A stretch of 55,458 bases of DNA from an uncultured Ruminococcus sp. GTDB taxonomy: Bacteria; Bacillota; Clostridia; Oscillospirales; Ruminococcaceae. The translations under genes and the position numbers were made by a program. The stretch is from positions 1 to 55,458 of the forward strand of contig CAMNFV010000002.1 in assembly GCA_946537515.1 (NCBI GenBank), given 5' to 3'. Positions 1-55,458 of the stretch are shown here, piece after piece. Position 1 is the stretch's first letter, and each line of letters begins with the position of its first letter. The notes under the pieces were generated by a model. It saw only the letters and a list, made by a program, of their open reading frames with translations, was not told the origin of the DNA and searched no databases.

Positions 1-440
1 TCGGAGCCGGAGGCGGCGGAGCAGTCTGCGGCAGCGAGGTCGGGACAGTCGGAATTGCAAACTGTGCAAGCACATCATCTGCATTCTGCGCGACCGGAGC
101 AGGCATCGGAGTCGGTGCAGCAATCGGAGCCGGAGGCGGCGGAGCAGTCTGCGGCAGCGAGGTCGGGACAGTCGGAATTGCGAACTGTGCGAGCACGTCA
201 TCTGCATTCTGCGCAACCGGAGTCGGTGCAGCAATCGGAGCCGGAGGCGGCGGAGCAGTCTGCGGCAGCGAGGTCGGGACAGTCGGGACAGCAAACTGTG
301 CAAGCACATCTTCAGCATTCTGCGCAACCGGAGTCGGTGCAGAGATCGGAGCCGGAGGCGGCGGAGCAGTCTGCGGCAGCGAAGACGGAACTGTCGGAAT
401 CGCAAACTGAGAAAGAACATCCTGCGGTGCAGACTGAACC
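1..440 (-). repeat. In-frame 111-bp (37-aa) tandem repeats inside the left-edge CDS, one unit expanded to 123 bp
   Basis: The 'aactg' start of the repeated block recurs at 60, 183, 294 and 405 (spacing 123, 111, 111). The 123-bp unit carries a 12-bp in-frame insertion (MPAP). Confidence 0.85.
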
Positions 441-916
441 GGAGTCGGAGCCGGCATCGGTACCGGAGGCGGCGGAGTCGGGGTCGGTGTTTCGATCGGC
501 TGCTGCGGAGTCTGCATAGCCTTTCTCATCGAAGGCGGAATATAGCCGCCGCCCGAACTCGGGCTGGGGCTGGAGCTTCTGCTCACAGGCTGAGCAGCCG
601 GAGCCGGTGCAGGCTGTGCGGCCGGTGCCTCATGATGATGCTTGGCAGCAGCGCGCTCCCGCTTCATCATCTTCTGTTCTTCCTTGATTTGTGCAGCCAA
701 CTCTTTGTTTGCTTCACGAATCATTTTTTTTGCGATGACAGTCTTGCATTTTTCGCATGTCAGCTGAACGACATCCGTCAAAGTACCGGAACTAGTGAAC
801 ATGCCGACATTTTCAGGCTTTAACAGGTTGATTCCACAGGCAGTTTTTTTACCGTTCTCTGTTCCGTGGACGATTTTCGGGCTTCCCTTTGTTGTTGATA
901 ACAGATCTACGTGCAT
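1..916 (-). CDS. Proline-rich tandem-repeat protein with N-terminal Cys-containing (zinc-ribbon-like) domain; C-terminus runs off the left edge
   Basis: Minus-strand frame open from ATG at 916 to base 1 (absent from the ORF track because no stop lies in the window). Reads MHVDLLSTTKGSPKIVHGTENGKKTACGINLLKPENVG...TCEKCKTVIAKKMI..., then Pro-rich repeats VAQNADDVLAQFAIPTVPTSLPQTAPPPPAPIAAPTP. Strong RBS GCGGAGGT upstream. Confidence 0.8.
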   Translation of the reverse strand, partial: MHVDLLSTTKGSPKIVHGTENGKKTACGINLLKPENVGMFTSSGTLTDVVQLTCEKCKTVIAKKMIREANKELAAQIKEEQKMMKRERAAAKHHHEAPAAQPAPAPAAQPVSRSSSPSPSSGGGYIPPSMRKAMQTPQQPIETPTPTPPPPVPMPAPTPVQSAPQDVLSQFAIPTVPSSLPQTAPPPPAPISAPTPVAQNAEDVLAQFAVPTVPTSLPQTAPPPPAPIAAPTPVAQNADDVLAQFAIPTVPTSLPQTAPPPPAPIAAPTPMPAPVAQNADDVLAQFAIPTVPTSLPQTAPPPPAP

Positions 917-1108
917 GTAAACATTACCTCCGCTGGGGTTTATTTTTCTACTCTTACCATTATACTACACTTCTCAAAAAAAATCAACACTTTTGCGAAG
1001 ATGAAGAAAATTTTGTCTAGTTTTTTGTGCATTACGGAAAAGACGTGTACACTTTTTGGCATTCCTGACAGTTTTTTTCATCTTTCGACAAGTTTTAGAA
1101 TTTGATTA

Positions 1109-1147
1109 TGAAAAGAAACTGTCTCCGGCCATTATTTCCGGAGACAG
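1109..1147 (-). terminator. Rho-independent terminator of the ABC/ECF operon
   Basis: Perfect 10-bp stem ctgtctccgg...ccggagacag (1119-1128/1138-1147) followed on the minus strand by TTTCTTTTC. Confidence 0.8.
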
Positions 1148-3192
1148 CATGTAAGGAAATGAACGAAATCAAAATGATTCATTTGCGTGATTCCGCTTTC
1201 TGCGAGTGCACTCGGCAGGAGCAGAATGACCATTGCGATCAGCAGCGCTTTCTGCGGTGTGCGGCTGTACTTGCTGATAATGCATATGATTGCAGTCAGC
1301 ACTAGAGTCGCAAGCTCCCGCAGTACGAAATGCAGAACGATGCAGCTTCGTAATGTGATTCGGAACGGGATCCGGCGGAGCATTTCCAGGCTTTGTGCGG
1401 GTGCATTCAGATCGGGAAAACCGACATCTGAAAGAAGATGCAGCAGATAGACGCCGTGCAGCCCCGTGACTGCAATCAGAGTCAGGATGAGAATCCAAAC
1501 AGATTGTGCGCACAGAATGCCGGTTCTGCCTCTTTTTGTACTTCGCAGCAGCATTCTTGTTTCATAGCGGTTGTCGTAGGCGCGGATGCCGGAGAAAGCA
1601 AAGATCAGATAGAGCAGCAGCACCATGCAGCACCGTCGTTCTGCTGCGGATTCCTGAAACAGAATGATATAGGAATTTTGCTGAATGAACCATGCCGGCC
1701 TTCCGGTATCCCGCTGATAACGTGCGACTTTCAGCATCGCATTCAGCAGCTGACTGTATTGTTTCAGATCGTTTTGTGTTTTTGTGATATTGGCTTGAAT
1801 CCGGGAAATCTCGCGGTCCGGCTCGTGATTCAGATAGGCTTTTGCAAGGGCGATCTGACTGTGCTTGATGCTGCGCGCTTCCCCGGCTACAATATACGCG
1901 GCACGCTTAATCTTTTCCTGTGTGACTTCTCCGGAATACTGCGAATAGAATCGTTCTGTCACGGAATTGACCGGCACATAGATATGGATATCCCGCCAGA
2001 GAGAAAACCCGAGCAGCCCGGTTATCAGCAGAAGAAGAAGTCCTTTTTGCGCAATCAGCAGCTTCCAGCCCTCACATCCGAAGAGCGAATGCACCGGAAG
2101 ATGCCTTGTCTGAAATTTTGCAAGCTTCTCTTTGATCGTTTCCATTCGCTGCCCGAGCTTTTTCGGATACGACGCACCGATCAGCCACAGGCAGAGCAGC
2201 GCTGCGACCAGAAACAACAGAATACAGCAGATCAGCATATCTCCGAGAAATCCGGATGGATGTGCAAACCAGTTGAGATTGCAGTATTGCGTAAAGAATA
2301 TGTCCGCATCGAGCGCTGCAAAGACATTGAGGAATTTCAGATGATTGATGCCCGAGGTCGGGACAATGAGTCGGTACAGCAGATATGCGCCGCCGAGCCA
2401 GACTGCGGAGAGCGTCCAGCCCATGATCGGATGAAACCTTGCCAGCGTCACCCAGACAATCAGCGAAATCACCGAAAGCGCAAGCGTTTTCATGCAGCCT
2501 GCGGCGAATAAATATCCGCCGACCGTCACGCGAAGTGCGCAGACCTGATATTCCGGAATGGATTGAATCGGACGCAGAAATCCGGGATTGCCGTAAAACT
2601 TGCAGGTGAACAGAATATTGCCCCCGTACAGCATCACGACCGATGCCGCCGAGATCAGTATCACAGCGAGAATCCGCCATGCGCAGAGCGGAACCCTGCC
2701 GTGCTTGGTCGAACGTGTCAGGTCGCCGACCGCCGTATCTGCATCCGCAAGCATTTCAAGTATGAGCAGCAGCGGTGCGATCAGCAGCAGATAATCCGTG
2801 ATTGCATAGTCTTTGACCGCATTGATGCCGCGGTTCTCGCCGTCCCGCAGCTGAATGCCTGTAAGTCTGCGGTAGGTTTTGGCCGTGCGCTCCAGATTTC
2901 GGTTGATGTAAGCGCTTTTCTCTGTCAGGCTGCTGAGGATTGACTGCGCCTGTGACTGATTCTGCACATATTCGAGATATGCCGGATAATCTTCTTTGAG
3001 ATACTTTTCGGTTTTCTTATGCTCATCGAGCTTGGTGTTGATGCCCCACATCCGCATACTATTGTAATATGCAATATCTTCCTCACGCCTTGTCCTGCAA
3101 AATCCGGAGAACATTGCGAGATTCACGACCGCGATCATCAGCAGGATGATGATGCGTTTCGGTGAGAGGAGCAGTCTTTGCAGTTCAGCCAT
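1132..3192 (-). CDS. ABC transporter permease (ABC-2-like, two membrane halves)
   Basis: 686-aa ORF with many hydrophobic helices in two blocks; start overlaps the end of the ABC ATPase gene by 8 bp. Confidence 0.75.
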   Translation of the reverse strand: MAELQRLLLSPKRIIILLMIAVVNLAMFSGFCRTRREEDIAYYNSMRMWGINTKLDEHKKTEKYLKEDYPAYLEYVQNQSQAQSILSSLTEKSAYINRNLERTAKTYRRLTGIQLRDGENRGINAVKDYAITDYLLLIAPLLLILEMLADADTAVGDLTRSTKHGRVPLCAWRILAVILISAASVVMLYGGNILFTCKFYGNPGFLRPIQSIPEYQVCALRVTVGGYLFAAGCMKTLALSVISLIVWVTLARFHPIMGWTLSAVWLGGAYLLYRLIVPTSGINHLKFLNVFAALDADIFFTQYCNLNWFAHPSGFLGDMLICCILLFLVAALLCLWLIGASYPKKLGQRMETIKEKLAKFQTRHLPVHSLFGCEGWKLLIAQKGLLLLLITGLLGFSLWRDIHIYVPVNSVTERFYSQYSGEVTQEKIKRAAYIVAGEARSIKHSQIALAKAYLNHEPDREISRIQANITKTQNDLKQYSQLLNAMLKVARYQRDTGRPAWFIQQNSYIILFQESAAERRCCMVLLLYLIFAFSGIRAYDNRYETRMLLRSTKRGRTGILCAQSVWILILTLIAVTGLHGVYLLHLLSDVGFPDLNAPAQSLEMLRRIPFRITLRSCIVLHFVLRELATLVLTAIICIISKYSRTPQKALLIAMVILLLPSALAESGITQMNHFDFVHFLTCCLRK

Positions 3193-4075
3193 ATTGCCTG
3201 TCTCCTTTGAGATAGAGGTGGCAGACGTCTTCGAGTGTCAGGTTCTCAAAGACCGGTTTACAGCCGTCCGGCAGGGGATCATCCGCGATCCGCAGCACAA
3301 AGCCGTCGCGATGCTGCGCGATTTCACCGTTCGGGTATTGCTCCTGCAAGGCTCGGATCTCGTCATATGTACCGGAGAATTCGCCGATCTTGCCCTCTGC
3401 ATTCGCGAGCAGATTCTGCGGCGTATCAAATGCGATCACCTTGCCGCCGCGTATCAGCAGCACCTGCTTTGCAATACATGCGATATCGCTGACGACATGC
3501 GTCGCGAGCAGGACAATACGGTCGCGTGCCAGCTCTGCAATATCGTTTCGGATCCGGATGCGCTCTTCCGGGTCGAGCCCTGCGGTCGGTTCATCGAGTA
3601 TGAGTACCTGCGGCTTCCCGAGCATACTCGATGCGAGCAATACCCGCTGCCGCATACCGCCGGAGAATGTCCCGATTTTCTTATGTGCCGCATGTGTCAG
3701 ATTGACCGCTTCCAGCATTTTATCGGTTTCCTCGCGGATTTCCTTTTTCTTCATGCCTTTCAGCGCGCCCATATAATAGAGAAACCGCTTTGCCGTGAAA
3801 TCATCATAGACGCCCTGAAGCTGCGGCGTATAGCCGACGAGCTCCCGCCATTTCCGTCCCATTTTGAGAATATCCTTGCCATTCCAGAGAATTTCGCCTT
3901 TGGTACGCGGCATATGGTCGGTCATAAGTTTCATCAGCGTTGATTTACCCGCACCGTTCGCGCCGAGCAGTCCGGTGACACCGGGTTCCAGCGTGAAGCT
4001 GACATCCGAGAGCGCCCAAAAGTCACCGTATTGCTTGGAGAGATACCGGATTTCCAGTTTGTTCACCATATGCAC
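3185..4075 (-). CDS. ABC transporter ATP-binding protein
   Basis: Walker A GANGAGKST, signature TFSGGMRQRV, Walker B VLILDEPTAGLD. Confidence 0.95.
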   Translation of the reverse strand: MHMVNKLEIRYLSKQYGDFWALSDVSFTLEPGVTGLLGANGAGKSTLMKLMTDHMPRTKGEILWNGKDILKMGRKWRELVGYTPQLQGVYDDFTAKRFLYYMGALKGMKKKEIREETDKMLEAVNLTHAAHKKIGTFSGGMRQRVLLASSMLGKPQVLILDEPTAGLDPEERIRIRNDIAELARDRIVLLATHVVSDIACIAKQVLLIRGGKVIAFDTPQNLLANAEGKIGEFSGTYDEIRALQEQYPNGEIAQHRDGFVLRIADDPLPDGCKPVFENLTLEDVCHLYLKGDRQYG

Positions 4076-5902
4076 TCACCATTTTTTTACCCAGCGGATA
4101 AAGAGCGGCTTTGCATTCATATCTCCGAACAGTTCCTCGCGGGAGATGCGGTATACCGAGGTCTGATCGTCAAAATAGAAATCTGCGCCGTCATAGCGGA
4201 TCAGTTCTTCATTTCCTGAGACAGACGGCTTCCAGTTATGCGCGATCGCATACTGAATATCCTCTTCGGTCAGATCTTCCGGCCTGATATAGGTTTTCTC
4301 GTCCTTGTGGTAACCGCCGGAAGCAAGCTGCGCACGGATATATTCCTCAGGATATTCGATATTCTTCATCTCACCGAGATTTGCTGTTTGCAGGATTTTG
4401 CCGTTATGATCCAGCTCTGCGATGTATTCAGAAACCGGGTTATTCATTTGAACTTCGTCCTTTTGTTTAAAGCGGTGATCGGATAACTGCCATGTCACAT
4501 AGACATGATCAGCATCTGCAAGAAGCGCTTCCGGGAAGAACCCAGCCTGATCGTTTTCAAGCATTTCCGGTTCAAACCATGCGGCCTGTGTTTTTGCAAG
4601 CTCCGAAAAACTGATGATTTCCTTGTCCTCTCCCGTTTGCAGATTGTATGCGTGCAGCATCGCATCATTGTAATCGTTTATGCTGTATGAGTAATAGACA
4701 TAATCACCGGCTGCGGCATAGAATTGCGCATATTCTGATTTGATACTGACAACCTGTTCGATCTGCCCGGTGCTGCATTTGATGCGGAATATACCGGATC
4801 CCTTGAGCTTGTCGCGCCAGTCGCTTTCATATTTGTGCAGATAGACATAGTCACCGATACCCTTGAGCCGTGCGCCGCGAAACCACGGATGATAATCCTT
4901 TTGCAGTTCGCCGGATGTGGCAAGAACCGTGACTTTCTGCTTCTCCGGTTCATAGCAGTAAAGATCATATTTGCCGCTGACATCCTGCGAGGAGATTTCC
5001 ATGTTCTCGTCATAAGTATTGAGAATGCGCTGATAGACACAGAGAAACCAGAGCTGCCCGCGGTGTGCGATCAGTTCACATTCCAGATTGCTGCAAGTCG
5101 TATTGAGATCTTCATTCAGAACGGCCACCTGCTTGATTTCGGTGCCGTCCGGGGCATAGCGCAGCAGAACAGTCGGGAATTTCTCGCATTGCTCTTTCTT
5201 CTCCAGATATTCGCGCTCATCGGTTGCGATCGCATAGACATAGCCGTCCAGGTAGACCGGATCGGAAAGCAGCGTGTATGTGCGGGTGGTCGCCGTGCAG
5301 AATTCATTGCCGTCATGCAGACAGTTCGGCTTTGCGCAGACATAGACTGTCTCGCCGGATGCTTCATCATAATAGCGCAGCGCAGAGGAACTGCCGGAAG
5401 CGCTCTTATCGAGTGCTGCATCCTCTGTACCGAGGAAGAAGAAGCCCTTGCCGTTCTTTGCGCAGCCGTGGCAGTCGGGCTCGTCCTGCTGATCGGTCAG
5501 GTTCGGCGCGATGATCGCCTGCATGAGATCATTCTCTGTGACGGAGTTTTCGGTTGTCTGCTTTTTTGTTTCCGTGCTGCTTTCCTCTGCCTGTTTGCTG
5601 CCGTCATGCGGCTTGCGGCTGCTCCATGCGACGGCTGCGACGGTTCCGCCGATTGTCAGAAGCGCTGCCGCAAGAATCAGCAGATACATGCGCGCCTGTT
5701 TGCGTTCTTTTTTCATACGAGCCTCCTGTTCCCGGTATACCGTATAGTAGTGCGGTACTTGCGTCAATTCCGTATCCTCCGGCGACGGTGTTTCTGTTTG
5801 CTCCGGTAGGGCTTCCCGCAGCTTTGCCTCGATTTCGCTGCGCTGCTGCTGTGTCCAGCGGATGCTTCCGACCGCACGGCGATAATCCTGCGGTCTCATC
5901 AT
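4076..5902 (-). CDS. Membrane-anchored sensor/anti-sigma-like protein with large extracytoplasmic (DUF5050/beta-propeller-like) domain
   Basis: N-terminal RRAVGSIRWTQQQRSEIEAKL, single TM (MYLLILAAALLTIGGTVAAVAW), repeated YxYxx(Y/A) strands, CAKPNCLHDGNEFC motif. Start codon overlaps the sigma stop (ATGA). Confidence 0.7.
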   Translation of the reverse strand: MMRPQDYRRAVGSIRWTQQQRSEIEAKLREALPEQTETPSPEDTELTQVPHYYTVYREQEARMKKERKQARMYLLILAAALLTIGGTVAAVAWSSRKPHDGSKQAEESSTETKKQTTENSVTENDLMQAIIAPNLTDQQDEPDCHGCAKNGKGFFFLGTEDAALDKSASGSSSALRYYDEASGETVYVCAKPNCLHDGNEFCTATTRTYTLLSDPVYLDGYVYAIATDEREYLEKKEQCEKFPTVLLRYAPDGTEIKQVAVLNEDLNTTCSNLECELIAHRGQLWFLCVYQRILNTYDENMEISSQDVSGKYDLYCYEPEKQKVTVLATSGELQKDYHPWFRGARLKGIGDYVYLHKYESDWRDKLKGSGIFRIKCSTGQIEQVVSIKSEYAQFYAAAGDYVYYSYSINDYNDAMLHAYNLQTGEDKEIISFSELAKTQAAWFEPEMLENDQAGFFPEALLADADHVYVTWQLSDHRFKQKDEVQMNNPVSEYIAELDHNGKILQTANLGEMKNIEYPEEYIRAQLASGGYHKDEKTYIRPEDLTEEDIQYAIAHNWKPSVSGNEELIRYDGADFYFDDQTSVYRISREELFGDMNAKPLFIRWVKKW

Positions 5903-6390
5903 GAAAGCACCCCCGATTCCCGGATTTCCATGCGGAGCTTTTCGTGACCGCGGCGCAGCTGCGCGCCGATCGTGTTTTCTTTTTTGCCGAGCATTTCAGC
6001 GATTTCACGAATCGTATAGCCCTCGCAGTCATGCAGATAGACCACAACATTATAGGGCGGCGGCAAAGCCTTAATCATCGCAATGATATCTTCGAGCGAA
6101 TCAGATTTCTCCGCCAGTTCGGATTCTTTGACATCCTCAAGGCTGACGCGCAGCTTTTTCCAGAGTGATTTCCGCAGATTGTTGCAGCGGTTGATGACGG
6201 CACGCAGGATATAGGCTTTCAGGTGCTCATCGCTTTCAAATTCACGCGGCTTGCGGTGCAGCGCGAAGAATACTTCCTGTGCAACATCCTCCGCATCGGC
6301 ACGGTTTCCGAGACAGCAGAAAGCCGCCTGCAATGCCGTATCACCGAATTTCCGGAACGCATAGAGTGCAATATTCTCTTCATTGAGCAT
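5899..6390 (-). CDS. ECF RNA polymerase sigma factor (sigma-70 family)
   Basis: Region 2 (LGNRADAEDVAQEVFFALHRKPREF) and region 4 (LPPPYNVVVYLHDCEGYTIREIAEMLGKKENTIGAQLRRGHEKLR). Start placed at MLNEEN rather than the longer ORF start. Confidence 0.9.
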   Translation of the reverse strand: MLNEENIALYAFRKFGDTALQAAFCCLGNRADAEDVAQEVFFALHRKPREFESDEHLKAYILRAVINRCNNLRKSLWKKLRVSLEDVKESELAEKSDSLEDIIAMIKALPPPYNVVVYLHDCEGYTIREIAEMLGKKENTIGAQLRRGHEKLRMEIRESGVLS

Positions 6391-8134
6391 TGCCGTGCAC
6401 CTCCCTTGTCGTAGAATACGCCTTCTGCCAATGCGGCGTACCGCTGAGCAGTTCGTCAACTGTCGTATAAATGGTATCGCTGACTTCTTCCTTGCCGCGT
6501 TTTTTCAGCGTTTCCGGATCGCCGCCGATACTATGCGTTGCATAGACGATATCGCCGTCGATTGCTTCCAGCGTGAGGAATTGGCTGTAACTGTGATAAC
6601 CGCCGTTATAGCCCTCATCCGTTTTGACTGTCTCTGACCAGTATTCATGCTTGTAGCCGGTATCGACTTCTTTTACGAGATTTCCGTCATAGTCATATAT
6701 GCTGATCATTGCAGGCTCTACTTTTTCACCGTCACCATAATAATAATCAATGCCCTCTGCAAAGATATAGCGGTCATTCATAAAGCGGATAAACCGGTCT
6801 CTGCCGAGAATAGGCTCATCAGCAGGCGCTTTGTCAAAATCGGGTGTGATTTTCTTCTCTTCACGGGTTTCAAGGTCAATGATATAGAATTCGTATAACG
6901 AACCGCCGCCCGGAACTTTGGTTTCTTTGCTGCGGATTGCATGTGTTGCGGACATGCAGACGAAGTGATCGCCGGTGATGAGGATTTCCTCTTTATCATC
7001 CGTGACATCGCCGGTCAGGAGCGAGAGGCGCGAGAGTCCCTGTCCGCCTGACCAGTCATTTCTGGTGCGGGAGAAATAGAGATAGTCACCGTATGCATAG
7101 AGATCGCGCGGCGCTTCATTGACATGGTTGACTGTCGGATCGCCCATTGCATCGTAAACAAGAACGGATTTGCCGGTCGCGAGCTCATAGCCCCAGATCT
7201 GCCAGCCGCCGCTTGTGAAGGTTTGCGTCCGGTGTGTAATCGGATTCTCGATCTCCTCACCGGCCTGCTGAAGCTGCACCAGACACCAGATATATCCGCG
7301 GTTGACAACGCAGTTTGCAGCACCGATGCCGCTGCCAAAATCGGCAAGTTCGGTGATCTCCGTGCCGTCCGGCGCATAGCGAAGCAGTACCTGCCGGCAG
7401 TTGTCAGGGGATGTGCCTTCTCCTTCCAGATAATTCTGCGAGAAGCGTGAGTCGGGCTTCAGATATTTGGTGGTCATCGTATAGAGATAGCCGTCATAAT
7501 ACTTCATATAAGATGCGGCGTAGTTGATCGTGGTCGCGGTACAGTATTCATCCGCTTCATGCAGACAGTTCGGCTTTGCGCAGACGGGAACTGTCTGACC
7601 TGTTTCCTTATCTGTATAGCAGAGCATCAGCTCTTCGGCATGACCGCCCCATTGATTCTGTTTATCCGTGAGTTCCACACGTTTGCGGTAATACCAGCCG
7701 TTTCCGGTCGGGACAAGATCCTGCAAATTGACGCTCGGATTCGCGTAGTGGTTAATATAATACGGTGTCTGTACTGTCTCGGATGTCAGATTCAGGACAG
7801 TACCGTTCTTCCAGGTGATTTCCAGCGTCCGCGGATGCTTTTTCGCATACGCTGCAACGCCTGCGATTGCGCCGCCGGTAGCAAGGATCGCCGCAGCCAG
7901 TCCGATCCACATGACTTTTCTCATTTTCTTTGCTTTCATTTCATTTTCCTCCAGATTCCGCATCGCTTCATGAGACTGCTTAAAGGTTTCCATGGGGTCC
8001 TCAAGCTCGTCGATCCAGTCATCAGGATCAACAGAAGCCTGCGGAGCAGCTTTGAGCTTTTCTTCGATTGCAGCGCGCTGCTGCTGCGTCCAGCGGATGC
8101 CTTGAACAGCCTGCTTATACTGTTGCTGCTTCAT
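6380..8134 (-). CDS. Paralogous membrane-anchored sensor/anti-sigma-like protein with extracytoplasmic (DUF5050/beta-propeller-like) domain
   Basis: MKQQQYKQAVQGIRWTQQQRAAIEEKL, one TM, CAKPNCLHEADEYC motif. Perfect GGAGG RBS before ATG 8134; end overlaps the sigma start by 11 bp. Confidence 0.7.
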   Translation of the reverse strand: MKQQQYKQAVQGIRWTQQQRAAIEEKLKAAPQASVDPDDWIDELEDPMETFKQSHEAMRNLEENEMKAKKMRKVMWIGLAAAILATGGAIAGVAAYAKKHPRTLEITWKNGTVLNLTSETVQTPYYINHYANPSVNLQDLVPTGNGWYYRKRVELTDKQNQWGGHAEELMLCYTDKETGQTVPVCAKPNCLHEADEYCTATTINYAASYMKYYDGYLYTMTTKYLKPDSRFSQNYLEGEGTSPDNCRQVLLRYAPDGTEITELADFGSGIGAANCVVNRGYIWCLVQLQQAGEEIENPITHRTQTFTSGGWQIWGYELATGKSVLVYDAMGDPTVNHVNEAPRDLYAYGDYLYFSRTRNDWSGGQGLSRLSLLTGDVTDDKEEILITGDHFVCMSATHAIRSKETKVPGGGSLYEFYIIDLETREEKKITPDFDKAPADEPILGRDRFIRFMNDRYIFAEGIDYYYGDGEKVEPAMISIYDYDGNLVKEVDTGYKHEYWSETVKTDEGYNGGYHSYSQFLTLEAIDGDIVYATHSIGGDPETLKKRGKEEVSDTIYTTVDELLSGTPHWQKAYSTTREVHGNAQ

Positions 8135-8245
8135 ATCGTACCTCCGTTTCAGTTTCTTGAGGGGATTACATTGCCCGTTCACCTATAATACAGTTCGGGG
8201 ATTCGGATTTGTGCAGAGAAATGAAATGTTTATCTTTTAATTTAT

Positions 8246-8304
8246 AGTTGTATGCTGATATCTGTATCATACCATATCTTTGTCTGCAAATCAAGCATAC
8301 AACT
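8246..8304. promoter_or_regulatory. Perfect 11-bp inverted repeat flanking the ECF-operon promoter (putative operator pair)
   Basis: agttgtatgct (8246-8256) and agcatacaact (8294-8304), 37 bp apart. Confidence 0.6.
8266..8294 (-). promoter_or_regulatory. Sigma-A-type promoter for the ECF/ABC operon
   Basis: Minus strand TTGATT - 17 bp - TATGAT. Confidence 0.55.
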
Positions 8305-8350
8305 TTTGAATGTATGTGAGGATTTGACAGTAATTATGCAAAATTGATAC

Positions 8351-8379
8351 TTTACAAACAATGCGGAATCTGTTATAAT
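8351..8379 (+). promoter_or_regulatory. Sigma-A-type promoter upstream of dockerin esterase
   Basis: TTTACA - 17 bp - TATAAT. Confidence 0.7.
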
Positions 8380-8472
8380 GTTACTAAAATAGACCGCTTA
8401 TGCGGAACCGACGGGGGGACAATTACGTCCGAACAAATCATATTAGACCGTACAAATAGGGGGAATCTGTTT

Positions 8473-10320
8473 ATGAATCGAACAAAACATGTAAGGCATA
8501 CTGCGCTGATCACGAGCATCGTCACAATGCTTTCCGGTCTTGCATTGTTTCCTGCAATGCCTGTTTCTGCTGCAAAGCTGCTGGAAGCTGAATTTGAAAC
8601 GACAAACGACAGCTTTACCGGCCGCGGCGGCGCAGAAGTGCAATGGACTTCCGATCAGGCTTATACCGGTGAATGCAGCCTGTTTGTCTCTGAACGCAGC
8701 GATGTATGGAACGGCGCAAACCGTGATGTATCCTCGCTGATGAAGCCCGGCCAGAGCTACAAAGTATCGGTTGCGGTTTACCAGACAAGCGGCGAAGCAG
8801 TTGAGATGAAGCTCTCGATGCAGTGTAAAACCGCGGACGGTACATCTTATCCGGAGATCGCACTCGGAACCGCTGAGAGCGGTGAATGGACGGTGCTCTC
8901 AAATGATGCATTTGTCGTTCCGGCAGATGCGAGCGATATGTCAATCTATGTCGAGACAACAGAATCGCTGACCGATTTTTATGTCGATACATTCGTGATT
9001 CACGGCGCACCGGCATCAATTAAGAAGGGTGACGCCAACGGCAACCTCAATGTCGATATCGCGGACGCGGTCTACCTGACCAAATACCTGACAACCGAAG
9101 AGGAGACCGTTGAAGCGGGCGCGGATATGAATGAAGACAATGTCATCAATGCCGCTGACCTGTCGCTCCTCAAGAACTATCTGCTCTTCCCGCCGGAAGT
9201 TCCGCCGACCAATATCATCGGTGACTGGGACAATTATCAGGAAAAAGCGACCGGCAATCAGCTGAAGGCGCTGCAGGGCGGTCTGCTGCGGCTCGGCAAT
9301 ACAGCGAGAATCCGTGAAAAGATCGCAAAAGCACAGAGCGGCGAAAAGGTCAACATCGGCTATATCGGCGGCTCGATCACCGGCGGCGGCTCCTCTACCT
9401 CGGAAGCAAAGCGCTTTGTTAACCTTTCTGCGAACTACTTCAAGGAGACCTTCGGCACGGGCAATAATGTTTCATTCGTAAATGCAGGCGTAGCCGGTAC
9501 ATCCTCTGTTGTCGGCAATATGCGTGTAGATAAGGATATCTTCTCGAAGAACTGTGATATCATCTTTATCGAATTTGCGGTCAATGACCAGGGCGGCGCC
9601 CGCTTCCAGAAATCCTATGAAGCACTTGTGAAAAAGTGCCTGATGCAGGAGAATGCACCGGCAGTCGTGCTGATTACACTCTGCCAGAAGTCCATGGGCT
9701 CGAATGAGGACTGGATGGTGAAGGTCGGCGAAAACTATGATCTTGCTGTCATCAGCGGCAAGGGCGCGATCCAGGGCGGAAATTTGAACTGGGATACCCA
9801 GTACGGCAGCGGTGATACGCTGCACCCCGGCGATCCCGGCCACCAGCTGATTGCGGACTGCATCGGTTACTATTACCGTCAGGCACTCCGCAGCGAAAAC
9901 GCTTCCGATTCCTATGAGATCCCGTCTAAGGAAGTGTTCGGCGCAGAATATGCCAATAATAAGCTCATTGATATCTCCGCACAGCAGAATTTCAGCGCCG
10001 GTTCCTGGAAGAAAGGCACCGATCAGGGCGCATATTCCAACGGCTTTACATACAGCAAGAGCGGCAATGATCCGCTGAAGTTTACCGTTGAGGGTAAGGG
10101 CCTTCTGCTGCTGTTCAAGTCGAATTCGAGCGGTATGGGCGCTGTGAACGTCACAGTAAACGGCAAGACGACGAAGGTCTCCAGTAATCTTCAATGGACC
10201 TGGGGCGGCCTAGACGGCGATGTCGGATACTATCAGCCGAATACCGGCAAGCTGGATGTTTCCATTTCGAGCGCAGACGGCGGTACATTCGTCCTCTACG
10301 GCATTGCTGTCGTGCAATAA
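8473..10320 (+). CDS. Secreted cellulosomal SGNH/GDSL-type esterase: signal peptide, CBM (CBM22/CBM4_9-like), internal type I dockerin, SGNH hydrolase
   Basis: Signal peptide MNRTKHVRHTALITSIVTMLSGLALFPAMPVSA; dockerin KGDANGNLNVDIADAVYLTKYL...ADMNEDNVINAADLSLLKNYLL; hydrolase motifs GGSIT, GVAGTSS, EFAVND, LHPGDPGHQ. Start set after the promoter. Confidence 0.85.
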   Translation: MNRTKHVRHTALITSIVTMLSGLALFPAMPVSAAKLLEAEFETTNDSFTGRGGAEVQWTSDQAYTGECSLFVSERSDVWNGANRDVSSLMKPGQSYKVSVAVYQTSGEAVEMKLSMQCKTADGTSYPEIALGTAESGEWTVLSNDAFVVPADASDMSIYVETTESLTDFYVDTFVIHGAPASIKKGDANGNLNVDIADAVYLTKYLTTEEETVEAGADMNEDNVINAADLSLLKNYLLFPPEVPPTNIIGDWDNYQEKATGNQLKALQGGLLRLGNTARIREKIAKAQSGEKVNIGYIGGSITGGGSSTSEAKRFVNLSANYFKETFGTGNNVSFVNAGVAGTSSVVGNMRVDKDIFSKNCDIIFIEFAVNDQGGARFQKSYEALVKKCLMQENAPAVVLITLCQKSMGSNEDWMVKVGENYDLAVISGKGAIQGGNLNWDTQYGSGDTLHPGDPGHQLIADCIGYYYRQALRSENASDSYEIPSKEVFGAEYANNKLIDISAQQNFSAGSWKKGTDQGAYSNGFTYSKSGNDPLKFTVEGKGLLLLFKSNSSGMGAVNVTVNGKTTKVSSNLQWTWGGLDGDVGYYQPNTGKLDVSISSADGGTFVLYGIAVVQ

Positions 10321-10354
10321 AAACTGCGTTTTTATGGAAATTTCGATTCCGGCA

Positions 10355-10383
10355 TTGACAAATTAAGCGAAATCTGTTAAACT
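10355..10383 (+). promoter_or_regulatory. Consensus promoter whose -10 overlaps the upstream terminator stem
   Basis: TTGACA (10355-10360) - 17 bp - TAAACT (10378-10383). Confidence 0.65.
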
Positions 10384-10425
10384 GTACTCATGCAGGGATT
10401 CAACTGCATGAGTACAGTTTTTTTA
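10379..10425 (+). terminator. Long rho-independent terminator
   Basis: 17-bp perfect stem aaactgtactcatgcag / ctgcatgagtacagttt followed by a T run. Confidence 0.85.
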
Positions 10426-10442
10426 TGGAAAGGATCTGAATT

Positions 10443-11672
10443 TTGCGTATGAAACAACCGATTAAACGTTGCATTGCGCTTCTGGCGGCGATGGTGACCG
10501 GCAGTCTGTCGGCCGCTGTGCTTCCTGCCTTGACAGCATCTGCTGCGGACAAGCCGGCTGTTCTGATTTTGGGTGACAGTATTTCCAGCGGTTATGGCCT
10601 GAAAGAAGGCGAGATTCCCTTTACATCGTATGTCCAGGATTTTACCGGCGGTACGATGACGAATCTGGCTGTTTCCGGTTCCACGACCTATGATCTGATA
10701 AAACTTCTGGATAATGAATCGCGAGCAGATACGATTAAATCTGCTGATATTATCTGCATCAGCATCGGCGCGAACGATCTGCTGAAGCCGACGCGCGAAT
10801 ATTTTAACTCGTTCCGTGAAGAGGGCGAAACAGCGATGCAGCTTTTGCAGCGCCTTGCAGCCGATCATCAGGCAGAGAAATTTATTGCAGGTCTGACCAA
10901 CGTACTGCGGGAACCGCGCAATCAGGCTGTTGACAATTATCCTGTGATTGCAGAAAAGCTTCGTGCTCTGAATCCGAACGCAAAGATTATCATGCAGACT
11001 ATTTATAATCCGTATGAGATGCCGCAGCGCTATTTCACAAAGCAAAAATATTCTGATGAAGATTATCAGGATTATGTATTGTTCAGCAAATATGTCAAAG
11101 GTAATCTGACTCAGCTGAATAAAGCGATGGCGAAGCTGGACGGTATTGTGACTGCCGATGTAGCAGCTGCATTTGAGGGCGTTGGCTGGATTTTCAGTCG
11201 TACACTTGAATCAGATGTGCATCCGACTGCACTTGGACATGCGATGATCGCCGCGACGATTATGGATAAAATCGGGAATACTAAGAAAACGTTCCCGGGT
11301 ATTTTGCCGCTGATCGGGCAGCAGGATTATTCGGATTATCTGCGCATCAGCAGCACATACCGCAATTCTCTGATGAAGTTTACCGAGGGTACGCTGACAG
11401 GCGTTTTCGGCGATGCAAATAGCGATAGTTTTGTCGGCGGTGACGATGCACAGCTTGTCCTGAATCTCTATGTCGATCAGATGTCAGCAAAAAACTATTA
11501 CGGCGAAGGCGTGACATACAGAGGGTTCGGCCGGATTGATGTGAACCTCGACGGCAGCGTTGCAGTTGAGGATGCACAGTTCATTCTGACGTATTATGTT
11601 GAAAACGAGATCACAGGAAATCGTTCCACATGGGCACAGATCACCGGGAATCCCCAAGCACCGAATGCATAA
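10443..11672 (+). CDS. Secreted SGNH/GDSL hydrolase with C-terminal dockerin-like domain
   Basis: Signal peptide; LILGDSISSGYGL, SIGANDLL, DVHPTALGH; C-terminal GDANSDSFVGGDDAQLVLNLY...RIDVNLDGSVAVEDAQFILTYYV. Start may be TTG 10443 or ATG 10449. Confidence 0.85.
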   Translation: MRMKQPIKRCIALLAAMVTGSLSAAVLPALTASAADKPAVLILGDSISSGYGLKEGEIPFTSYVQDFTGGTMTNLAVSGSTTYDLIKLLDNESRADTIKSADIICISIGANDLLKPTREYFNSFREEGETAMQLLQRLAADHQAEKFIAGLTNVLREPRNQAVDNYPVIAEKLRALNPNAKIIMQTIYNPYEMPQRYFTKQKYSDEDYQDYVLFSKYVKGNLTQLNKAMAKLDGIVTADVAAAFEGVGWIFSRTLESDVHPTALGHAMIAATIMDKIGNTKKTFPGILPLIGQQDYSDYLRISSTYRNSLMKFTEGTLTGVFGDANSDSFVGGDDAQLVLNLYVDQMSAKNYYGEGVTYRGFGRIDVNLDGSVAVEDAQFILTYYVENEITGNRSTWAQITGNPQAPNA

Positions 11673-11735
11673 TTCAAAAGAGAGTCGTATTTTGCAGATG
11701 AAAGATATTTGCGAAACCAAATGATTATAAAACTT

Positions 11736-11766
11736 TGCCCCTCTGAAATCCCAGAGGGGCTTTTTC
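11736..11766 (+). terminator. Rho-independent terminator of the GDSL-dockerin gene
   Basis: gcccctctg aaatc ccagaggggc tttttc. Confidence 0.8.
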
Positions 11767-11767
11767 G

Positions 11768-11812
11768 ACAAAAAACTGCCGTATCACAGGATATGATACG
11801 GCAGTTTTTTTT
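11768..11812 (-). terminator. Rho-independent terminator of the polysaccharide deacetylase gene
   Basis: aaaaaactgccgtatca ... tgatacggcagtttttttt stem; convergent with the preceding terminator. Confidence 0.8.
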
Positions 11813-12536
11813 AAACGGTATAACCTTTTTTTCGCAGTTCATCAATCAGATCGCCGAGAATCTGTGCATTTGTGGAAGATACGGAGTGCAGCAGGTAGAT
11901 TGCACCGCCGTGTGCAGATTCTGAAAGCTGCTCAAGCGCCTGCACGGGATCAGGCTGCGCATCCGTTTTCCAGTCAACATGTGCCGCACTCCAGAATATT
12001 GTCCGATATCCGAGCGATTGGATTTTCGCAAGCGCCCGGACATCATATTCCCCGCAGGGCGGGCGAAAATACTGCATCTCATAGCCGAAATTGGTCTGCA
12101 TATATTTATGCAGAGACATGATTTCTTCTTCGATTGCCGCGTCATCAAGCTCCGGCAGCGCTGCATGTTTCATGCCGTGGTTTCCGAGCATATGGCCTTC
12201 CCGGATCATGCGCCGGACAAGCTCCGGTTCCCGTTTTGCATAGTCACCGGTCAGGAAAAAGATTGCAGATACATTCTTTTCACGCAGCGTATCGAGAATA
12301 CCGGCTGTATAGCCGTTTTCATAGCCCTGATCAAATGTCAGGATAATTCTGTTATTATCCGGTGTCAGCGCGTAGGCGCCGTATTGCCCGAATTCATCCT
12401 GAAAGCTGACAGCGCCTGCCGGCCGGTTCTGTGCATCGCATTCCTTGCCCTGTCCGTATCCGATCGCTTCCGCACGGAGCGGCGGCAAAAGCAGCAAGGA
12501 GGCCAGCACAGCAATCATTGACAATCGCTTTTTCAT
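11811..12536 (-). CDS. Polysaccharide deacetylase family protein (PdaA-like), secreted
   Basis: ILTFDQGYENGYT, GNHGMKHAAL, YFRPPCGEYD, HSVSS: NodB homology motifs; signal peptide MKKRLSMIAVLASLLLLPPLRAEA. Confidence 0.85.
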   Translation of the reverse strand: MKKRLSMIAVLASLLLLPPLRAEAIGYGQGKECDAQNRPAGAVSFQDEFGQYGAYALTPDNNRIILTFDQGYENGYTAGILDTLREKNVSAIFFLTGDYAKREPELVRRMIREGHMLGNHGMKHAALPELDDAAIEEEIMSLHKYMQTNFGYEMQYFRPPCGEYDVRALAKIQSLGYRTIFWSAAHVDWKTDAQPDPVQALEQLSESAHGGAIYLLHSVSSTNAQILGDLIDELRKKGYTV

Positions 12537-12602
12537 AGCATCATCCTTTCTGACACAGGGATTCACCCTGCGAGAATAGGATATCCTGCATTCAGATGAA
12601 TA

Positions 12603-13133
12603 TCAACGGTTTGTTCTGGTATCATACTCCGCAATGCCGGAATGATAGCGCAGTTGATAACTGATATAATATGCGGCCGCCGTCAGAACCGGCGGTAGTG
12701 CCATTATGATTTTACTTTTAGAAGAAACGGCGGAAAAAGTCTCCGCATCGCCGCGCAGAAGCTGATAGATCCGTATAAACGGCGCGTTCAGAAGCGAAAA
12801 CAGATTCATCATCAGGATACTCTCCGGATTTGCAATCAGCAGAAGATAAGAAAGATAAGAGGGAAGTGTCAGCAGAATTGCAATCAATAGCGGTTTCAGA
12901 ATGAGAGTGCGATATTGGGAAGTCCGGTATCGGATCAGATCATCGGCAGCTGCCTTCTGCGCACAGTTTGCTGTGAGCAGGACATGCGCTGTAATTCCAA
13001 AGAGCAGGCCGATCACCCGTATGACTGGATGATCCGGCAAAATTGCCAGAGAAAATGCCAGAATCAGGCACAGAATCTCCGAAGCAATCAGCCACAGGAG
13101 ACCGCTCAATAAATGTTTTCCGAAATATTTCAT
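12603..13133 (-). CDS. Multi-pass membrane protein of unknown function
   Basis: Several hydrophobic helices; start MKYFGKHLLSG at 13133 with GGAGGAATT RBS. Confidence 0.6.
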   Translation of the reverse strand: MKYFGKHLLSGLLWLIASEILCLILAFSLAILPDHPVIRVIGLLFGITAHVLLTANCAQKAAADDLIRYRTSQYRTLILKPLLIAILLTLPSYLSYLLLIANPESILMMNLFSLLNAPFIRIYQLLRGDAETFSAVSSKSKIIMALPPVLTAAAYYISYQLRYHSGIAEYDTRTNR

Positions 13134-13289
13134 AATTCCTCCGCTGATTCCGCATGAAAAGCGGCATACTATCTTTATATGAGTGCATTTTATATTATAC
13201 ATGATTTTGACAGGATTGTCCAGCCACGGCGGAAATTTTTAGGGGCTTCCACGAAAAGCATAATTGATGCACCGAAATCGGCGGAATGC

Positions 13290-13318
13290 TTGACGAAACG
13301 AAAAAATTGCGATATAAT
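13290..13318 (+). promoter_or_regulatory. Promoter for rpe
   Basis: TTGACG - 17 bp - TATAAT. Confidence 0.65.
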
Positions 13319-13357
13319 ATATAGTATGTGTACAAATCTGAATTCGGAGGGGAAGAC

Positions 13358-14038
13358 ATGGTACTTGCATCTATTCTGAACAGCGATCTGCTGAATCTTG
13401 CGAAGGTCGCAGATACTGTTGCAGCTTCCGGCGCAGATGCGCTGCATTACGATGTTATGGACGGACAATTTGTCGATAATATTTCATTCGGGCTGCCCGT
13501 GCTTTCCTCGCTGCGTCCGTACACCAAGCAGCCGATCGACGTACATCTGATGATTTCAGAGCCGCTTCGGTTTGTTGAGCGCTTTGTCAAGGCCGGCGCC
13601 GATCTGCTTTCATTCCATATCGAGAGCAATTCCGATCCAGTCAAAACGCTGCATTGCATTCACAGCTGCGGCATTCCGGCCGGTATTGCAGTATCTCCGG
13701 ATACGCCGGTATCATCAGTTATGCCGCTGCTTTCACTTCTGAAAAAAGATGACTATATTCTGATTATGACGGTTTATCCGGGACTTGGCGGTCAGGCTTT
13801 CATGCCGCGGATGCTGCCGAAGATCCGCGAATTATCTGCTGTAATCCAACGCGACCGGCTTCCGCTGCATATCGAAGTGGACGGCGGCATCAATGCAGAG
13901 ACCGGAATACTTTGCCGGAAGGCCGGTGCCGATTATCTGGTTGCAGGTTCCTATGTGCTGGGCTCTGCACATCCGGATGCTGCCGTTGCATCGCTTCAGC
14001 TTCCGCTTTCCGGAAATGATTCCGATGCTGCGGTCTGA
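13358..14038 (+). CDS. rpe: Ribulose-phosphate 3-epimerase
   Basis: MVLASILNSDLLNL, DALHYDVMDGQFV, DVHLMISEP, MTVYPGLGGQAFM, EVDGGINAET, ADYLVAGSYVLG. Confidence 0.95.
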   Translation: MVLASILNSDLLNLAKVADTVAASGADALHYDVMDGQFVDNISFGLPVLSSLRPYTKQPIDVHLMISEPLRFVERFVKAGADLLSFHIESNSDPVKTLHCIHSCGIPAGIAVSPDTPVSSVMPLLSLLKKDDYILIMTVYPGLGGQAFMPRMLPKIRELSAVIQRDRLPLHIEVDGGINAETGILCRKAGADYLVAGSYVLGSAHPDAAVASLQLPLSGNDSDAAV

Positions 14039-14580
14039 TGCACCGCATCCTGATTGAAAATACAAACGCCGTATTCTGAAAGCCTTGCGCGGTTCATCGC
14101 GGAAAGACGGAACGGTTGCCCGTATTCCAGCAGGATATGACGAATCAGCGAGGCATGAAGTCTTCGAAGCTTCAGCGTTAAGATCCAGACTGTCTGATAG
14201 CGGTACAGAACGCTGCTCCGGATATTCGGCTGCTCTTTTTCAAGCAGCGTACAGCATTGCCGCAGCAAAGCTGAATCTGTAAAACGTGCAGCGATCCGAA
14301 TAACGCGCTGATGCTGTTCCGGGGCAGGGGGCTTTGATTCCTCCGCTACGGAGAAATATACCGCCAGACTGCCGTCCTGTGCAGAGATCACTTCGACTGT
14401 CACCGGCAGAGCTGAGAATGCGATTCCGCTGACAGACTCAGCTTTTGCAAGCATAAATGAGAGCATACGCAGCATTTGCGGCGAATCCGGCGTGCGCGGT
14501 TCATCCGGCATGAAAACCCGCAATTCCTCGGCTGAAAGCTGCACTTTCACCGAATAAGCGGAAAGCCGTTGTACTGTCAT
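13996..14580 (-). CDS. Divergent MecA-like adaptor protein
   Basis: N-terminal MTVQRLSAYSVKVQLSAEEL, Glu/Pro/Ser linker, C-terminal SSVLYRYQTVWILTL...LEYG...LSEYGVCIFNQDAV resembling the MecA N- and C-domain pattern. Confidence 0.6.
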   Translation of the reverse strand: MTVQRLSAYSVKVQLSAEELRVFMPDEPRTPDSPQMLRMLSFMLAKAESVSGIAFSALPVTVEVISAQDGSLAVYFSVAEESKPPAPEQHQRVIRIAARFTDSALLRQCCTLLEKEQPNIRSSVLYRYQTVWILTLKLRRLHASLIRHILLEYGQPFRLSAMNRARLSEYGVCIFNQDAVHQTAASESFPESGS

Positions 14581-14655
14581 ATGAGAAATATCCTTTCTAT
14601 CGGCTGTATGCCGGTTGTTTCAGTTTGATTGTCGAGAAAAGGCAGGTGCGAATTC

Positions 14656-15594
14656 ATGCAAAAACCCAGTCCTAACAGAATCGCATTTGACAAAATCGCG
14701 GCGATCTGCGCGATTCTAGCTGCTGCATCCTTTGACTACGGATTTCGCATCTGGATGCTTGCCGGGATAGCATCCGCTGTTTCGGTTCTGACGGCGTGTC
14801 TTTGTCAGTTGCTGAAAAAGAAGCCGCTTGCAGACTGCATCCCGGACGCGCTGTGCATCGGATTGATTCTCCTTCTGATGCTGCCTGCGACAATCAGCAT
14901 TTCAATGGTTATCATGTCCTGTATTTTTGCAATTATCATCGGCAGAGTGATGTTCGGCGGCAAGGAAAATCCGGTAATTCCGCCGGCTGCCGTCGGTTAT
15001 TGCTTCTGTTTGTTAAATAATCGCGCACAGACCGTATCATTTCCCGCTGAAAAGGAGATCCTGCCGCTTTTTCAACTTGGCGGAATCGAAATGGCAGACG
15101 GTGTTTCATCCCTCTGGAACCGCGGCGGCAAATTCACGATGTCTGTTTCAGAGTGGCTGACCGGTCTTCCTTGTCAGCCGATCGGTACCGGCTCGATTGT
15201 TCTGCTCACAGCAGTCGCAGTTGTTCTGATTTTAAGACGTGCCGCTTCCGGTTGGGTTGTGATACCGGCGCTGGCTGCGCATATTACCAGCAGCCTTCTG
15301 ATCTCCAATCTGCAGCATCCTGTATCTGCTTTTATGGGCAGCGTACTGACAAATCAGCTCCTGATTGCGTTTCTCTTTTTACATGCTGACCCGGAATATG
15401 CACCGCCGACCCTTGCCGGTATTGCCTACGGCTTTGCGGTCGGATTTGCATCGTTCTTTGCAACTCGCGTTTTGTTTATTTATGACGCGCCGGTTCTGCT
15501 TGCAGTATTGTTCTCACCGTTTGTGATCTGGCTGCGCAGAATGATGATGTTTGAAGATGCAGAACCCTCTGCGGAAAGGGGGACTGCGGCTTGA
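14656..15594 (+). CDS. RnfD/NqrB-like membrane protein lacking the flavinylation motif
   Basis: RnfD-like AIIIGRVMFGGKENPVIPPAAVGY (cf. [20 protein letters not shown] of E. coli RsxD), late LLIAFLFLHADPEYAPPT (cf. GAFFILTDPVTASTT); DGVSSLW where RsxD has DGISQAT. Confidence 0.7.
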   Translation: MQKPSPNRIAFDKIAAICAILAAASFDYGFRIWMLAGIASAVSVLTACLCQLLKKKPLADCIPDALCIGLILLLMLPATISISMVIMSCIFAIIIGRVMFGGKENPVIPPAAVGYCFCLLNNRAQTVSFPAEKEILPLFQLGGIEMADGVSSLWNRGGKFTMSVSEWLTGLPCQPIGTGSIVLLTAVAVVLILRRAASGWVVIPALAAHITSSLLISNLQHPVSAFMGSVLTNQLLIAFLFLHADPEYAPPTLAGIAYGFAVGFASFFATRVLFIYDAPVLLAVLFSPFVIWLRRMMMFEDAEPSAERGTAA

Positions 15595-16166
15595 ATCATA
15601 CTGATAACTCTGTTCAACGTACAATTCTCGGCAGCGGGCTTCTGATTGCACCGATTGCTGCATTCTCCGCATCGGTCATGCAGGCGCTTGCGATGTCATT
15701 TGCATTTTTCTGTATGACGCTGCTGACTGTACTGCCTGCCGCCCTGATTCCGGTCAAACTCCCAGCTGCACTTCGTATTTTATTGTATTCTGTAATCGGC
15801 AGTTTGGTGTATATTCCTGTTGGGATTCTTACGGTCCATTTGTTCCCGCAGGTGTCAGGCGGAGTCTTTATTCCGATTCTGAGCTCTGCATTATATCTGA
15901 CGGCGTTATTTCAAGAAGTATTCCCGCGAAAAAGGCTCTTGAAATCGCTGATCCGGAATCTGATTTCTGTTCCGGCTGCCGCTGTTCTGACAGGCGCTCT
16001 GCGTGAATTATTCGGAAGCGCATCATTTGCGGGAATCTCTCTGCAATTTCAGCCGCCGCTGCCGATGCTGCTGCATCCTTCCGGCGGATTGATCCTTCTG
16101 ATTCTGCTGCTGACAGCAATTTCCGCATTGCGCAGAAGGGAGCATCTACATGCAGACAGCGATTGA
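15591..16166 (+). CDS. RnfE-like membrane protein lacking the conserved Cys ligands
   Basis: LTGALRELFGSASF (cf. RsxE LGSLREIIGNGTLF), LPMLLHPSGGLILL (cf. LLAMLPPGAFIGLG). TTG start overlapping the previous stop (TTGA). Confidence 0.65.
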   Translation: MNHTDNSVQRTILGSGLLIAPIAAFSASVMQALAMSFAFFCMTLLTVLPAALIPVKLPAALRILLYSVIGSLVYIPVGILTVHLFPQVSGGVFIPILSSALYLTALFQEVFPRKRLLKSLIRNLISVPAAAVLTGALRELFGSASFAGISLQFQPPLPMLLHPSGGLILLILLLTAISALRRREHLHADSD

Positions 16167-16707
16167 TTTTGCACTCATTATCATTCAGAATCTGGTGTTC
16201 CAGAATCTGCTTGGACTATCCCCGGCGGCAGTATCTGTAAAGAACGGAAAAGGACTCTTCCGGCTCGGCGTGATGACGCTGCTGTTCTGTACTGTGAGTG
16301 CAGGTATGACAGCGATTGTCCGTCCGTTGATTCCCGCCGGCTATCAGAAGCTTTTGTTTCCGCTCTGTAATGCATTGATCTGCGGGATTCTTTGTCTCAT
16401 ATTCACATTGATTTGCAGATTTTCTAAGCTGCTGCGCAGATTTGTGATTCCGCAGATTTATTACGCAGCGTGTTCATCTGCTGTACTCGGTGCTGTTTTG
16501 CTCAGCACGGACTATACCCACGATATTCCTGTCGCATTCCGTTACGGATTCCGCTGCGGAATCGGATATCTCGTGGTTTGCCTGATGCTGAAAATGGCTG
16601 CACCGCTGCTTTACAGCAAACAGATGCCCCGGGCGGTCCGCGGCTGGAAGGGGCTTCTGCTCTATGCAGGCGTGCTTTCTATGGCTGCCGCCTGTCTGTT
16701 CCCATAA
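16150..16707 (+). CDS. RnfA-like membrane protein lacking the conserved Cys ligands
   Basis: NLVFQNLLGLSPAAVSVKNGKG (cf. RsxA [22 protein letters not shown]), SSAVLGAVLL (cf. NCAVLGVALL), RGWKGLLLYAGVLSMAAACLF (cf. [20 protein letters not shown]). Confidence 0.75.
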   Translation: MQTAIDFALIIIQNLVFQNLLGLSPAAVSVKNGKGLFRLGVMTLLFCTVSAGMTAIVRPLIPAGYQKLLFPLCNALICGILCLIFTLICRFSKLLRRFVIPQIYYAACSSAVLGAVLLSTDYTHDIPVAFRYGFRCGIGYLVVCLMLKMAAPLLYSKQMPRAVRGWKGLLLYAGVLSMAAACLFP

Positions 16708-16735
16708 CGCTTAATCAGAAAGGAGCACATCTTCC

Positions 16736-18010
16736 GTGAAACATAAAAAGAAAGGAAGAAAACTTTTCACCTACCAGGCCAGAAACCGCAGAGTATTCAG
16801 CGATTATCATCCGGTTCGGTCTGCGATCGGAACAGCTGTCACGCTTGTACTGGTCGCGGTAATCGGATTTGTCGGTTATAATGTTGTCGGCCCGATTGTT
16901 ACCCGTCTGCACGAAGAAGAGGTCAATCCGACTGCTACAGCTGATCCGTATTTTACGGAGAAAACGGTGAATCAGGAGACACAGCCTGTTGCCGAAACGA
17001 TCGAATCCGTGACATCAACGACTATCACAACGATGCTGACAACGGAACAAACAACGACCGCGACAACAGAAGAACCGTTCCCTGCGAGATTTGCGGAGGA
17101 TGTTGATGTCGCGATGCTGGTCTCAGAGGAATCACTGGAAAGCCTGGACAGCGTGGAAAAGGCAGCAAAATCCTGCCGCGATCATGGATTCCGGTCGATG
17201 ATTCTTCCGCTGAAACTCAGTTCCGGCAAGCTGCAATATGCATCTTCTGTTGACAAAGCGGTTGCCTGCGGCGCTTCCAATGATTCCATGCTGACGCTGC
17301 GTGAGATTGTCAACGCAGCGAAGCGTTATCAGGTCAGCTGTGTCGCACAAATTTATACACTTGAAGACCACACGTTCCCGAATTATTTTATGGAAGGCTC
17401 ATATGTGTTTGAGGACGGAACCACGCGCTGGCTCGATAATAAGCCGGAGGAAGGCGGTCAGCCCTGGCTGAATCCGTTTGATGCAGCGTCCGCAGATTAT
17501 CTCGCAGGAATCGCCGCGGAGATTCAGAAGAGCGGATTTACGCAGATTATCTGCTGCGGAACAGTCTTCCCGTCATTTTTCCATTCCGATGCTGAAATTC
17601 TCGGCAGCCGCATCGAAGATCCTGTTCAGAGAAAAGACGCGCTGCTTTCTGTACTGAATCGCATCTCAGATGTTGCACCGACTGCGGGCCTTTACGCAGA
17701 TCTCTATGAAATTTCGCAGGGAACCGCGGAAGCATTCCAGCCCGGAGAGCTTCACATGGCGCCCGTTTACATCAGGATCAATCCGGAGGAATTCACCGAA
17801 CCGCTGTTTATCGGTGAACAGCGGTTTGATCCGGGCTCTCTTGCATTCCGTGAAAAGATCGAGATGCTCGCAGAGGCTGCACGCAGCGCATCCGGCTCCC
17901 ATGAAGTGATTCCGATTCTGCAAGCAGATTCGCTTACTGACGCCGATATTGATACGGCAGCGGATGTTCTCAGCGAAAACGGCTTCAAAAAAATCTGTTT
18001 ACAGCAATAA
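16736..18010 (+). CDS. Membrane-anchored extracytoplasmic TIM-barrel protein, putative glycoside hydrolase (DUF4015-like)
   Basis: GTG start; N-terminal TM; Thr-rich linker TSTTITTMLTTEQTTTATTEE; barrel-like VEKAAKSCRDHGFRSMILPLK...PWLNPFDAASADYLAGIAAEIQKSGFTQIICCG. Confidence 0.6.
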   Translation: MKHKKKGRKLFTYQARNRRVFSDYHPVRSAIGTAVTLVLVAVIGFVGYNVVGPIVTRLHEEEVNPTATADPYFTEKTVNQETQPVAETIESVTSTTITTMLTTEQTTTATTEEPFPARFAEDVDVAMLVSEESLESLDSVEKAAKSCRDHGFRSMILPLKLSSGKLQYASSVDKAVACGASNDSMLTLREIVNAAKRYQVSCVAQIYTLEDHTFPNYFMEGSYVFEDGTTRWLDNKPEEGGQPWLNPFDAASADYLAGIAAEIQKSGFTQIICCGTVFPSFFHSDAEILGSRIEDPVQRKDALLSVLNRISDVAPTAGLYADLYEISQGTAEAFQPGELHMAPVYIRINPEEFTEPLFIGEQRFDPGSLAFREKIEMLAEAARSASGSHEVIPILQADSLTDADIDTAADVLSENGFKKICLQQ

Positions 18011-18013
18011 ACA

Positions 18014-18050
18014 GCAGCCGATTCCGTCCGGGAATCGGCTTTCTGCTTTG
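18014..18050 (+). terminator. Terminator of the Rnf-like operon
   Basis: agccgattcc gtccg ggaatcggct ttctgcttt. Confidence 0.7.
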
Positions 18051-18190
18051 AATATTAGATTTACTATTTCGGATATTGTGTAAGTGTCAATTCGGCATGA
18101 AAATATATGCCAAATGGACCGCAAAATCGTTACAATCTGATAGATTTTGTCGAATCCAAAAAGAAATCATTGAAAATCCGCGTAAATCAC

Positions 18191-18219
18191 TTGCAAAAAT
18201 GAAATAAATATGATATACT
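18191..18219 (+). promoter_or_regulatory. Promoter for cmk operon
   Basis: TTGCAA - 17 bp - TATACT. Confidence 0.6.
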
Positions 18220-18260
18220 ATAAAGGAATATCAATGTCGTGTACTAGGAGGAACTGAAAT

Positions 18261-18929
18261 ATGTCAAAGAACATCGCGATCGACGGACCTTCCGGTGCCG
18301 GAAAAAGCACGCTAGCACGCCGGTTGGCTGCAAAGCTCGGCTTTATTTACGTTGATACCGGCGCTCTTTACCGCGCGATCGCACTCAGTATGCTTCGCCG
18401 GAACGCCGAAACAGAAGAACAGATCATCGGCAGTCTGCCGGAGCTGGATGTAACGCTTCAGTACATTGACGGCGAGCAGCATGTTTTCGCAAACGGCGAA
18501 GATGTGTCCGGCCTGATTCGTACCCCGGAAGTGACCATGAAAGCTTCCCGTGTATCCGCAATTCCGGAAGTCCGGAAGTATCTTTTCGATCTGCAGCAGA
18601 ATCTTGCACGAGAGAATTCGGTTGTCATGGACGGAAGAGATATCGGAACCGTGGTTCTGCCGAATGCTGATGTGAAAATTTTCCTGACGGCATCGCCTGA
18701 AAAAAGAGCGATGCGCCGCTGGCTTGAGATGCAGGAGAAGAACATTGTCGGACAGACATATGAAGAAGTTCTTGCAGATGTCATTCGCCGCGATGAACAG
18801 GATATGAACCGCGAGATTGCTCCGCTCAAGCAAGCCGACGATGCGATTCTCGTTGATACATCAGATCTGAATCTGGAGGAGTCTGAAAAGCTTCTTCTGA
18901 AAGTATGTAAGGAGAACCTCGAAAAATGA
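18261..18929 (+). CDS. cmk: Cytidylate kinase
   Basis: IAIDGPSGAGKSTLARRLA, YVDTGALYRAIAL, VMDGRDIGTVVLPNA, RRDEQDMNREIAPL. Confidence 0.95.
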   Translation: MSKNIAIDGPSGAGKSTLARRLAAKLGFIYVDTGALYRAIALSMLRRNAETEEQIIGSLPELDVTLQYIDGEQHVFANGEDVSGLIRTPEVTMKASRVSAIPEVRKYLFDLQQNLARENSVVMDGRDIGTVVLPNADVKIFLTASPEKRAMRRWLEMQEKNIVGQTYEEVLADVIRRDEQDMNREIAPLKQADDAILVDTSDLNLEESEKLLLKVCKENLEK

Positions 18930-21307
18930 ACGGGTTTTACAAATTTGCCATGACCGTCATGCGGCTCGTCATGCCGCTGTGGTATAAAATTGATGCCGAC
19001 GGTATGGAGTATCTTCCGGAGGAAGGCGGCTATCTGTTTGTCAGCAACCACCGGAGTATGGCAGATCCGATCCTGATCGGTGTGCAGAATCCGAAAACGC
19101 AGTTCTGTTTTCTCGCGAAACAGGAATTGTTCTCCGATGGCTTTATCGGGTGGTTACTGAAAAATCTCGGTGCTGTCGCGATTGACCGGGGAACAGGGGA
19201 CACCAATCCGCTTGAAGAGATTGAATTCCGCCTGCAAAACGGTGAGAATGCGTTGATTTTTCCGGAGGGTACACGTTCAAAAGACGGTACACTCGGAAAA
19301 TTCAAAACCGGTGCTGCGCTGATTGCTGCACAGACCGGCGTACCGATTGTTCCGGTCGGAATATTCTTTGATGACGATGAGCTGCATTTCCGCAGTACCA
19401 TTCATATCCGTTATGGCCAGCCGTTTCAGATTCCGCAGACGGATCCAAAAAATCCGTCGCCGGCTGTTCTGAAACAGGTTCGGCAGGAAATGACGAAAAA
19501 TGTCTCCGCGCTTCTGACTATGGATCCATACGGAGATCCGGCACTTGAAATGAAACATACTGCGAATTCGGATGCAGAAGATACCGAAAAAACCAAGACG
19601 AAGAAATCTGCGGAAGAAAATCTGAAATCGGAGGTTACAGAAAAGAAAATGAGCAAGCAGAATCAGAACGAAAAGAATCATAAGGAGAAACCTGAAGAAG
19701 AAAAGGATATCCTGAAGGATATCGAAGAAGAAATCGACGAAGTCGAAGATGATATCAAAGAAGCAGAGGAAAAGGCCGATGAAGCTGCTGAAACCGTTAA
19801 GGAAGCTGGCAAAAAGGCCGTAAAGGAAACCTCTGATGCGATTGATGAACTTGATGAAAAAGAAGAGAAGGAAGCGAAAAAGGCAGCATCTGCTATGAAA
19901 ACTTCTGATTCCTTCAAAAAGCGCATCAAGGATACGGAAAAGGATATCGAAGAAAAGTTCGATGAGGATGATTTCTTCGATGAGGATGAGAAATCTAAGA
20001 AGCAAAAGAAGGACAAGGCCGAAGAAGCTGTTGACGACGCTGAGGAAAAATTCTTTGAGGAAGAAGATTTTGATGAGGACTTCGACTTCGATGAAAAGCC
20101 CGGCCTCTTCAGCGGACTCTCTCTGAAGAATCCGTTTAAGAAGAAGAAAAAGGATAGCTTCGACGATTTCGACGATGATTTTGATGATGATCTCGATGAA
20201 GACAATCCCGATAACGCATACGAAGAGGAAGAGTATGATGACGATGACTATGATGACGAGGAAGTCGTCGGCAGAAGAATTGACTACGGCAAAATCGCGC
20301 TGATTCTGACGTTTGTGATTCTCGGTATCTTCGCGATTGATTTTATCATTCGTCTGTGGAATGATTATAAGCAGACAAAGGGACTGCTGGATCTTCAGAA
20401 TCAGTCCTCTAAGGTTGAATCTATGGTAGATTCTTCTGCTGAAACTGATGAAGCTCCGACCTCTGAAACAAGCTATGTTGAGACACTTGAAACAGAAGAA
20501 ACAACGACGCTTCAGCAGGAAACCGCTGCTTCGACAACGACTACCACAGCTGTAACAGTTGATAACAGAGATACGCAGACGATCGAAGTGACAAACGATT
20601 CGCTGCATAACGGCAGCCTCGTTCTCGTTGACGGAACACATCAAATGGTCGCCGCGCCGGCGCTCGTTACCTTTGCAAGCTTCGGCCCGCAGCATCTGCG
20701 TCTTGTCAGCACAGAGATGACGGTTGATTCTTCCCTTGCAACGCCGATCACAAACTGGTTCAATGATTTCTTCGCTGCAACCGGTCTCGGCAACGTCATG
20801 GTATACTCCACGACCGGCACACCGGGTTATCCGCCGTACTCCGTAGCAATTCCGGAGCGTTCTACCGGTCTGACGCTGGATCTCGCGATCCTGAATGAAG
20901 CAGCAGCAAGCCACTCCCCGTATACACCGGACGGCAATTATGCATGGCTGACCGAACATGCTGCTGATTACGGCTTTATCGTTCGTTATCCGGCCGGCAA
21001 GGAAGACAAGACCGGCATGGACGCTATGACATGGCACTTCCGTTATGTCGGTGCGCCGCACGCAAAGTATATGTATGACAACGATCTCTGCCTTGAGGAA
21101 TACCTCGAAGAGATCAAGAAGCATACCGTCAGCACAGATCATCTTGAGACGACTGTAAACGGTGTCAACTATGAAATGTTCTATGTTGCATCTGCTGATA
21201 CCGGTACAACAACCGAAATCAAGTATCCGATGACACCGGACGGCTCTACGCCGATCATTTCCGGCGATAATAACGGCGGTTTCATCGTCGCAGTTGTAAA
21301 GCAGTAA
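18926..21307 (+). CDS. Fusion protein: N-terminal 1-acyl-sn-glycerol-3-phosphate acyltransferase (PlsC) + highly charged linker + TM + C-terminal degenerate VanY/M15-like D,D-carboxypeptidase domain
   Basis: PlsC: SNHRSMADP, FPEGTRSKDG. TM: IALILTFVILGIFAIDFIIRLW. VanY-like: WLTEHAADYGFIVRYPAGKEDKTG...WHFRYVGAPHAKYMYDNDLCLEEYLEEI. Confidence 0.8.
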   Translation: MNGFYKFAMTVMRLVMPLWYKIDADGMEYLPEEGGYLFVSNHRSMADPILIGVQNPKTQFCFLAKQELFSDGFIGWLLKNLGAVAIDRGTGDTNPLEEIEFRLQNGENALIFPEGTRSKDGTLGKFKTGAALIAAQTGVPIVPVGIFFDDDELHFRSTIHIRYGQPFQIPQTDPKNPSPAVLKQVRQEMTKNVSALLTMDPYGDPALEMKHTANSDAEDTEKTKTKKSAEENLKSEVTEKKMSKQNQNEKNHKEKPEEEKDILKDIEEEIDEVEDDIKEAEEKADEAAETVKEAGKKAVKETSDAIDELDEKEEKEAKKAASAMKTSDSFKKRIKDTEKDIEEKFDEDDFFDEDEKSKKQKKDKAEEAVDDAEEKFFEEEDFDEDFDFDEKPGLFSGLSLKNPFKKKKKDSFDDFDDDFDDDLDEDNPDNAYEEEEYDDDDYDDEEVVGRRIDYGKIALILTFVILGIFAIDFIIRLWNDYKQTKGLLDLQNQSSKVESMVDSSAETDEAPTSETSYVETLETEETTTLQQETAASTTTTTAVTVDNRDTQTIEVTNDSLHNGSLVLVDGTHQMVAAPALVTFASFGPQHLRLVSTEMTVDSSLATPITNWFNDFFAATGLGNVMVYSTTGTPGYPPYSVAIPERSTGLTLDLAILNEAAASHSPYTPDGNYAWLTEHAADYGFIVRYPAGKEDKTGMDAMTWHFRYVGAPHAKYMYDNDLCLEEYLEEIKKHTVSTDHLETTVNGVNYEMFYVASADTGTTTEIKYPMTPDGSTPIISGDNNGGFIVAVVKQ

Positions 21308-21317
21308 TCTTATCAGA

Positions 21318-21354
21318 AAAATGCCCGGGAAAAATACCCGGGCATTTTTATTCG
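21318..21354 (+). terminator. Rho-independent terminator
   Basis: aatgcccggg aaaaata cccgggcattttta. Confidence 0.85.
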
Positions 21355-21429
21355 ATTTTGCAGATTTTTTGTAACCGATTCAATCATACTGCTGACTTAT
21401 AGAGTGAAGGACCTTCACGAAAGGATGTG

Positions 21430-21996
21430 ATGTACATGAACGACGATCAGATTATTGCGTTACTTGAGCAGCGCAGCGAGCGGGCACTCGTTGAAATACG
21501 GCATAAATACGGCAAAAGCTGTCAGACAATCGCACTTCGTTTTCTCGGGGACACGCTGGATGCTGATGAAATCGTGAATGACACATTGCTCCATACCTGG
21601 AACGCAATTCCGCCTGCGAAACCCAAAAATCTGTTTTCTTATCTCGCGGCAATCACGAAACGGAAGGCGATCAATCGCTATGAATATGAGCACGCTGTCA
21701 AGCGCGGCGGCAAATGTGAGCAGAATGCCGTGCTTGATGAGCTGGCTTCCTGTATTCCGTCTGATGAAAATGTCCCTGAGAAGATTGAGCAGCAGCAGCT
21801 GAGTGCTGCAATCAATCAGTTTCTACGGTCATTAAAAGCATTGGATCGTGCGATTATGATTCAGCGATATGTCAATCTGCACTCTGTCCGTGAAATCGCA
21901 GAAAGCTATCAGATTTCGGAGAGCAAAGTCAAAATTACGCTGATGCGTACCCGAAAAAAGCTGCGCAGCTATCTTGAGCAGGAGGAGTGGCTATGA
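21430..21996 (+). CDS. ECF RNA polymerase sigma factor
   Basis: LGDTLDADEIVNDTLLHTWNAIPPAKPKNLFSYLAAITKRKAINRY; LDRAIMIQRYVNLHSVREIAESYQISESKVKITLMRTRKKLRSYL. Confidence 0.9.
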   Translation: MYMNDDQIIALLEQRSERALVEIRHKYGKSCQTIALRFLGDTLDADEIVNDTLLHTWNAIPPAKPKNLFSYLAAITKRKAINRYEYEHAVKRGGKCEQNAVLDELASCIPSDENVPEKIEQQQLSAAINQFLRSLKALDRAIMIQRYVNLHSVREIAESYQISESKVKITLMRTRKKLRSYLEQEEWL

Positions 21997-23657
21997 ACAA
22001 ATTTGATCTCTATCGTGCGTTCCAGGATATCAGTCCGGATCTTATGGAAGAAGCAGAGCGGCTGACAGTTCAGGAACCGCAATACCACGACGAAAAATCA
22101 AAAAAACGCTTGCTCTTCCTGAGAACCCACGAGGAGGAAATCATGAGTAAGCAGAATAAACCGATTCGCATGTTGACGGGAATTGCGGCGGTGATCGCGG
22201 TATGCAGCATCGGTGTCGCCGGGTACTACGCGATTCATCCTAAGATTGCAGGTCAGCCGGAATCGTCAGCAAATATGACAGCTGATACGACGAATCTGAC
22301 AGAAGAAACTGTCACAGCAGACGCCGTAACATCCACCACCGCTTCAGAAACCGATCAGAATCTCCCGGTAGATTTGATTGAGGAGACCGTAACACAGATT
22401 CAGGAGACTGACACAAACCCTGACATACTTGAGGAAGATCAGCGCAGGATTGATGACAACAGTGCTTCATGGGGCGTCGGGGCAAACTTGTATTCCGATT
22501 CGCCGCATGCGCTGAATCCGGAATTAGTTTACAACGGCGAAAAAGTCTGCCTTGATCTCAATTTCATCCTTGATCTCTACGGAACGAATATTCCGGATTC
22601 CGTTCCTGTGACGATCGTCATGATGCAGGACGGTGAAATCATCCCTGTTTCTCTCACCAAAAACGGCAAGCCGGAAACGTCGCTGACATTTGATAAGCCG
22701 ATTGACAAGAAATACTATACCAATCGTCTGATAATTAGAATGAAAGAACATCTTGGTGATGATACGGTTCAGAAGATCGGAGATAGTCTTGGAAAGATTA
22801 GTGGAATCACGGAAGTCAAGCATCGCATGAAAACGCCGGGCACAATGGGCTACAATACGTATGACGTCAAGCTGAAGAGCGAGCTGCTTGCAAATGACGA
22901 AAACCTTTATGTTGAGATCCGGGATAAAATCTATGCGATCTCCGAAATTGAAAAGGTCGAACGGGTTGAAGAAAGAAGCAGTTCTCAGGAATCTAATGAT
23001 ACAACGCAGACCGTTTGGTTTACGCCGCATTGTCGTTCCAATAATAGCTGCCTGTCTACAGCAGTCATTTATCATTACGCAAACGCCCAATACCCGGCAC
23101 AAGGTTACCTTTGCTTCAACGTTCGGACGCGGCTTTATTGCCCCGAACCGGATACGGAATGTGATTCTTCTGCTTATTATCAGGTGGCGGCAGACGATGA
23201 CTATATAGACTTTCCTGAAGCTATGATGGATGAAAATTTTACAGGTTCAAACGGTATTGCAGTCGGAGCCTGCCAGAACTACAGCTTCGACGCCGGTCCG
23301 AATAAATACAGTATCGGGAATCCAATAGGGAATTATGCTGAGACGCTCAACCGAAATGAAATCTATCTCAAAACGCATTTAGATAGACAAACGATAGAGA
23401 ATTTTCATATGCCTGAAAAAATGTACGCGCTTCTGCTCTGTGACGGAAAGCCGGTCGGGCTTGCAAACGGCAAAGATTCGGTTCTTTTTGATTTTGATCC
23501 TGCAAAAACGCTGAATTATAAGCTGAATCTTGATCCTTCGATCACAGACGGCGAACACAGCTTCTGTGTCTTTCTGGCACCGGCGGTTGATACGGAATGT
23601 GATTTGAATACAATCCCGTATGAATGGTACAGCATGATGCTTAATGTGCAGTCATAA
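21993..23657 (+). CDS. Putative membrane-anchored anti-sigma factor with large extracytoplasmic domain
   Basis: Start overlaps sigma stop (ATGA); short cytoplasmic N-term, TM (MLTGIAAVIAVCSIGVAGYYAI), Thr-rich linker, ~450-aa exterior domain. Confidence 0.7.
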   Translation: MNKFDLYRAFQDISPDLMEEAERLTVQEPQYHDEKSKKRLLFLRTHEEEIMSKQNKPIRMLTGIAAVIAVCSIGVAGYYAIHPKIAGQPESSANMTADTTNLTEETVTADAVTSTTASETDQNLPVDLIEETVTQIQETDTNPDILEEDQRRIDDNSASWGVGANLYSDSPHALNPELVYNGEKVCLDLNFILDLYGTNIPDSVPVTIVMMQDGEIIPVSLTKNGKPETSLTFDKPIDKKYYTNRLIIRMKEHLGDDTVQKIGDSLGKISGITEVKHRMKTPGTMGYNTYDVKLKSELLANDENLYVEIRDKIYAISEIEKVERVEERSSSQESNDTTQTVWFTPHCRSNNSCLSTAVIYHYANAQYPAQGYLCFNVRTRLYCPEPDTECDSSAYYQVAADDDYIDFPEAMMDENFTGSNGIAVGACQNYSFDAGPNKYSIGNPIGNYAETLNRNEIYLKTHLDRQTIENFHMPEKMYALLLCDGKPVGLANGKDSVLFDFDPAKTLNYKLNLDPSITDGEHSFCVFLAPAVDTECDLNTIPYEWYSMMLNVQS

Positions 23658-23662
23658 GAAAA

Positions 23663-23697
23663 CAGCCGCATACCGGTTCTGGTATGCGGCTTGGTTT
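23663..23697. terminator. Terminator between convergent genes
   Basis: ccgcatacc ggttct ggtatgcgg stem. Confidence 0.7.
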
Positions 23698-25740
23698 TTA
23701 CAGCAGATGCGTGATTCCGACGATGATCATGCACAGCGTGATGCCGATGACAGTCGGGAGCAGAAATGCGGCGAATGTCCAGCGTTTGCTTCGCGTTTCT
23801 TTGTAAACGGTCAGCAGCGTCGTCGCACAAGGGGAATGGAACAGCGTAAAAATCAGAAAACAGACGGCTGTTCGCATTGTCCAGCCGTGGGATGTCAGCA
23901 GGCTGTGCAGCGAATCGAGTGAATCGTAATCGGTCAGCGTGCTGCATCCGAGATAAGCTGTCAAGGCAACCGGCAGGACGATCTCATTCGCCGGGAGGCC
24001 CAGCAGAAATGCCAGCAGCATGACGCCGTCCAGCCCGATCAGCGCACCGGGCGGCTCCATAAATCCAGCAAGCCATTGCAGCAAGGATTGTCCGCAAATA
24101 CAGATGTTTGCGAGCATCCAGATCAAGAGACTGACCGGCGCCGCGGTCATGACAGCTCTGCCAAGTACGAAAATTGTCCTGTCCAGCACAGAGCGCAGGA
24201 TCACATGACCAATCTGCGGTTTGCGATAAGGCGGCAGCTCCAGAATAAAGGACGAAGGCTGCCCGCGCAGAAAAGTTCGGCTCAGGAACATAGATGCCGC
24301 AAAGGTCACGGCGACACAGAGCAAAATCAGGAGCGTCATAATGCCCGCTGAACGCAGCGATGAAAGCATATCATCTCCGGCAAAAAAGATACTGAGGATT
24401 GCGAGCAGCGCCGGAAATCTGCCATTGCAGGGGACAAGAGAATTCGTCAGAATGGCTATCAGCCGTTCCCGTTTGCTCTGAATGATCCTGCATTCTGTGA
24501 CGCCCACTGCATTGCAGCCAAAGCCCATTGTCATGGTCAGCGCCTGTTTGCCGCAGGCTCTGCACTTTGCACAGCAATGATCAAGATTAAAAGCGATCCG
24601 CGGCAGCAATCCGACATCTTCCAGCAGCGTAAACATCGGAAAGAAAATCGCCATAGGCGGCAGCATCACAGAAACTACCCAACCGGTTCCGCGTAAAATA
24701 CCGTCAATGATTGCGCCGGAAAGCCATTGCGGGCAATGCAGCATTCCTGCTAAATTCCGAAGCGCCGTGCAGATTGCTGCAAAGAAATCTGACAGCAGCG
24801 CAGAGGGATAATTTGCGCCGACCATTGTCACCCAGAAGATCAAGAGCAGCAAACAAATCATGATCGGGTATTTCCAGAATTTCCCGGCGACAAATTTGTC
24901 AATCTGTCTGTCATGATTCTTGCATCGCGTACTGTATTTTATTGTATCTGCGCAGATTTCACTTGCTTTCTGAATTGCAGCAACATGATCAAGCGTATAC
25001 GGTTCAGACGCTTCAGATTGATCGTTTACGACTGCATCCAGCAGGGGACGGAGCGTTGATTTCTTCTTTGCGGCAACGCCGAACACAGGCATATGCAGAT
25101 GCATGGAGATTTTGTTCAAGTCCGTTTTGATCTCCTTTTTCGCTGCTTCATCCATGAGGTTCATGCATAATATCACATGTTCGCCAGCAGCCTGCAATTC
25201 CAGCGCAAGCGCAATGCCGCGAACAGGACAGGTTGCATCGCAGACACAAATTACGAGATCATGCGGAATTTCGCGCAGCACGCGGGCTGTTATCGCTTCT
25301 TCCGCAGATGAAGCATCAATCGCATAAGTACCCGGCGTATCAATACAGCGGATTTGTTCGCCTTGAATATGGATACACCCCTCTGCACCGCTCACAGTTT
25401 TGCCGCACCAGTTTCCGGTATGCTGATGCAGCCCGGTCATCGCATTGAATATTGTGCTCTTTCCGACATTCGGATTCCCGACAAGCAAGACGGTTCGTTT
25501 ATGCGTCAGGCGCTGCACAAAGATTTTGTCACAGTCCTCTTTGCGAAGCGCGAGCGTGACGCCGTGTATTTCAAATGCAATCGGTGAGCCGCCGCTTCCG
25601 TGCATGACTACTTTCAACTTTGAATCAATGATGATTCCAAGTTCCGCAAGACGTTTTTTTTCATTATCATCTGTCCGTATATCCGAAATCACAGCGAGAC
25701 AGCCGTCCGGCAGCGCGGATAACGGTTCTGCGTCATACAA
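23698..25740 (-). CDS. feoB: Ferrous iron transport protein: FeoA-like domain fused to FeoB
   Basis: N-terminal FeoA-like SH3 domain (RLAELGIIIDSKLKVVMHGSGGSPIAFEIHGVTLALRKED), then VLLVGNPNVGKSTIFNAMTG, DTPGTYAI, NLMDEA, and FeoB Gate/membrane domains. TTG start. Confidence 0.9.
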   Translation of the reverse strand: MYDAEPLSALPDGCLAVISDIRTDDNEKKRLAELGIIIDSKLKVVMHGSGGSPIAFEIHGVTLALRKEDCDKIFVQRLTHKRTVLLVGNPNVGKSTIFNAMTGLHQHTGNWCGKTVSGAEGCIHIQGEQIRCIDTPGTYAIDASSAEEAITARVLREIPHDLVICVCDATCPVRGIALALELQAAGEHVILCMNLMDEAAKKEIKTDLNKISMHLHMPVFGVAAKKKSTLRPLLDAVVNDQSEASEPYTLDHVAAIQKASEICADTIKYSTRCKNHDRQIDKFVAGKFWKYPIMICLLLLIFWVTMVGANYPSALLSDFFAAICTALRNLAGMLHCPQWLSGAIIDGILRGTGWVVSVMLPPMAIFFPMFTLLEDVGLLPRIAFNLDHCCAKCRACGKQALTMTMGFGCNAVGVTECRIIQSKRERLIAILTNSLVPCNGRFPALLAILSIFFAGDDMLSSLRSAGIMTLLILLCVAVTFAASMFLSRTFLRGQPSSFILELPPYRKPQIGHVILRSVLDRTIFVLGRAVMTAAPVSLLIWMLANICICGQSLLQWLAGFMEPPGALIGLDGVMLLAFLLGLPANEIVLPVALTAYLGCSTLTDYDSLDSLHSLLTSHGWTMRTAVCFLIFTLFHSPCATTLLTVYKETRSKRWTFAAFLLPTVIGITLCMIIVGITHLL

Positions 25741-25742
25741 AT

Positions 25743-25790
25743 AATCACCCCTTCATAGTCTGATTGATAACAGAATATGAAAGGGTGATT
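25743..25790 (-). promoter_or_regulatory. Strong intercistronic hairpin sequestering the feoAB Shine-Dalgarno
   Basis: Arms aatcaccccttcata (25743-25757) / tatgaaagggtgatt (25776-25790), one G-U pair. SD-like AAGGGGTG lies in the feoAB-proximal arm. Confidence 0.6.
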
Positions 25791-25803
25791 GTTTTTGTGC
25801 ATT

Positions 25804-26925
25804 TCAAAAACGGTTCTTGAAATCACTGAAACCGAAGTTGCGGAGAATTTTGCAGTTTCCGTCCATTTCGCGAACCGCAACCGCCGGCATCGGCATTCCG
25901 GTGTACATTTTCGCTTTCGTCAGCGTATTGATCGCCATATCTTTAAAGACGAGTCGTTCACCGATTTCCAGCGGGTGGTCGAACGAATAATCGCCGAATA
26001 TATCCTCCGGAAGGCAGCTTCTGCCGCCGAGTCTGTACGTATAGGGGAGTACAGAAGGTTTATCCGCACCGATCAGCGGCGGACGATACCGCAGCTCTGT
26101 GATATCCGGTGCATGGCAGACCGCAGAAGAATCGAGAATCGCAATCGGCATTTCATTCTGAATGATATCCACAACGGAAGTCACAAAATATCCGACTTCC
26201 CAGACAATCGCTTCGCCCGGTTCAATATAAACTTTTAAGCCATATTTCCTTTGCAGCATTGCGATCGTTTCTTCAAATTTTTCAGTCTGGTATCCTTCAC
26301 GCGTCAGGTGATGACCGCCGCCGAGATTGATCCATTCCATTTCCGGCAGCAGCGCACCGAATTTCTCAATGACCGCATCCGTCAGATGAACAAGTGCATC
26401 CGAATTTTGCTCGAAGAGCGCATGTACATGCAGGCCGTTGATATTTCTGCGCTGCGGCATCGGGAATTCTGCGATTGTTGTCCCAAGGCGGGAAAAACGC
26501 GCACATGGATCGAATTCGTCGATCTGCTGGGACAAATATTCCGGATTGACACGCAGTCCGACTGAAACATTATGTGTTCTTGCAAACACGCCGTATTTTG
26601 CGAGTTGAGAAGGGGAATTGAAAACCATATGATCGCAGATCTCTACGAGCTGATCAACCTCTTCAGGCAAATATGCTGTCTGAAAGATATGATTTTCCCC
26701 GTGAAAGAACATGTGCGAGAGCTGTGCTTCATATGCAGAACAGGACGACACACCGTCCAGATAGCGTGAGATCATAGAATAAAACGGAAAGGAAGAAAAA
26801 GCCTTCTGCGCGTAAAGAATCCGGCATCCGGAGCGCTGACGCAGCGCATCCAGCATCATCAGATTCGATTTAAGCTTCGCCTGGTCGATCAGATAGCAAG
26901 GCGACGGCAAGGCTGATTCGAGCAT
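25804..26925 (-). CDS. nspC: Carboxynorspermidine decarboxylase
   Basis: CRILYAQKAFSSF, NGLHVHALFEQ, WINLGGGHHLTREGY, YIEPGEAIVWEVGYFVTSVVDI, DSSAVCHAPDITELRYRP. Confidence 0.9.
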   Translation of the reverse strand: MLESALPSPCYLIDQAKLKSNLMMLDALRQRSGCRILYAQKAFSSFPFYSMISRYLDGVSSCSAYEAQLSHMFFHGENHIFQTAYLPEEVDQLVEICDHMVFNSPSQLAKYGVFARTHNVSVGLRVNPEYLSQQIDEFDPCARFSRLGTTIAEFPMPQRRNINGLHVHALFEQNSDALVHLTDAVIEKFGALLPEMEWINLGGGHHLTREGYQTEKFEETIAMLQRKYGLKVYIEPGEAIVWEVGYFVTSVVDIIQNEMPIAILDSSAVCHAPDITELRYRPPLIGADKPSVLPYTYRLGGRSCLPEDIFGDYSFDHPLEIGERLVFKDMAINTLTKAKMYTGMPMPAVAVREMDGNCKILRNFGFSDFKNRF

Positions 26926-26970
26926 ATTTCTTTCACCCCTTTGCAGATTCAGATAGTTCGCTTATCTTCT

Positions 26971-26999
26971 AGTATAACATAAAATCGTAAAAAACGCAA
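26971..26999 (-). promoter_or_regulatory. Promoter for nspC
   Basis: TTGCGT - 17 bp - TATACT on the minus strand. Confidence 0.55.
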
Positions 27000-27067
27000 T
27001 GGGTGAAGCGATAATTAAATGAATATCCGGCAGCATGGGTCTAAAAGCAGAATTCTGTTAAAAAGAC

Positions 27068-27096
27068 TTGCATTTTTCTTGCAAATATGATATAAT
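27068..27096 (+). promoter_or_regulatory. Promoter for amidase gene
   Basis: TTGCAT - 17 bp - TATAAT. Confidence 0.65.
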
Positions 27097-27138
27097 AAAA
27101 CAGTATGTAGACATGTATATGAAAATGGAGATGCGTAT

Positions 27139-27966
27139 ATGGCAAAACGAAGAAGAGTCCGCTGGGACCGCGTTTTATTGGTCTTCGGTCCATTGTTGTT
27201 ACTGATCCTGATTTTGTGTTTCAGCTGTCATCACCGCGACAAAGATACAATGGATCAAACATCATCGCCGGATAATCTGGTAGAATCCAGTCTTCCTGCT
27301 GAAACATCAGAAGTTGCCGTGCCTGTCGAAGCAGAAGCACGTCCGCTGGTCATCTGCATTGATGCAGGCCACGGCGGCAAAGACAGCGGCGCAACCGATA
27401 AGCCCAATGACAAATCCATGAGCGAGGCAAATAAGCGTTTGGAAAAAAACGATAACCTCAATCTTTCGCTTGCTGTTCGGGATGCGTTTCAGAAGTATCC
27501 GGATATTCAGGTTATCATGACACGTGAAACAGATGTGTTTGTAGAATTGCAGGACCGCTGTGATATCGCGAACAATGCGAATGCTGACTTTTTCATTTCG
27601 CTGCACCGGAATATGGCTGAAAACGGTAAAGGCGTTGAAGTCTGGATCAACAATGATTCGATGGGCGATAACACGATGGATAAGCTCATGTCAGAATACA
27701 TACTGGACTGGCTTGAAAAAGTCGGAATCTCCGAGCGACGCGGCATCCATTACGGCTTCCGCGAGGGCGAAGGCAACTATGAAAGCAACAACTATTACGT
27801 TAACCGATATACCAATATGCCGAGTATCCTGCTTGAGATGGGCTTTATGACCTCAAAGGAGGACAACCGCAACTTCGACGATCATCTTGAGGAATATGCA
27901 GATGCGATCGCATCCGCGATGATTGAATTGCTCACCGACAAGGGCTTATACCCGGTACAAACATAA
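27139..27966 (+). CDS. N-acetylmuramoyl-L-alanine amidase (Amidase_3), membrane-anchored
   Basis: VICIDAGHGGKDSGA, VIMTRETDVFVELQDRCDIANNANADFFISLHRN, PSILLEMGFMTSKEDNR. Confidence 0.95.
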   Translation: MAKRRRVRWDRVLLVFGPLLLLILILCFSCHHRDKDTMDQTSSPDNLVESSLPAETSEVAVPVEAEARPLVICIDAGHGGKDSGATDKPNDKSMSEANKRLEKNDNLNLSLAVRDAFQKYPDIQVIMTRETDVFVELQDRCDIANNANADFFISLHRNMAENGKGVEVWINNDSMGDNTMDKLMSEYILDWLEKVGISERRGIHYGFREGEGNYESNNYYVNRYTNMPSILLEMGFMTSKEDNRNFDDHLEEYADAIASAMIELLTDKGLYPVQT

Positions 27967-27999
27967 CAAAGAACTGAAAAAGAAAAGAGGAACAAAACA

Positions 28000-29727
28000 T
28001 TGGAGACTGTCAGCTATTCTGCGCTGAAAAAACTCGCAAAACAAGAAGTTGAATGTAAAAAAAGAATCGCTGTCATCGGTGATTGTGCAACACAGCAGCT
28101 TGCAACGGCACTCCGCGGTGAGTCGATTCGCCGGGAATACCCGCTTGCAGTACTGGATGCGGATTATGACCAGATGGAAGCACAGCTTCTTGATCCGAAT
28201 TCGGAAGTATATACATCCAAGCCGGATTATATTCTGTTATTTGCATCCTTTGAAAAGCTGAAGAATCGCTTTTATGATACGGTACCGGCGGAGCGTCCGC
28301 AGTTTGCTGCGCGTGAAATGGAACGATTCACAGGACTTTGGCAGGCAATCAGCGCGAATTGCAGCGCGAAGATCCTGATGTTTGATTTTCCGGATGCAGA
28401 AGACAACATCTTCGGCAGCTATGCGCTTCGCACGCCTGCTTCGCTGGGATTTCAGCTGCGAAAACTGAATTTGTTGTTTTCTGAAACAATCGCGGAGCGT
28501 TTCCCGAATGTCTATCCGATTGCGCTGGGCAATATCCAAACTGCCTGCGGCAGAGCAGAATTTTTCGAGGATCGGACCTGGTATCTTGCAAAAATGGCTG
28601 TTCGTACCGATACACTTCCCGCTGTTGCGGCGCGTGTTCTGGATACGATTACGGCGCTTGCGGGACGTGTTAAGAAATGCGTCATCGTCGATCTTGATAA
28701 TACCCTTTGGGGCGGTGTGATCGGTGATGACGGAATCGACGGCATTCAGCTCGGCGAACTTGGTGACGGGCCTGCATTTTCCGCATTGCAGCGCTGGCTT
28801 CTGGAATTGAAGCGCCGCGGCATTCTCCTTGCAGTATGCAGCAAAAATAATGATGATACTGCAAGAGAACCGTTTGAAAAGCATCCGGAGATGATTCTGC
28901 GGCTGGATGATTTTGCAATGTTCGTTGCGAACTGGGAGAATAAGGCTGAAAACATCCGGACGATTCAGAAAACGCTGAATATCGGCATGGACAGCCTTGT
29001 ATTCCTGGACGATAACCCGTTTGAACGGAATCTTGTGCGCGAAATGCTGCCGGAGGTGACCGTTCCGGAATTGCCGGAGGATCCTTCCGCTGTTCCTGCT
29101 TATCTGAATTCGCTGCATCTTTTTGAGGCGGTCAGCTTTTCGGAGGAAGATGCTGCCCGCACCGCACAGTATCAGGCTGAAGCCAGCCGTACCGCTGCAC
29201 AGGCAACATTCAGTTCCTACGAGGACTACCTCAAGGCGCTTGAGATGAAAGCGGAGATTCTTCCGTTTGACTCGTTCCACTATCCGCGCATCGCACAGCT
29301 GACACAGCGTTCCAACCAGTTTAATCTGCGCACGGTTCGCTATTCAGAATCAGATATCGCGGAAATTGCTCAGAATCCGGAGTATCTGACTCGTTATATG
29401 ACGCTGAAAGATAAATTTGGTGAACACGGTCTGATCAGTGTTGTCATCTGTCAGAGACAATCCGCTGACACACTCTTTATTGATACCTGGCTGATGAGCT
29501 GCCGTGTTCTGCGCCGCGGCGTGGAAGAGTGCCTGTTTGACGCGATTGTGAAAATGGCAGCCGATGCCGGATTCCGCTATCTTGCAGCAGAGTACCTGCC
29601 GACTGCGAAGAATAAAATGGTTGCGGATTTCTATGAGACAATGGGAATGACCCCGCTGGGTGACGGAAAGTATATTTTAGAATGCACAAAACATCAAAAT
29701 CATACCCATTCAATTAAGATTTTATAA
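28000..29727 (+). CDS. FkbH-like HAD-IIIC family protein (SGNH-like N-term, HAD, GNAT-like C-term)
   Basis: VKKCVIVDLDNTLWGGVIGDDG, LAVCSKNNDDTA, LVFLDDNPFERNLVREMLPEV, TQRSNQFNLRTVRYSE. TTG start. Confidence 0.85.
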   Translation: METVSYSALKKLAKQEVECKKRIAVIGDCATQQLATALRGESIRREYPLAVLDADYDQMEAQLLDPNSEVYTSKPDYILLFASFEKLKNRFYDTVPAERPQFAAREMERFTGLWQAISANCSAKILMFDFPDAEDNIFGSYALRTPASLGFQLRKLNLLFSETIAERFPNVYPIALGNIQTACGRAEFFEDRTWYLAKMAVRTDTLPAVAARVLDTITALAGRVKKCVIVDLDNTLWGGVIGDDGIDGIQLGELGDGPAFSALQRWLLELKRRGILLAVCSKNNDDTAREPFEKHPEMILRLDDFAMFVANWENKAENIRTIQKTLNIGMDSLVFLDDNPFERNLVREMLPEVTVPELPEDPSAVPAYLNSLHLFEAVSFSEEDAARTAQYQAEASRTAAQATFSSYEDYLKALEMKAEILPFDSFHYPRIAQLTQRSNQFNLRTVRYSESDIAEIAQNPEYLTRYMTLKDKFGEHGLISVVICQRQSADTLFIDTWLMSCRVLRRGVEECLFDAIVKMAADAGFRYLAAEYLPTAKNKMVADFYETMGMTPLGDGKYILECTKHQNHTHSIKIL

Positions 29728-29754
29728 GTTTTTCAGATAAATCACAAAAAACGC

Positions 29755-29783
29755 TTGAAATAATCACAAAACTGTGGTATAAT
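29755..29783 (+). promoter_or_regulatory. Promoter for small acidic protein
   Basis: TTGAAA - 17 bp - TATAAT. Confidence 0.65.
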
Positions 29784-29869
29784 AACAGCATGAGGATCGT
29801 TGCAGCCGCATGGGCAGCGATCATCGGCGTGAGCCGCGAAAAGCACCTTGCGGAGAAAGAGGAATGACT

Positions 29870-30247
29870 ATGAAGAAAACTACTGCTCTTGCACTGTTCG
29901 CAGCCGCTGCAGCAGGTGCTGCCGCTGCATTTATGATTGCGAAGCGCCGTCAGGATGAAGCCAGCTGCCGTTATGATGCAGATGAATTTGATGACGATGA
30001 CGATCTCTTTTGTGAGGATTGCGGCATTTGCGGTGAAGACGTAAAGGAAGCTGCTGAAGATCTCGCTGATAAGGCGGAAGATGCAGCTGAAGATCTCGCT
30101 GACAAGGCTGCTGACGCTGCAGAAGACATCGCGGATCAGGCTGAGGATACTGTCGATGCCATCAAGGATACTGCGGAAGATGTCGCAGACGATGTCGCTG
30201 ATGCGATTGATGATGTCGCAGATAACATTAAGAAAAAGTTTGACTGA
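29870..30247 (+). CDS. Small TM-anchored acidic helical-repeat protein
   Basis: MKKTTALALFAAAAAGAAAAFMIAKRRQ, then CEDCGICGEDV and AEDLADKAEDAAEDLADKAADAAEDIADQAEDTVDAIKDTAEDVADDV repeats; GAGGA RBS. Confidence 0.75.
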   Translation: MKKTTALALFAAAAAGAAAAFMIAKRRQDEASCRYDADEFDDDDDLFCEDCGICGEDVKEAAEDLADKAEDAAEDLADKAADAAEDIADQAEDTVDAIKDTAEDVADDVADAIDDVADNIKKKFD

Positions 30248-30270
30248 AGCGGCGATGTAATCTGAAATCA

Positions 30271-30306
30271 AAACGGGATGCGGCAAATGCTGCCATCCCG
30301 TTTTTT
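30271..30306 (+). terminator. Rho-independent terminator
   Basis: aaacgggatg ... catcccgttttttat. Confidence 0.85.
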
Positions 30307-30329
30307 ATGTGTAGATTGGGGTAAATGAT

Positions 30330-31172
30330 ATGCAGCGAATTCTTGGATATCTGCGCCGCGCTGTGCAGGAATTTGACCTGATTCAAAATGGTGACAGAAT
30401 CGCCGTCGGTATATCAGGCGGAAAAGACAGCCTTGTGCTGCTGAATGCTTTGCGCGATTTTCAGCGCTTTGGTCTGTTTGATTATACGATTGTCGGTATC
30501 ACGCTTGATCCGCAGTTTGAGGGGGTTCAGACGGACTATTCTCCGGCGGAGGAATTCTGTGAAAAGCTTGGTGTAGAATATCATGTGATCCGGACGCAGA
30601 TCGGTCAGATTGTTTTCGATCACAGGAAGGAAACGCATCCTTGCAGTCTGTGTGCCAAAATGCGCCGCGGCGCGCTGCATGACCATGCAAAGGCACTTGG
30701 CTGCAATAAGCTTGCGCTCGGTCACCATAACGACGACGCGATTGAGACATTCCTCATGAATTTATTTATCGAGGGCAGAATTGGCTGCTATGCGCCGAAA
30801 TCGTACCTTTCGCGGAAAGACCTGACGCTGATCCGACCGCTGAGTTTTGCACCGGAGGCGGATATTATTCACGCTGCAAGACAAAATATTCCTCAAATAG
30901 TAAAATCACGCTGTCCGGTGGACGGCCATACATCCCGCGAGATGATGAAGAATTTTATCCGCGAACAGGAAAAGATGCATTCCGGCTTCAAGACAAGAGT
31001 GTTCGGTGCGATGCGCCGGGCTAATGTTGACGGCTGGGGCGGCAAGACCTATGTCCGGGATTTGTCTATGGATAATCCGGAGACAAACGGGAAACCGGAG
31101 CGTTTTCATATGCTGGAAGCAGAAATCGCCAGACGACTCAAGGAGGGACAATATGCGGATCTTGGGAATTGA
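30330..31172 (+). CDS. ttcA: tRNA 2-thiocytidine biosynthesis protein TtcA-like
   Basis: GISGGKDSLVLL PP-loop, CSLCAKMRRGALHDHAKALGCNKLALGHHNDDAIETFLMNLF, RCPVDGHTSREMMKNF. Confidence 0.85.
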   Translation: MQRILGYLRRAVQEFDLIQNGDRIAVGISGGKDSLVLLNALRDFQRFGLFDYTIVGITLDPQFEGVQTDYSPAEEFCEKLGVEYHVIRTQIGQIVFDHRKETHPCSLCAKMRRGALHDHAKALGCNKLALGHHNDDAIETFLMNLFIEGRIGCYAPKSYLSRKDLTLIRPLSFAPEADIIHAARQNIPQIVKSRCPVDGHTSREMMKNFIREQEKMHSGFKTRVFGAMRRANVDGWGGKTYVRDLSMDNPETNGKPERFHMLEAEIARRLKEGQYADLGN

Positions 31173-32169
31173 GAGTTCCTGTGATGAAACAGCGGCTGCG
31201 ATTGTTGAAGACGGTCGCAGAATCCTCTCAAATGTGATCGCCTCACAGGCGGATGAACATAAGCTTTACGGCGGCGTTGTTCCGGAGCTCGCATCCCGCC
31301 GGCATTGTGAAAATATCCTTCCCGTTGTAAAAAAAGCATTGTCTGATGCGAATATGACGATTGATGATGTGGACGGTATTGCGGTAACATATGCGCCGGG
31401 GCTGATCGGTGCGCTGCTTGTCGGCGTCAGCTTTGCAAAGGGCCTTGCAATGATGGCGAATAAGCCGCTTATCCCAGTTCATCACACGGAAGGACATGCT
31501 GCTGCAAACTATCTGGTGCATCCCGATCTGAAGCCGCCGTATCTTGCGCTGATTGTCAGCGGCGGACATACCAGAATTGCCGAAGTCCTCGATTATACGA
31601 CCTTCCGGACGGTCGGCAAAACCCGTGATGATGCGGCAGGAGAATGTTTTGATAAATGTGCGCGTGCAATGGGATTTCCATATCCGGGCGGAGTTCATGT
31701 TGATCAGGCTGCAAAAAAAGGAAATGCATCCGCATTCAAGCTCCCGAAAACGAAAATGGACGGAAATCCTTATGATTTCAGCTTCTCCGGACTGAAAACC
31801 TATATTGTAAATTTATTGCACCATGCAGAGCAATGCGGTGAAACGGTCAATACGGATGATTTAGCTGCCGCTTTACAAAAAGCGATTGCAGATTCCGTAA
31901 CGGAAAAAACAATCGCCGCGGCAAAAGAACTCGGATACAGCGGCATTGCGCTTTCCGGCGGTGTTTCTGCGAATTCTGGTGTACGCGATACACTTGCGGC
32001 TGCCTGTCAGACAAACGGTCTGACGCTTTGTATGCCGCCGATCGCACTTTGCGGAGACAATGCTGCTATGATCGCTGCACAGGGATATTATAATTATATT
32101 GCCGGAATCACAGCAGATGAAACGCTGAATGCGATCGCCTCAAAGGAACTGCGCGGAGAGTCTGCATGA
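31153..32169 (+). CDS. tsaD: tRNA N6-adenosine threonylcarbamoyltransferase
   Basis: MRILGIESSCDETAAAIVEDG, VPELASRRH, HHTEGHAAAN, LIVSGGHTRI, GIALSGGVSANSGVRD. Confidence 0.97.
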   Translation: MRILGIESSCDETAAAIVEDGRRILSNVIASQADEHKLYGGVVPELASRRHCENILPVVKKALSDANMTIDDVDGIAVTYAPGLIGALLVGVSFAKGLAMMANKPLIPVHHTEGHAAANYLVHPDLKPPYLALIVSGGHTRIAEVLDYTTFRTVGKTRDDAAGECFDKCARAMGFPYPGGVHVDQAAKKGNASAFKLPKTKMDGNPYDFSFSGLKTYIVNLLHHAEQCGETVNTDDLAAALQKAIADSVTEKTIAAAKELGYSGIALSGGVSANSGVRDTLAAACQTNGLTLCMPPIALCGDNAAMIAAQGYYNYIAGITADETLNAIASKELRGESA

Positions 32170-32888
32170 ATTACGAATACGAGGAACTGAAAGCCGGTTT
32201 ATATGTCTGCCGGAGCGAAATTCACAGTTTTGGCACGGATGCCTTTCTGCTGACCGGCTTTTGCGGCTACCGGCAGCGGGATCTGGTCTGCGACCTCGGC
32301 ACCGGATGCGGTATCATTCCGCTTTTGATGCAGCGAAATCGTCCGCCGAAGCAGATCTATGCGGTTGACATTCAGCCGGATGCTATTATGCAGCTGGAGC
32401 GCGGTATTGAGAAATCGGACGGCACGCTTGCGATCACCCCGGTCTGCTGCGATTTGCGGAATCTATCTGATATGCCGTTCGGGCAGTTTGATCTTGTGAC
32501 CTGCAATCCGCCCTATAAAGCGAGCAACAGCGGCATTTTGTCCGATGATGCACAAAAGCAGATCGCAAGACACGAGATCGCCGGTGATATTTCGGATATC
32601 TGTGCAGCTGCATCGAGATTGCTGAATTACCATGGGCGATTCTGTCTTTGCTGCCGCCCTGAGCGCCTAGCGGACATGATGTGTGCCATGCGCAGCAATC
32701 AGATTGAGCCGAAAAGACTGCGGCTTGTCTGCAAAACGCCCGAATCAGCGCCGTGGCTCTTTTTAATTGAAGGGAAAAAATCGGCAAAACCGTTTCTGCA
32801 AATCGAACCGACGCTGTTTGTGCGCTCCGGGGAAGAAATGACATCGGAAGCGGCTCAAATTTGCCATTTTGGAGATAAGTATTTATGA
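32166..32888 (+). CDS. tRNA1(Val) (adenine-N6)-methyltransferase-like
   Basis: VCDLGTGCGIIPLLM SAM site, VTCNPPYKASNSG, SFGTDAFLL. Confidence 0.85.
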   Translation: MNYEYEELKAGLYVCRSEIHSFGTDAFLLTGFCGYRQRDLVCDLGTGCGIIPLLMQRNRPPKQIYAVDIQPDAIMQLERGIEKSDGTLAITPVCCDLRNLSDMPFGQFDLVTCNPPYKASNSGILSDDAQKQIARHEIAGDISDICAAASRLLNYHGRFCLCCRPERLADMMCAMRSNQIEPKRLRLVCKTPESAPWLFLIEGKKSAKPFLQIEPTLFVRSGEEMTSEAAQICHFGDKYL

Positions 32889-33712
32889 GCGGAACACTTT
32901 ATATTGTGGGAACTCCGATCGGAAATCTCGGTGATATTACGGAGCGGCAGCTTGAAGTGCTGAGCAGCGTTTCCTTTATTGCTGCGGAAGATACCCGCGT
33001 GACCAGAAAACTGCTTGCACATTTTGACATTCATACACCGCTCGTCAGTTATCATGAACACAGTCCGGAAGCGGTCATCCAGCAGATCCTTGGCCGTATC
33101 CGAAGCGGTGAGACATGTGCTGTTGTGACAGACGCGGGTATGCCATGTATCTCTGATCCCGGTGCGATTCTGGTTCAGAACTGTATTGCGGAAAATATCC
33201 CGATGCAGGTCATTCCGGGGCCAAGTGCTGTGATCTCTGCACTTGCTGTTTCCGGACAGGATACGACACGTTTCTGCTTTGAGGGATTTCTTTCCGTGAC
33301 AAAAAAGCAGCGGTTCACACATCTGGAATCGCTGAAATCAGAAACTCGCACAATGGTTTTTTATGAAGCGCCGCATAAGCTTCTGAATACGCTGAAGGAT
33401 ATGCTCGAATATTTCGGGGACCGTTCGGTTTCGATCTGCCGTGAGCTGACAAAGATTCACGAAGAAGTCACGAAAACGACGCTTTCAGAAGCCGTAAGGT
33501 TTTATGAAGCGAATCCGCCGAGAGGGGAGTTCGTTCTGGTCATAGCGGGTAAACAGAATGCTGAATCTGATGAAAAACCTTCCCTGGAAGCTGTCCTTGC
33601 GATCGCAAAGGAGCGGATCGCTGACGGCGAACGTGCTGCGGATGTCTGCAAACAGCTTGCTGCCGAAACCGGTTATCCGAAACGTGTTCTTTACCAGGCG
33701 GTCATTCAATAA
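32885..33712 (+). CDS. rsmI: 16S rRNA (cytidine(1402)-2'-O)-methyltransferase
   Basis: LYIVGTPIGNLGDIT, AAEDTRVTRKLLAHF, VTDAGMPCISDPG, VIPGPSAVISALAVSG, FEGFLS. Confidence 0.95.
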   Translation: MSGTLYIVGTPIGNLGDITERQLEVLSSVSFIAAEDTRVTRKLLAHFDIHTPLVSYHEHSPEAVIQQILGRIRSGETCAVVTDAGMPCISDPGAILVQNCIAENIPMQVIPGPSAVISALAVSGQDTTRFCFEGFLSVTKKQRFTHLESLKSETRTMVFYEAPHKLLNTLKDMLEYFGDRSVSICRELTKIHEEVTKTTLSEAVRFYEANPPRGEFVLVIAGKQNAESDEKPSLEAVLAIAKERIADGERAADVCKQLAAETGYPKRVLYQAVIQ

Positions 33713-33718
33713 TAACGA

Positions 33719-33757
33719 AAACAGGCAGATACTTCATCGTATCTGCCTGTTTTTTAT
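33719..33757. terminator. Bidirectional terminator between rsmI and coaX
   Basis: acaggcagatac ttcatc gtatctgcctgt tttttatt. Confidence 0.8.
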
Positions 33758-34518
33758 TCTTTGATATTCTTATAATACAGCGTATCCAGACCTTTCAGCA
33801 GCAGTTCATCATCAATGATGATCTCATGGCGGCAATGCGGAATAATCAACGGTGCAAGCCCGCCGCTTGCGATTACCGTTGTCTCGTATCCGAGTTCAGC
33901 CTGCATCCGGTCAATGAGTGCATCCATTGCGCCTGCATTTCCGTAAACAACACCGGCCTGCATGGAATCAATGGTCTCCATATTGATCACCTTTTTCGGG
34001 GCGATCAGCTGAATATGCGGGAGCTGTGCGGTGCCGGATTCCAGAGATTGCAGGGCAAGAGAAACGCCCGGGTAAATAATACCGCCGATGAATTTTTTAT
34101 TCTGATCGACAACCGTAATCGTCGTCGCAGTCCCCATATCAATGATGATCGCGGGCGCACCGTAATGCTCAACGGCGGCAACAGCGCCGACAACCAGATC
34201 GGCACCGACGCCCTGCGGCAGAATATTGATGCCTGTTTTGATACCGGGACCAACGATCAACGAACGAATTCCGGTCAGTTTTTCAACTGCATTGCAAAGC
34301 AGACCGGTCAGCGGCGGTACAACGCTCGAAATAATCGAACCGTGCAGCGCAGTCATATCAACGTCGTGCAGATCGAGAACCATTTTCACCAGAACAGCGT
34401 ATTCGAGATCCGTTTTATTGCGGTCTGAATGCAGACGCTCAACGAATTCCACCTGATGATCATTGACGCATCCGATGCAAATATTCGAGTTTCCGATATC
34501 AATCGTAAGGATTTTCAT
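33754..34518 (-). CDS. coaX: Type III pantothenate kinase
   Basis: MKILTIDIGNSNICIGCV, GVGADLVVGAVAAVEHYGAPAIIIDMGTATTITVVD, GGIIYPGVSLALQSL. Confidence 0.95.
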   Translation of the reverse strand: MKILTIDIGNSNICIGCVNDHQVEFVERLHSDRNKTDLEYAVLVKMVLDLHDVDMTALHGSIISSVVPPLTGLLCNAVEKLTGIRSLIVGPGIKTGINILPQGVGADLVVGAVAAVEHYGAPAIIIDMGTATTITVVDQNKKFIGGIIYPGVSLALQSLESGTAQLPHIQLIAPKKVINMETIDSMQAGVVYGNAGAMDALIDRMQAELGYETTVIASGGLAPLIIPHCRHEIIIDDELLLKGLDTLYYKNIKE

Positions 34519-34534
34519 GTGATAATGCCTTTCT

Positions 34535-35125
34535 TTATTCAGCGGTTGCTGCGGAAGGTTTCTTAATTGTATTCAGAATTCTGACAATCGCGGCGCTCAG
34601 CGCAAGGTTGATACTCATTTCAACCAGGAAATTCAATCCGACAAAGCCGAACAGAAAATATGCGCCGACATTTTCATAGCCGCTTGCAGCGCCCCATTCC
34701 TTAACGGTTGAAAGGAAGAAGAGAACACAGCCAATCAGAAATACACCCGTATTTACGACCGGGCAAACGACGCCGGCTGTCAGAACAGCAGCCCATTGAT
34801 TTTTCTTCTCCAGCAACTGATAAACAGCGCCGGCCGCAGCGCCTGCGAGCATTCCTTTCAACAGGCATGTGATGACTGTGCCCGGAACATTGATCGCAAG
34901 GAACGCACCGGCATCTGTTGCAAGCACCATAATACCGAATACAAATCCGAGCCATGCGCCGGCCTTCCAGCCGTATATTGCAGCTCCGATGATAATCGGG
35001 GCAAGCACGAGCGTAATGCTGAACGGGCCGAAACGGATCGCGCTGCCGAGTCCCTGCAGAACAATTACGATTGCGGTCAGAATTCCCATTCCGACCAAAG
35101 TCTGAATATTCCATTTTTTTGACAT
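34535..35125 (-). CDS. ECF transporter S component, probable pantothenate (PanT-like) by linkage to coaX
   Basis: Six-helix S-component pattern (RFGPFSITLVLAPIIIGAAIYGWKAGAWLGFVFG). Start MSKKW with GGAGGAGG RBS; 16 bp upstream of coaX. Confidence 0.75.
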   Translation of the reverse strand: MSKKWNIQTLVGMGILTAIVIVLQGLGSAIRFGPFSITLVLAPIIIGAAIYGWKAGAWLGFVFGIMVLATDAGAFLAINVPGTVITCLLKGMLAGAAAGAVYQLLEKKNQWAAVLTAGVVCPVVNTGVFLIGCVLFFLSTVKEWGAASGYENVGAYFLFGFVGLNFLVEMSINLALSAAIVRILNTIKKPSAATAE

Positions 35126-35263
35126 ATAAATGCCTCCTCCTGTTATTATTCCCATGCGGGATACAACACAAGCACGGACATTGCCGAGCGGACGCACATT
35201 TCCTTGCAGAAATCCGGTCAACGGCGGGAAGTACCGGTTTCAGCACATTGTGTGTCCGGTTAC

Positions 35264-35292
35264 AGTATAGCATATTCAACCACGTTTGTCAA
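35264..35292 (-). promoter_or_regulatory. Promoter for S component-coaX operon
   Basis: TTGACA - 17 bp - TATACT on the minus strand. Confidence 0.75.
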
Positions 35293-35303
35293 GTATTGCA
35301 TAA

Positions 35304-35336
35304 GAAAAAGCACATGCATGGATACATGTGCTTTTC
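35304..35336 (-). terminator. Terminator of the ppk1/AI-2E operon
   Basis: aaaagcacatg ... catgtgctttt stem; T-rich on the minus-strand exit side. Confidence 0.7.
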
Positions 35337-35340
35337 TGTA

Positions 35341-36669
35341 TTATCGTCTGCGTTTTTTACCTTTTTTACGTGAATTCTGAACGGGTTTCGGCTTCTGCTC
35401 CGGTGCAGGCGGAAGCTTCGGTTCGGGTACCGGTACAGGCTCCGGGTCTATAATCGACAGCGGAGCAGGCGGTTCTGTCTTTAATTCCGTCGTCTTCTCA
35501 TCTTCATCATTCTCCGGCATATTGTCAATCGCTTCTTTCAGCAGCTGATAGATAATTGCAAATACCGGAACCGTAAAGATGATACCGAATATGCCGCCGA
35601 ATCCGCCGCCCAGAATGACGGCAATCAGCACGAGCAATCCGGGCAGTCCGATCGAATTGCCGACAACACGCGGGTAAATAAACTGTCCTTCGATCTGCTG
35701 CAATGCAAGAATGAATACCAGAAACCAGATTACGCGCTCCGGTGCTTCCACCGAGATCAGCAGTGCGCCGATGCCGCCGCCGATCCATGCGCCGATGATC
35801 GGCAGGAGTGCGGTAATTCCGGTCAGGATTCCGATTGTTGCGGCATAAGGGAATCTGAAAATGTATAATCCGAGCGTACAGAGAGAGCCGATAATGATCG
35901 CTTCAATAAACTGTCCGGTCAGAAAATTTGCAAATGATGTATTGGCAAGATGCAGCACACGGAAAATGCGCTCATGATACCGTTTTGGCGAGATCAGCTG
36001 AATGACCTTGTGCGTCAGGTAAAGCACGCGGGATTTTGCGCTCAGCAGATAAATCGCGATAATCAGACCAAGCAAGAGATTGGTCGCAGTAGAAAGTACC
36101 GTTCTTGTAGCGCTGAATGCAGTACCGAGCACAGATTCAAATTTACCGTCGAGCAAATTACCGAGGAACGTGATTGTTGTATCCCAGTCCATATCAAATT
36201 CCCGGATTTTTTTCATAATAAACGCAGGTGCATTCCAGGCTGTCAGCTGGGCTTCCACAATCTTCAGGAGCTGATCCTGGCTGCTCGGCATTTTCTCAAT
36301 CAGCGTATTGACCGCCGTTGTGAACTGCGGAATGATCATGAAAATAATCAAGGCCAGTAAGATCATTGCAACAAGGCCTGTGCAGATCGCACTCAGAATC
36401 GGGTTAAGCTTTCGTTCCCAGGCATGTTCAGAATTGGCCATACTGCGAAAAATCTTTTTCTGAAACAAATTCAGAAAGAGGTTAATGACAAATGCGATAC
36501 AAATGCCATATGCGACCGGTTCCAGAATCGCAAAGATCCACACAAATATGCTCTTGAGCGATGCAAAATGCTGCAAGCCCATGTACAGCAAAATGCCGTA
36601 TGTCACCAGAAAGAACATTGTTTTCGTATGCGGTTTCCGGTCTTTGTCATTTCCGTTTCTAATACTCAT
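35341..36669 (-). CDS. AI-2E family transporter (PerM/UPF0118)
   Basis: FLTGQFIEAIIIGSLCTLGLYIFRFPYAATIGILTGITALLPIIGAWIGGGIGALL; QQIEGQFIYPRVVGNSIGLPGLLVLIAVILGG. Pro-rich basic tail. Confidence 0.9.
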   Translation of the reverse strand: MSIRNGNDKDRKPHTKTMFFLVTYGILLYMGLQHFASLKSIFVWIFAILEPVAYGICIAFVINLFLNLFQKKIFRSMANSEHAWERKLNPILSAICTGLVAMILLALIIFMIIPQFTTAVNTLIEKMPSSQDQLLKIVEAQLTAWNAPAFIMKKIREFDMDWDTTITFLGNLLDGKFESVLGTAFSATRTVLSTATNLLLGLIIAIYLLSAKSRVLYLTHKVIQLISPKRYHERIFRVLHLANTSFANFLTGQFIEAIIIGSLCTLGLYIFRFPYAATIGILTGITALLPIIGAWIGGGIGALLISVEAPERVIWFLVFILALQQIEGQFIYPRVVGNSIGLPGLLVLIAVILGGGFGGIFGIIFTVPVFAIIYQLLKEAIDNMPENDEDEKTTELKTEPPAPLSIIDPEPVPVPEPKLPPAPEQKPKPVQNSRKKGKKRRR

Positions 36670-38726
36670 GATTCGTTCATCTCATCCATTTCATTTGCAC
36701 GCGCATATGCAGCCCGATGCAGCGTTTCCTGTGAATCTTCAGCATTTTCAGAGCTTTCCGGCAAATGATAATCGCCGTCAGCTGTACGAATACGCGCTTT
36801 GACCGGATCGTCAAATTGCAGCCGGAATTCGTCATAAAGGCGCTGCTTCAATGCGGGATCCTTTACCGGTGCACAAATCTCAACGCGTTTCTCTGTATTC
36901 CGCGGCATCAGATCAGCAGAACCGAGATAGACTTTCATACGCTCCGGCGTACCGAAAATATATACACGGCCATGTTCCAGATAACGCCCGACAATGCTGC
37001 GAACCGCAATGTTTTCTGTCTGATCCGGAATCTGCGGAATCAGGCAGCAGATGCCGCGTACCAGAAGTTCAATGCGTACGCCCGCACAGGACGCCTCGAT
37101 CAGTTTCTCCATGATCTTTTTATCGCAGAGACCGTTCATCCGCAGGCCGATATAGGCCGGATCACCGATGCTGGCATGTCCGATTTCTGTGTCGATCATA
37201 TCCAGTACAGCGGATTGCAGTCCGAATGGTGCAACAAGCAGTTCCTGCTGCGGCTCCGGAAGCTGATTCTGACGAAGTGCTGCGAAAACGTTTTCTGCAT
37301 CAGCACCGATCTGCGGATCGGATGTCATCAGGCAGTAATCAGTATAAATCGCGGCAGTTTTCTCATTATAATTACCGGTACCGATCTGCGTGAAGGTTTC
37401 AATTTTGCCGCGGTTTTTCCGTTTGATCAGCAGCAGCTTGGAATGAACCTTATAGTTCTCCGGGCCGTACAGCACCCGGACGCCTGCGCGTTCCAATACC
37501 TTTGACCATTCAATATTACCCGCTTCATCAAAGCGCGCACGCAGTTCAGTCAGGGCAACGACCTCTTTGCCTCTGCCCGCCGCTTCACAGAGCGCTGCAA
37601 TCACGCGGCTGTCGCGTGCCATGCGATACAGCGTAATCTGGATGCTGACGACAGCCGGATCGTCTGCCGCCTCATCAAGCAGCCGCAGGAACGGGCGAAT
37701 GCTCTCGTAGGGATAGCTCAACAGAATATCCTTCTTGCGGATCTGCGTGAACATGGTCCGGTTTTCTGCAATCATCGAAGATTTCTGCGGCACCATGCGG
37801 GTGTATTGCAGCTTCGGGTCTGTTGCAATGTTTTTGCATTCATATGCAAATGAAAGGTCAAGAGGTGCTTTGGCATAGAACACCTGATCCATTGAAATCT
37901 CAAGCTTCTTGCAGAGATATTCCAGCGCAGGCTGATAGAAGGTTTCAGACAGCTCCAGCCGAACAACCGGCAGACGATTGCGTTCGGCCAGCATCAGCTC
38001 CATATCGGTGCGGGTATCACCGGTACGAAGGGCGCCGATATCTTCCGGTGTAATGCTTGCAGATCTCGTTACACGCAGGATCGTCCGGTCAATGACGCGG
38101 GAATTGCCGAATACCGTATGCGCATATGCAAGGATCACATCCTCTGCCAGAATAAATCTGCCGCCGTTTCCGAGACGAATGATGCGCTGGCATTGATCTG
38201 TAACGGGCAGAATTCCCATTCGGACACCGGATTTCGATTCCAGGCGCAGTACAGCGTATAGCGCACGGTCACGCAGAAAAGGTACAGGCTTGCCCTTATC
38301 CACGATGACCGGCATGGAGACCGGCCTGATCTCCCGCTTGAACCACTCTGAAAGAAGCGCCTGCTCGGCTGCCGTCGCAGAATGGAATGTCACGCGCTCC
38401 AAGCCTTCTGCACGCAGAGAATCCATGATCTCATGAAATGCCGTATCTCTCGCAGAAGAGAGCGACCGCACCTGTTCATAGATCGCGCGCAGCTGCTCTT
38501 TCGGCTTCATTTTGCTGATTGCATCCTTTTTCTTCGGATTCTCCTGCTGCTTGCGGAGCAGATTTCCGACACGTACACGGAAAAACTCATCGAGATTACT
38601 CTGGAAAATGGCAGTAAAGCACAGCCGTTCAAGCAGGGGATTGCGCACGGTCTGCGCTTCTTCCAAAACACGCTGATTGAAGCGAAGCCACGAAAGTTCG
38701 CGGTTTTCAAAACAGTCAGATTTCAT
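36666..38726 (-). CDS. ppk1: Polyphosphate kinase 1
   Basis: NRELSWLRFNQRVLEEA, SNLDEFFRVRVG, PYESIRPFLRLLDEAADDPAVVSIQITLYRMA, THIGTGNYNEKTA-like TQIGTGNYNEKTAAIYTDY. Confidence 0.95.
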   Translation of the reverse strand: MKSDCFENRELSWLRFNQRVLEEAQTVRNPLLERLCFTAIFQSNLDEFFRVRVGNLLRKQQENPKKKDAISKMKPKEQLRAIYEQVRSLSSARDTAFHEIMDSLRAEGLERVTFHSATAAEQALLSEWFKREIRPVSMPVIVDKGKPVPFLRDRALYAVLRLESKSGVRMGILPVTDQCQRIIRLGNGGRFILAEDVILAYAHTVFGNSRVIDRTILRVTRSASITPEDIGALRTGDTRTDMELMLAERNRLPVVRLELSETFYQPALEYLCKKLEISMDQVFYAKAPLDLSFAYECKNIATDPKLQYTRMVPQKSSMIAENRTMFTQIRKKDILLSYPYESIRPFLRLLDEAADDPAVVSIQITLYRMARDSRVIAALCEAAGRGKEVVALTELRARFDEAGNIEWSKVLERAGVRVLYGPENYKVHSKLLLIKRKNRGKIETFTQIGTGNYNEKTAAIYTDYCLMTSDPQIGADAENVFAALRQNQLPEPQQELLVAPFGLQSAVLDMIDTEIGHASIGDPAYIGLRMNGLCDKKIMEKLIEASCAGVRIELLVRGICCLIPQIPDQTENIAVRSIVGRYLEHGRVYIFGTPERMKVYLGSADLMPRNTEKRVEICAPVKDPALKQRLYDEFRLQFDDPVKARIRTADGDYHLPESSENAEDSQETLHRAAYARANEMDEMNES

Positions 38727-38798
38727 AGCATTTACTCCTTAGGGGAAGTATATAGATAACATTATTATACTCCTTTTTCCCCCATTCGTCAAGCCGTA

Positions 38799-38834
38799 AA
38801 AAGGCAACCCGGGATCTTGCCCGGGCTGCCTTTT
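38799..38834 (-). terminator. Terminator of ECF sigma/anti-sigma operon
   Basis: aaaaggcaacccggg atcttg cccgggctgcctttt. Confidence 0.8.
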
Positions 38835-38837
38835 AGA

Positions 38838-39767
38838 TTATTCAGCTTTTACCCAATGGCAGAGTCCTCTGACTACATTCCCTGCATCGTCTTTGACTTC
38901 TTCAGCGCGATAAAGTACATTTCCGTCTTTGTCGAGTGCTTCGCCTTTTGTAATTGATTCTTCACTTGCTTCCTGTGAATACTTATTTCCGTTTTGCATG
39001 AAATATCCGAATCCGTCATGCAGTTCAGCCGTCAGGTTTTCACCGGATATTTCGACATTCACATGTTTCACATTCGGATCCATAGAAAGAAATGCCCAGT
39101 AATTAGTGGATTTCTCTGAATATATATTTGTCAGACGGCCTGACAGCGAGATGAGCTTTTCATCCTTTGAAAAGCCGCCTGATCCATAGCCGTCACCTTC
39201 CCACATTCCGAGCAGCAGCGGATTGACGCGGTTCATCGGGCAGCACCAGAGACCAATCGTATCGGAGCCCGGAATATCCGCAGTTACAAAAACTTCCCGG
39301 AATGTATGATCCGGCGATGTGACCTGGCCGGCGTAATGAAGCTTTAGTTTTGAGAAGCTGCATTTTTCCTGCAAATTGTATTGCTCACAGATCCAGTCAT
39401 CATCTCCGTTCCAATCTTGCCGGACACATTTTCTCGCAATCGTTTTTGAAGAATACCGGCAGCCATGACTCCAGTTTCGCACGGTCAATACTGCAAATAC
39501 AGCTGCCAGCATCAGCAGCGTTGCCTTTAACAGAAGCCAGCGGTTTTTCTTGCGGACACGGGTTGCTGTTTCTGCGTATTTGGCTGTCGGTTCGGGCAGC
39601 GGTTCCTGAATGGATTGTTCAATATTCGTTTGCATCTGTTCCCACTCCTTTTCACAGTCCGGGCATTCAGCAATATGCTCCTTGACTGCCTTCTGACTTT
39701 TTTCGGAGGCGATGCCGTCGATGCAAAGGGGCATCAGGTCACGGATGATTTCATGATCATATTTCAT
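38838..39767 (-). CDS. Zinc-finger anti-sigma factor with TM
   Basis: N-terminal IRDLMPLCIDGIASEKSQKAVKEHIAECPDCEKEW (ZAS H-x3-C-x2-C), one TM. Confidence 0.85.
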   Translation of the reverse strand: MKYDHEIIRDLMPLCIDGIASEKSQKAVKEHIAECPDCEKEWEQMQTNIEQSIQEPLPEPTAKYAETATRVRKKNRWLLLKATLLMLAAVFAVLTVRNWSHGCRYSSKTIARKCVRQDWNGDDDWICEQYNLQEKCSFSKLKLHYAGQVTSPDHTFREVFVTADIPGSDTIGLWCCPMNRVNPLLLGMWEGDGYGSGGFSKDEKLISLSGRLTNIYSEKSTNYWAFLSMDPNVKHVNVEISGENLTAELHDGFGYFMQNGNKYSQEASEESITKGEALDKDGNVLYRAEEVKDDAGNVVRGLCHWVKAE

Positions 39768-40266
39768 AGCCGTACCTCTCTTTCATGTTTTTCCGCAGTT
39801 TTACGACCGTTCTGTTATAGATCACAGCAGCTGTATTCGGCCGGATTTGCAATAGTCTTGCAATTTCAGCATAGCTCGTTTCAGAATACAAGCGATACTG
39901 CATGACAGAACGCGCCGGTTCATCCAGATCTGCGATCAGTCTGCGCAGAATTTCAAGCATTTCTCTGCGTTCCAGCTGGACTCCCGGCGGCTGCGCGACA
40001 GGTTCTTTCTGCTTTTCCGCAATACCGCGCTGCCGCATTTCTTTCCGTACATATTTGCCGTATACGTTCTTTGCGATCTGAAACAGCCATGTCCGCATAC
40101 TGCATTCACCGCGGAATTTTCCGAAGGAGAGGAACGCCTGATAGAAGGTTTCCTGCGTCAGTTCTTCGGCTGTATGCTGATCACAGCCTGACATGCGCAT
40201 CAGAAACCGAAATACATCCGGCTGAAATGTCCGGTATATTTCTTCAAAATCATCCATCAGCGTCAC
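39757..40266 (-). CDS. ECF RNA polymerase sigma factor
   Basis: FEEIYRTFQPDVFRFLMRMSGCDQHTAEELTQETFYQAFLSF; LDEPARSVMQYRLYSETSYAEIARLLQIRPNTAAVIYNRTVVKLRK. Confidence 0.95.
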   Translation of the reverse strand: MTLMDDFEEIYRTFQPDVFRFLMRMSGCDQHTAEELTQETFYQAFLSFGKFRGECSMRTWLFQIAKNVYGKYVRKEMRQRGIAEKQKEPVAQPPGVQLERREMLEILRRLIADLDEPARSVMQYRLYSETSYAEIARLLQIRPNTAAVIYNRTVVKLRKNMKERYGYEI

Positions 40267-40331
40267 CTCCCTGTTTCAATATTCGGAATCATGATTCTGT
40301 ATATTAGTACCGGTTCCGCGGAAAAAATTAC

Positions 40332-40368
40332 AAAAGCAGCGAAGATTATTTCTCCGCTGCTTTTTGAA
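40332..40368 (-). terminator. Terminator of the GH cluster
   Basis: aaaagcagcg ... cgctgctttt stem, T-rich on the minus-strand exit side. Confidence 0.7.
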
Positions 40369-41370
40369 TTATACCTGAGAATGAGAATCCAGCCATTCCA
40401 TTACGGCGTCAACAGTCGTGAAGCAAAGGCTCGTGCAGGTGTCAGCACAGCCGTAATAAATCGCAATTCTGCCGGTATCCGCATCGACTAGGCTTGCGCA
40501 GGGGAATGTGACATTCGGAACATCGCCGACACATTCGTAATCTTTCTGCGGGCTGATGAGATACTCTTTGCCGCGCCGGAGCACCTTCCAGGGTTCATCC
40601 TGATCAAGGAGTGCGGCTGAAAAGCTGTAAACAAAGCCATTGCAGGAGGTCAGAACGCCGTGATAGAAGATCAGCCAGCCGCGGTCTGTCTCAATCGGAA
40701 TCGGACCTGCACCGATTTTCGTGGATTCCCAGCCCATGCTTGGGCTCATGACATGTCTGTGCTTGCCCCAATAGGTCATATCCGGCGACTGCGAGAGATA
40801 AATATCACCGAAGGGTGTATGCCCGCTGTCAGAGGGGCGGCTCAGCATCATATAGTTTCCGCCGATTTTACGCGGGAACAGTACGCCGTTCCGGTTGAAC
40901 GGCAAAAATGCGTTTTCAATCTGATAAAATGTTTTGAAATCAAATGTATAAGCGCAGCCGATCGTAGGCTTCCAGCCGTAGGCATTGCACCATGTCACGT
41001 AGAAACGATCCCCGATCCGGCAGACACGCGGATCATAACCATACTGAAAATCCTGAATCTCCGGATCCGTCTTTACAAATTCGATTCGCTGCTCGCTGAT
41101 CTCCCAATGCAAACCGTCTTTTGAAAATCCGGCGTGCAGCTCCATATTGCGTGCCTTATCATCCACACGAAAGACACCGGCAAAGCCGTCTTCATACGGC
41201 ACAACGGCGCTGTTGAAGATGCTGTTCGACATTTCCAGATGATCCCGCAGAATGACGGGATTTTCAGAAAAGCGCCAGATCACATCCTTGCAGTTTTCCG
41301 GTTTTTCCTGCCACGGCAAATTGGGAATTGATGTACCATTGATAACCTGAACCTTCATAAATAAAATCAT
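40369..41370 (-). CDS. GH130 family beta-mannoside phosphorylase
   Basis: [104 protein letters not shown]. Start could also be 41358. Confidence 0.85.
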
Positions 41371-41445
41371 GCCTTTCTGTTCGTGTTTCAAACACGTATA
41401 ATCTATGGTGCTATTATAACACAATTTTACTTATAATTCAATAGA

Positions 41446-43071
41446 TTATTGGTAGAGTGACCGAAAATCATTCAGCGTGATAGCCTGCTCCGAGTTGTAT
41501 AGATTATACAAATCATTACTTGAATAATAGACATTTCGGAAAGTTCCGTCCGGATTCATCAGGTATTCGCCGTACCAGAGGCCGAAAAATGACCAGACAG
41601 AACAATCCAGCTGCATCATTTCCAGATCCGGGAGCGCGCTGCATTCGCTGAGTGCTAAGAGCTTCCGGCCGCCGGTGATCTTTTTCAGCGAAACAAACTG
41701 TTCAAACCGGCTGCCGTACTGCATATTCGGCTGCAAATAGATATCGACTGATGCAATATCATATGTCCGTTCCGGTACCGTATAAGCCGCGCTTTGGCCG
41801 TTCCAGATCCAGATGAGATTATTCAGCTGATGATACACAGTCATCCGCTCATAGAGCAGCTGCCAGAGCTGTGCAAATGCAGTACTGCCGTCTGCGCCCC
41901 ACCAATACCAGCCGCCGCCGGCCTCATGCAGCGGACGCCAGAGGACAGGGATATCCATATTCTTCATCGGAATCAGGACATCTGCGATCGAATCAATATC
42001 CTGAAGCAGCATCAGCGCTTCTTCACGAAGTGCGCCGCTTTCAACAGCCCGCTTTGCATCCTCCTGAGACAACGCGGCGAGCTTGCTGATATCCTTATGC
42101 CGCAGCGCAGCCTCCAGATCAAAATGAGAATCCTCTGCATAGACAGAATTTGTCCCGGGCGCATTCCATTGCCACATCAGACCGACAATGCCGTGCATAT
42201 AAACATTCCAGTCGATTGCAGCTTCAATCTCTGCTCTGTCATCGCCGGTCCCGAGCATACTGAACCGAATAGCCGGGAGTTGTCCGGTCATCTGATAAAT
42301 CAGCTGCATCTCGGGATCATTCCGGTCGGAGACATATTGGCCGGTCAGTGTTTTCTTCTCCCAATTCTGTACGAGAAAGTCGTAAAGACGTTCTGCTTCT
42401 GAAGAAGCTTCCGGATTACAGAGTGACTTTCCGACCTTGGAATCGGTCTCATAAACGGAAGAATCATCCTCAATTTCAATATAATCGACATCGAGCGTCC
42501 CCTCGATCGTGTCGATCGCGATCTTCGCTTTGCCTTTTTCAATGAAAATGCCGTAGAAGGTGACTTTGGTAAAGTGATCGGTTTCGTCCATCGGAAACTG
42601 TGAAACGACTTCATCATTGACCCGGAGCGCATAATTCCCGGGTTCAGGCGGAGCCGCGCAAATTGTGATACGGTAATGCTGCGTCTGCGGAACGGTGAGT
42701 TCCACTTCCATTGCGGATTCCGTATTTTCTTTCAGCTTTCCGATATAACCCTTGCCGGAATAACCCTTTCGCTTCCGCTGCTGAACAGTATTCTGCGGAC
42801 GCTTCAGAGACTCCGCTTCAATTTTGCGCCGGAAATGTGCCAGATTCACCTCCGGCAGATTCAGCTGATACTGATCCGGATTCAATTCATCCGCAGCCAA
42901 AGAACTCTTGTCAGAGGCAGAGCCGGAAAGATAATGGTAATAATCATATTTACGCTGTGTGCCCTGATTGCCGGGAATCGGCAGGAACAAAAAGCAAACC
43001 GAAACAACGCAGACACACAGAATCAACAGCAGATATCGGAACGCACCGTTCAGATGCGGATGTCTTTTCAA
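41446..43071 (-). CDS. Membrane-anchored/secreted GH26-like beta-mannanase with CBM35-like N-terminal module
   Basis: N-terminal TM; EAESLKRPQN...VDYIEIED CBM35-like; LTGQYVSDRNDPEM, VGLMWQWNAPG, PVLWRPLHEAGGGWYWWGADG, ALSECSALP. Confidence 0.8.
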   Translation of the reverse strand: MKRHPHLNGAFRYLLLILCVCVVSVCFLFLPIPGNQGTQRKYDYYHYLSGSASDKSSLAADELNPDQYQLNLPEVNLAHFRRKIEAESLKRPQNTVQQRKRKGYSGKGYIGKLKENTESAMEVELTVPQTQHYRITICAAPPEPGNYALRVNDEVVSQFPMDETDHFTKVTFYGIFIEKGKAKIAIDTIEGTLDVDYIEIEDDSSVYETDSKVGKSLCNPEASSEAERLYDFLVQNWEKKTLTGQYVSDRNDPEMQLIYQMTGQLPAIRFSMLGTGDDRAEIEAAIDWNVYMHGIVGLMWQWNAPGTNSVYAEDSHFDLEAALRHKDISKLAALSQEDAKRAVESGALREEALMLLQDIDSIADVLIPMKNMDIPVLWRPLHEAGGGWYWWGADGSTAFAQLWQLLYERMTVYHQLNNLIWIWNGQSAAYTVPERTYDIASVDIYLQPNMQYGSRFEQFVSLKKITGGRKLLALSECSALPDLEMMQLDCSVWSFFGLWYGEYLMNPDGTFRNVYYSSNDLYNLYNSEQAITLNDFRSLYQ

Positions 43072-45359
43072 ATCGCTGTCAGGTGATAAACACCCTCCGG
43101 TATGGTTTCAAATTCCAAGAAACCTTCCGCCTCCTTTCTGATAGAATCTTTTTCCGCAAGACGCAGAACTGTCGTAGCAGGATAGTATAATCTGCAAGTG
43201 CCGCCCGTTTTTGCATGGACTGACACAGTACGCAGGCAGCAATTATCCCATTCTGCCGATATTTCAAATCCGCCGTATCCGCAGAGTCCGGTGAACTTTC
43301 CTGTATGCCATACTGTCGGCAGCGCAGGAAGCAGAATTAGACCTTCCGGTGACGATTGCAGCAATGCTTCCGCGATTGCAGCCGTTCCGCCGAAATTCCC
43401 GTCAATCTGAAACGGCGGGTGCATATCAAACAAATTCGGATTGGTTGAATCCGACATCAGCTTGCAAAGCATCTCATAAAGATGCCCGCTGTCACACAGC
43501 CTTGCATAGAAATTCGCAATCCAGGCACAGCTCCAGCCGGTATGTCCTCCGCCATGCTGCAAACGGCGCCGGATTGTTGCAGCAGCAGCATTCGCAAGCT
43601 CTGGGGTAGAACGCGGAGAGATCTGATGTGCAGGATGCAGCGCAAAAAGCTGTGAGATGTGGCGATGTCCGGGTTCCGGTTCCTCATAATCCACAGCCCA
43701 TTCCATGATCTGTCCGTATCGGCCGACTTGCAGGCGGGGCAGATGCGAAAGCTGCTCTTGCAGCAGGGGAATCAGCGGATCATGCAGCCCGAGGATCCCG
43801 TCTGCTTCAATCACATCCTGATAAAGTTCTGTTATGATCTGACTGTCCATTGCCGGACCGGAGCAAAGCGCGCCTTGTTCGCCGTTCTGCAGACAGTAGC
43901 TGTTCTCCGGCGATACGCTCGGAGAGGTTACAAGCAGACCGTCTGCATTCTCCGTCAGATATTGCGTGAAGAACAGCGCGGCCTGATGCAGAATCTCATA
44001 GTGTTCAGCCAGAAATGCAGTATCACAGGTATATCGGTAGTGCTCCATGATATGCAGCGAGAGCCACGCACCGCCCGTCGGCCAGATCGTAGCAGGCATC
44101 CACAAATCCTGCGGTGCCGTATCGCCCCACAAATCCGTATTATGATGACAGCAAAAGCCTTCACAGTCATACATCTCCCGGGCTGTCCGCTTGCCGTTTT
44201 CCATCACGCGCCGCAAAAGTGTAAACAGCGGCATATGGCATTCGGAAAGATTACAGCTTTCCGCAGGCCAGTAATTCATTTGTGTATTGATATTGACTGT
44301 GTATCGCGAGCCCCATGCCGGCCACATATCAACATTCCAGATGCCCTGAAGATTTAACGGCAGCGAGCCCGGGCGGCTGCCCGCAATCATCAGATATCGG
44401 CCGAAATGGAAATACAGACACAGAAGTGCATTCAGCGCACCCGGTATTTTTTTCTTTGCATCAAGCAGAAGTTGATCTGTCGGACAGCGATCTGCAAGTG
44501 CCTGATCCGGTAAGGTCAGAGAAACGCGGTCAAACAGGCTTCGATAATCGTGCAGATGCTGATTCAGTAATTCCGAGTATGAATACGCCGCGGTATTCCG
44601 GAGATCAGCAGCACAGAGCGCTTGCAAATCTTCATTCGGATGATAATAGCTTGTATGCATACTGCAAGCAACTGTCAGCGTTTTACCATTCGATACAACA
44701 ATCGAATTGCCGCGCCGAAAGACTTTACCGTCAGAATGCAGTACCCGACATGCAGCACAAAATCGAATCCCTGCGCATCCGCCTGAGCTGCCGTCAAACA
44801 GCAGCAGGGGAACATCATCTATGATATCCACGCAGTTTCGGTCGAAATCGTCTTCACGTCCGCTCATGGATATCGCCGCAGAAAATGGGATTTCGCCTTC
44901 AAAACGCATTATGATACATTGCGCCGGAGCAGATGCAAAAACCTCACGCGTGAATTGTTTGCCGTCTTTTCGGAATTTTACAGAGGATACAGCCGATGCA
45001 AGGTCAAGTTCCCGCACATAATCTGTTACAGCACAGTTTGGTAAATCGAACTTCACATGCAGATCGCCGAGCGGGGTATAATGGCGCATATCCGGCGGGC
45101 ATCCCTGCATTTTTTGAAAAGCAACTGTTTCTGCATCCGCGATTTTCCCGGCGGATAACAGCTCTCTGACCTCTGCGAGACCGGACTGCGCATCCGGATT
45201 GATACGGCTGCGAGGTCCGCCGGACCAGAGAGAATCCTCATTCAGATGCAGCAGCGCTTCTTCCGGATCACCGTAGAGCATTGCGCCGAATCTCCCTGCG
45301 CCGATGGGAAGCGCTTCCTCAAAACAGGATGCGGGCTTCTGATACCAGAGCTTCGGCAT
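43068..45359 (-). CDS. GH95 family glycoside hydrolase (alpha-L-fucosidase/galactosidase type), no obvious signal peptide
   Basis: WYQKPASCFEEALPIGAGRFGAMLYGDPEEALLHLNEDSLWSGGP, WNVDMWPAWGSRYTVNINTQMNYWPAESCNLSECH, GHRHISQLFALHPAHQI, FQIDGNFGGTAAIAEALLQS. Confidence 0.9.
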   Translation of the reverse strand: MPKLWYQKPASCFEEALPIGAGRFGAMLYGDPEEALLHLNEDSLWSGGPRSRINPDAQSGLAEVRELLSAGKIADAETVAFQKMQGCPPDMRHYTPLGDLHVKFDLPNCAVTDYVRELDLASAVSSVKFRKDGKQFTREVFASAPAQCIIMRFEGEIPFSAAISMSGREDDFDRNCVDIIDDVPLLLFDGSSGGCAGIRFCAACRVLHSDGKVFRRGNSIVVSNGKTLTVACSMHTSYYHPNEDLQALCAADLRNTAAYSYSELLNQHLHDYRSLFDRVSLTLPDQALADRCPTDQLLLDAKKKIPGALNALLCLYFHFGRYLMIAGSRPGSLPLNLQGIWNVDMWPAWGSRYTVNINTQMNYWPAESCNLSECHMPLFTLLRRVMENGKRTAREMYDCEGFCCHHNTDLWGDTAPQDLWMPATIWPTGGAWLSLHIMEHYRYTCDTAFLAEHYEILHQAALFFTQYLTENADGLLVTSPSVSPENSYCLQNGEQGALCSGPAMDSQIITELYQDVIEADGILGLHDPLIPLLQEQLSHLPRLQVGRYGQIMEWAVDYEEPEPGHRHISQLFALHPAHQISPRSTPELANAAAATIRRRLQHGGGHTGWSCAWIANFYARLCDSGHLYEMLCKLMSDSTNPNLFDMHPPFQIDGNFGGTAAIAEALLQSSPEGLILLPALPTVWHTGKFTGLCGYGGFEISAEWDNCCLRTVSVHAKTGGTCRLYYPATTVLRLAEKDSIRKEAEGFLEFETIPEGVYHLTAI

Positions 45360-45362
45360 AAT

Positions 45363-46541
45363 TCAGCCCTCCTGCTTTTTCATTAAATCCTTTGCAGTTT
45401 CGATTGCGGCAGCTATTTGCGGATCCTTATCCGCTTCCGAATCCGGCAATGCGAGTACATCCGGCTCCAGACCAATTTCATGATAACAGGGCGTTTTCCC
45501 GGTTGCATAGGTAGCAGTCGTCAATGTGACTCCGCCGCCGGAAAGTTCAAATGTAGACTGCATTATGCCTTTGCCGAAGGTCTTTTCTCCGACCAGCACA
45601 GCATCCGCATAATCGCGCAGCACACATGCGAACAATTCAGATGCACTCGCTGTGCCGCCGTTGACCAGAATAACATACGGCATCTGTTCACAATGCGCAT
45701 CCGAAGTCAATATAGTAGATGCGTTTCCGTCCCGGTCATAGGAAAAAGCAAGTTCACCTTCCGGCAGCAGCGGATCAACCATTCTTTCGAGGGCAGAAAG
45801 CAGACCGCCGCCGTTATTGCGAACATCAAAAATAAACGCCTTTGCGCCCTGCTTCAGGAGATCCTGGCGGGCATTTTCAAATTGTGAAACGGTCACAGAA
45901 CGGAATTTTCCGATGTAAATATAGCCGATCTGATCCGGTAAAAATGCAGACTGCACCGTAACCTCATCAATCTGCGCACGCATCAGAGAAATCTTTTTTT
46001 CTGTATCAGAATCATGCTTGCGAATCCGGAGCGAAACAGAGGTACCGACTTCACCGAAAATCATATCAACTGCTTCATTATAGCTTGCTTTCAAAGAGAT
46101 TCCCTCTACTTCCAGCAGCAGGTCACCGGCCTCTATGCCTTTTTTCTCCGCAGGACCGTCCGGGGTAACTTCGACGATCTCTGCAAATCCCTCGTCCGTT
46201 TTCCGAATCGAAATGCCGATACCGGTATAGACGCCGGAGTTATTATCCTGATAAGCAGTCAGTTCCTCATTGCTGCGATAAACGCTGTATCGGTCGCCAA
46301 GTCCGCTGACATAGCCTTCCAGCATTCCTTCCAGCACATCGTTTTCCGGAACATCCTTATAAAACGTTTCGCGGACCTTCGCGTCCAGTTCATCCAGACG
46401 CTGGTATTTATCCGCAAGACGGTCAATTTCCGTAATTCGTTTGTTGAACGCCTTCTCACTTGCAGAAAGCGTAATCACAAATGTTGCAGCAGCGGTCAAA
46501 GTCATCAGGCTCACAACAGTGCCGACTGAAATCTTTTTCAT
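45363..46541 (-). CDS. S41 family carboxy-terminal processing peptidase (PDZ)
   Basis: SGVYTGIGISIRKTDEGFAEIVEVTPDGPAEKKGIEAGDLLLEVEG, FIFDVRNNGGGLLSA, ILVNGGTASASELFACVLRDY, GEKTFGKGIMQSTFEL. Confidence 0.95.
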   Translation of the reverse strand: MKKISVGTVVSLMTLTAAATFVITLSASEKAFNKRITEIDRLADKYQRLDELDAKVRETFYKDVPENDVLEGMLEGYVSGLGDRYSVYRSNEELTAYQDNNSGVYTGIGISIRKTDEGFAEIVEVTPDGPAEKKGIEAGDLLLEVEGISLKASYNEAVDMIFGEVGTSVSLRIRKHDSDTEKKISLMRAQIDEVTVQSAFLPDQIGYIYIGKFRSVTVSQFENARQDLLKQGAKAFIFDVRNNGGGLLSALERMVDPLLPEGELAFSYDRDGNASTILTSDAHCEQMPYVILVNGGTASASELFACVLRDYADAVLVGEKTFGKGIMQSTFELSGGGVTLTTATYATGKTPCYHEIGLEPDVLALPDSEADKDPQIAAAIETAKDLMKKQEG

Positions 46542-46576
46542 CGCTGAACGCCGCCTTTCATGTCAGTAAATACCGG

Positions 46577-46613
46577 AAACGGCAAGAGACATCCTGACCG
46601 TCTCCTGCCGTTT
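46577..46613 (-). terminator. Putative terminator of the envC-like gene
   Basis: aaacggcaagagac ... gtctcctgccgttt stem with one mismatch; weak U-tract. Confidence 0.45.
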
Positions 46614-46651
46614 ATCCGGATCATTAGAAAAAAGCAATTTCAATTATGGCC

Positions 46652-48196
46652 TTACGGGAGATACTGTGTCGGATTAACCGGCGTATCATTGACACGAACC
46701 TCAAAGTGCAGGTGAGGACCTGTCGAACGGCCGGTCGAACCGACAACGCCGACCTGCTGACCGACAGAAACCTGCTGTCCGACCGAAACTGTGGTGCGCT
46801 GTAAATGCGCATAAAGCGTCGAATAGCCGTTGCCGTGATAAATGACAACATTATTGCCGTAGCCGCCGCCCCAGCCGTCATTCACAACGCGAATGACTGT
46901 ACCGTTGCCGGCTGCGCATGCTGCTGCTCCGTTGATCGCAGAGACATTGCCGATAATATCAATACCGCTGTGTCCGGCGGATGCTCCTGTAAACGGATCC
47001 TTTCTGTAGCCGAACGTGCTGGAAATGCCGTAATGACCGGGGCAGGGCCATGCAAACATGCTGCCGGTCGGTGCGGGCTGTGTGGTCGTGGTCGCAGCCG
47101 TAGTCGTTGTCGCAGCGGTTGTCGGGGGTGTGGTCGGAGCAGTCGTCGGCGCCGGTGTTGCCTCCGTAACCGGATTGGTAATCTGTGCCTGTGTATTTTC
47201 CGCACTTGCCGCAGCAGATGCCTGCGTAACAGGTGCTGCTGTTGTTGTCGTAGCAATCGTCGTGCGGACGGTTGTTGTCGTCGTTGTAGTGGTTGTCGTG
47301 GTGGTGGTCGTCGTCGTCAGCTTCGCTTCGAGTTCAGCTTTTCTGCGAGCTTCCTCTTCCTTTTTCTTCTGTTCCTCTTCCATTGCCTTGCGGATTGCTT
47401 CGGCAATGAGATCCTGCTCTTCCTGCTCGATCTGGTCGAGATCCATTTGCTGCTGCTTCAATTCAGAATTTGCATTGGACTGTTTCGATTCGATCAGCTC
47501 AATCTCGACATGATTATCAGAAAGTGCAACGTCAAGATCCTTTTTCGAGGCATCAAACTCATCCATCAGAACCTGAATTTCGGTCTGCTTGATATTGAGC
47601 GCCTGCAAGCTGACTGTCAGATCCTGTTTATGGTTGGTTAAAGACTGAATTTCCTCGCGAAGATTGGTAATCATCTCATCATCATGCTTGGAAATCCGCT
47701 TAATCAGGTCGAGTCTTGCCAGTACATCATAAAAACTGGATGCACCGACCAGCGCAGAAATCAGGCTGTCATTTCCGTGGACGTAAAGGGCACGGATTCT
47801 GGATTTAAACACCTTCAGACCTTCCTGCACCGCAACCTCTTCTTCATCAATCGCGGTCTGAAGCTCTGCGATTTCTGCTTCTTTGTCAGAGATTTCTCCG
47901 ATCAGATTGGACATCTGCGAATCAATCAGAACCATTTTACCGTTGATCAGATTGATTTGCTCTTTGAGTGTCTGCTCATATGCAGATTTGTTGCTGAGAT
48001 CATCAGAGAGCTTTTTCAGTTCTTCCTTTTTCTGGTCGATCTGATCCTGCTTCTCTTTCTTTTCCTGTTCGATTTCCTTGAGCGTTTTTGCATAAGCAAG
48101 ATTATTCGGATTCTGCTTTGCTTCCAGCGAAAGCGAGGTCGCCGTAAGAATAACAGCGGCCAGCACTGCAAGCGCTTTTCTGCATTGCTTGTTCAT
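46652..48196 (-). CDS. EnvC-like murein hydrolase activator: coiled coil, Thr-rich linker, M23 (LytM) domain
   Basis: Coiled-coil N-term, poly-Thr linker, C-term FGYRKDPFTGASAGHSGIDI...VIYHGNGYSTLYAHLQ...GSTGRSTGPHLHFEVRVN. Confidence 0.9.
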   Translation of the reverse strand: MNKQCRKALAVLAAVILTATSLSLEAKQNPNNLAYAKTLKEIEQEKKEKQDQIDQKKEELKKLSDDLSNKSAYEQTLKEQINLINGKMVLIDSQMSNLIGEISDKEAEIAELQTAIDEEEVAVQEGLKVFKSRIRALYVHGNDSLISALVGASSFYDVLARLDLIKRISKHDDEMITNLREEIQSLTNHKQDLTVSLQALNIKQTEIQVLMDEFDASKKDLDVALSDNHVEIELIESKQSNANSELKQQQMDLDQIEQEEQDLIAEAIRKAMEEEQKKKEEEARRKAELEAKLTTTTTTTTTTTTTTTTVRTTIATTTTAAPVTQASAAASAENTQAQITNPVTEATPAPTTAPTTPPTTAATTTTAATTTTQPAPTGSMFAWPCPGHYGISSTFGYRKDPFTGASAGHSGIDIIGNVSAINGAAACAAGNGTVIRVVNDGWGGGYGNNVVIYHGNGYSTLYAHLQRTTVSVGQQVSVGQQVGVVGSTGRSTGPHLHFEVRVNDTPVNPTQYLP

Positions 48197-48226
48197 AAAT
48201 AAACCTTCCTTTTTTGTGCGTAAACA

Positions 48227-49159
48227 TTACATATTCGCGGCTCTGTATCGCAAATGAACACGGGTTGAAAGTACGCTTCCGAATGCGCCGATAAAGGAAC
48301 CGGCAGCAATGTAGGAAAGCATAACAATCACATAAATTCTGTTGAAAGGAATCACATTTCCGAGTCCGATTGTACTCAGAACGTCAAACCGTCCGAGAAG
48401 ATCCACAAGGCTGTCATATGCAAACCATGTCAGCAGCGTCGCAAAAACGCCGGCCATAAAGCCATTGATCATACCTTCAACAAAGAACGGGAACCGGATA
48501 AATGCCTTTGTTGCACCGACGCTCTGCATGATGCTGATTTCGCGGCGTCTCGAAAAGACACTCGCACGCGTCGTATTGGAAATAATAACCATTGAAACAA
48601 TCAGGAGCGCAATAATAATTGCAATCGCAACGATCGTAACAACACGCCGCATCTCCGTCAGCAGCTCAACAAAAGAATCAGGCGAGCGGACAGAATCCAC
48701 ATTCGGCATTTGTTCAGCCGCCTTGAGCGTTTCATCCATTTTGGAAATATCAGATACGCGGATACGGTAAGCATCCAGCAGGGGATTGTCATCACCAAGC
48801 GACTCAAAAACGATTGCCTGATCGCTCATATCTGTCTTGAGGTCCTCAAATGCCTCTTCTTTTGTGTAAAGCTGAACACTCGCAATATTGTTCATCGTCC
48901 GCAGCTCATCACCGATCTGCGCAAGTCTGTCATCAGACGTATCCTCGGTGAGATAGACGATTACTTCATTTTTATCTTCAATGCCGCCGATAATCGCATT
49001 GATATTCACATAGAACAGGACGGCAATGCCGACCAGCAGCAAACTGACCAAAAGAACACAGAACGAAGCAAAAGCCATAACCCGGTTCTTCCAGACATTG
49101 TCAAAGCCCTGTCCGACAAGATACCGAAAACTACTGAGCTTCAATTTCTGCGCCTCCAA
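48227..49159 (-). CDS. ftsX: Cell division protein FtsX
   Basis: FRYLVGQGFDNVWKNRVMAFASFCVLLVSLLLVGIAVLF, NTTRASVFSRRREISIMQSVGATKAFIRFPFFVEGMI; overlaps ftsE by 29 bp. Confidence 0.95.
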   Translation of the reverse strand: MEAQKLKLSSFRYLVGQGFDNVWKNRVMAFASFCVLLVSLLLVGIAVLFYVNINAIIGGIEDKNEVIVYLTEDTSDDRLAQIGDELRTMNNIASVQLYTKEEAFEDLKTDMSDQAIVFESLGDDNPLLDAYRIRVSDISKMDETLKAAEQMPNVDSVRSPDSFVELLTEMRRVVTIVAIAIIIALLIVSMVIISNTTRASVFSRRREISIMQSVGATKAFIRFPFFVEGMINGFMAGVFATLLTWFAYDSLVDLLGRFDVLSTIGLGNVIPFNRIYVIVMLSYIAAGSFIGAFGSVLSTRVHLRYRAANM

Positions 49160-49823
49160 TCACTTCGTCAAATACGACCTCGCCCTCGCTGATATTGATG
49201 ATTCTGCCGCCGAAATGACGAACCATTTCGTGTGCGTGGGTTACCATCAGGATTGTAGTGCCGCAGGCATTGATGCCCTGCAGGAGCTCCACAAGCTCAT
49301 AGGCAAGCTCCGGATCGACATTACCTGTCGGCTCATCAGCAATCAGAAGCGCAGGATCATTCACAAGCGCACGCGCAAGTGCGCAGCGCTGCTGCTCACC
49401 GCCGGAGAGCTCGCTCGGATAGCAGTCAGCCTTATCCTGCAGGCCGACCAGAGACATAACATAAGGAACGCGCTTCCGGATCTGCTTCTTCGGCGCGTCT
49501 ATCACACGCAGTACAAATGCGATATTTTCATAAACAGTCATCGTATCAATCAGGCGGTAATCCTGGAACACAACACCGATTGTACGACGGAATTCCGGAA
49601 CCTTACGCTTTTTCAGCTTTGTCAGGTCGTAGCCATTGACATAGACCTCGCCGCTGTTCGCATCCAACTCTTTCAGAAGGAGCTTGATCAGCGTACTTTT
49701 TCCGGCGCCTGACCGACCGATGACAAACGCAAATTCGCCGTCCTCGACCTTCAGGCTGACATCTGAAAGCGCCTCAACGCCGGTACTCTCATATGTCACG
49801 GACACATTTTTTAACTCTACCAA
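49131..49823 (-). CDS. ftsE: Cell division ATP-binding protein FtsE
   Basis: VIGRSGAGKSTLIKLLL, LSGGEQQRCALARALVNDPALLIADEPTGNVDPELAYE. Confidence 0.95.
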   Translation of the reverse strand: MVELKNVSVTYESTGVEALSDVSLKVEDGEFAFVIGRSGAGKSTLIKLLLKELDANSGEVYVNGYDLTKLKKRKVPEFRRTIGVVFQDYRLIDTMTVYENIAFVLRVIDAPKKQIRKRVPYVMSLVGLQDKADCYPSELSGGEQQRCALARALVNDPALLIADEPTGNVDPELAYELVELLQGINACGTTILMVTHAHEMVRHFGGRIINISEGEVVFDEVIGGAEIEAQ

Positions 49824-50003
49824 GAGTATTCCTCCTCATTTGGACGTTTTGGGGATCAGCACATGTCAGGTCAAAGGGGTGTGCTGATTCTTCGACATCT
49901 TCCCAAGGGTGAAAATCAATTATGTAAACATGGAAAATGCCAAACGAATCACTCCGTTCGGCACTCCCCAAATCTACTGTCAAATCAAATCAGTTGTCTT
50001 TCG

Positions 50004-51089
50004 TCAGAACTTTACAGGGCTGGACGAAAGATATTTCTTTACCATCAGCGCGATTTTAAAGACGATCGCGTGATCAAATTCGCGGAGATCCAGACCGGTC
50101 AGTTTCTTGATCTTCTCAAGACGGTAGACCAGCGTGTTACGGTGAACGAACAGCTTTCTGGAGGTCTCCGAAACATTCAGGTTGTTCTCGAAGAAGCGCT
50201 GGATCGTAAACAGCGTTTCATGATCGAGACTTTCGATGCTGCCGCGCTTAAACACCTCATGCAGGAATGTTTCGCAGAGCGTCGTAGGCAGGTGATAAAT
50301 CAGGCGGGCGATGCCGAGGTTGTCATAGCTGACAATAACCTTATCGGTATCAAAGACCTTGCCGACTTCCAGCGCAGTCTGTGCTTCCTTGAAGGAACGT
50401 GCCAGATCCTTCACGCCGACAACGCTTGTGCCGATACCGACATTGACGCGGGTATAGAACTCGCTCGATAGGGTATCCGCGATAGAACGTGCAAGTTTTT
50501 CGAGGTCCTTGCTCTCGTTCGTGGACTTGATCTCCTTGACAAGCACGATATCAGTCTCTGTGATGTTGAAGACGAAATCCTTGCTCTTATCCGGGAACAG
50601 GTTCTGAATGACATCATAAGCAGAGATGTCGTTTGCGGATACGATTCTGATCAGGAATACGACGCGGCTGATTTCAGCATTGAAGTGCAGCTCGCGTGCT
50701 TTGACGACGATATCACCGGGCAGAACATTATCGAGAACAACATTCTTGATAAAGTTGTTGCGGTCATATTTCTCGTCATAATACTGCTTGATGCTGGACA
50801 TCGCGATTGCGAGGATATCAGCATACTTTGCAGCGTTCTCGTCTGTGCCCTCAACAAAAACTGCATAATCCGGGGTCGTGCGGACACCGAACGGCTTATA
50901 GGTAAAACCGTCGCGGATAAACAGGTCTCCGGATTCGTTCATATCCATGGATACGAACTCATTGGTAGTGCCGACTCTGGTCGGATCGCTGCAAGCGATG
51001 ATAGTAGCAGTTTCATCGACAACGCCGATGGTTGCATGAATGGTGTCGTGCATCTGAACGACAAGTCCCTGAAACGGTCTGTTAGACAT
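50004..51089 (-). CDS. PucR/CdaR-type transcriptional regulator (C-terminal HTH)
   Basis: IQRFFENNLNVSETSRKLFVHRNTLVYRLEKIKKLTGLDLREFDHAIVFKIALMV. Confidence 0.85.
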   Translation of the reverse strand: MSNRPFQGLVVQMHDTIHATIGVVDETATIIACSDPTRVGTTNEFVSMDMNESGDLFIRDGFTYKPFGVRTTPDYAVFVEGTDENAAKYADILAIAMSSIKQYYDEKYDRNNFIKNVVLDNVLPGDIVVKARELHFNAEISRVVFLIRIVSANDISAYDVIQNLFPDKSKDFVFNITETDIVLVKEIKSTNESKDLEKLARSIADTLSSEFYTRVNVGIGTSVVGVKDLARSFKEAQTALEVGKVFDTDKVIVSYDNLGIARLIYHLPTTLCETFLHEVFKRGSIESLDHETLFTIQRFFENNLNVSETSRKLFVHRNTLVYRLEKIKKLTGLDLREFDHAIVFKIALMVKKYLSSSPVKF

Positions 51090-51368
51090 AATACGATCCC
51101 TTCGCTTTCTTCATGAATTTTGATTTGGGAGTGCCATGATCTCAGGCAGGAGGGATCTGATGTCAACCGTGTATGATTCACCCAGGGTGTATCCTGATCT
51201 GAAACTATTACAGATTGTAACATATTTCCCGTCCTTAGTTGTTAACAAACTGTGAACAGAATGTTAATATTTCGTTTGAAGCGGTATTTTCCGGTATTTT
51301 CATTGTGAAAAATACCGAAATTCACCATTTGAATATTGCATTCAAGTTATTCTTTGGTTACAAACCGG

Positions 51369-53147
51369 TTACATTCTTTCCGGTGCTGTTACCTTCAGCA
51401 GGCCGAGCGTATTACCGAGTGTCCGGCAAACTGCATCGCAAAGCAGAAGACGTGCATCCCGAAGATCCTCTGTTTCCGCATCGCGAACCTTGCATGCATC
51501 ATAGAATTTGTGGAATTGTGCAGCAAGATCGACCGAATATTTCGTCAGTCTGGAAGGATCAAGCTGTGCTGCAGCCGTTTCAATCTCCGCAGGCATCAGC
51601 GCAACCTGACGGATCAGTTCACGCTCAGCAGGGGAGTTCAGCAAATCAAGCTGTGCTTTATCAGCAGCCGGAATCGGCACGCCGCTCTCCGCAAGATTAC
51701 GGATCAGGCTGCAAATTCTGGCGTGCGCATACTGCACGTAATAAACCGGATTCGAGGAAGACTTCTCAACCGCCAGATCGAGATCAAATTCAAAGTGAGA
51801 ATTCGCCTCGCGCAGATTAAAGAAGAATCTTGCTGCATCGACCGGAATATCTTCAAGCAGCGTAACGAGTGTCAGCGCTTTTCCGCTGCGCTTGGATTGC
51901 TTAACCGGTTGTCCGTCCCGCATGACTGCAACCATCTGCATCAGAATCACTTCAAGCTTGGATGCATCCACACCGAGTGCAGTCAGCGCTGCTTTCAGGC
52001 GCGGTACATAGCCGTGGTGATCGGCGCCGAGCACATTAATCGCCTTATCAAAGTTACGGGTAACAAGCTTATCATAATGGTACGCGATATCCGGTACTAT
52101 ATAAGTATATAGCCCGTTGCTGCGGCGCAGGACAAAGTCCTTATCCACGCCGTAATCTGTCGCTTTAAACCAGATCGCGCCGTCCTGCTCATAGGCTTTT
52201 CCGGCCTCAAGCAGCTTATCAACGATCAGCTTTGTTTCGTTCTTTGCATGAACTGTGCTCTCACGGAACCAGTTATCGTACACGATCCGATACTGTTTCA
52301 GATCATGTTCAAGTCCGGCAATATTCAGCGGAAGCGCATATTCAACAAGTGCCTTCCGGCGCTCTTCGTCAGAAACCGACGCAAGCGCATCGCCGTGAAG
52401 ATCGTAATAGTTCTTCGCATGTGCGATGATATCCTGACCGAGATACACATCTTCCGGCATCGGGAAATCTTCCGTATTACCGTTTTCGCCGTATATCAGC
52501 TTACATAGTGCATCTGTATCCGGCGTGGATTGATAAATCGCCTGCCCTTTTTCAGAGCAAAGCTGCATGTAGCGCAGCGACAGGGATTTGCCGAACTTCT
52601 CAATCTGATTTCCGGCGTCGTTGACATAAAATTCACGTTCGGCATGATAACCGGCAGCCTGTAAAACCGATGCAAGTGTATCACCGATCGCACCGCCGCG
52701 CGCATTGCCGACATGCATCGGACCGGTCGGATTCGCGGAAACGAACTCGACAAGCACGCGCTTGCCCTTTCCGATATCCGAACAGCCATAGCGTTCACCT
52801 TCTGCAATGACATTCCGAACCACGTTAGAATACCATCTCTGTCCGAGATAGAAATTCATAAAGCCGGGGCCCGCAATCTCCACTTTATCAAAAGGGGAAC
52901 CCTTCAGATCAAGTGCATTTGCGATCTCCTCCGCAATTTTGCGCGGAGCCATATGCAATGCCTTTGCAGAAGCCATCGCAACATTGGAAGCAAAATCGCC
53001 GTGCGAACGGTCTGCCGGGATTTCAATATTAAACGCCGGCAGCGGATCCGCCGGGAACACCCCGTCAGCAACCAGCCGTCCGATTGCTTCCAGAATCAGT
53101 TTTTTTGCTTCGCTTGACGAAGCCGAAATATGATTCAAATACAACAC
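51369..53147 (-). CDS. argS: Arginyl-tRNA synthetase
   Basis: VEFVSANPTGPMHVGNARGGAIGDTLASVLQAAG (HIGH-type), QMVAVMRDGQPVKQSKRSGKALTL, C-terminal LGLLKVTAPERM. Confidence 0.97.
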   Translation of the reverse strand: MLYLNHISASSSEAKKLILEAIGRLVADGVFPADPLPAFNIEIPADRSHGDFASNVAMASAKALHMAPRKIAEEIANALDLKGSPFDKVEIAGPGFMNFYLGQRWYSNVVRNVIAEGERYGCSDIGKGKRVLVEFVSANPTGPMHVGNARGGAIGDTLASVLQAAGYHAEREFYVNDAGNQIEKFGKSLSLRYMQLCSEKGQAIYQSTPDTDALCKLIYGENGNTEDFPMPEDVYLGQDIIAHAKNYYDLHGDALASVSDEERRKALVEYALPLNIAGLEHDLKQYRIVYDNWFRESTVHAKNETKLIVDKLLEAGKAYEQDGAIWFKATDYGVDKDFVLRRSNGLYTYIVPDIAYHYDKLVTRNFDKAINVLGADHHGYVPRLKAALTALGVDASKLEVILMQMVAVMRDGQPVKQSKRSGKALTLVTLLEDIPVDAARFFFNLREANSHFEFDLDLAVEKSSSNPVYYVQYAHARICSLIRNLAESGVPIPAADKAQLDLLNSPAERELIRQVALMPAEIETAAAQLDPSRLTKYSVDLAAQFHKFYDACKVRDAETEDLRDARLLLCDAVCRTLGNTLGLLKVTAPERM

Positions 53148-53192
53148 TCCTTCCGTTGTCTCGTCTGTATTTGACAGGCGTATCGCGGGCGT

Positions 53193-53642
53193 TTACCGCA
53201 GACGTACGCGCAGATCAATCGTATTCACAGCAGAATAGCTGTCGCCGATATCAATCAGATACCGCAGCTGAAGCCTTCCGCCGCCGGGATGAAACAGCGC
53301 ATGAATATCAAGCGCACAGAGCAGCATCTCCATATTGCCGAATACAGTTGAATACTTGACAGGATGTGTCTTCCCTTTTTCCAGTACCATAACTGCTTCT
53401 GCAAAGCCGATTTTATGAATCGTGACAAGATTCTGCGACAAAACAGTAATCACAGTCTCTCCGACTGCATTACCGGTATCATCCAGTTCCGTATATTGAA
53501 TGGTAACTTCATTGCCTTTCCGCGAGAATACGGCCGTTGTATTCAGCTCCGAACGGTCTGTTTCGCCTTCAGCAGTCTGCGTGCTGAGAATCGTCAGAAC
53601 TGCATTCTCATTACGCTCATTTTTCTGTTTTTCAGCAGACAT
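53193..53642 (-). CDS. DUF1934 (YwiB-like) beta-barrel protein
   Basis: VTIQYTELDDTGNAVGETVITVLSQNLVTIHKIGFAEAVMVLEKGKTHPVKYSTVFGNMEM; adjacency to argS. Confidence 0.75.
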   Translation of the reverse strand: MSAEKQKNERNENAVLTILSTQTAEGETDRSELNTTAVFSRKGNEVTIQYTELDDTGNAVGETVITVLSQNLVTIHKIGFAEAVMVLEKGKTHPVKYSTVFGNMEMLLCALDIHALFHPGGGRLQLRYLIDIGDSYSAVNTIDLRVRLR

Positions 53643-53660
53643 ATATCCTCCGTGTCAGGC

Positions 53661-54698
53661 TCAGAAGCTGCGATCTGCATGTTCGATTGCCTGTTCGATC
53701 AGCTTATCCAGCAAATAAGGATACCGCATTCCGAGATCCGCCATCAGTTTCGGATAGGCAGCGCTGTCAGAAAGCTCCGGCATCGTGTTTACTTCGCCAA
53801 GCAGGATATCGCCGCGATTCGTATAATAGATATCAACCAGCGCGAGCGAGCTGCATTCCAGAATGCAGAAAGCAGAAATTGCAAGATCGCGCATGATATG
53901 TACAGTCTGCTCATCCAGATCTGCCGGAATTGTCAGATCATCTTCCGAGTCACCGGTGATCTCTCCGACAAACGATGCAAACGGGGGATCGTATCCGAAT
54001 ACACCGACGCGGAATTCTCTGCCCTGCACAAGCTCCTCAACGAGAACCGTACCGTCCTGCGTAAAGGCCCGCTTGACATGCTGCGCAAGCTGTTCGCGGT
54101 TTTCAGCCACACCGGACGCAATCGCCTGATCGCTGCCGGAAGGCTTGACATAGACCGGATAATCGAGCTGAGATTCGATGCGCTCGTATTCATGCTCCAG
54201 TCTGCTCAGATTCCGCTGCGAGACAGCGACCCAGCTCGGCATCGGAATACCGGCAGAGGAAAGCAGTGCATGTGTCATCGCCTTGCTGCGGCATGCCGCA
54301 GAACTGAAAATGCCGTTGCCGACATAAGGAATATGCGAGAGCTCGCAAAGTCCCTGAATTGCACCGTCCTCGCCAAACTGTCCCTGAAGCACGGAGAAAA
54401 TCACATCAATCCGCTTGAGCGTATAATTGCCGTCTTCAAGGATCAGAATACCGCGGTGCGCGGGATCCGGCGAGAGAATTGCAGAAGCGCAGTCCGGATT
54501 TTCAATCCATTTGCCCGAAGCGATTTCATCATAATCGCCGGGAAAATACAGCCATCTGCCTTTTTTGTTGATTCCGACCGGAACAATCTCATACCGTTCG
54601 CTGTCCAGAGTACGCAGAATGGCAGCGGCAGAAGCCAGAGACGCCTCATATTCGTTGGACGACCCGCCGAACAATACAAGAAGTTTCAGTTTCGCCAC
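53661..54698 (-). CDS. ddl: D-alanine--D-alanine ligase
   Basis: VLFGGSSNEYEASLASA, VYVKPSGSDQAIASGV, GREFRVGVFG, LGEVNTMPELSDSAAYPKLM. GTG start. Confidence 0.95.
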   Translation of the reverse strand: MAKLKLLVLFGGSSNEYEASLASAAAILRTLDSERYEIVPVGINKKGRWLYFPGDYDEIASGKWIENPDCASAILSPDPAHRGILILEDGNYTLKRIDVIFSVLQGQFGEDGAIQGLCELSHIPYVGNGIFSSAACRSKAMTHALLSSAGIPMPSWVAVSQRNLSRLEHEYERIESQLDYPVYVKPSGSDQAIASGVAENREQLAQHVKRAFTQDGTVLVEELVQGREFRVGVFGYDPPFASFVGEITGDSEDDLTIPADLDEQTVHIMRDLAISAFCILECSSLALVDIYYTNRGDILLGEVNTMPELSDSAAYPKLMADLGMRYPYLLDKLIEQAIEHADRSF

Positions 54699-54810
54699 AG
54701 TTCCATAGCCCCTTTCGATTTAAAAATCTTGCGTCAAATGTTGTATTCATTGCGTTTTGGGCATTTTGCCATTTGTGCATAATTCTGATACAGCATCGCA
54801 GAAACCAATG

Positions 54811-54876
54811 AAAAAACGCTAAAAAGCGAAAAATCGCGTGAACACGCAAAACTGCCGTTCACGACAAAATTTTTCG
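54811..54876 (-). promoter_or_regulatory. Promoter-proximal hairpin with U-rich tail in the ddl leader (attenuator or short RNA candidate)
   Basis: Minus strand CGAAAAAT..CGTGAAC loop GTTCACG..ATTTTTCG followed by CTTTTTAGCGTTTTTT. Confidence 0.55.
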
Positions 54877-54885
54877 TACATATCT

Positions 54886-54914
54886 ATTTTAGCATACTTC
54901 ACAAAAAAATGCAA
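54886..54914 (-). promoter_or_regulatory. Promoter upstream of ddl
   Basis: Minus strand TTGCAT - 17 bp - TAAAAT. Confidence 0.6.
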
Positions 54915-55105
54915 GTGTTTTTTTGCAAAATCACAGAAAAATTTTTGAAAAATCGTTTTTTCGATATTGGGACGGTGAAACTTCTTGCTTTTTTATACAA
55001 ATCAAGTCAGCAATCCCCGATTTTGACACCAATCGGCTTTTCTTGATTTCAACTTAAATGATTTATAAATAGTATTGTCATCAGAATAAGACAAGCAAAT
55101 ACCGC

Positions 55106-55140
55106 AACAGCCGCAGGTGTTTTGCGCACCGGCGGCTGTT
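55106..55140 (-). terminator. Hairpin downstream of the right-edge dockerin gene
   Basis: aacagccgc ... gcggctgtt stem. Confidence 0.5.
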
Positions 55141-55155
55141 CGGCTTTATTCAAAA

Positions 55156-55458
55156 TCAATCGAGCTTTGCGATTTTGCGGAGAATTGCAATCACATCGTC
55201 TCCGGTGATGTTACTGTCGAAGTTAAGGTCAGCGTTGATTTTGCCTTGCTCGGAGATTTCGGCTTCGGTATCCTCTGCGACAAAGCGCGCAGCCAGAACC
55301 GCATCCGAGACATCAATCGCGTTGTCAAGGTTGACATCTCCGACGGCTGCGAGGGAGTTTTGGCCGAGTGCTGACAGCACGATGTCAGGCCCCCAAACTG
55401 CCGTACGCATTCCTGTTGCTTCATAGATATCTGCAACAAGTGCAAACTGCTCCGCATA
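55156..55458 (-). CDS. C-terminus of a type I dockerin protein, running off the right edge
   Basis: Frame open to base 55458: YAEQFALVADIYEATGMRTAVWGPDIVLSALGQNSLAAVGDVNLDNAIDVSDAVLAARFV...NADLNFDSNITGDDVIAILRKIAKLD, two Ca-binding-type repeats. Confidence 0.85.
   Translation of the reverse strand, partial: YAEQFALVADIYEATGMRTAVWGPDIVLSALGQNSLAAVGDVNLDNAIDVSDAVLAARFVAEDTEAEISEQGKINADLNFDSNITGDDVIAILRKIAKLD

Follow-up and report, generated by a model that had tools for sequence, protein, structure and literature searches.

Can an enzyme of phospholipid synthesis inside the cell and a relative of a wall enzyme outside it form a single polypeptide and, if so, what would the exterior part do? 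This question is raised by one gene in the window, a stretch of 55,458 nucleotides from an uncultured Ruminococcus sp. (assembly GCA_946537515.1, contig CAMNFV010000002.1). To our knowledge, the coordination of membrane and wall growth in bacteria is largely open, and the published links between the two are mostly genetic. The effect of PlsX on the envelope balance of E. coli is an example of such a link (PMC13060810). With PlsC on one side of the membrane and a wall-enzyme relative on the other, the sequence described here suggests that membrane synthesis and the cell wall may be physically linked.

The gene lies at positions 18926-21307 of the plus strand as a single uninterrupted open reading frame of 793 codons, whose start overlaps the end of cmk by four bases (Table 1). 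The first-pass annotation had described one 793-residue chain made of PlsC, a linker, a transmembrane segment and a VanY-like domain, and this layout is confirmed by the frame itself, by Pfam and by hydropathy. Outside the PlsC domain, the hydropathy profile displays one strong peak, at about residues 455-478, and we infer that the C-terminal VanY-like part faces the cell exterior. The linker (210 residues) is made up of 41% Asp and Glu, and of 19% Lys and Arg.

Table 1. Positions in the window of cmk and of the parts of the fused gene
Feature	Position	Strand	Basis or remark
cmk, cytidylate kinase	18261..18929	+	Pfam PF02224, 8.2e-72; stop overlaps plsC start (ATGA)
PlsC (1-acyl-glycerol-3-phosphate acyltransferase) domain, residues 1-200	18926..19525	+	PF01553, TIGR00530, motifs
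PlsC C-terminal tail, residues 201-241	19526..19648	+	length differs between species
GGAGG-N14-ATG (M242), probable internal ribosome-binding site with start codon, kept from the once-separate second gene	19630..19651	+	conservation
Acidic linker, cytoplasmic, residues 242-451	19649..20278	+	net charge -48
Single transmembrane helix RRxDYGxIALILTFVILGIFAxDF, residues 452-478	20279..20359	+	hydropathy; can be aligned to the N-termini of the separately encoded proteins
Exterior Ser/Thr-rich stalk, residues 479-545	20360..20560	+	36% Ser + Thr
Exterior pseudo-carboxypeptidase domain, VanY-like and extended at its C-terminus as in VanXYG, residues 546-793	20561..21304	+	PDB 4f78 match
PERSTGLTLD, residues 643-652	20852..20881	+	Arg (R645) in place of the first zinc His; Asp still present (D652)
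MTWH, residues 701-704	21026..21037	+	catalytic Glu replaced by Met (M701); second zinc His kept (H704)

The N-terminal part has the sequence features of PlsC. The acyltransferase family PF01553 matches residues 22-146 (3.5e-30; 104.9 bits for a cut-off of 23), and TIGR00530 is matched just under its NCBIfam cut-off (3.8e-29; 101.1 bits for 102.95); in the NCBIfam search, PlsC and VanY families were both hit, neither of them above cut-off. Motif I (NHxxxxD) reads NHRSMAD at residues 41-47 and motif III (FPEGTR) reads FPEGTRS at residues 112-118, so that both are intact, as previously annotated. The protein shares with other PlsC enzymes (PF01553, TIGR00530) the two catalytic motifs and the cmk-plsC gene order, but differs from them in being fused at its C-terminus, through an acidic linker of about 210 residues, to a membrane-anchored exterior domain. 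Besides, it is the only PF01553 match detected in six of the seven fused-type genomes tested, namely the window's genome (91% complete), G009 (99% complete), G011 (98%), G020, G017 and G010; three matches were found in G016. In this lineage of Ruminococcus-like bacteria from gut and rumen, the fused PlsC would be the main enzyme for its membrane-lipid step.

The exterior domain belongs, by sequence, with the M15 LAS metallopeptidases VanXYG, VanY and LdcB (PF02557; 4f78, 4ox3, 5zhf). The Pfam match to VanY (PF02557, residues 646-709, 1.3e-11, 44.9 bits for a cut-off of 25) covers only profile positions 67-131, which is the C-terminal half, and a sequence search of solved structures returned VanXYG first (4f78, 2.5e-20), then LdcB and VanYB, the LdcB/YodJ of B. 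subtilis (4ox3) being matched at 8.2e-18. In LdcB, zinc is held by His153, Asp160 and His207 with Glu204 aiding catalysis, activity is abolished by EDTA, and the E204A change leaves a little residual activity (PMC4087270). When aligned to 4f78 and 4ox3, the domain has R645 in the place of the first zinc His and M701 in that of the Glu, with D652 and H704 at the other two ligands; an ungapped alignment pairs LdcB His153/Asp160/His207/Glu204 with R645/D652/H704/M701. The zinc site is Arg-Asp-His instead of His-Asp-His in 28 of 28 orthologues, and the catalytic Glu expected three residues before the second zinc His is absent from all 28, being Met in the window. In addition, the SGYRS...Q substrate block, which contains Arg120 in SpLdcB, is replaced by VYxTTxxP in most orthologues, and the equivalents of the LdcB substrate-contact residues Arg120, Ser151 and Tyr201 are also lost, as read from the ungapped alignment; binding of the ancestral ligand can therefore not be assumed, and the rebuilt pocket may accommodate a different one. 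Since these changes are conserved across the orthologous group, they do not reflect decay in one genome. The first-pass annotation had read the His to Arg and Glu to Met replacements, the unrecognisable substrate block and a catalytically dead-looking domain from the single sequence, and all of these hold in the HMMER and 28-orthologue alignments. An alternative alignment restoring the zinc site was ruled out, as the HMMER alignments to 4f78 and 4ox3 agree with the 28-member one. As for the fold, an AlphaFold model built from eight sequences has 4f78 as its best Foldseek match (E 7e-9), followed by LdcB and VanY structures; the VanXYG fold suggested by sequence comes out on top, although this model is of low confidence (mean pLDDT 51.5) and supportive only.

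Taken together, the sequence data support a domain that has lost normal zinc binding and peptide cleavage. It resembles the active enzymes in sequence, in predicted fold, in the kept Asp and second zinc His, in its exterior location behind a single membrane helix and, for VanXYG, in the C-terminal extension, but departs from them in the loss of the first zinc His, of the Glu and of the SGYRS...Q block. That it would still be an enzyme, with an altered metal site or another reaction, is very unlikely: the Asp, the second His and the Trp persist, as does the region of the YP/RY motif, and LdcB E204A retains some residual activity, but both the first zinc His and the Glu are lost in 28/28 orthologues, and metal is needed for LdcB activity (PMC4087270).

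The fusion was then surveyed in 30 genomes of the window's genus, by reading the loci. It is complete in 13 of them, where the open frame spans roughly 790-1070 codons; in another two, G003 and G022, the PlsC half is present through the junction up to a contig break inside the linker, and G014 has the linker and VanY part only, at a contig edge. In 11 genomes, plsC and the VanY-like gene adjoin as separate genes, the plsC stop overlapping the next start as ATGA in four of them (G007, G018, G019, G024) and a short gap carrying a ribosome-binding site separating the two in others. The separate second genes mostly begin with M-(N/R/A)-RR-x-DYG, which leads directly into the helix located at residue 452 in the window's protein. 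The existence of two genes in sister species might suggest that an assembly or frameshift error has merged them in the window. This explanation is practically ruled out, because the same continuous frame is found in 13 separate assemblies with linkers of different lengths, which also settles the doubt initially raised about the continuity of the frame.

In the light of these split loci, the comparison shows that the fusion arose by joining two translationally coupled genes, plsC and a gene for a type-II membrane protein, as judged from sequence. The first-pass annotation had rightly recognised the fusion and its charged linker of about 200 residues, but had missed that sister species encode the two parts in separate, coupled genes, and that the linker belongs to the VanY-like gene. 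The latter follows from G023, where the genes are split and the acidic linker is the N-terminus of the separate VanY-like gene. In a tree of both parts joined, all linker-bearing genes group together (support 84), next to G008, which has separate genes. The fused genes alone as one clade are not rejected (AU test, p 0.15), with G023 either sister to them or nested among them, so that G023 may represent an intermediate or a secondary split.

The neighbourhood cmk-plsC-VanY-like is the sole conserved one, cmk adjoining plsC in 22 of 23 loci of the genus. No further linked plsC/VanY-like pair was found in 149 genomes of the family or 245 of the order, and among the 124 family genera sampled the linkage was seen only in the window's genus, with the limit that at most six candidates per genome were scored in the family search, so that a few pairs might be missed. 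A named genome collection returned seven fused loci, apparently all from genomes already counted, together with weak PlsC or VanY matches; these records are metagenome-assembled genomes of Ruminococcus sp., Oscillospiraceae and Clostridia, for several of which the label names the rumen of buffalo or sheep, the omasum of sheep, or pig. Among viral contigs, none matched the VanY-like domain of the fusion, and ten matched active VanY and were left aside. In four genomes from other genera of the family (G094, G064, G078, G103), plsC lies inside a frame of 440-530 codons, perhaps a cmk-plsC fusion.

Beyond the genus, the same 149 family and 245 order genomes contained a single close relative of the anchored domain, in G146, a single-contig genome that may be from a cultured Ruminococcus. 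This relative keeps the Arg-Asp-His pattern, lacks the Glu, and is located away from plsC, with a Peptidase_S11 gene (serine D-Ala-D-Ala carboxypeptidase) on one side and, on the other, a DUF4846 gene and then a dapF-like frame (L074:383-3975).

A further, probable trace of the former second gene, which the first-pass annotation missed although it had seen the linker, is found inside this linker. GAGG-N14-ATGAG, with M242 as the ATG in the window, forms an ungapped block in an otherwise hypervariable region in 15 of the 15 readable fused genes, the upstream element being GGAGG in 11 and GAGGAG in four. GAGG and ATGAG show zero changes across the tree of the 15 genes, compared with an average of 3.6 changes at third positions of the PlsC domain on the same tree, 6% of which are unchanged. 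Ser AGY codons are slow to change, and the conservation of ATGAG alone is for this reason weak evidence. The region around M242 is weakly structured in all 15 species, ranking among the weakest 1-14% of codon positions, and the codon after GAG is always GNN, encoding V, A, D, E or G. The spacing is 14 nt for GGAGG and, in four species, 12 nt for AGGAG, compared with genus norms of 6-10 and 7-11, respectively; the start may therefore be weak or unused. The element is probably the leftover, possibly weak, internal start of the once-separate second gene, and could also yield the membrane-anchored pseudo-VanY alone. Programmed frameshifting at the ATGA was considered as well, since a +1 shift would run into the TGA, but inspection by eye revealed no slippery site. 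In mrcB, clpB and infB, internal in-frame starts are known to give short products (PMC11005335); as in these genes, one gene could give a long and a short product with a common C-terminus, but the start predicted here differs in resembling a remnant of a formerly separate gene. A strong internal start, making the pseudo-VanY mostly a separate protein and the full fusion a minor one, appears improbable. The unchanged GAGG and ATGAG, the constant GNN despite five amino acids, the low local structure in all 15 species and the separate start of G023 at the equivalent place all speak for it, but the spacing of 14 nt (12 nt for AGGAG in four species) lies off the genus peak of 6-11, and the fusion must be made as well, since ribosomes coming from the plsC start meet no stop.

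With regard to function, the sequence supports a polypeptide with a cytoplasmic N-terminal PlsC, followed by the extended acidic linker, a single membrane helix and finally a VanY fold that is inactive and presumably exterior, and this polypeptide originated when the frames of plsC and of a translationally coupled type-II membrane protein gene were joined; with the former start of the second gene apparently preserved within the linker, two products may be made, the fusion and a shorter pseudo-VanY anchored in the membrane. The exterior domain could bind a component of the wall or of wall synthesis without catalysis, and this binding could place or tune the PlsC step where the envelope grows. 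The reading that we tentatively prefer, with a probability of roughly 0.42, is that the exterior domain acts as a non-catalytic, wall-facing anchor or sensor positioning PlsC. This reading is weakened by the species with separate genes, in which a covalent linkage is evidently dispensable. A more elaborate version, already sketched in part by the proposal of a peptidoglycan-sensing domain tethered to lipid synthesis, is that the main PlsC is coupled through the membrane to a pseudo-carboxypeptidase reading the state of peptidoglycan, so that phospholipid synthesis follows wall growth, and that the internal start determines how much of the sensor is coupled and how much is free; we regard it as speculative and rather unlikely.

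The two halves might also have unrelated jobs, the coupled genes having fused by loss of a stop codon and the fusion fixing only their ratio and the membrane attachment. The separate genes of 11 sister genomes and the pseudo-VanY of G146, far from plsC, agree with this, but plsC and the VanY-like gene remain neighbours throughout the genus, also where they are not fused, and nearly all members of a diverse clade retain the fused frame although their tails of 26-148 codons are prone to stops. This explanation is accordingly a less likely one, without being far-fetched, and positioning of PlsC by the exterior domain stays our working model.

Each part of this protein is already known; no account of a PlsC-VanY fusion, of an inactive VanY or of a retained start element was found in the open-licence papers searched, so that the joining of these parts, the conservation of the pseudo-VanY and the start element kept in the linker appear new as far as this literature goes. 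Overlapping, split and fused versions of the pair occur naturally, which makes the value of a covalent link testable. Besides, the locus provides a possible example of a fused gene keeping an internal start, and a pseudo-VanY conserved throughout a lineage that automatic annotation would label as a D-Ala-D-Ala carboxypeptidase.

The genus has two further families of membrane-anchored VanY-like proteins, MAEYRS and RRRIRWDR, which resemble the exterior part of the fusion in having one N-terminal helix, a stalk and a VanY domain, but have no plsC linkage and carry different residue replacements. In the first one (MAEYRSxGxELRKSP; L002/L063 in G000:C61, L065, L066), the active site is degenerate in the window's genome and in G017, whereas HxxGxAxD and EPWH are intact in G013 and G025, and catalysis would have been lost repeatedly in this family. 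In the second one (RRxIRWDR; L003 in G000:C261, L067-L070, L073), nearly all active-site residues are gone in every member read. A membrane-anchored N-acetylmuramoyl-L-alanine amidase (Amidase_3) at positions 27139-27963 of the window has an RRxRWDR N-terminus in common with this second family. Upstream of the fused gene, three adjoining genes at 14629-16707, one matching NQR2/RnfD and two matching Rnf-Nqr subunits weakly, form a partial Rnf-like cluster. Finally, the region 21427-23657 encodes an ECF sigma factor and then a 556-residue membrane protein without any Pfam match, which is probably its anti-sigma factor.
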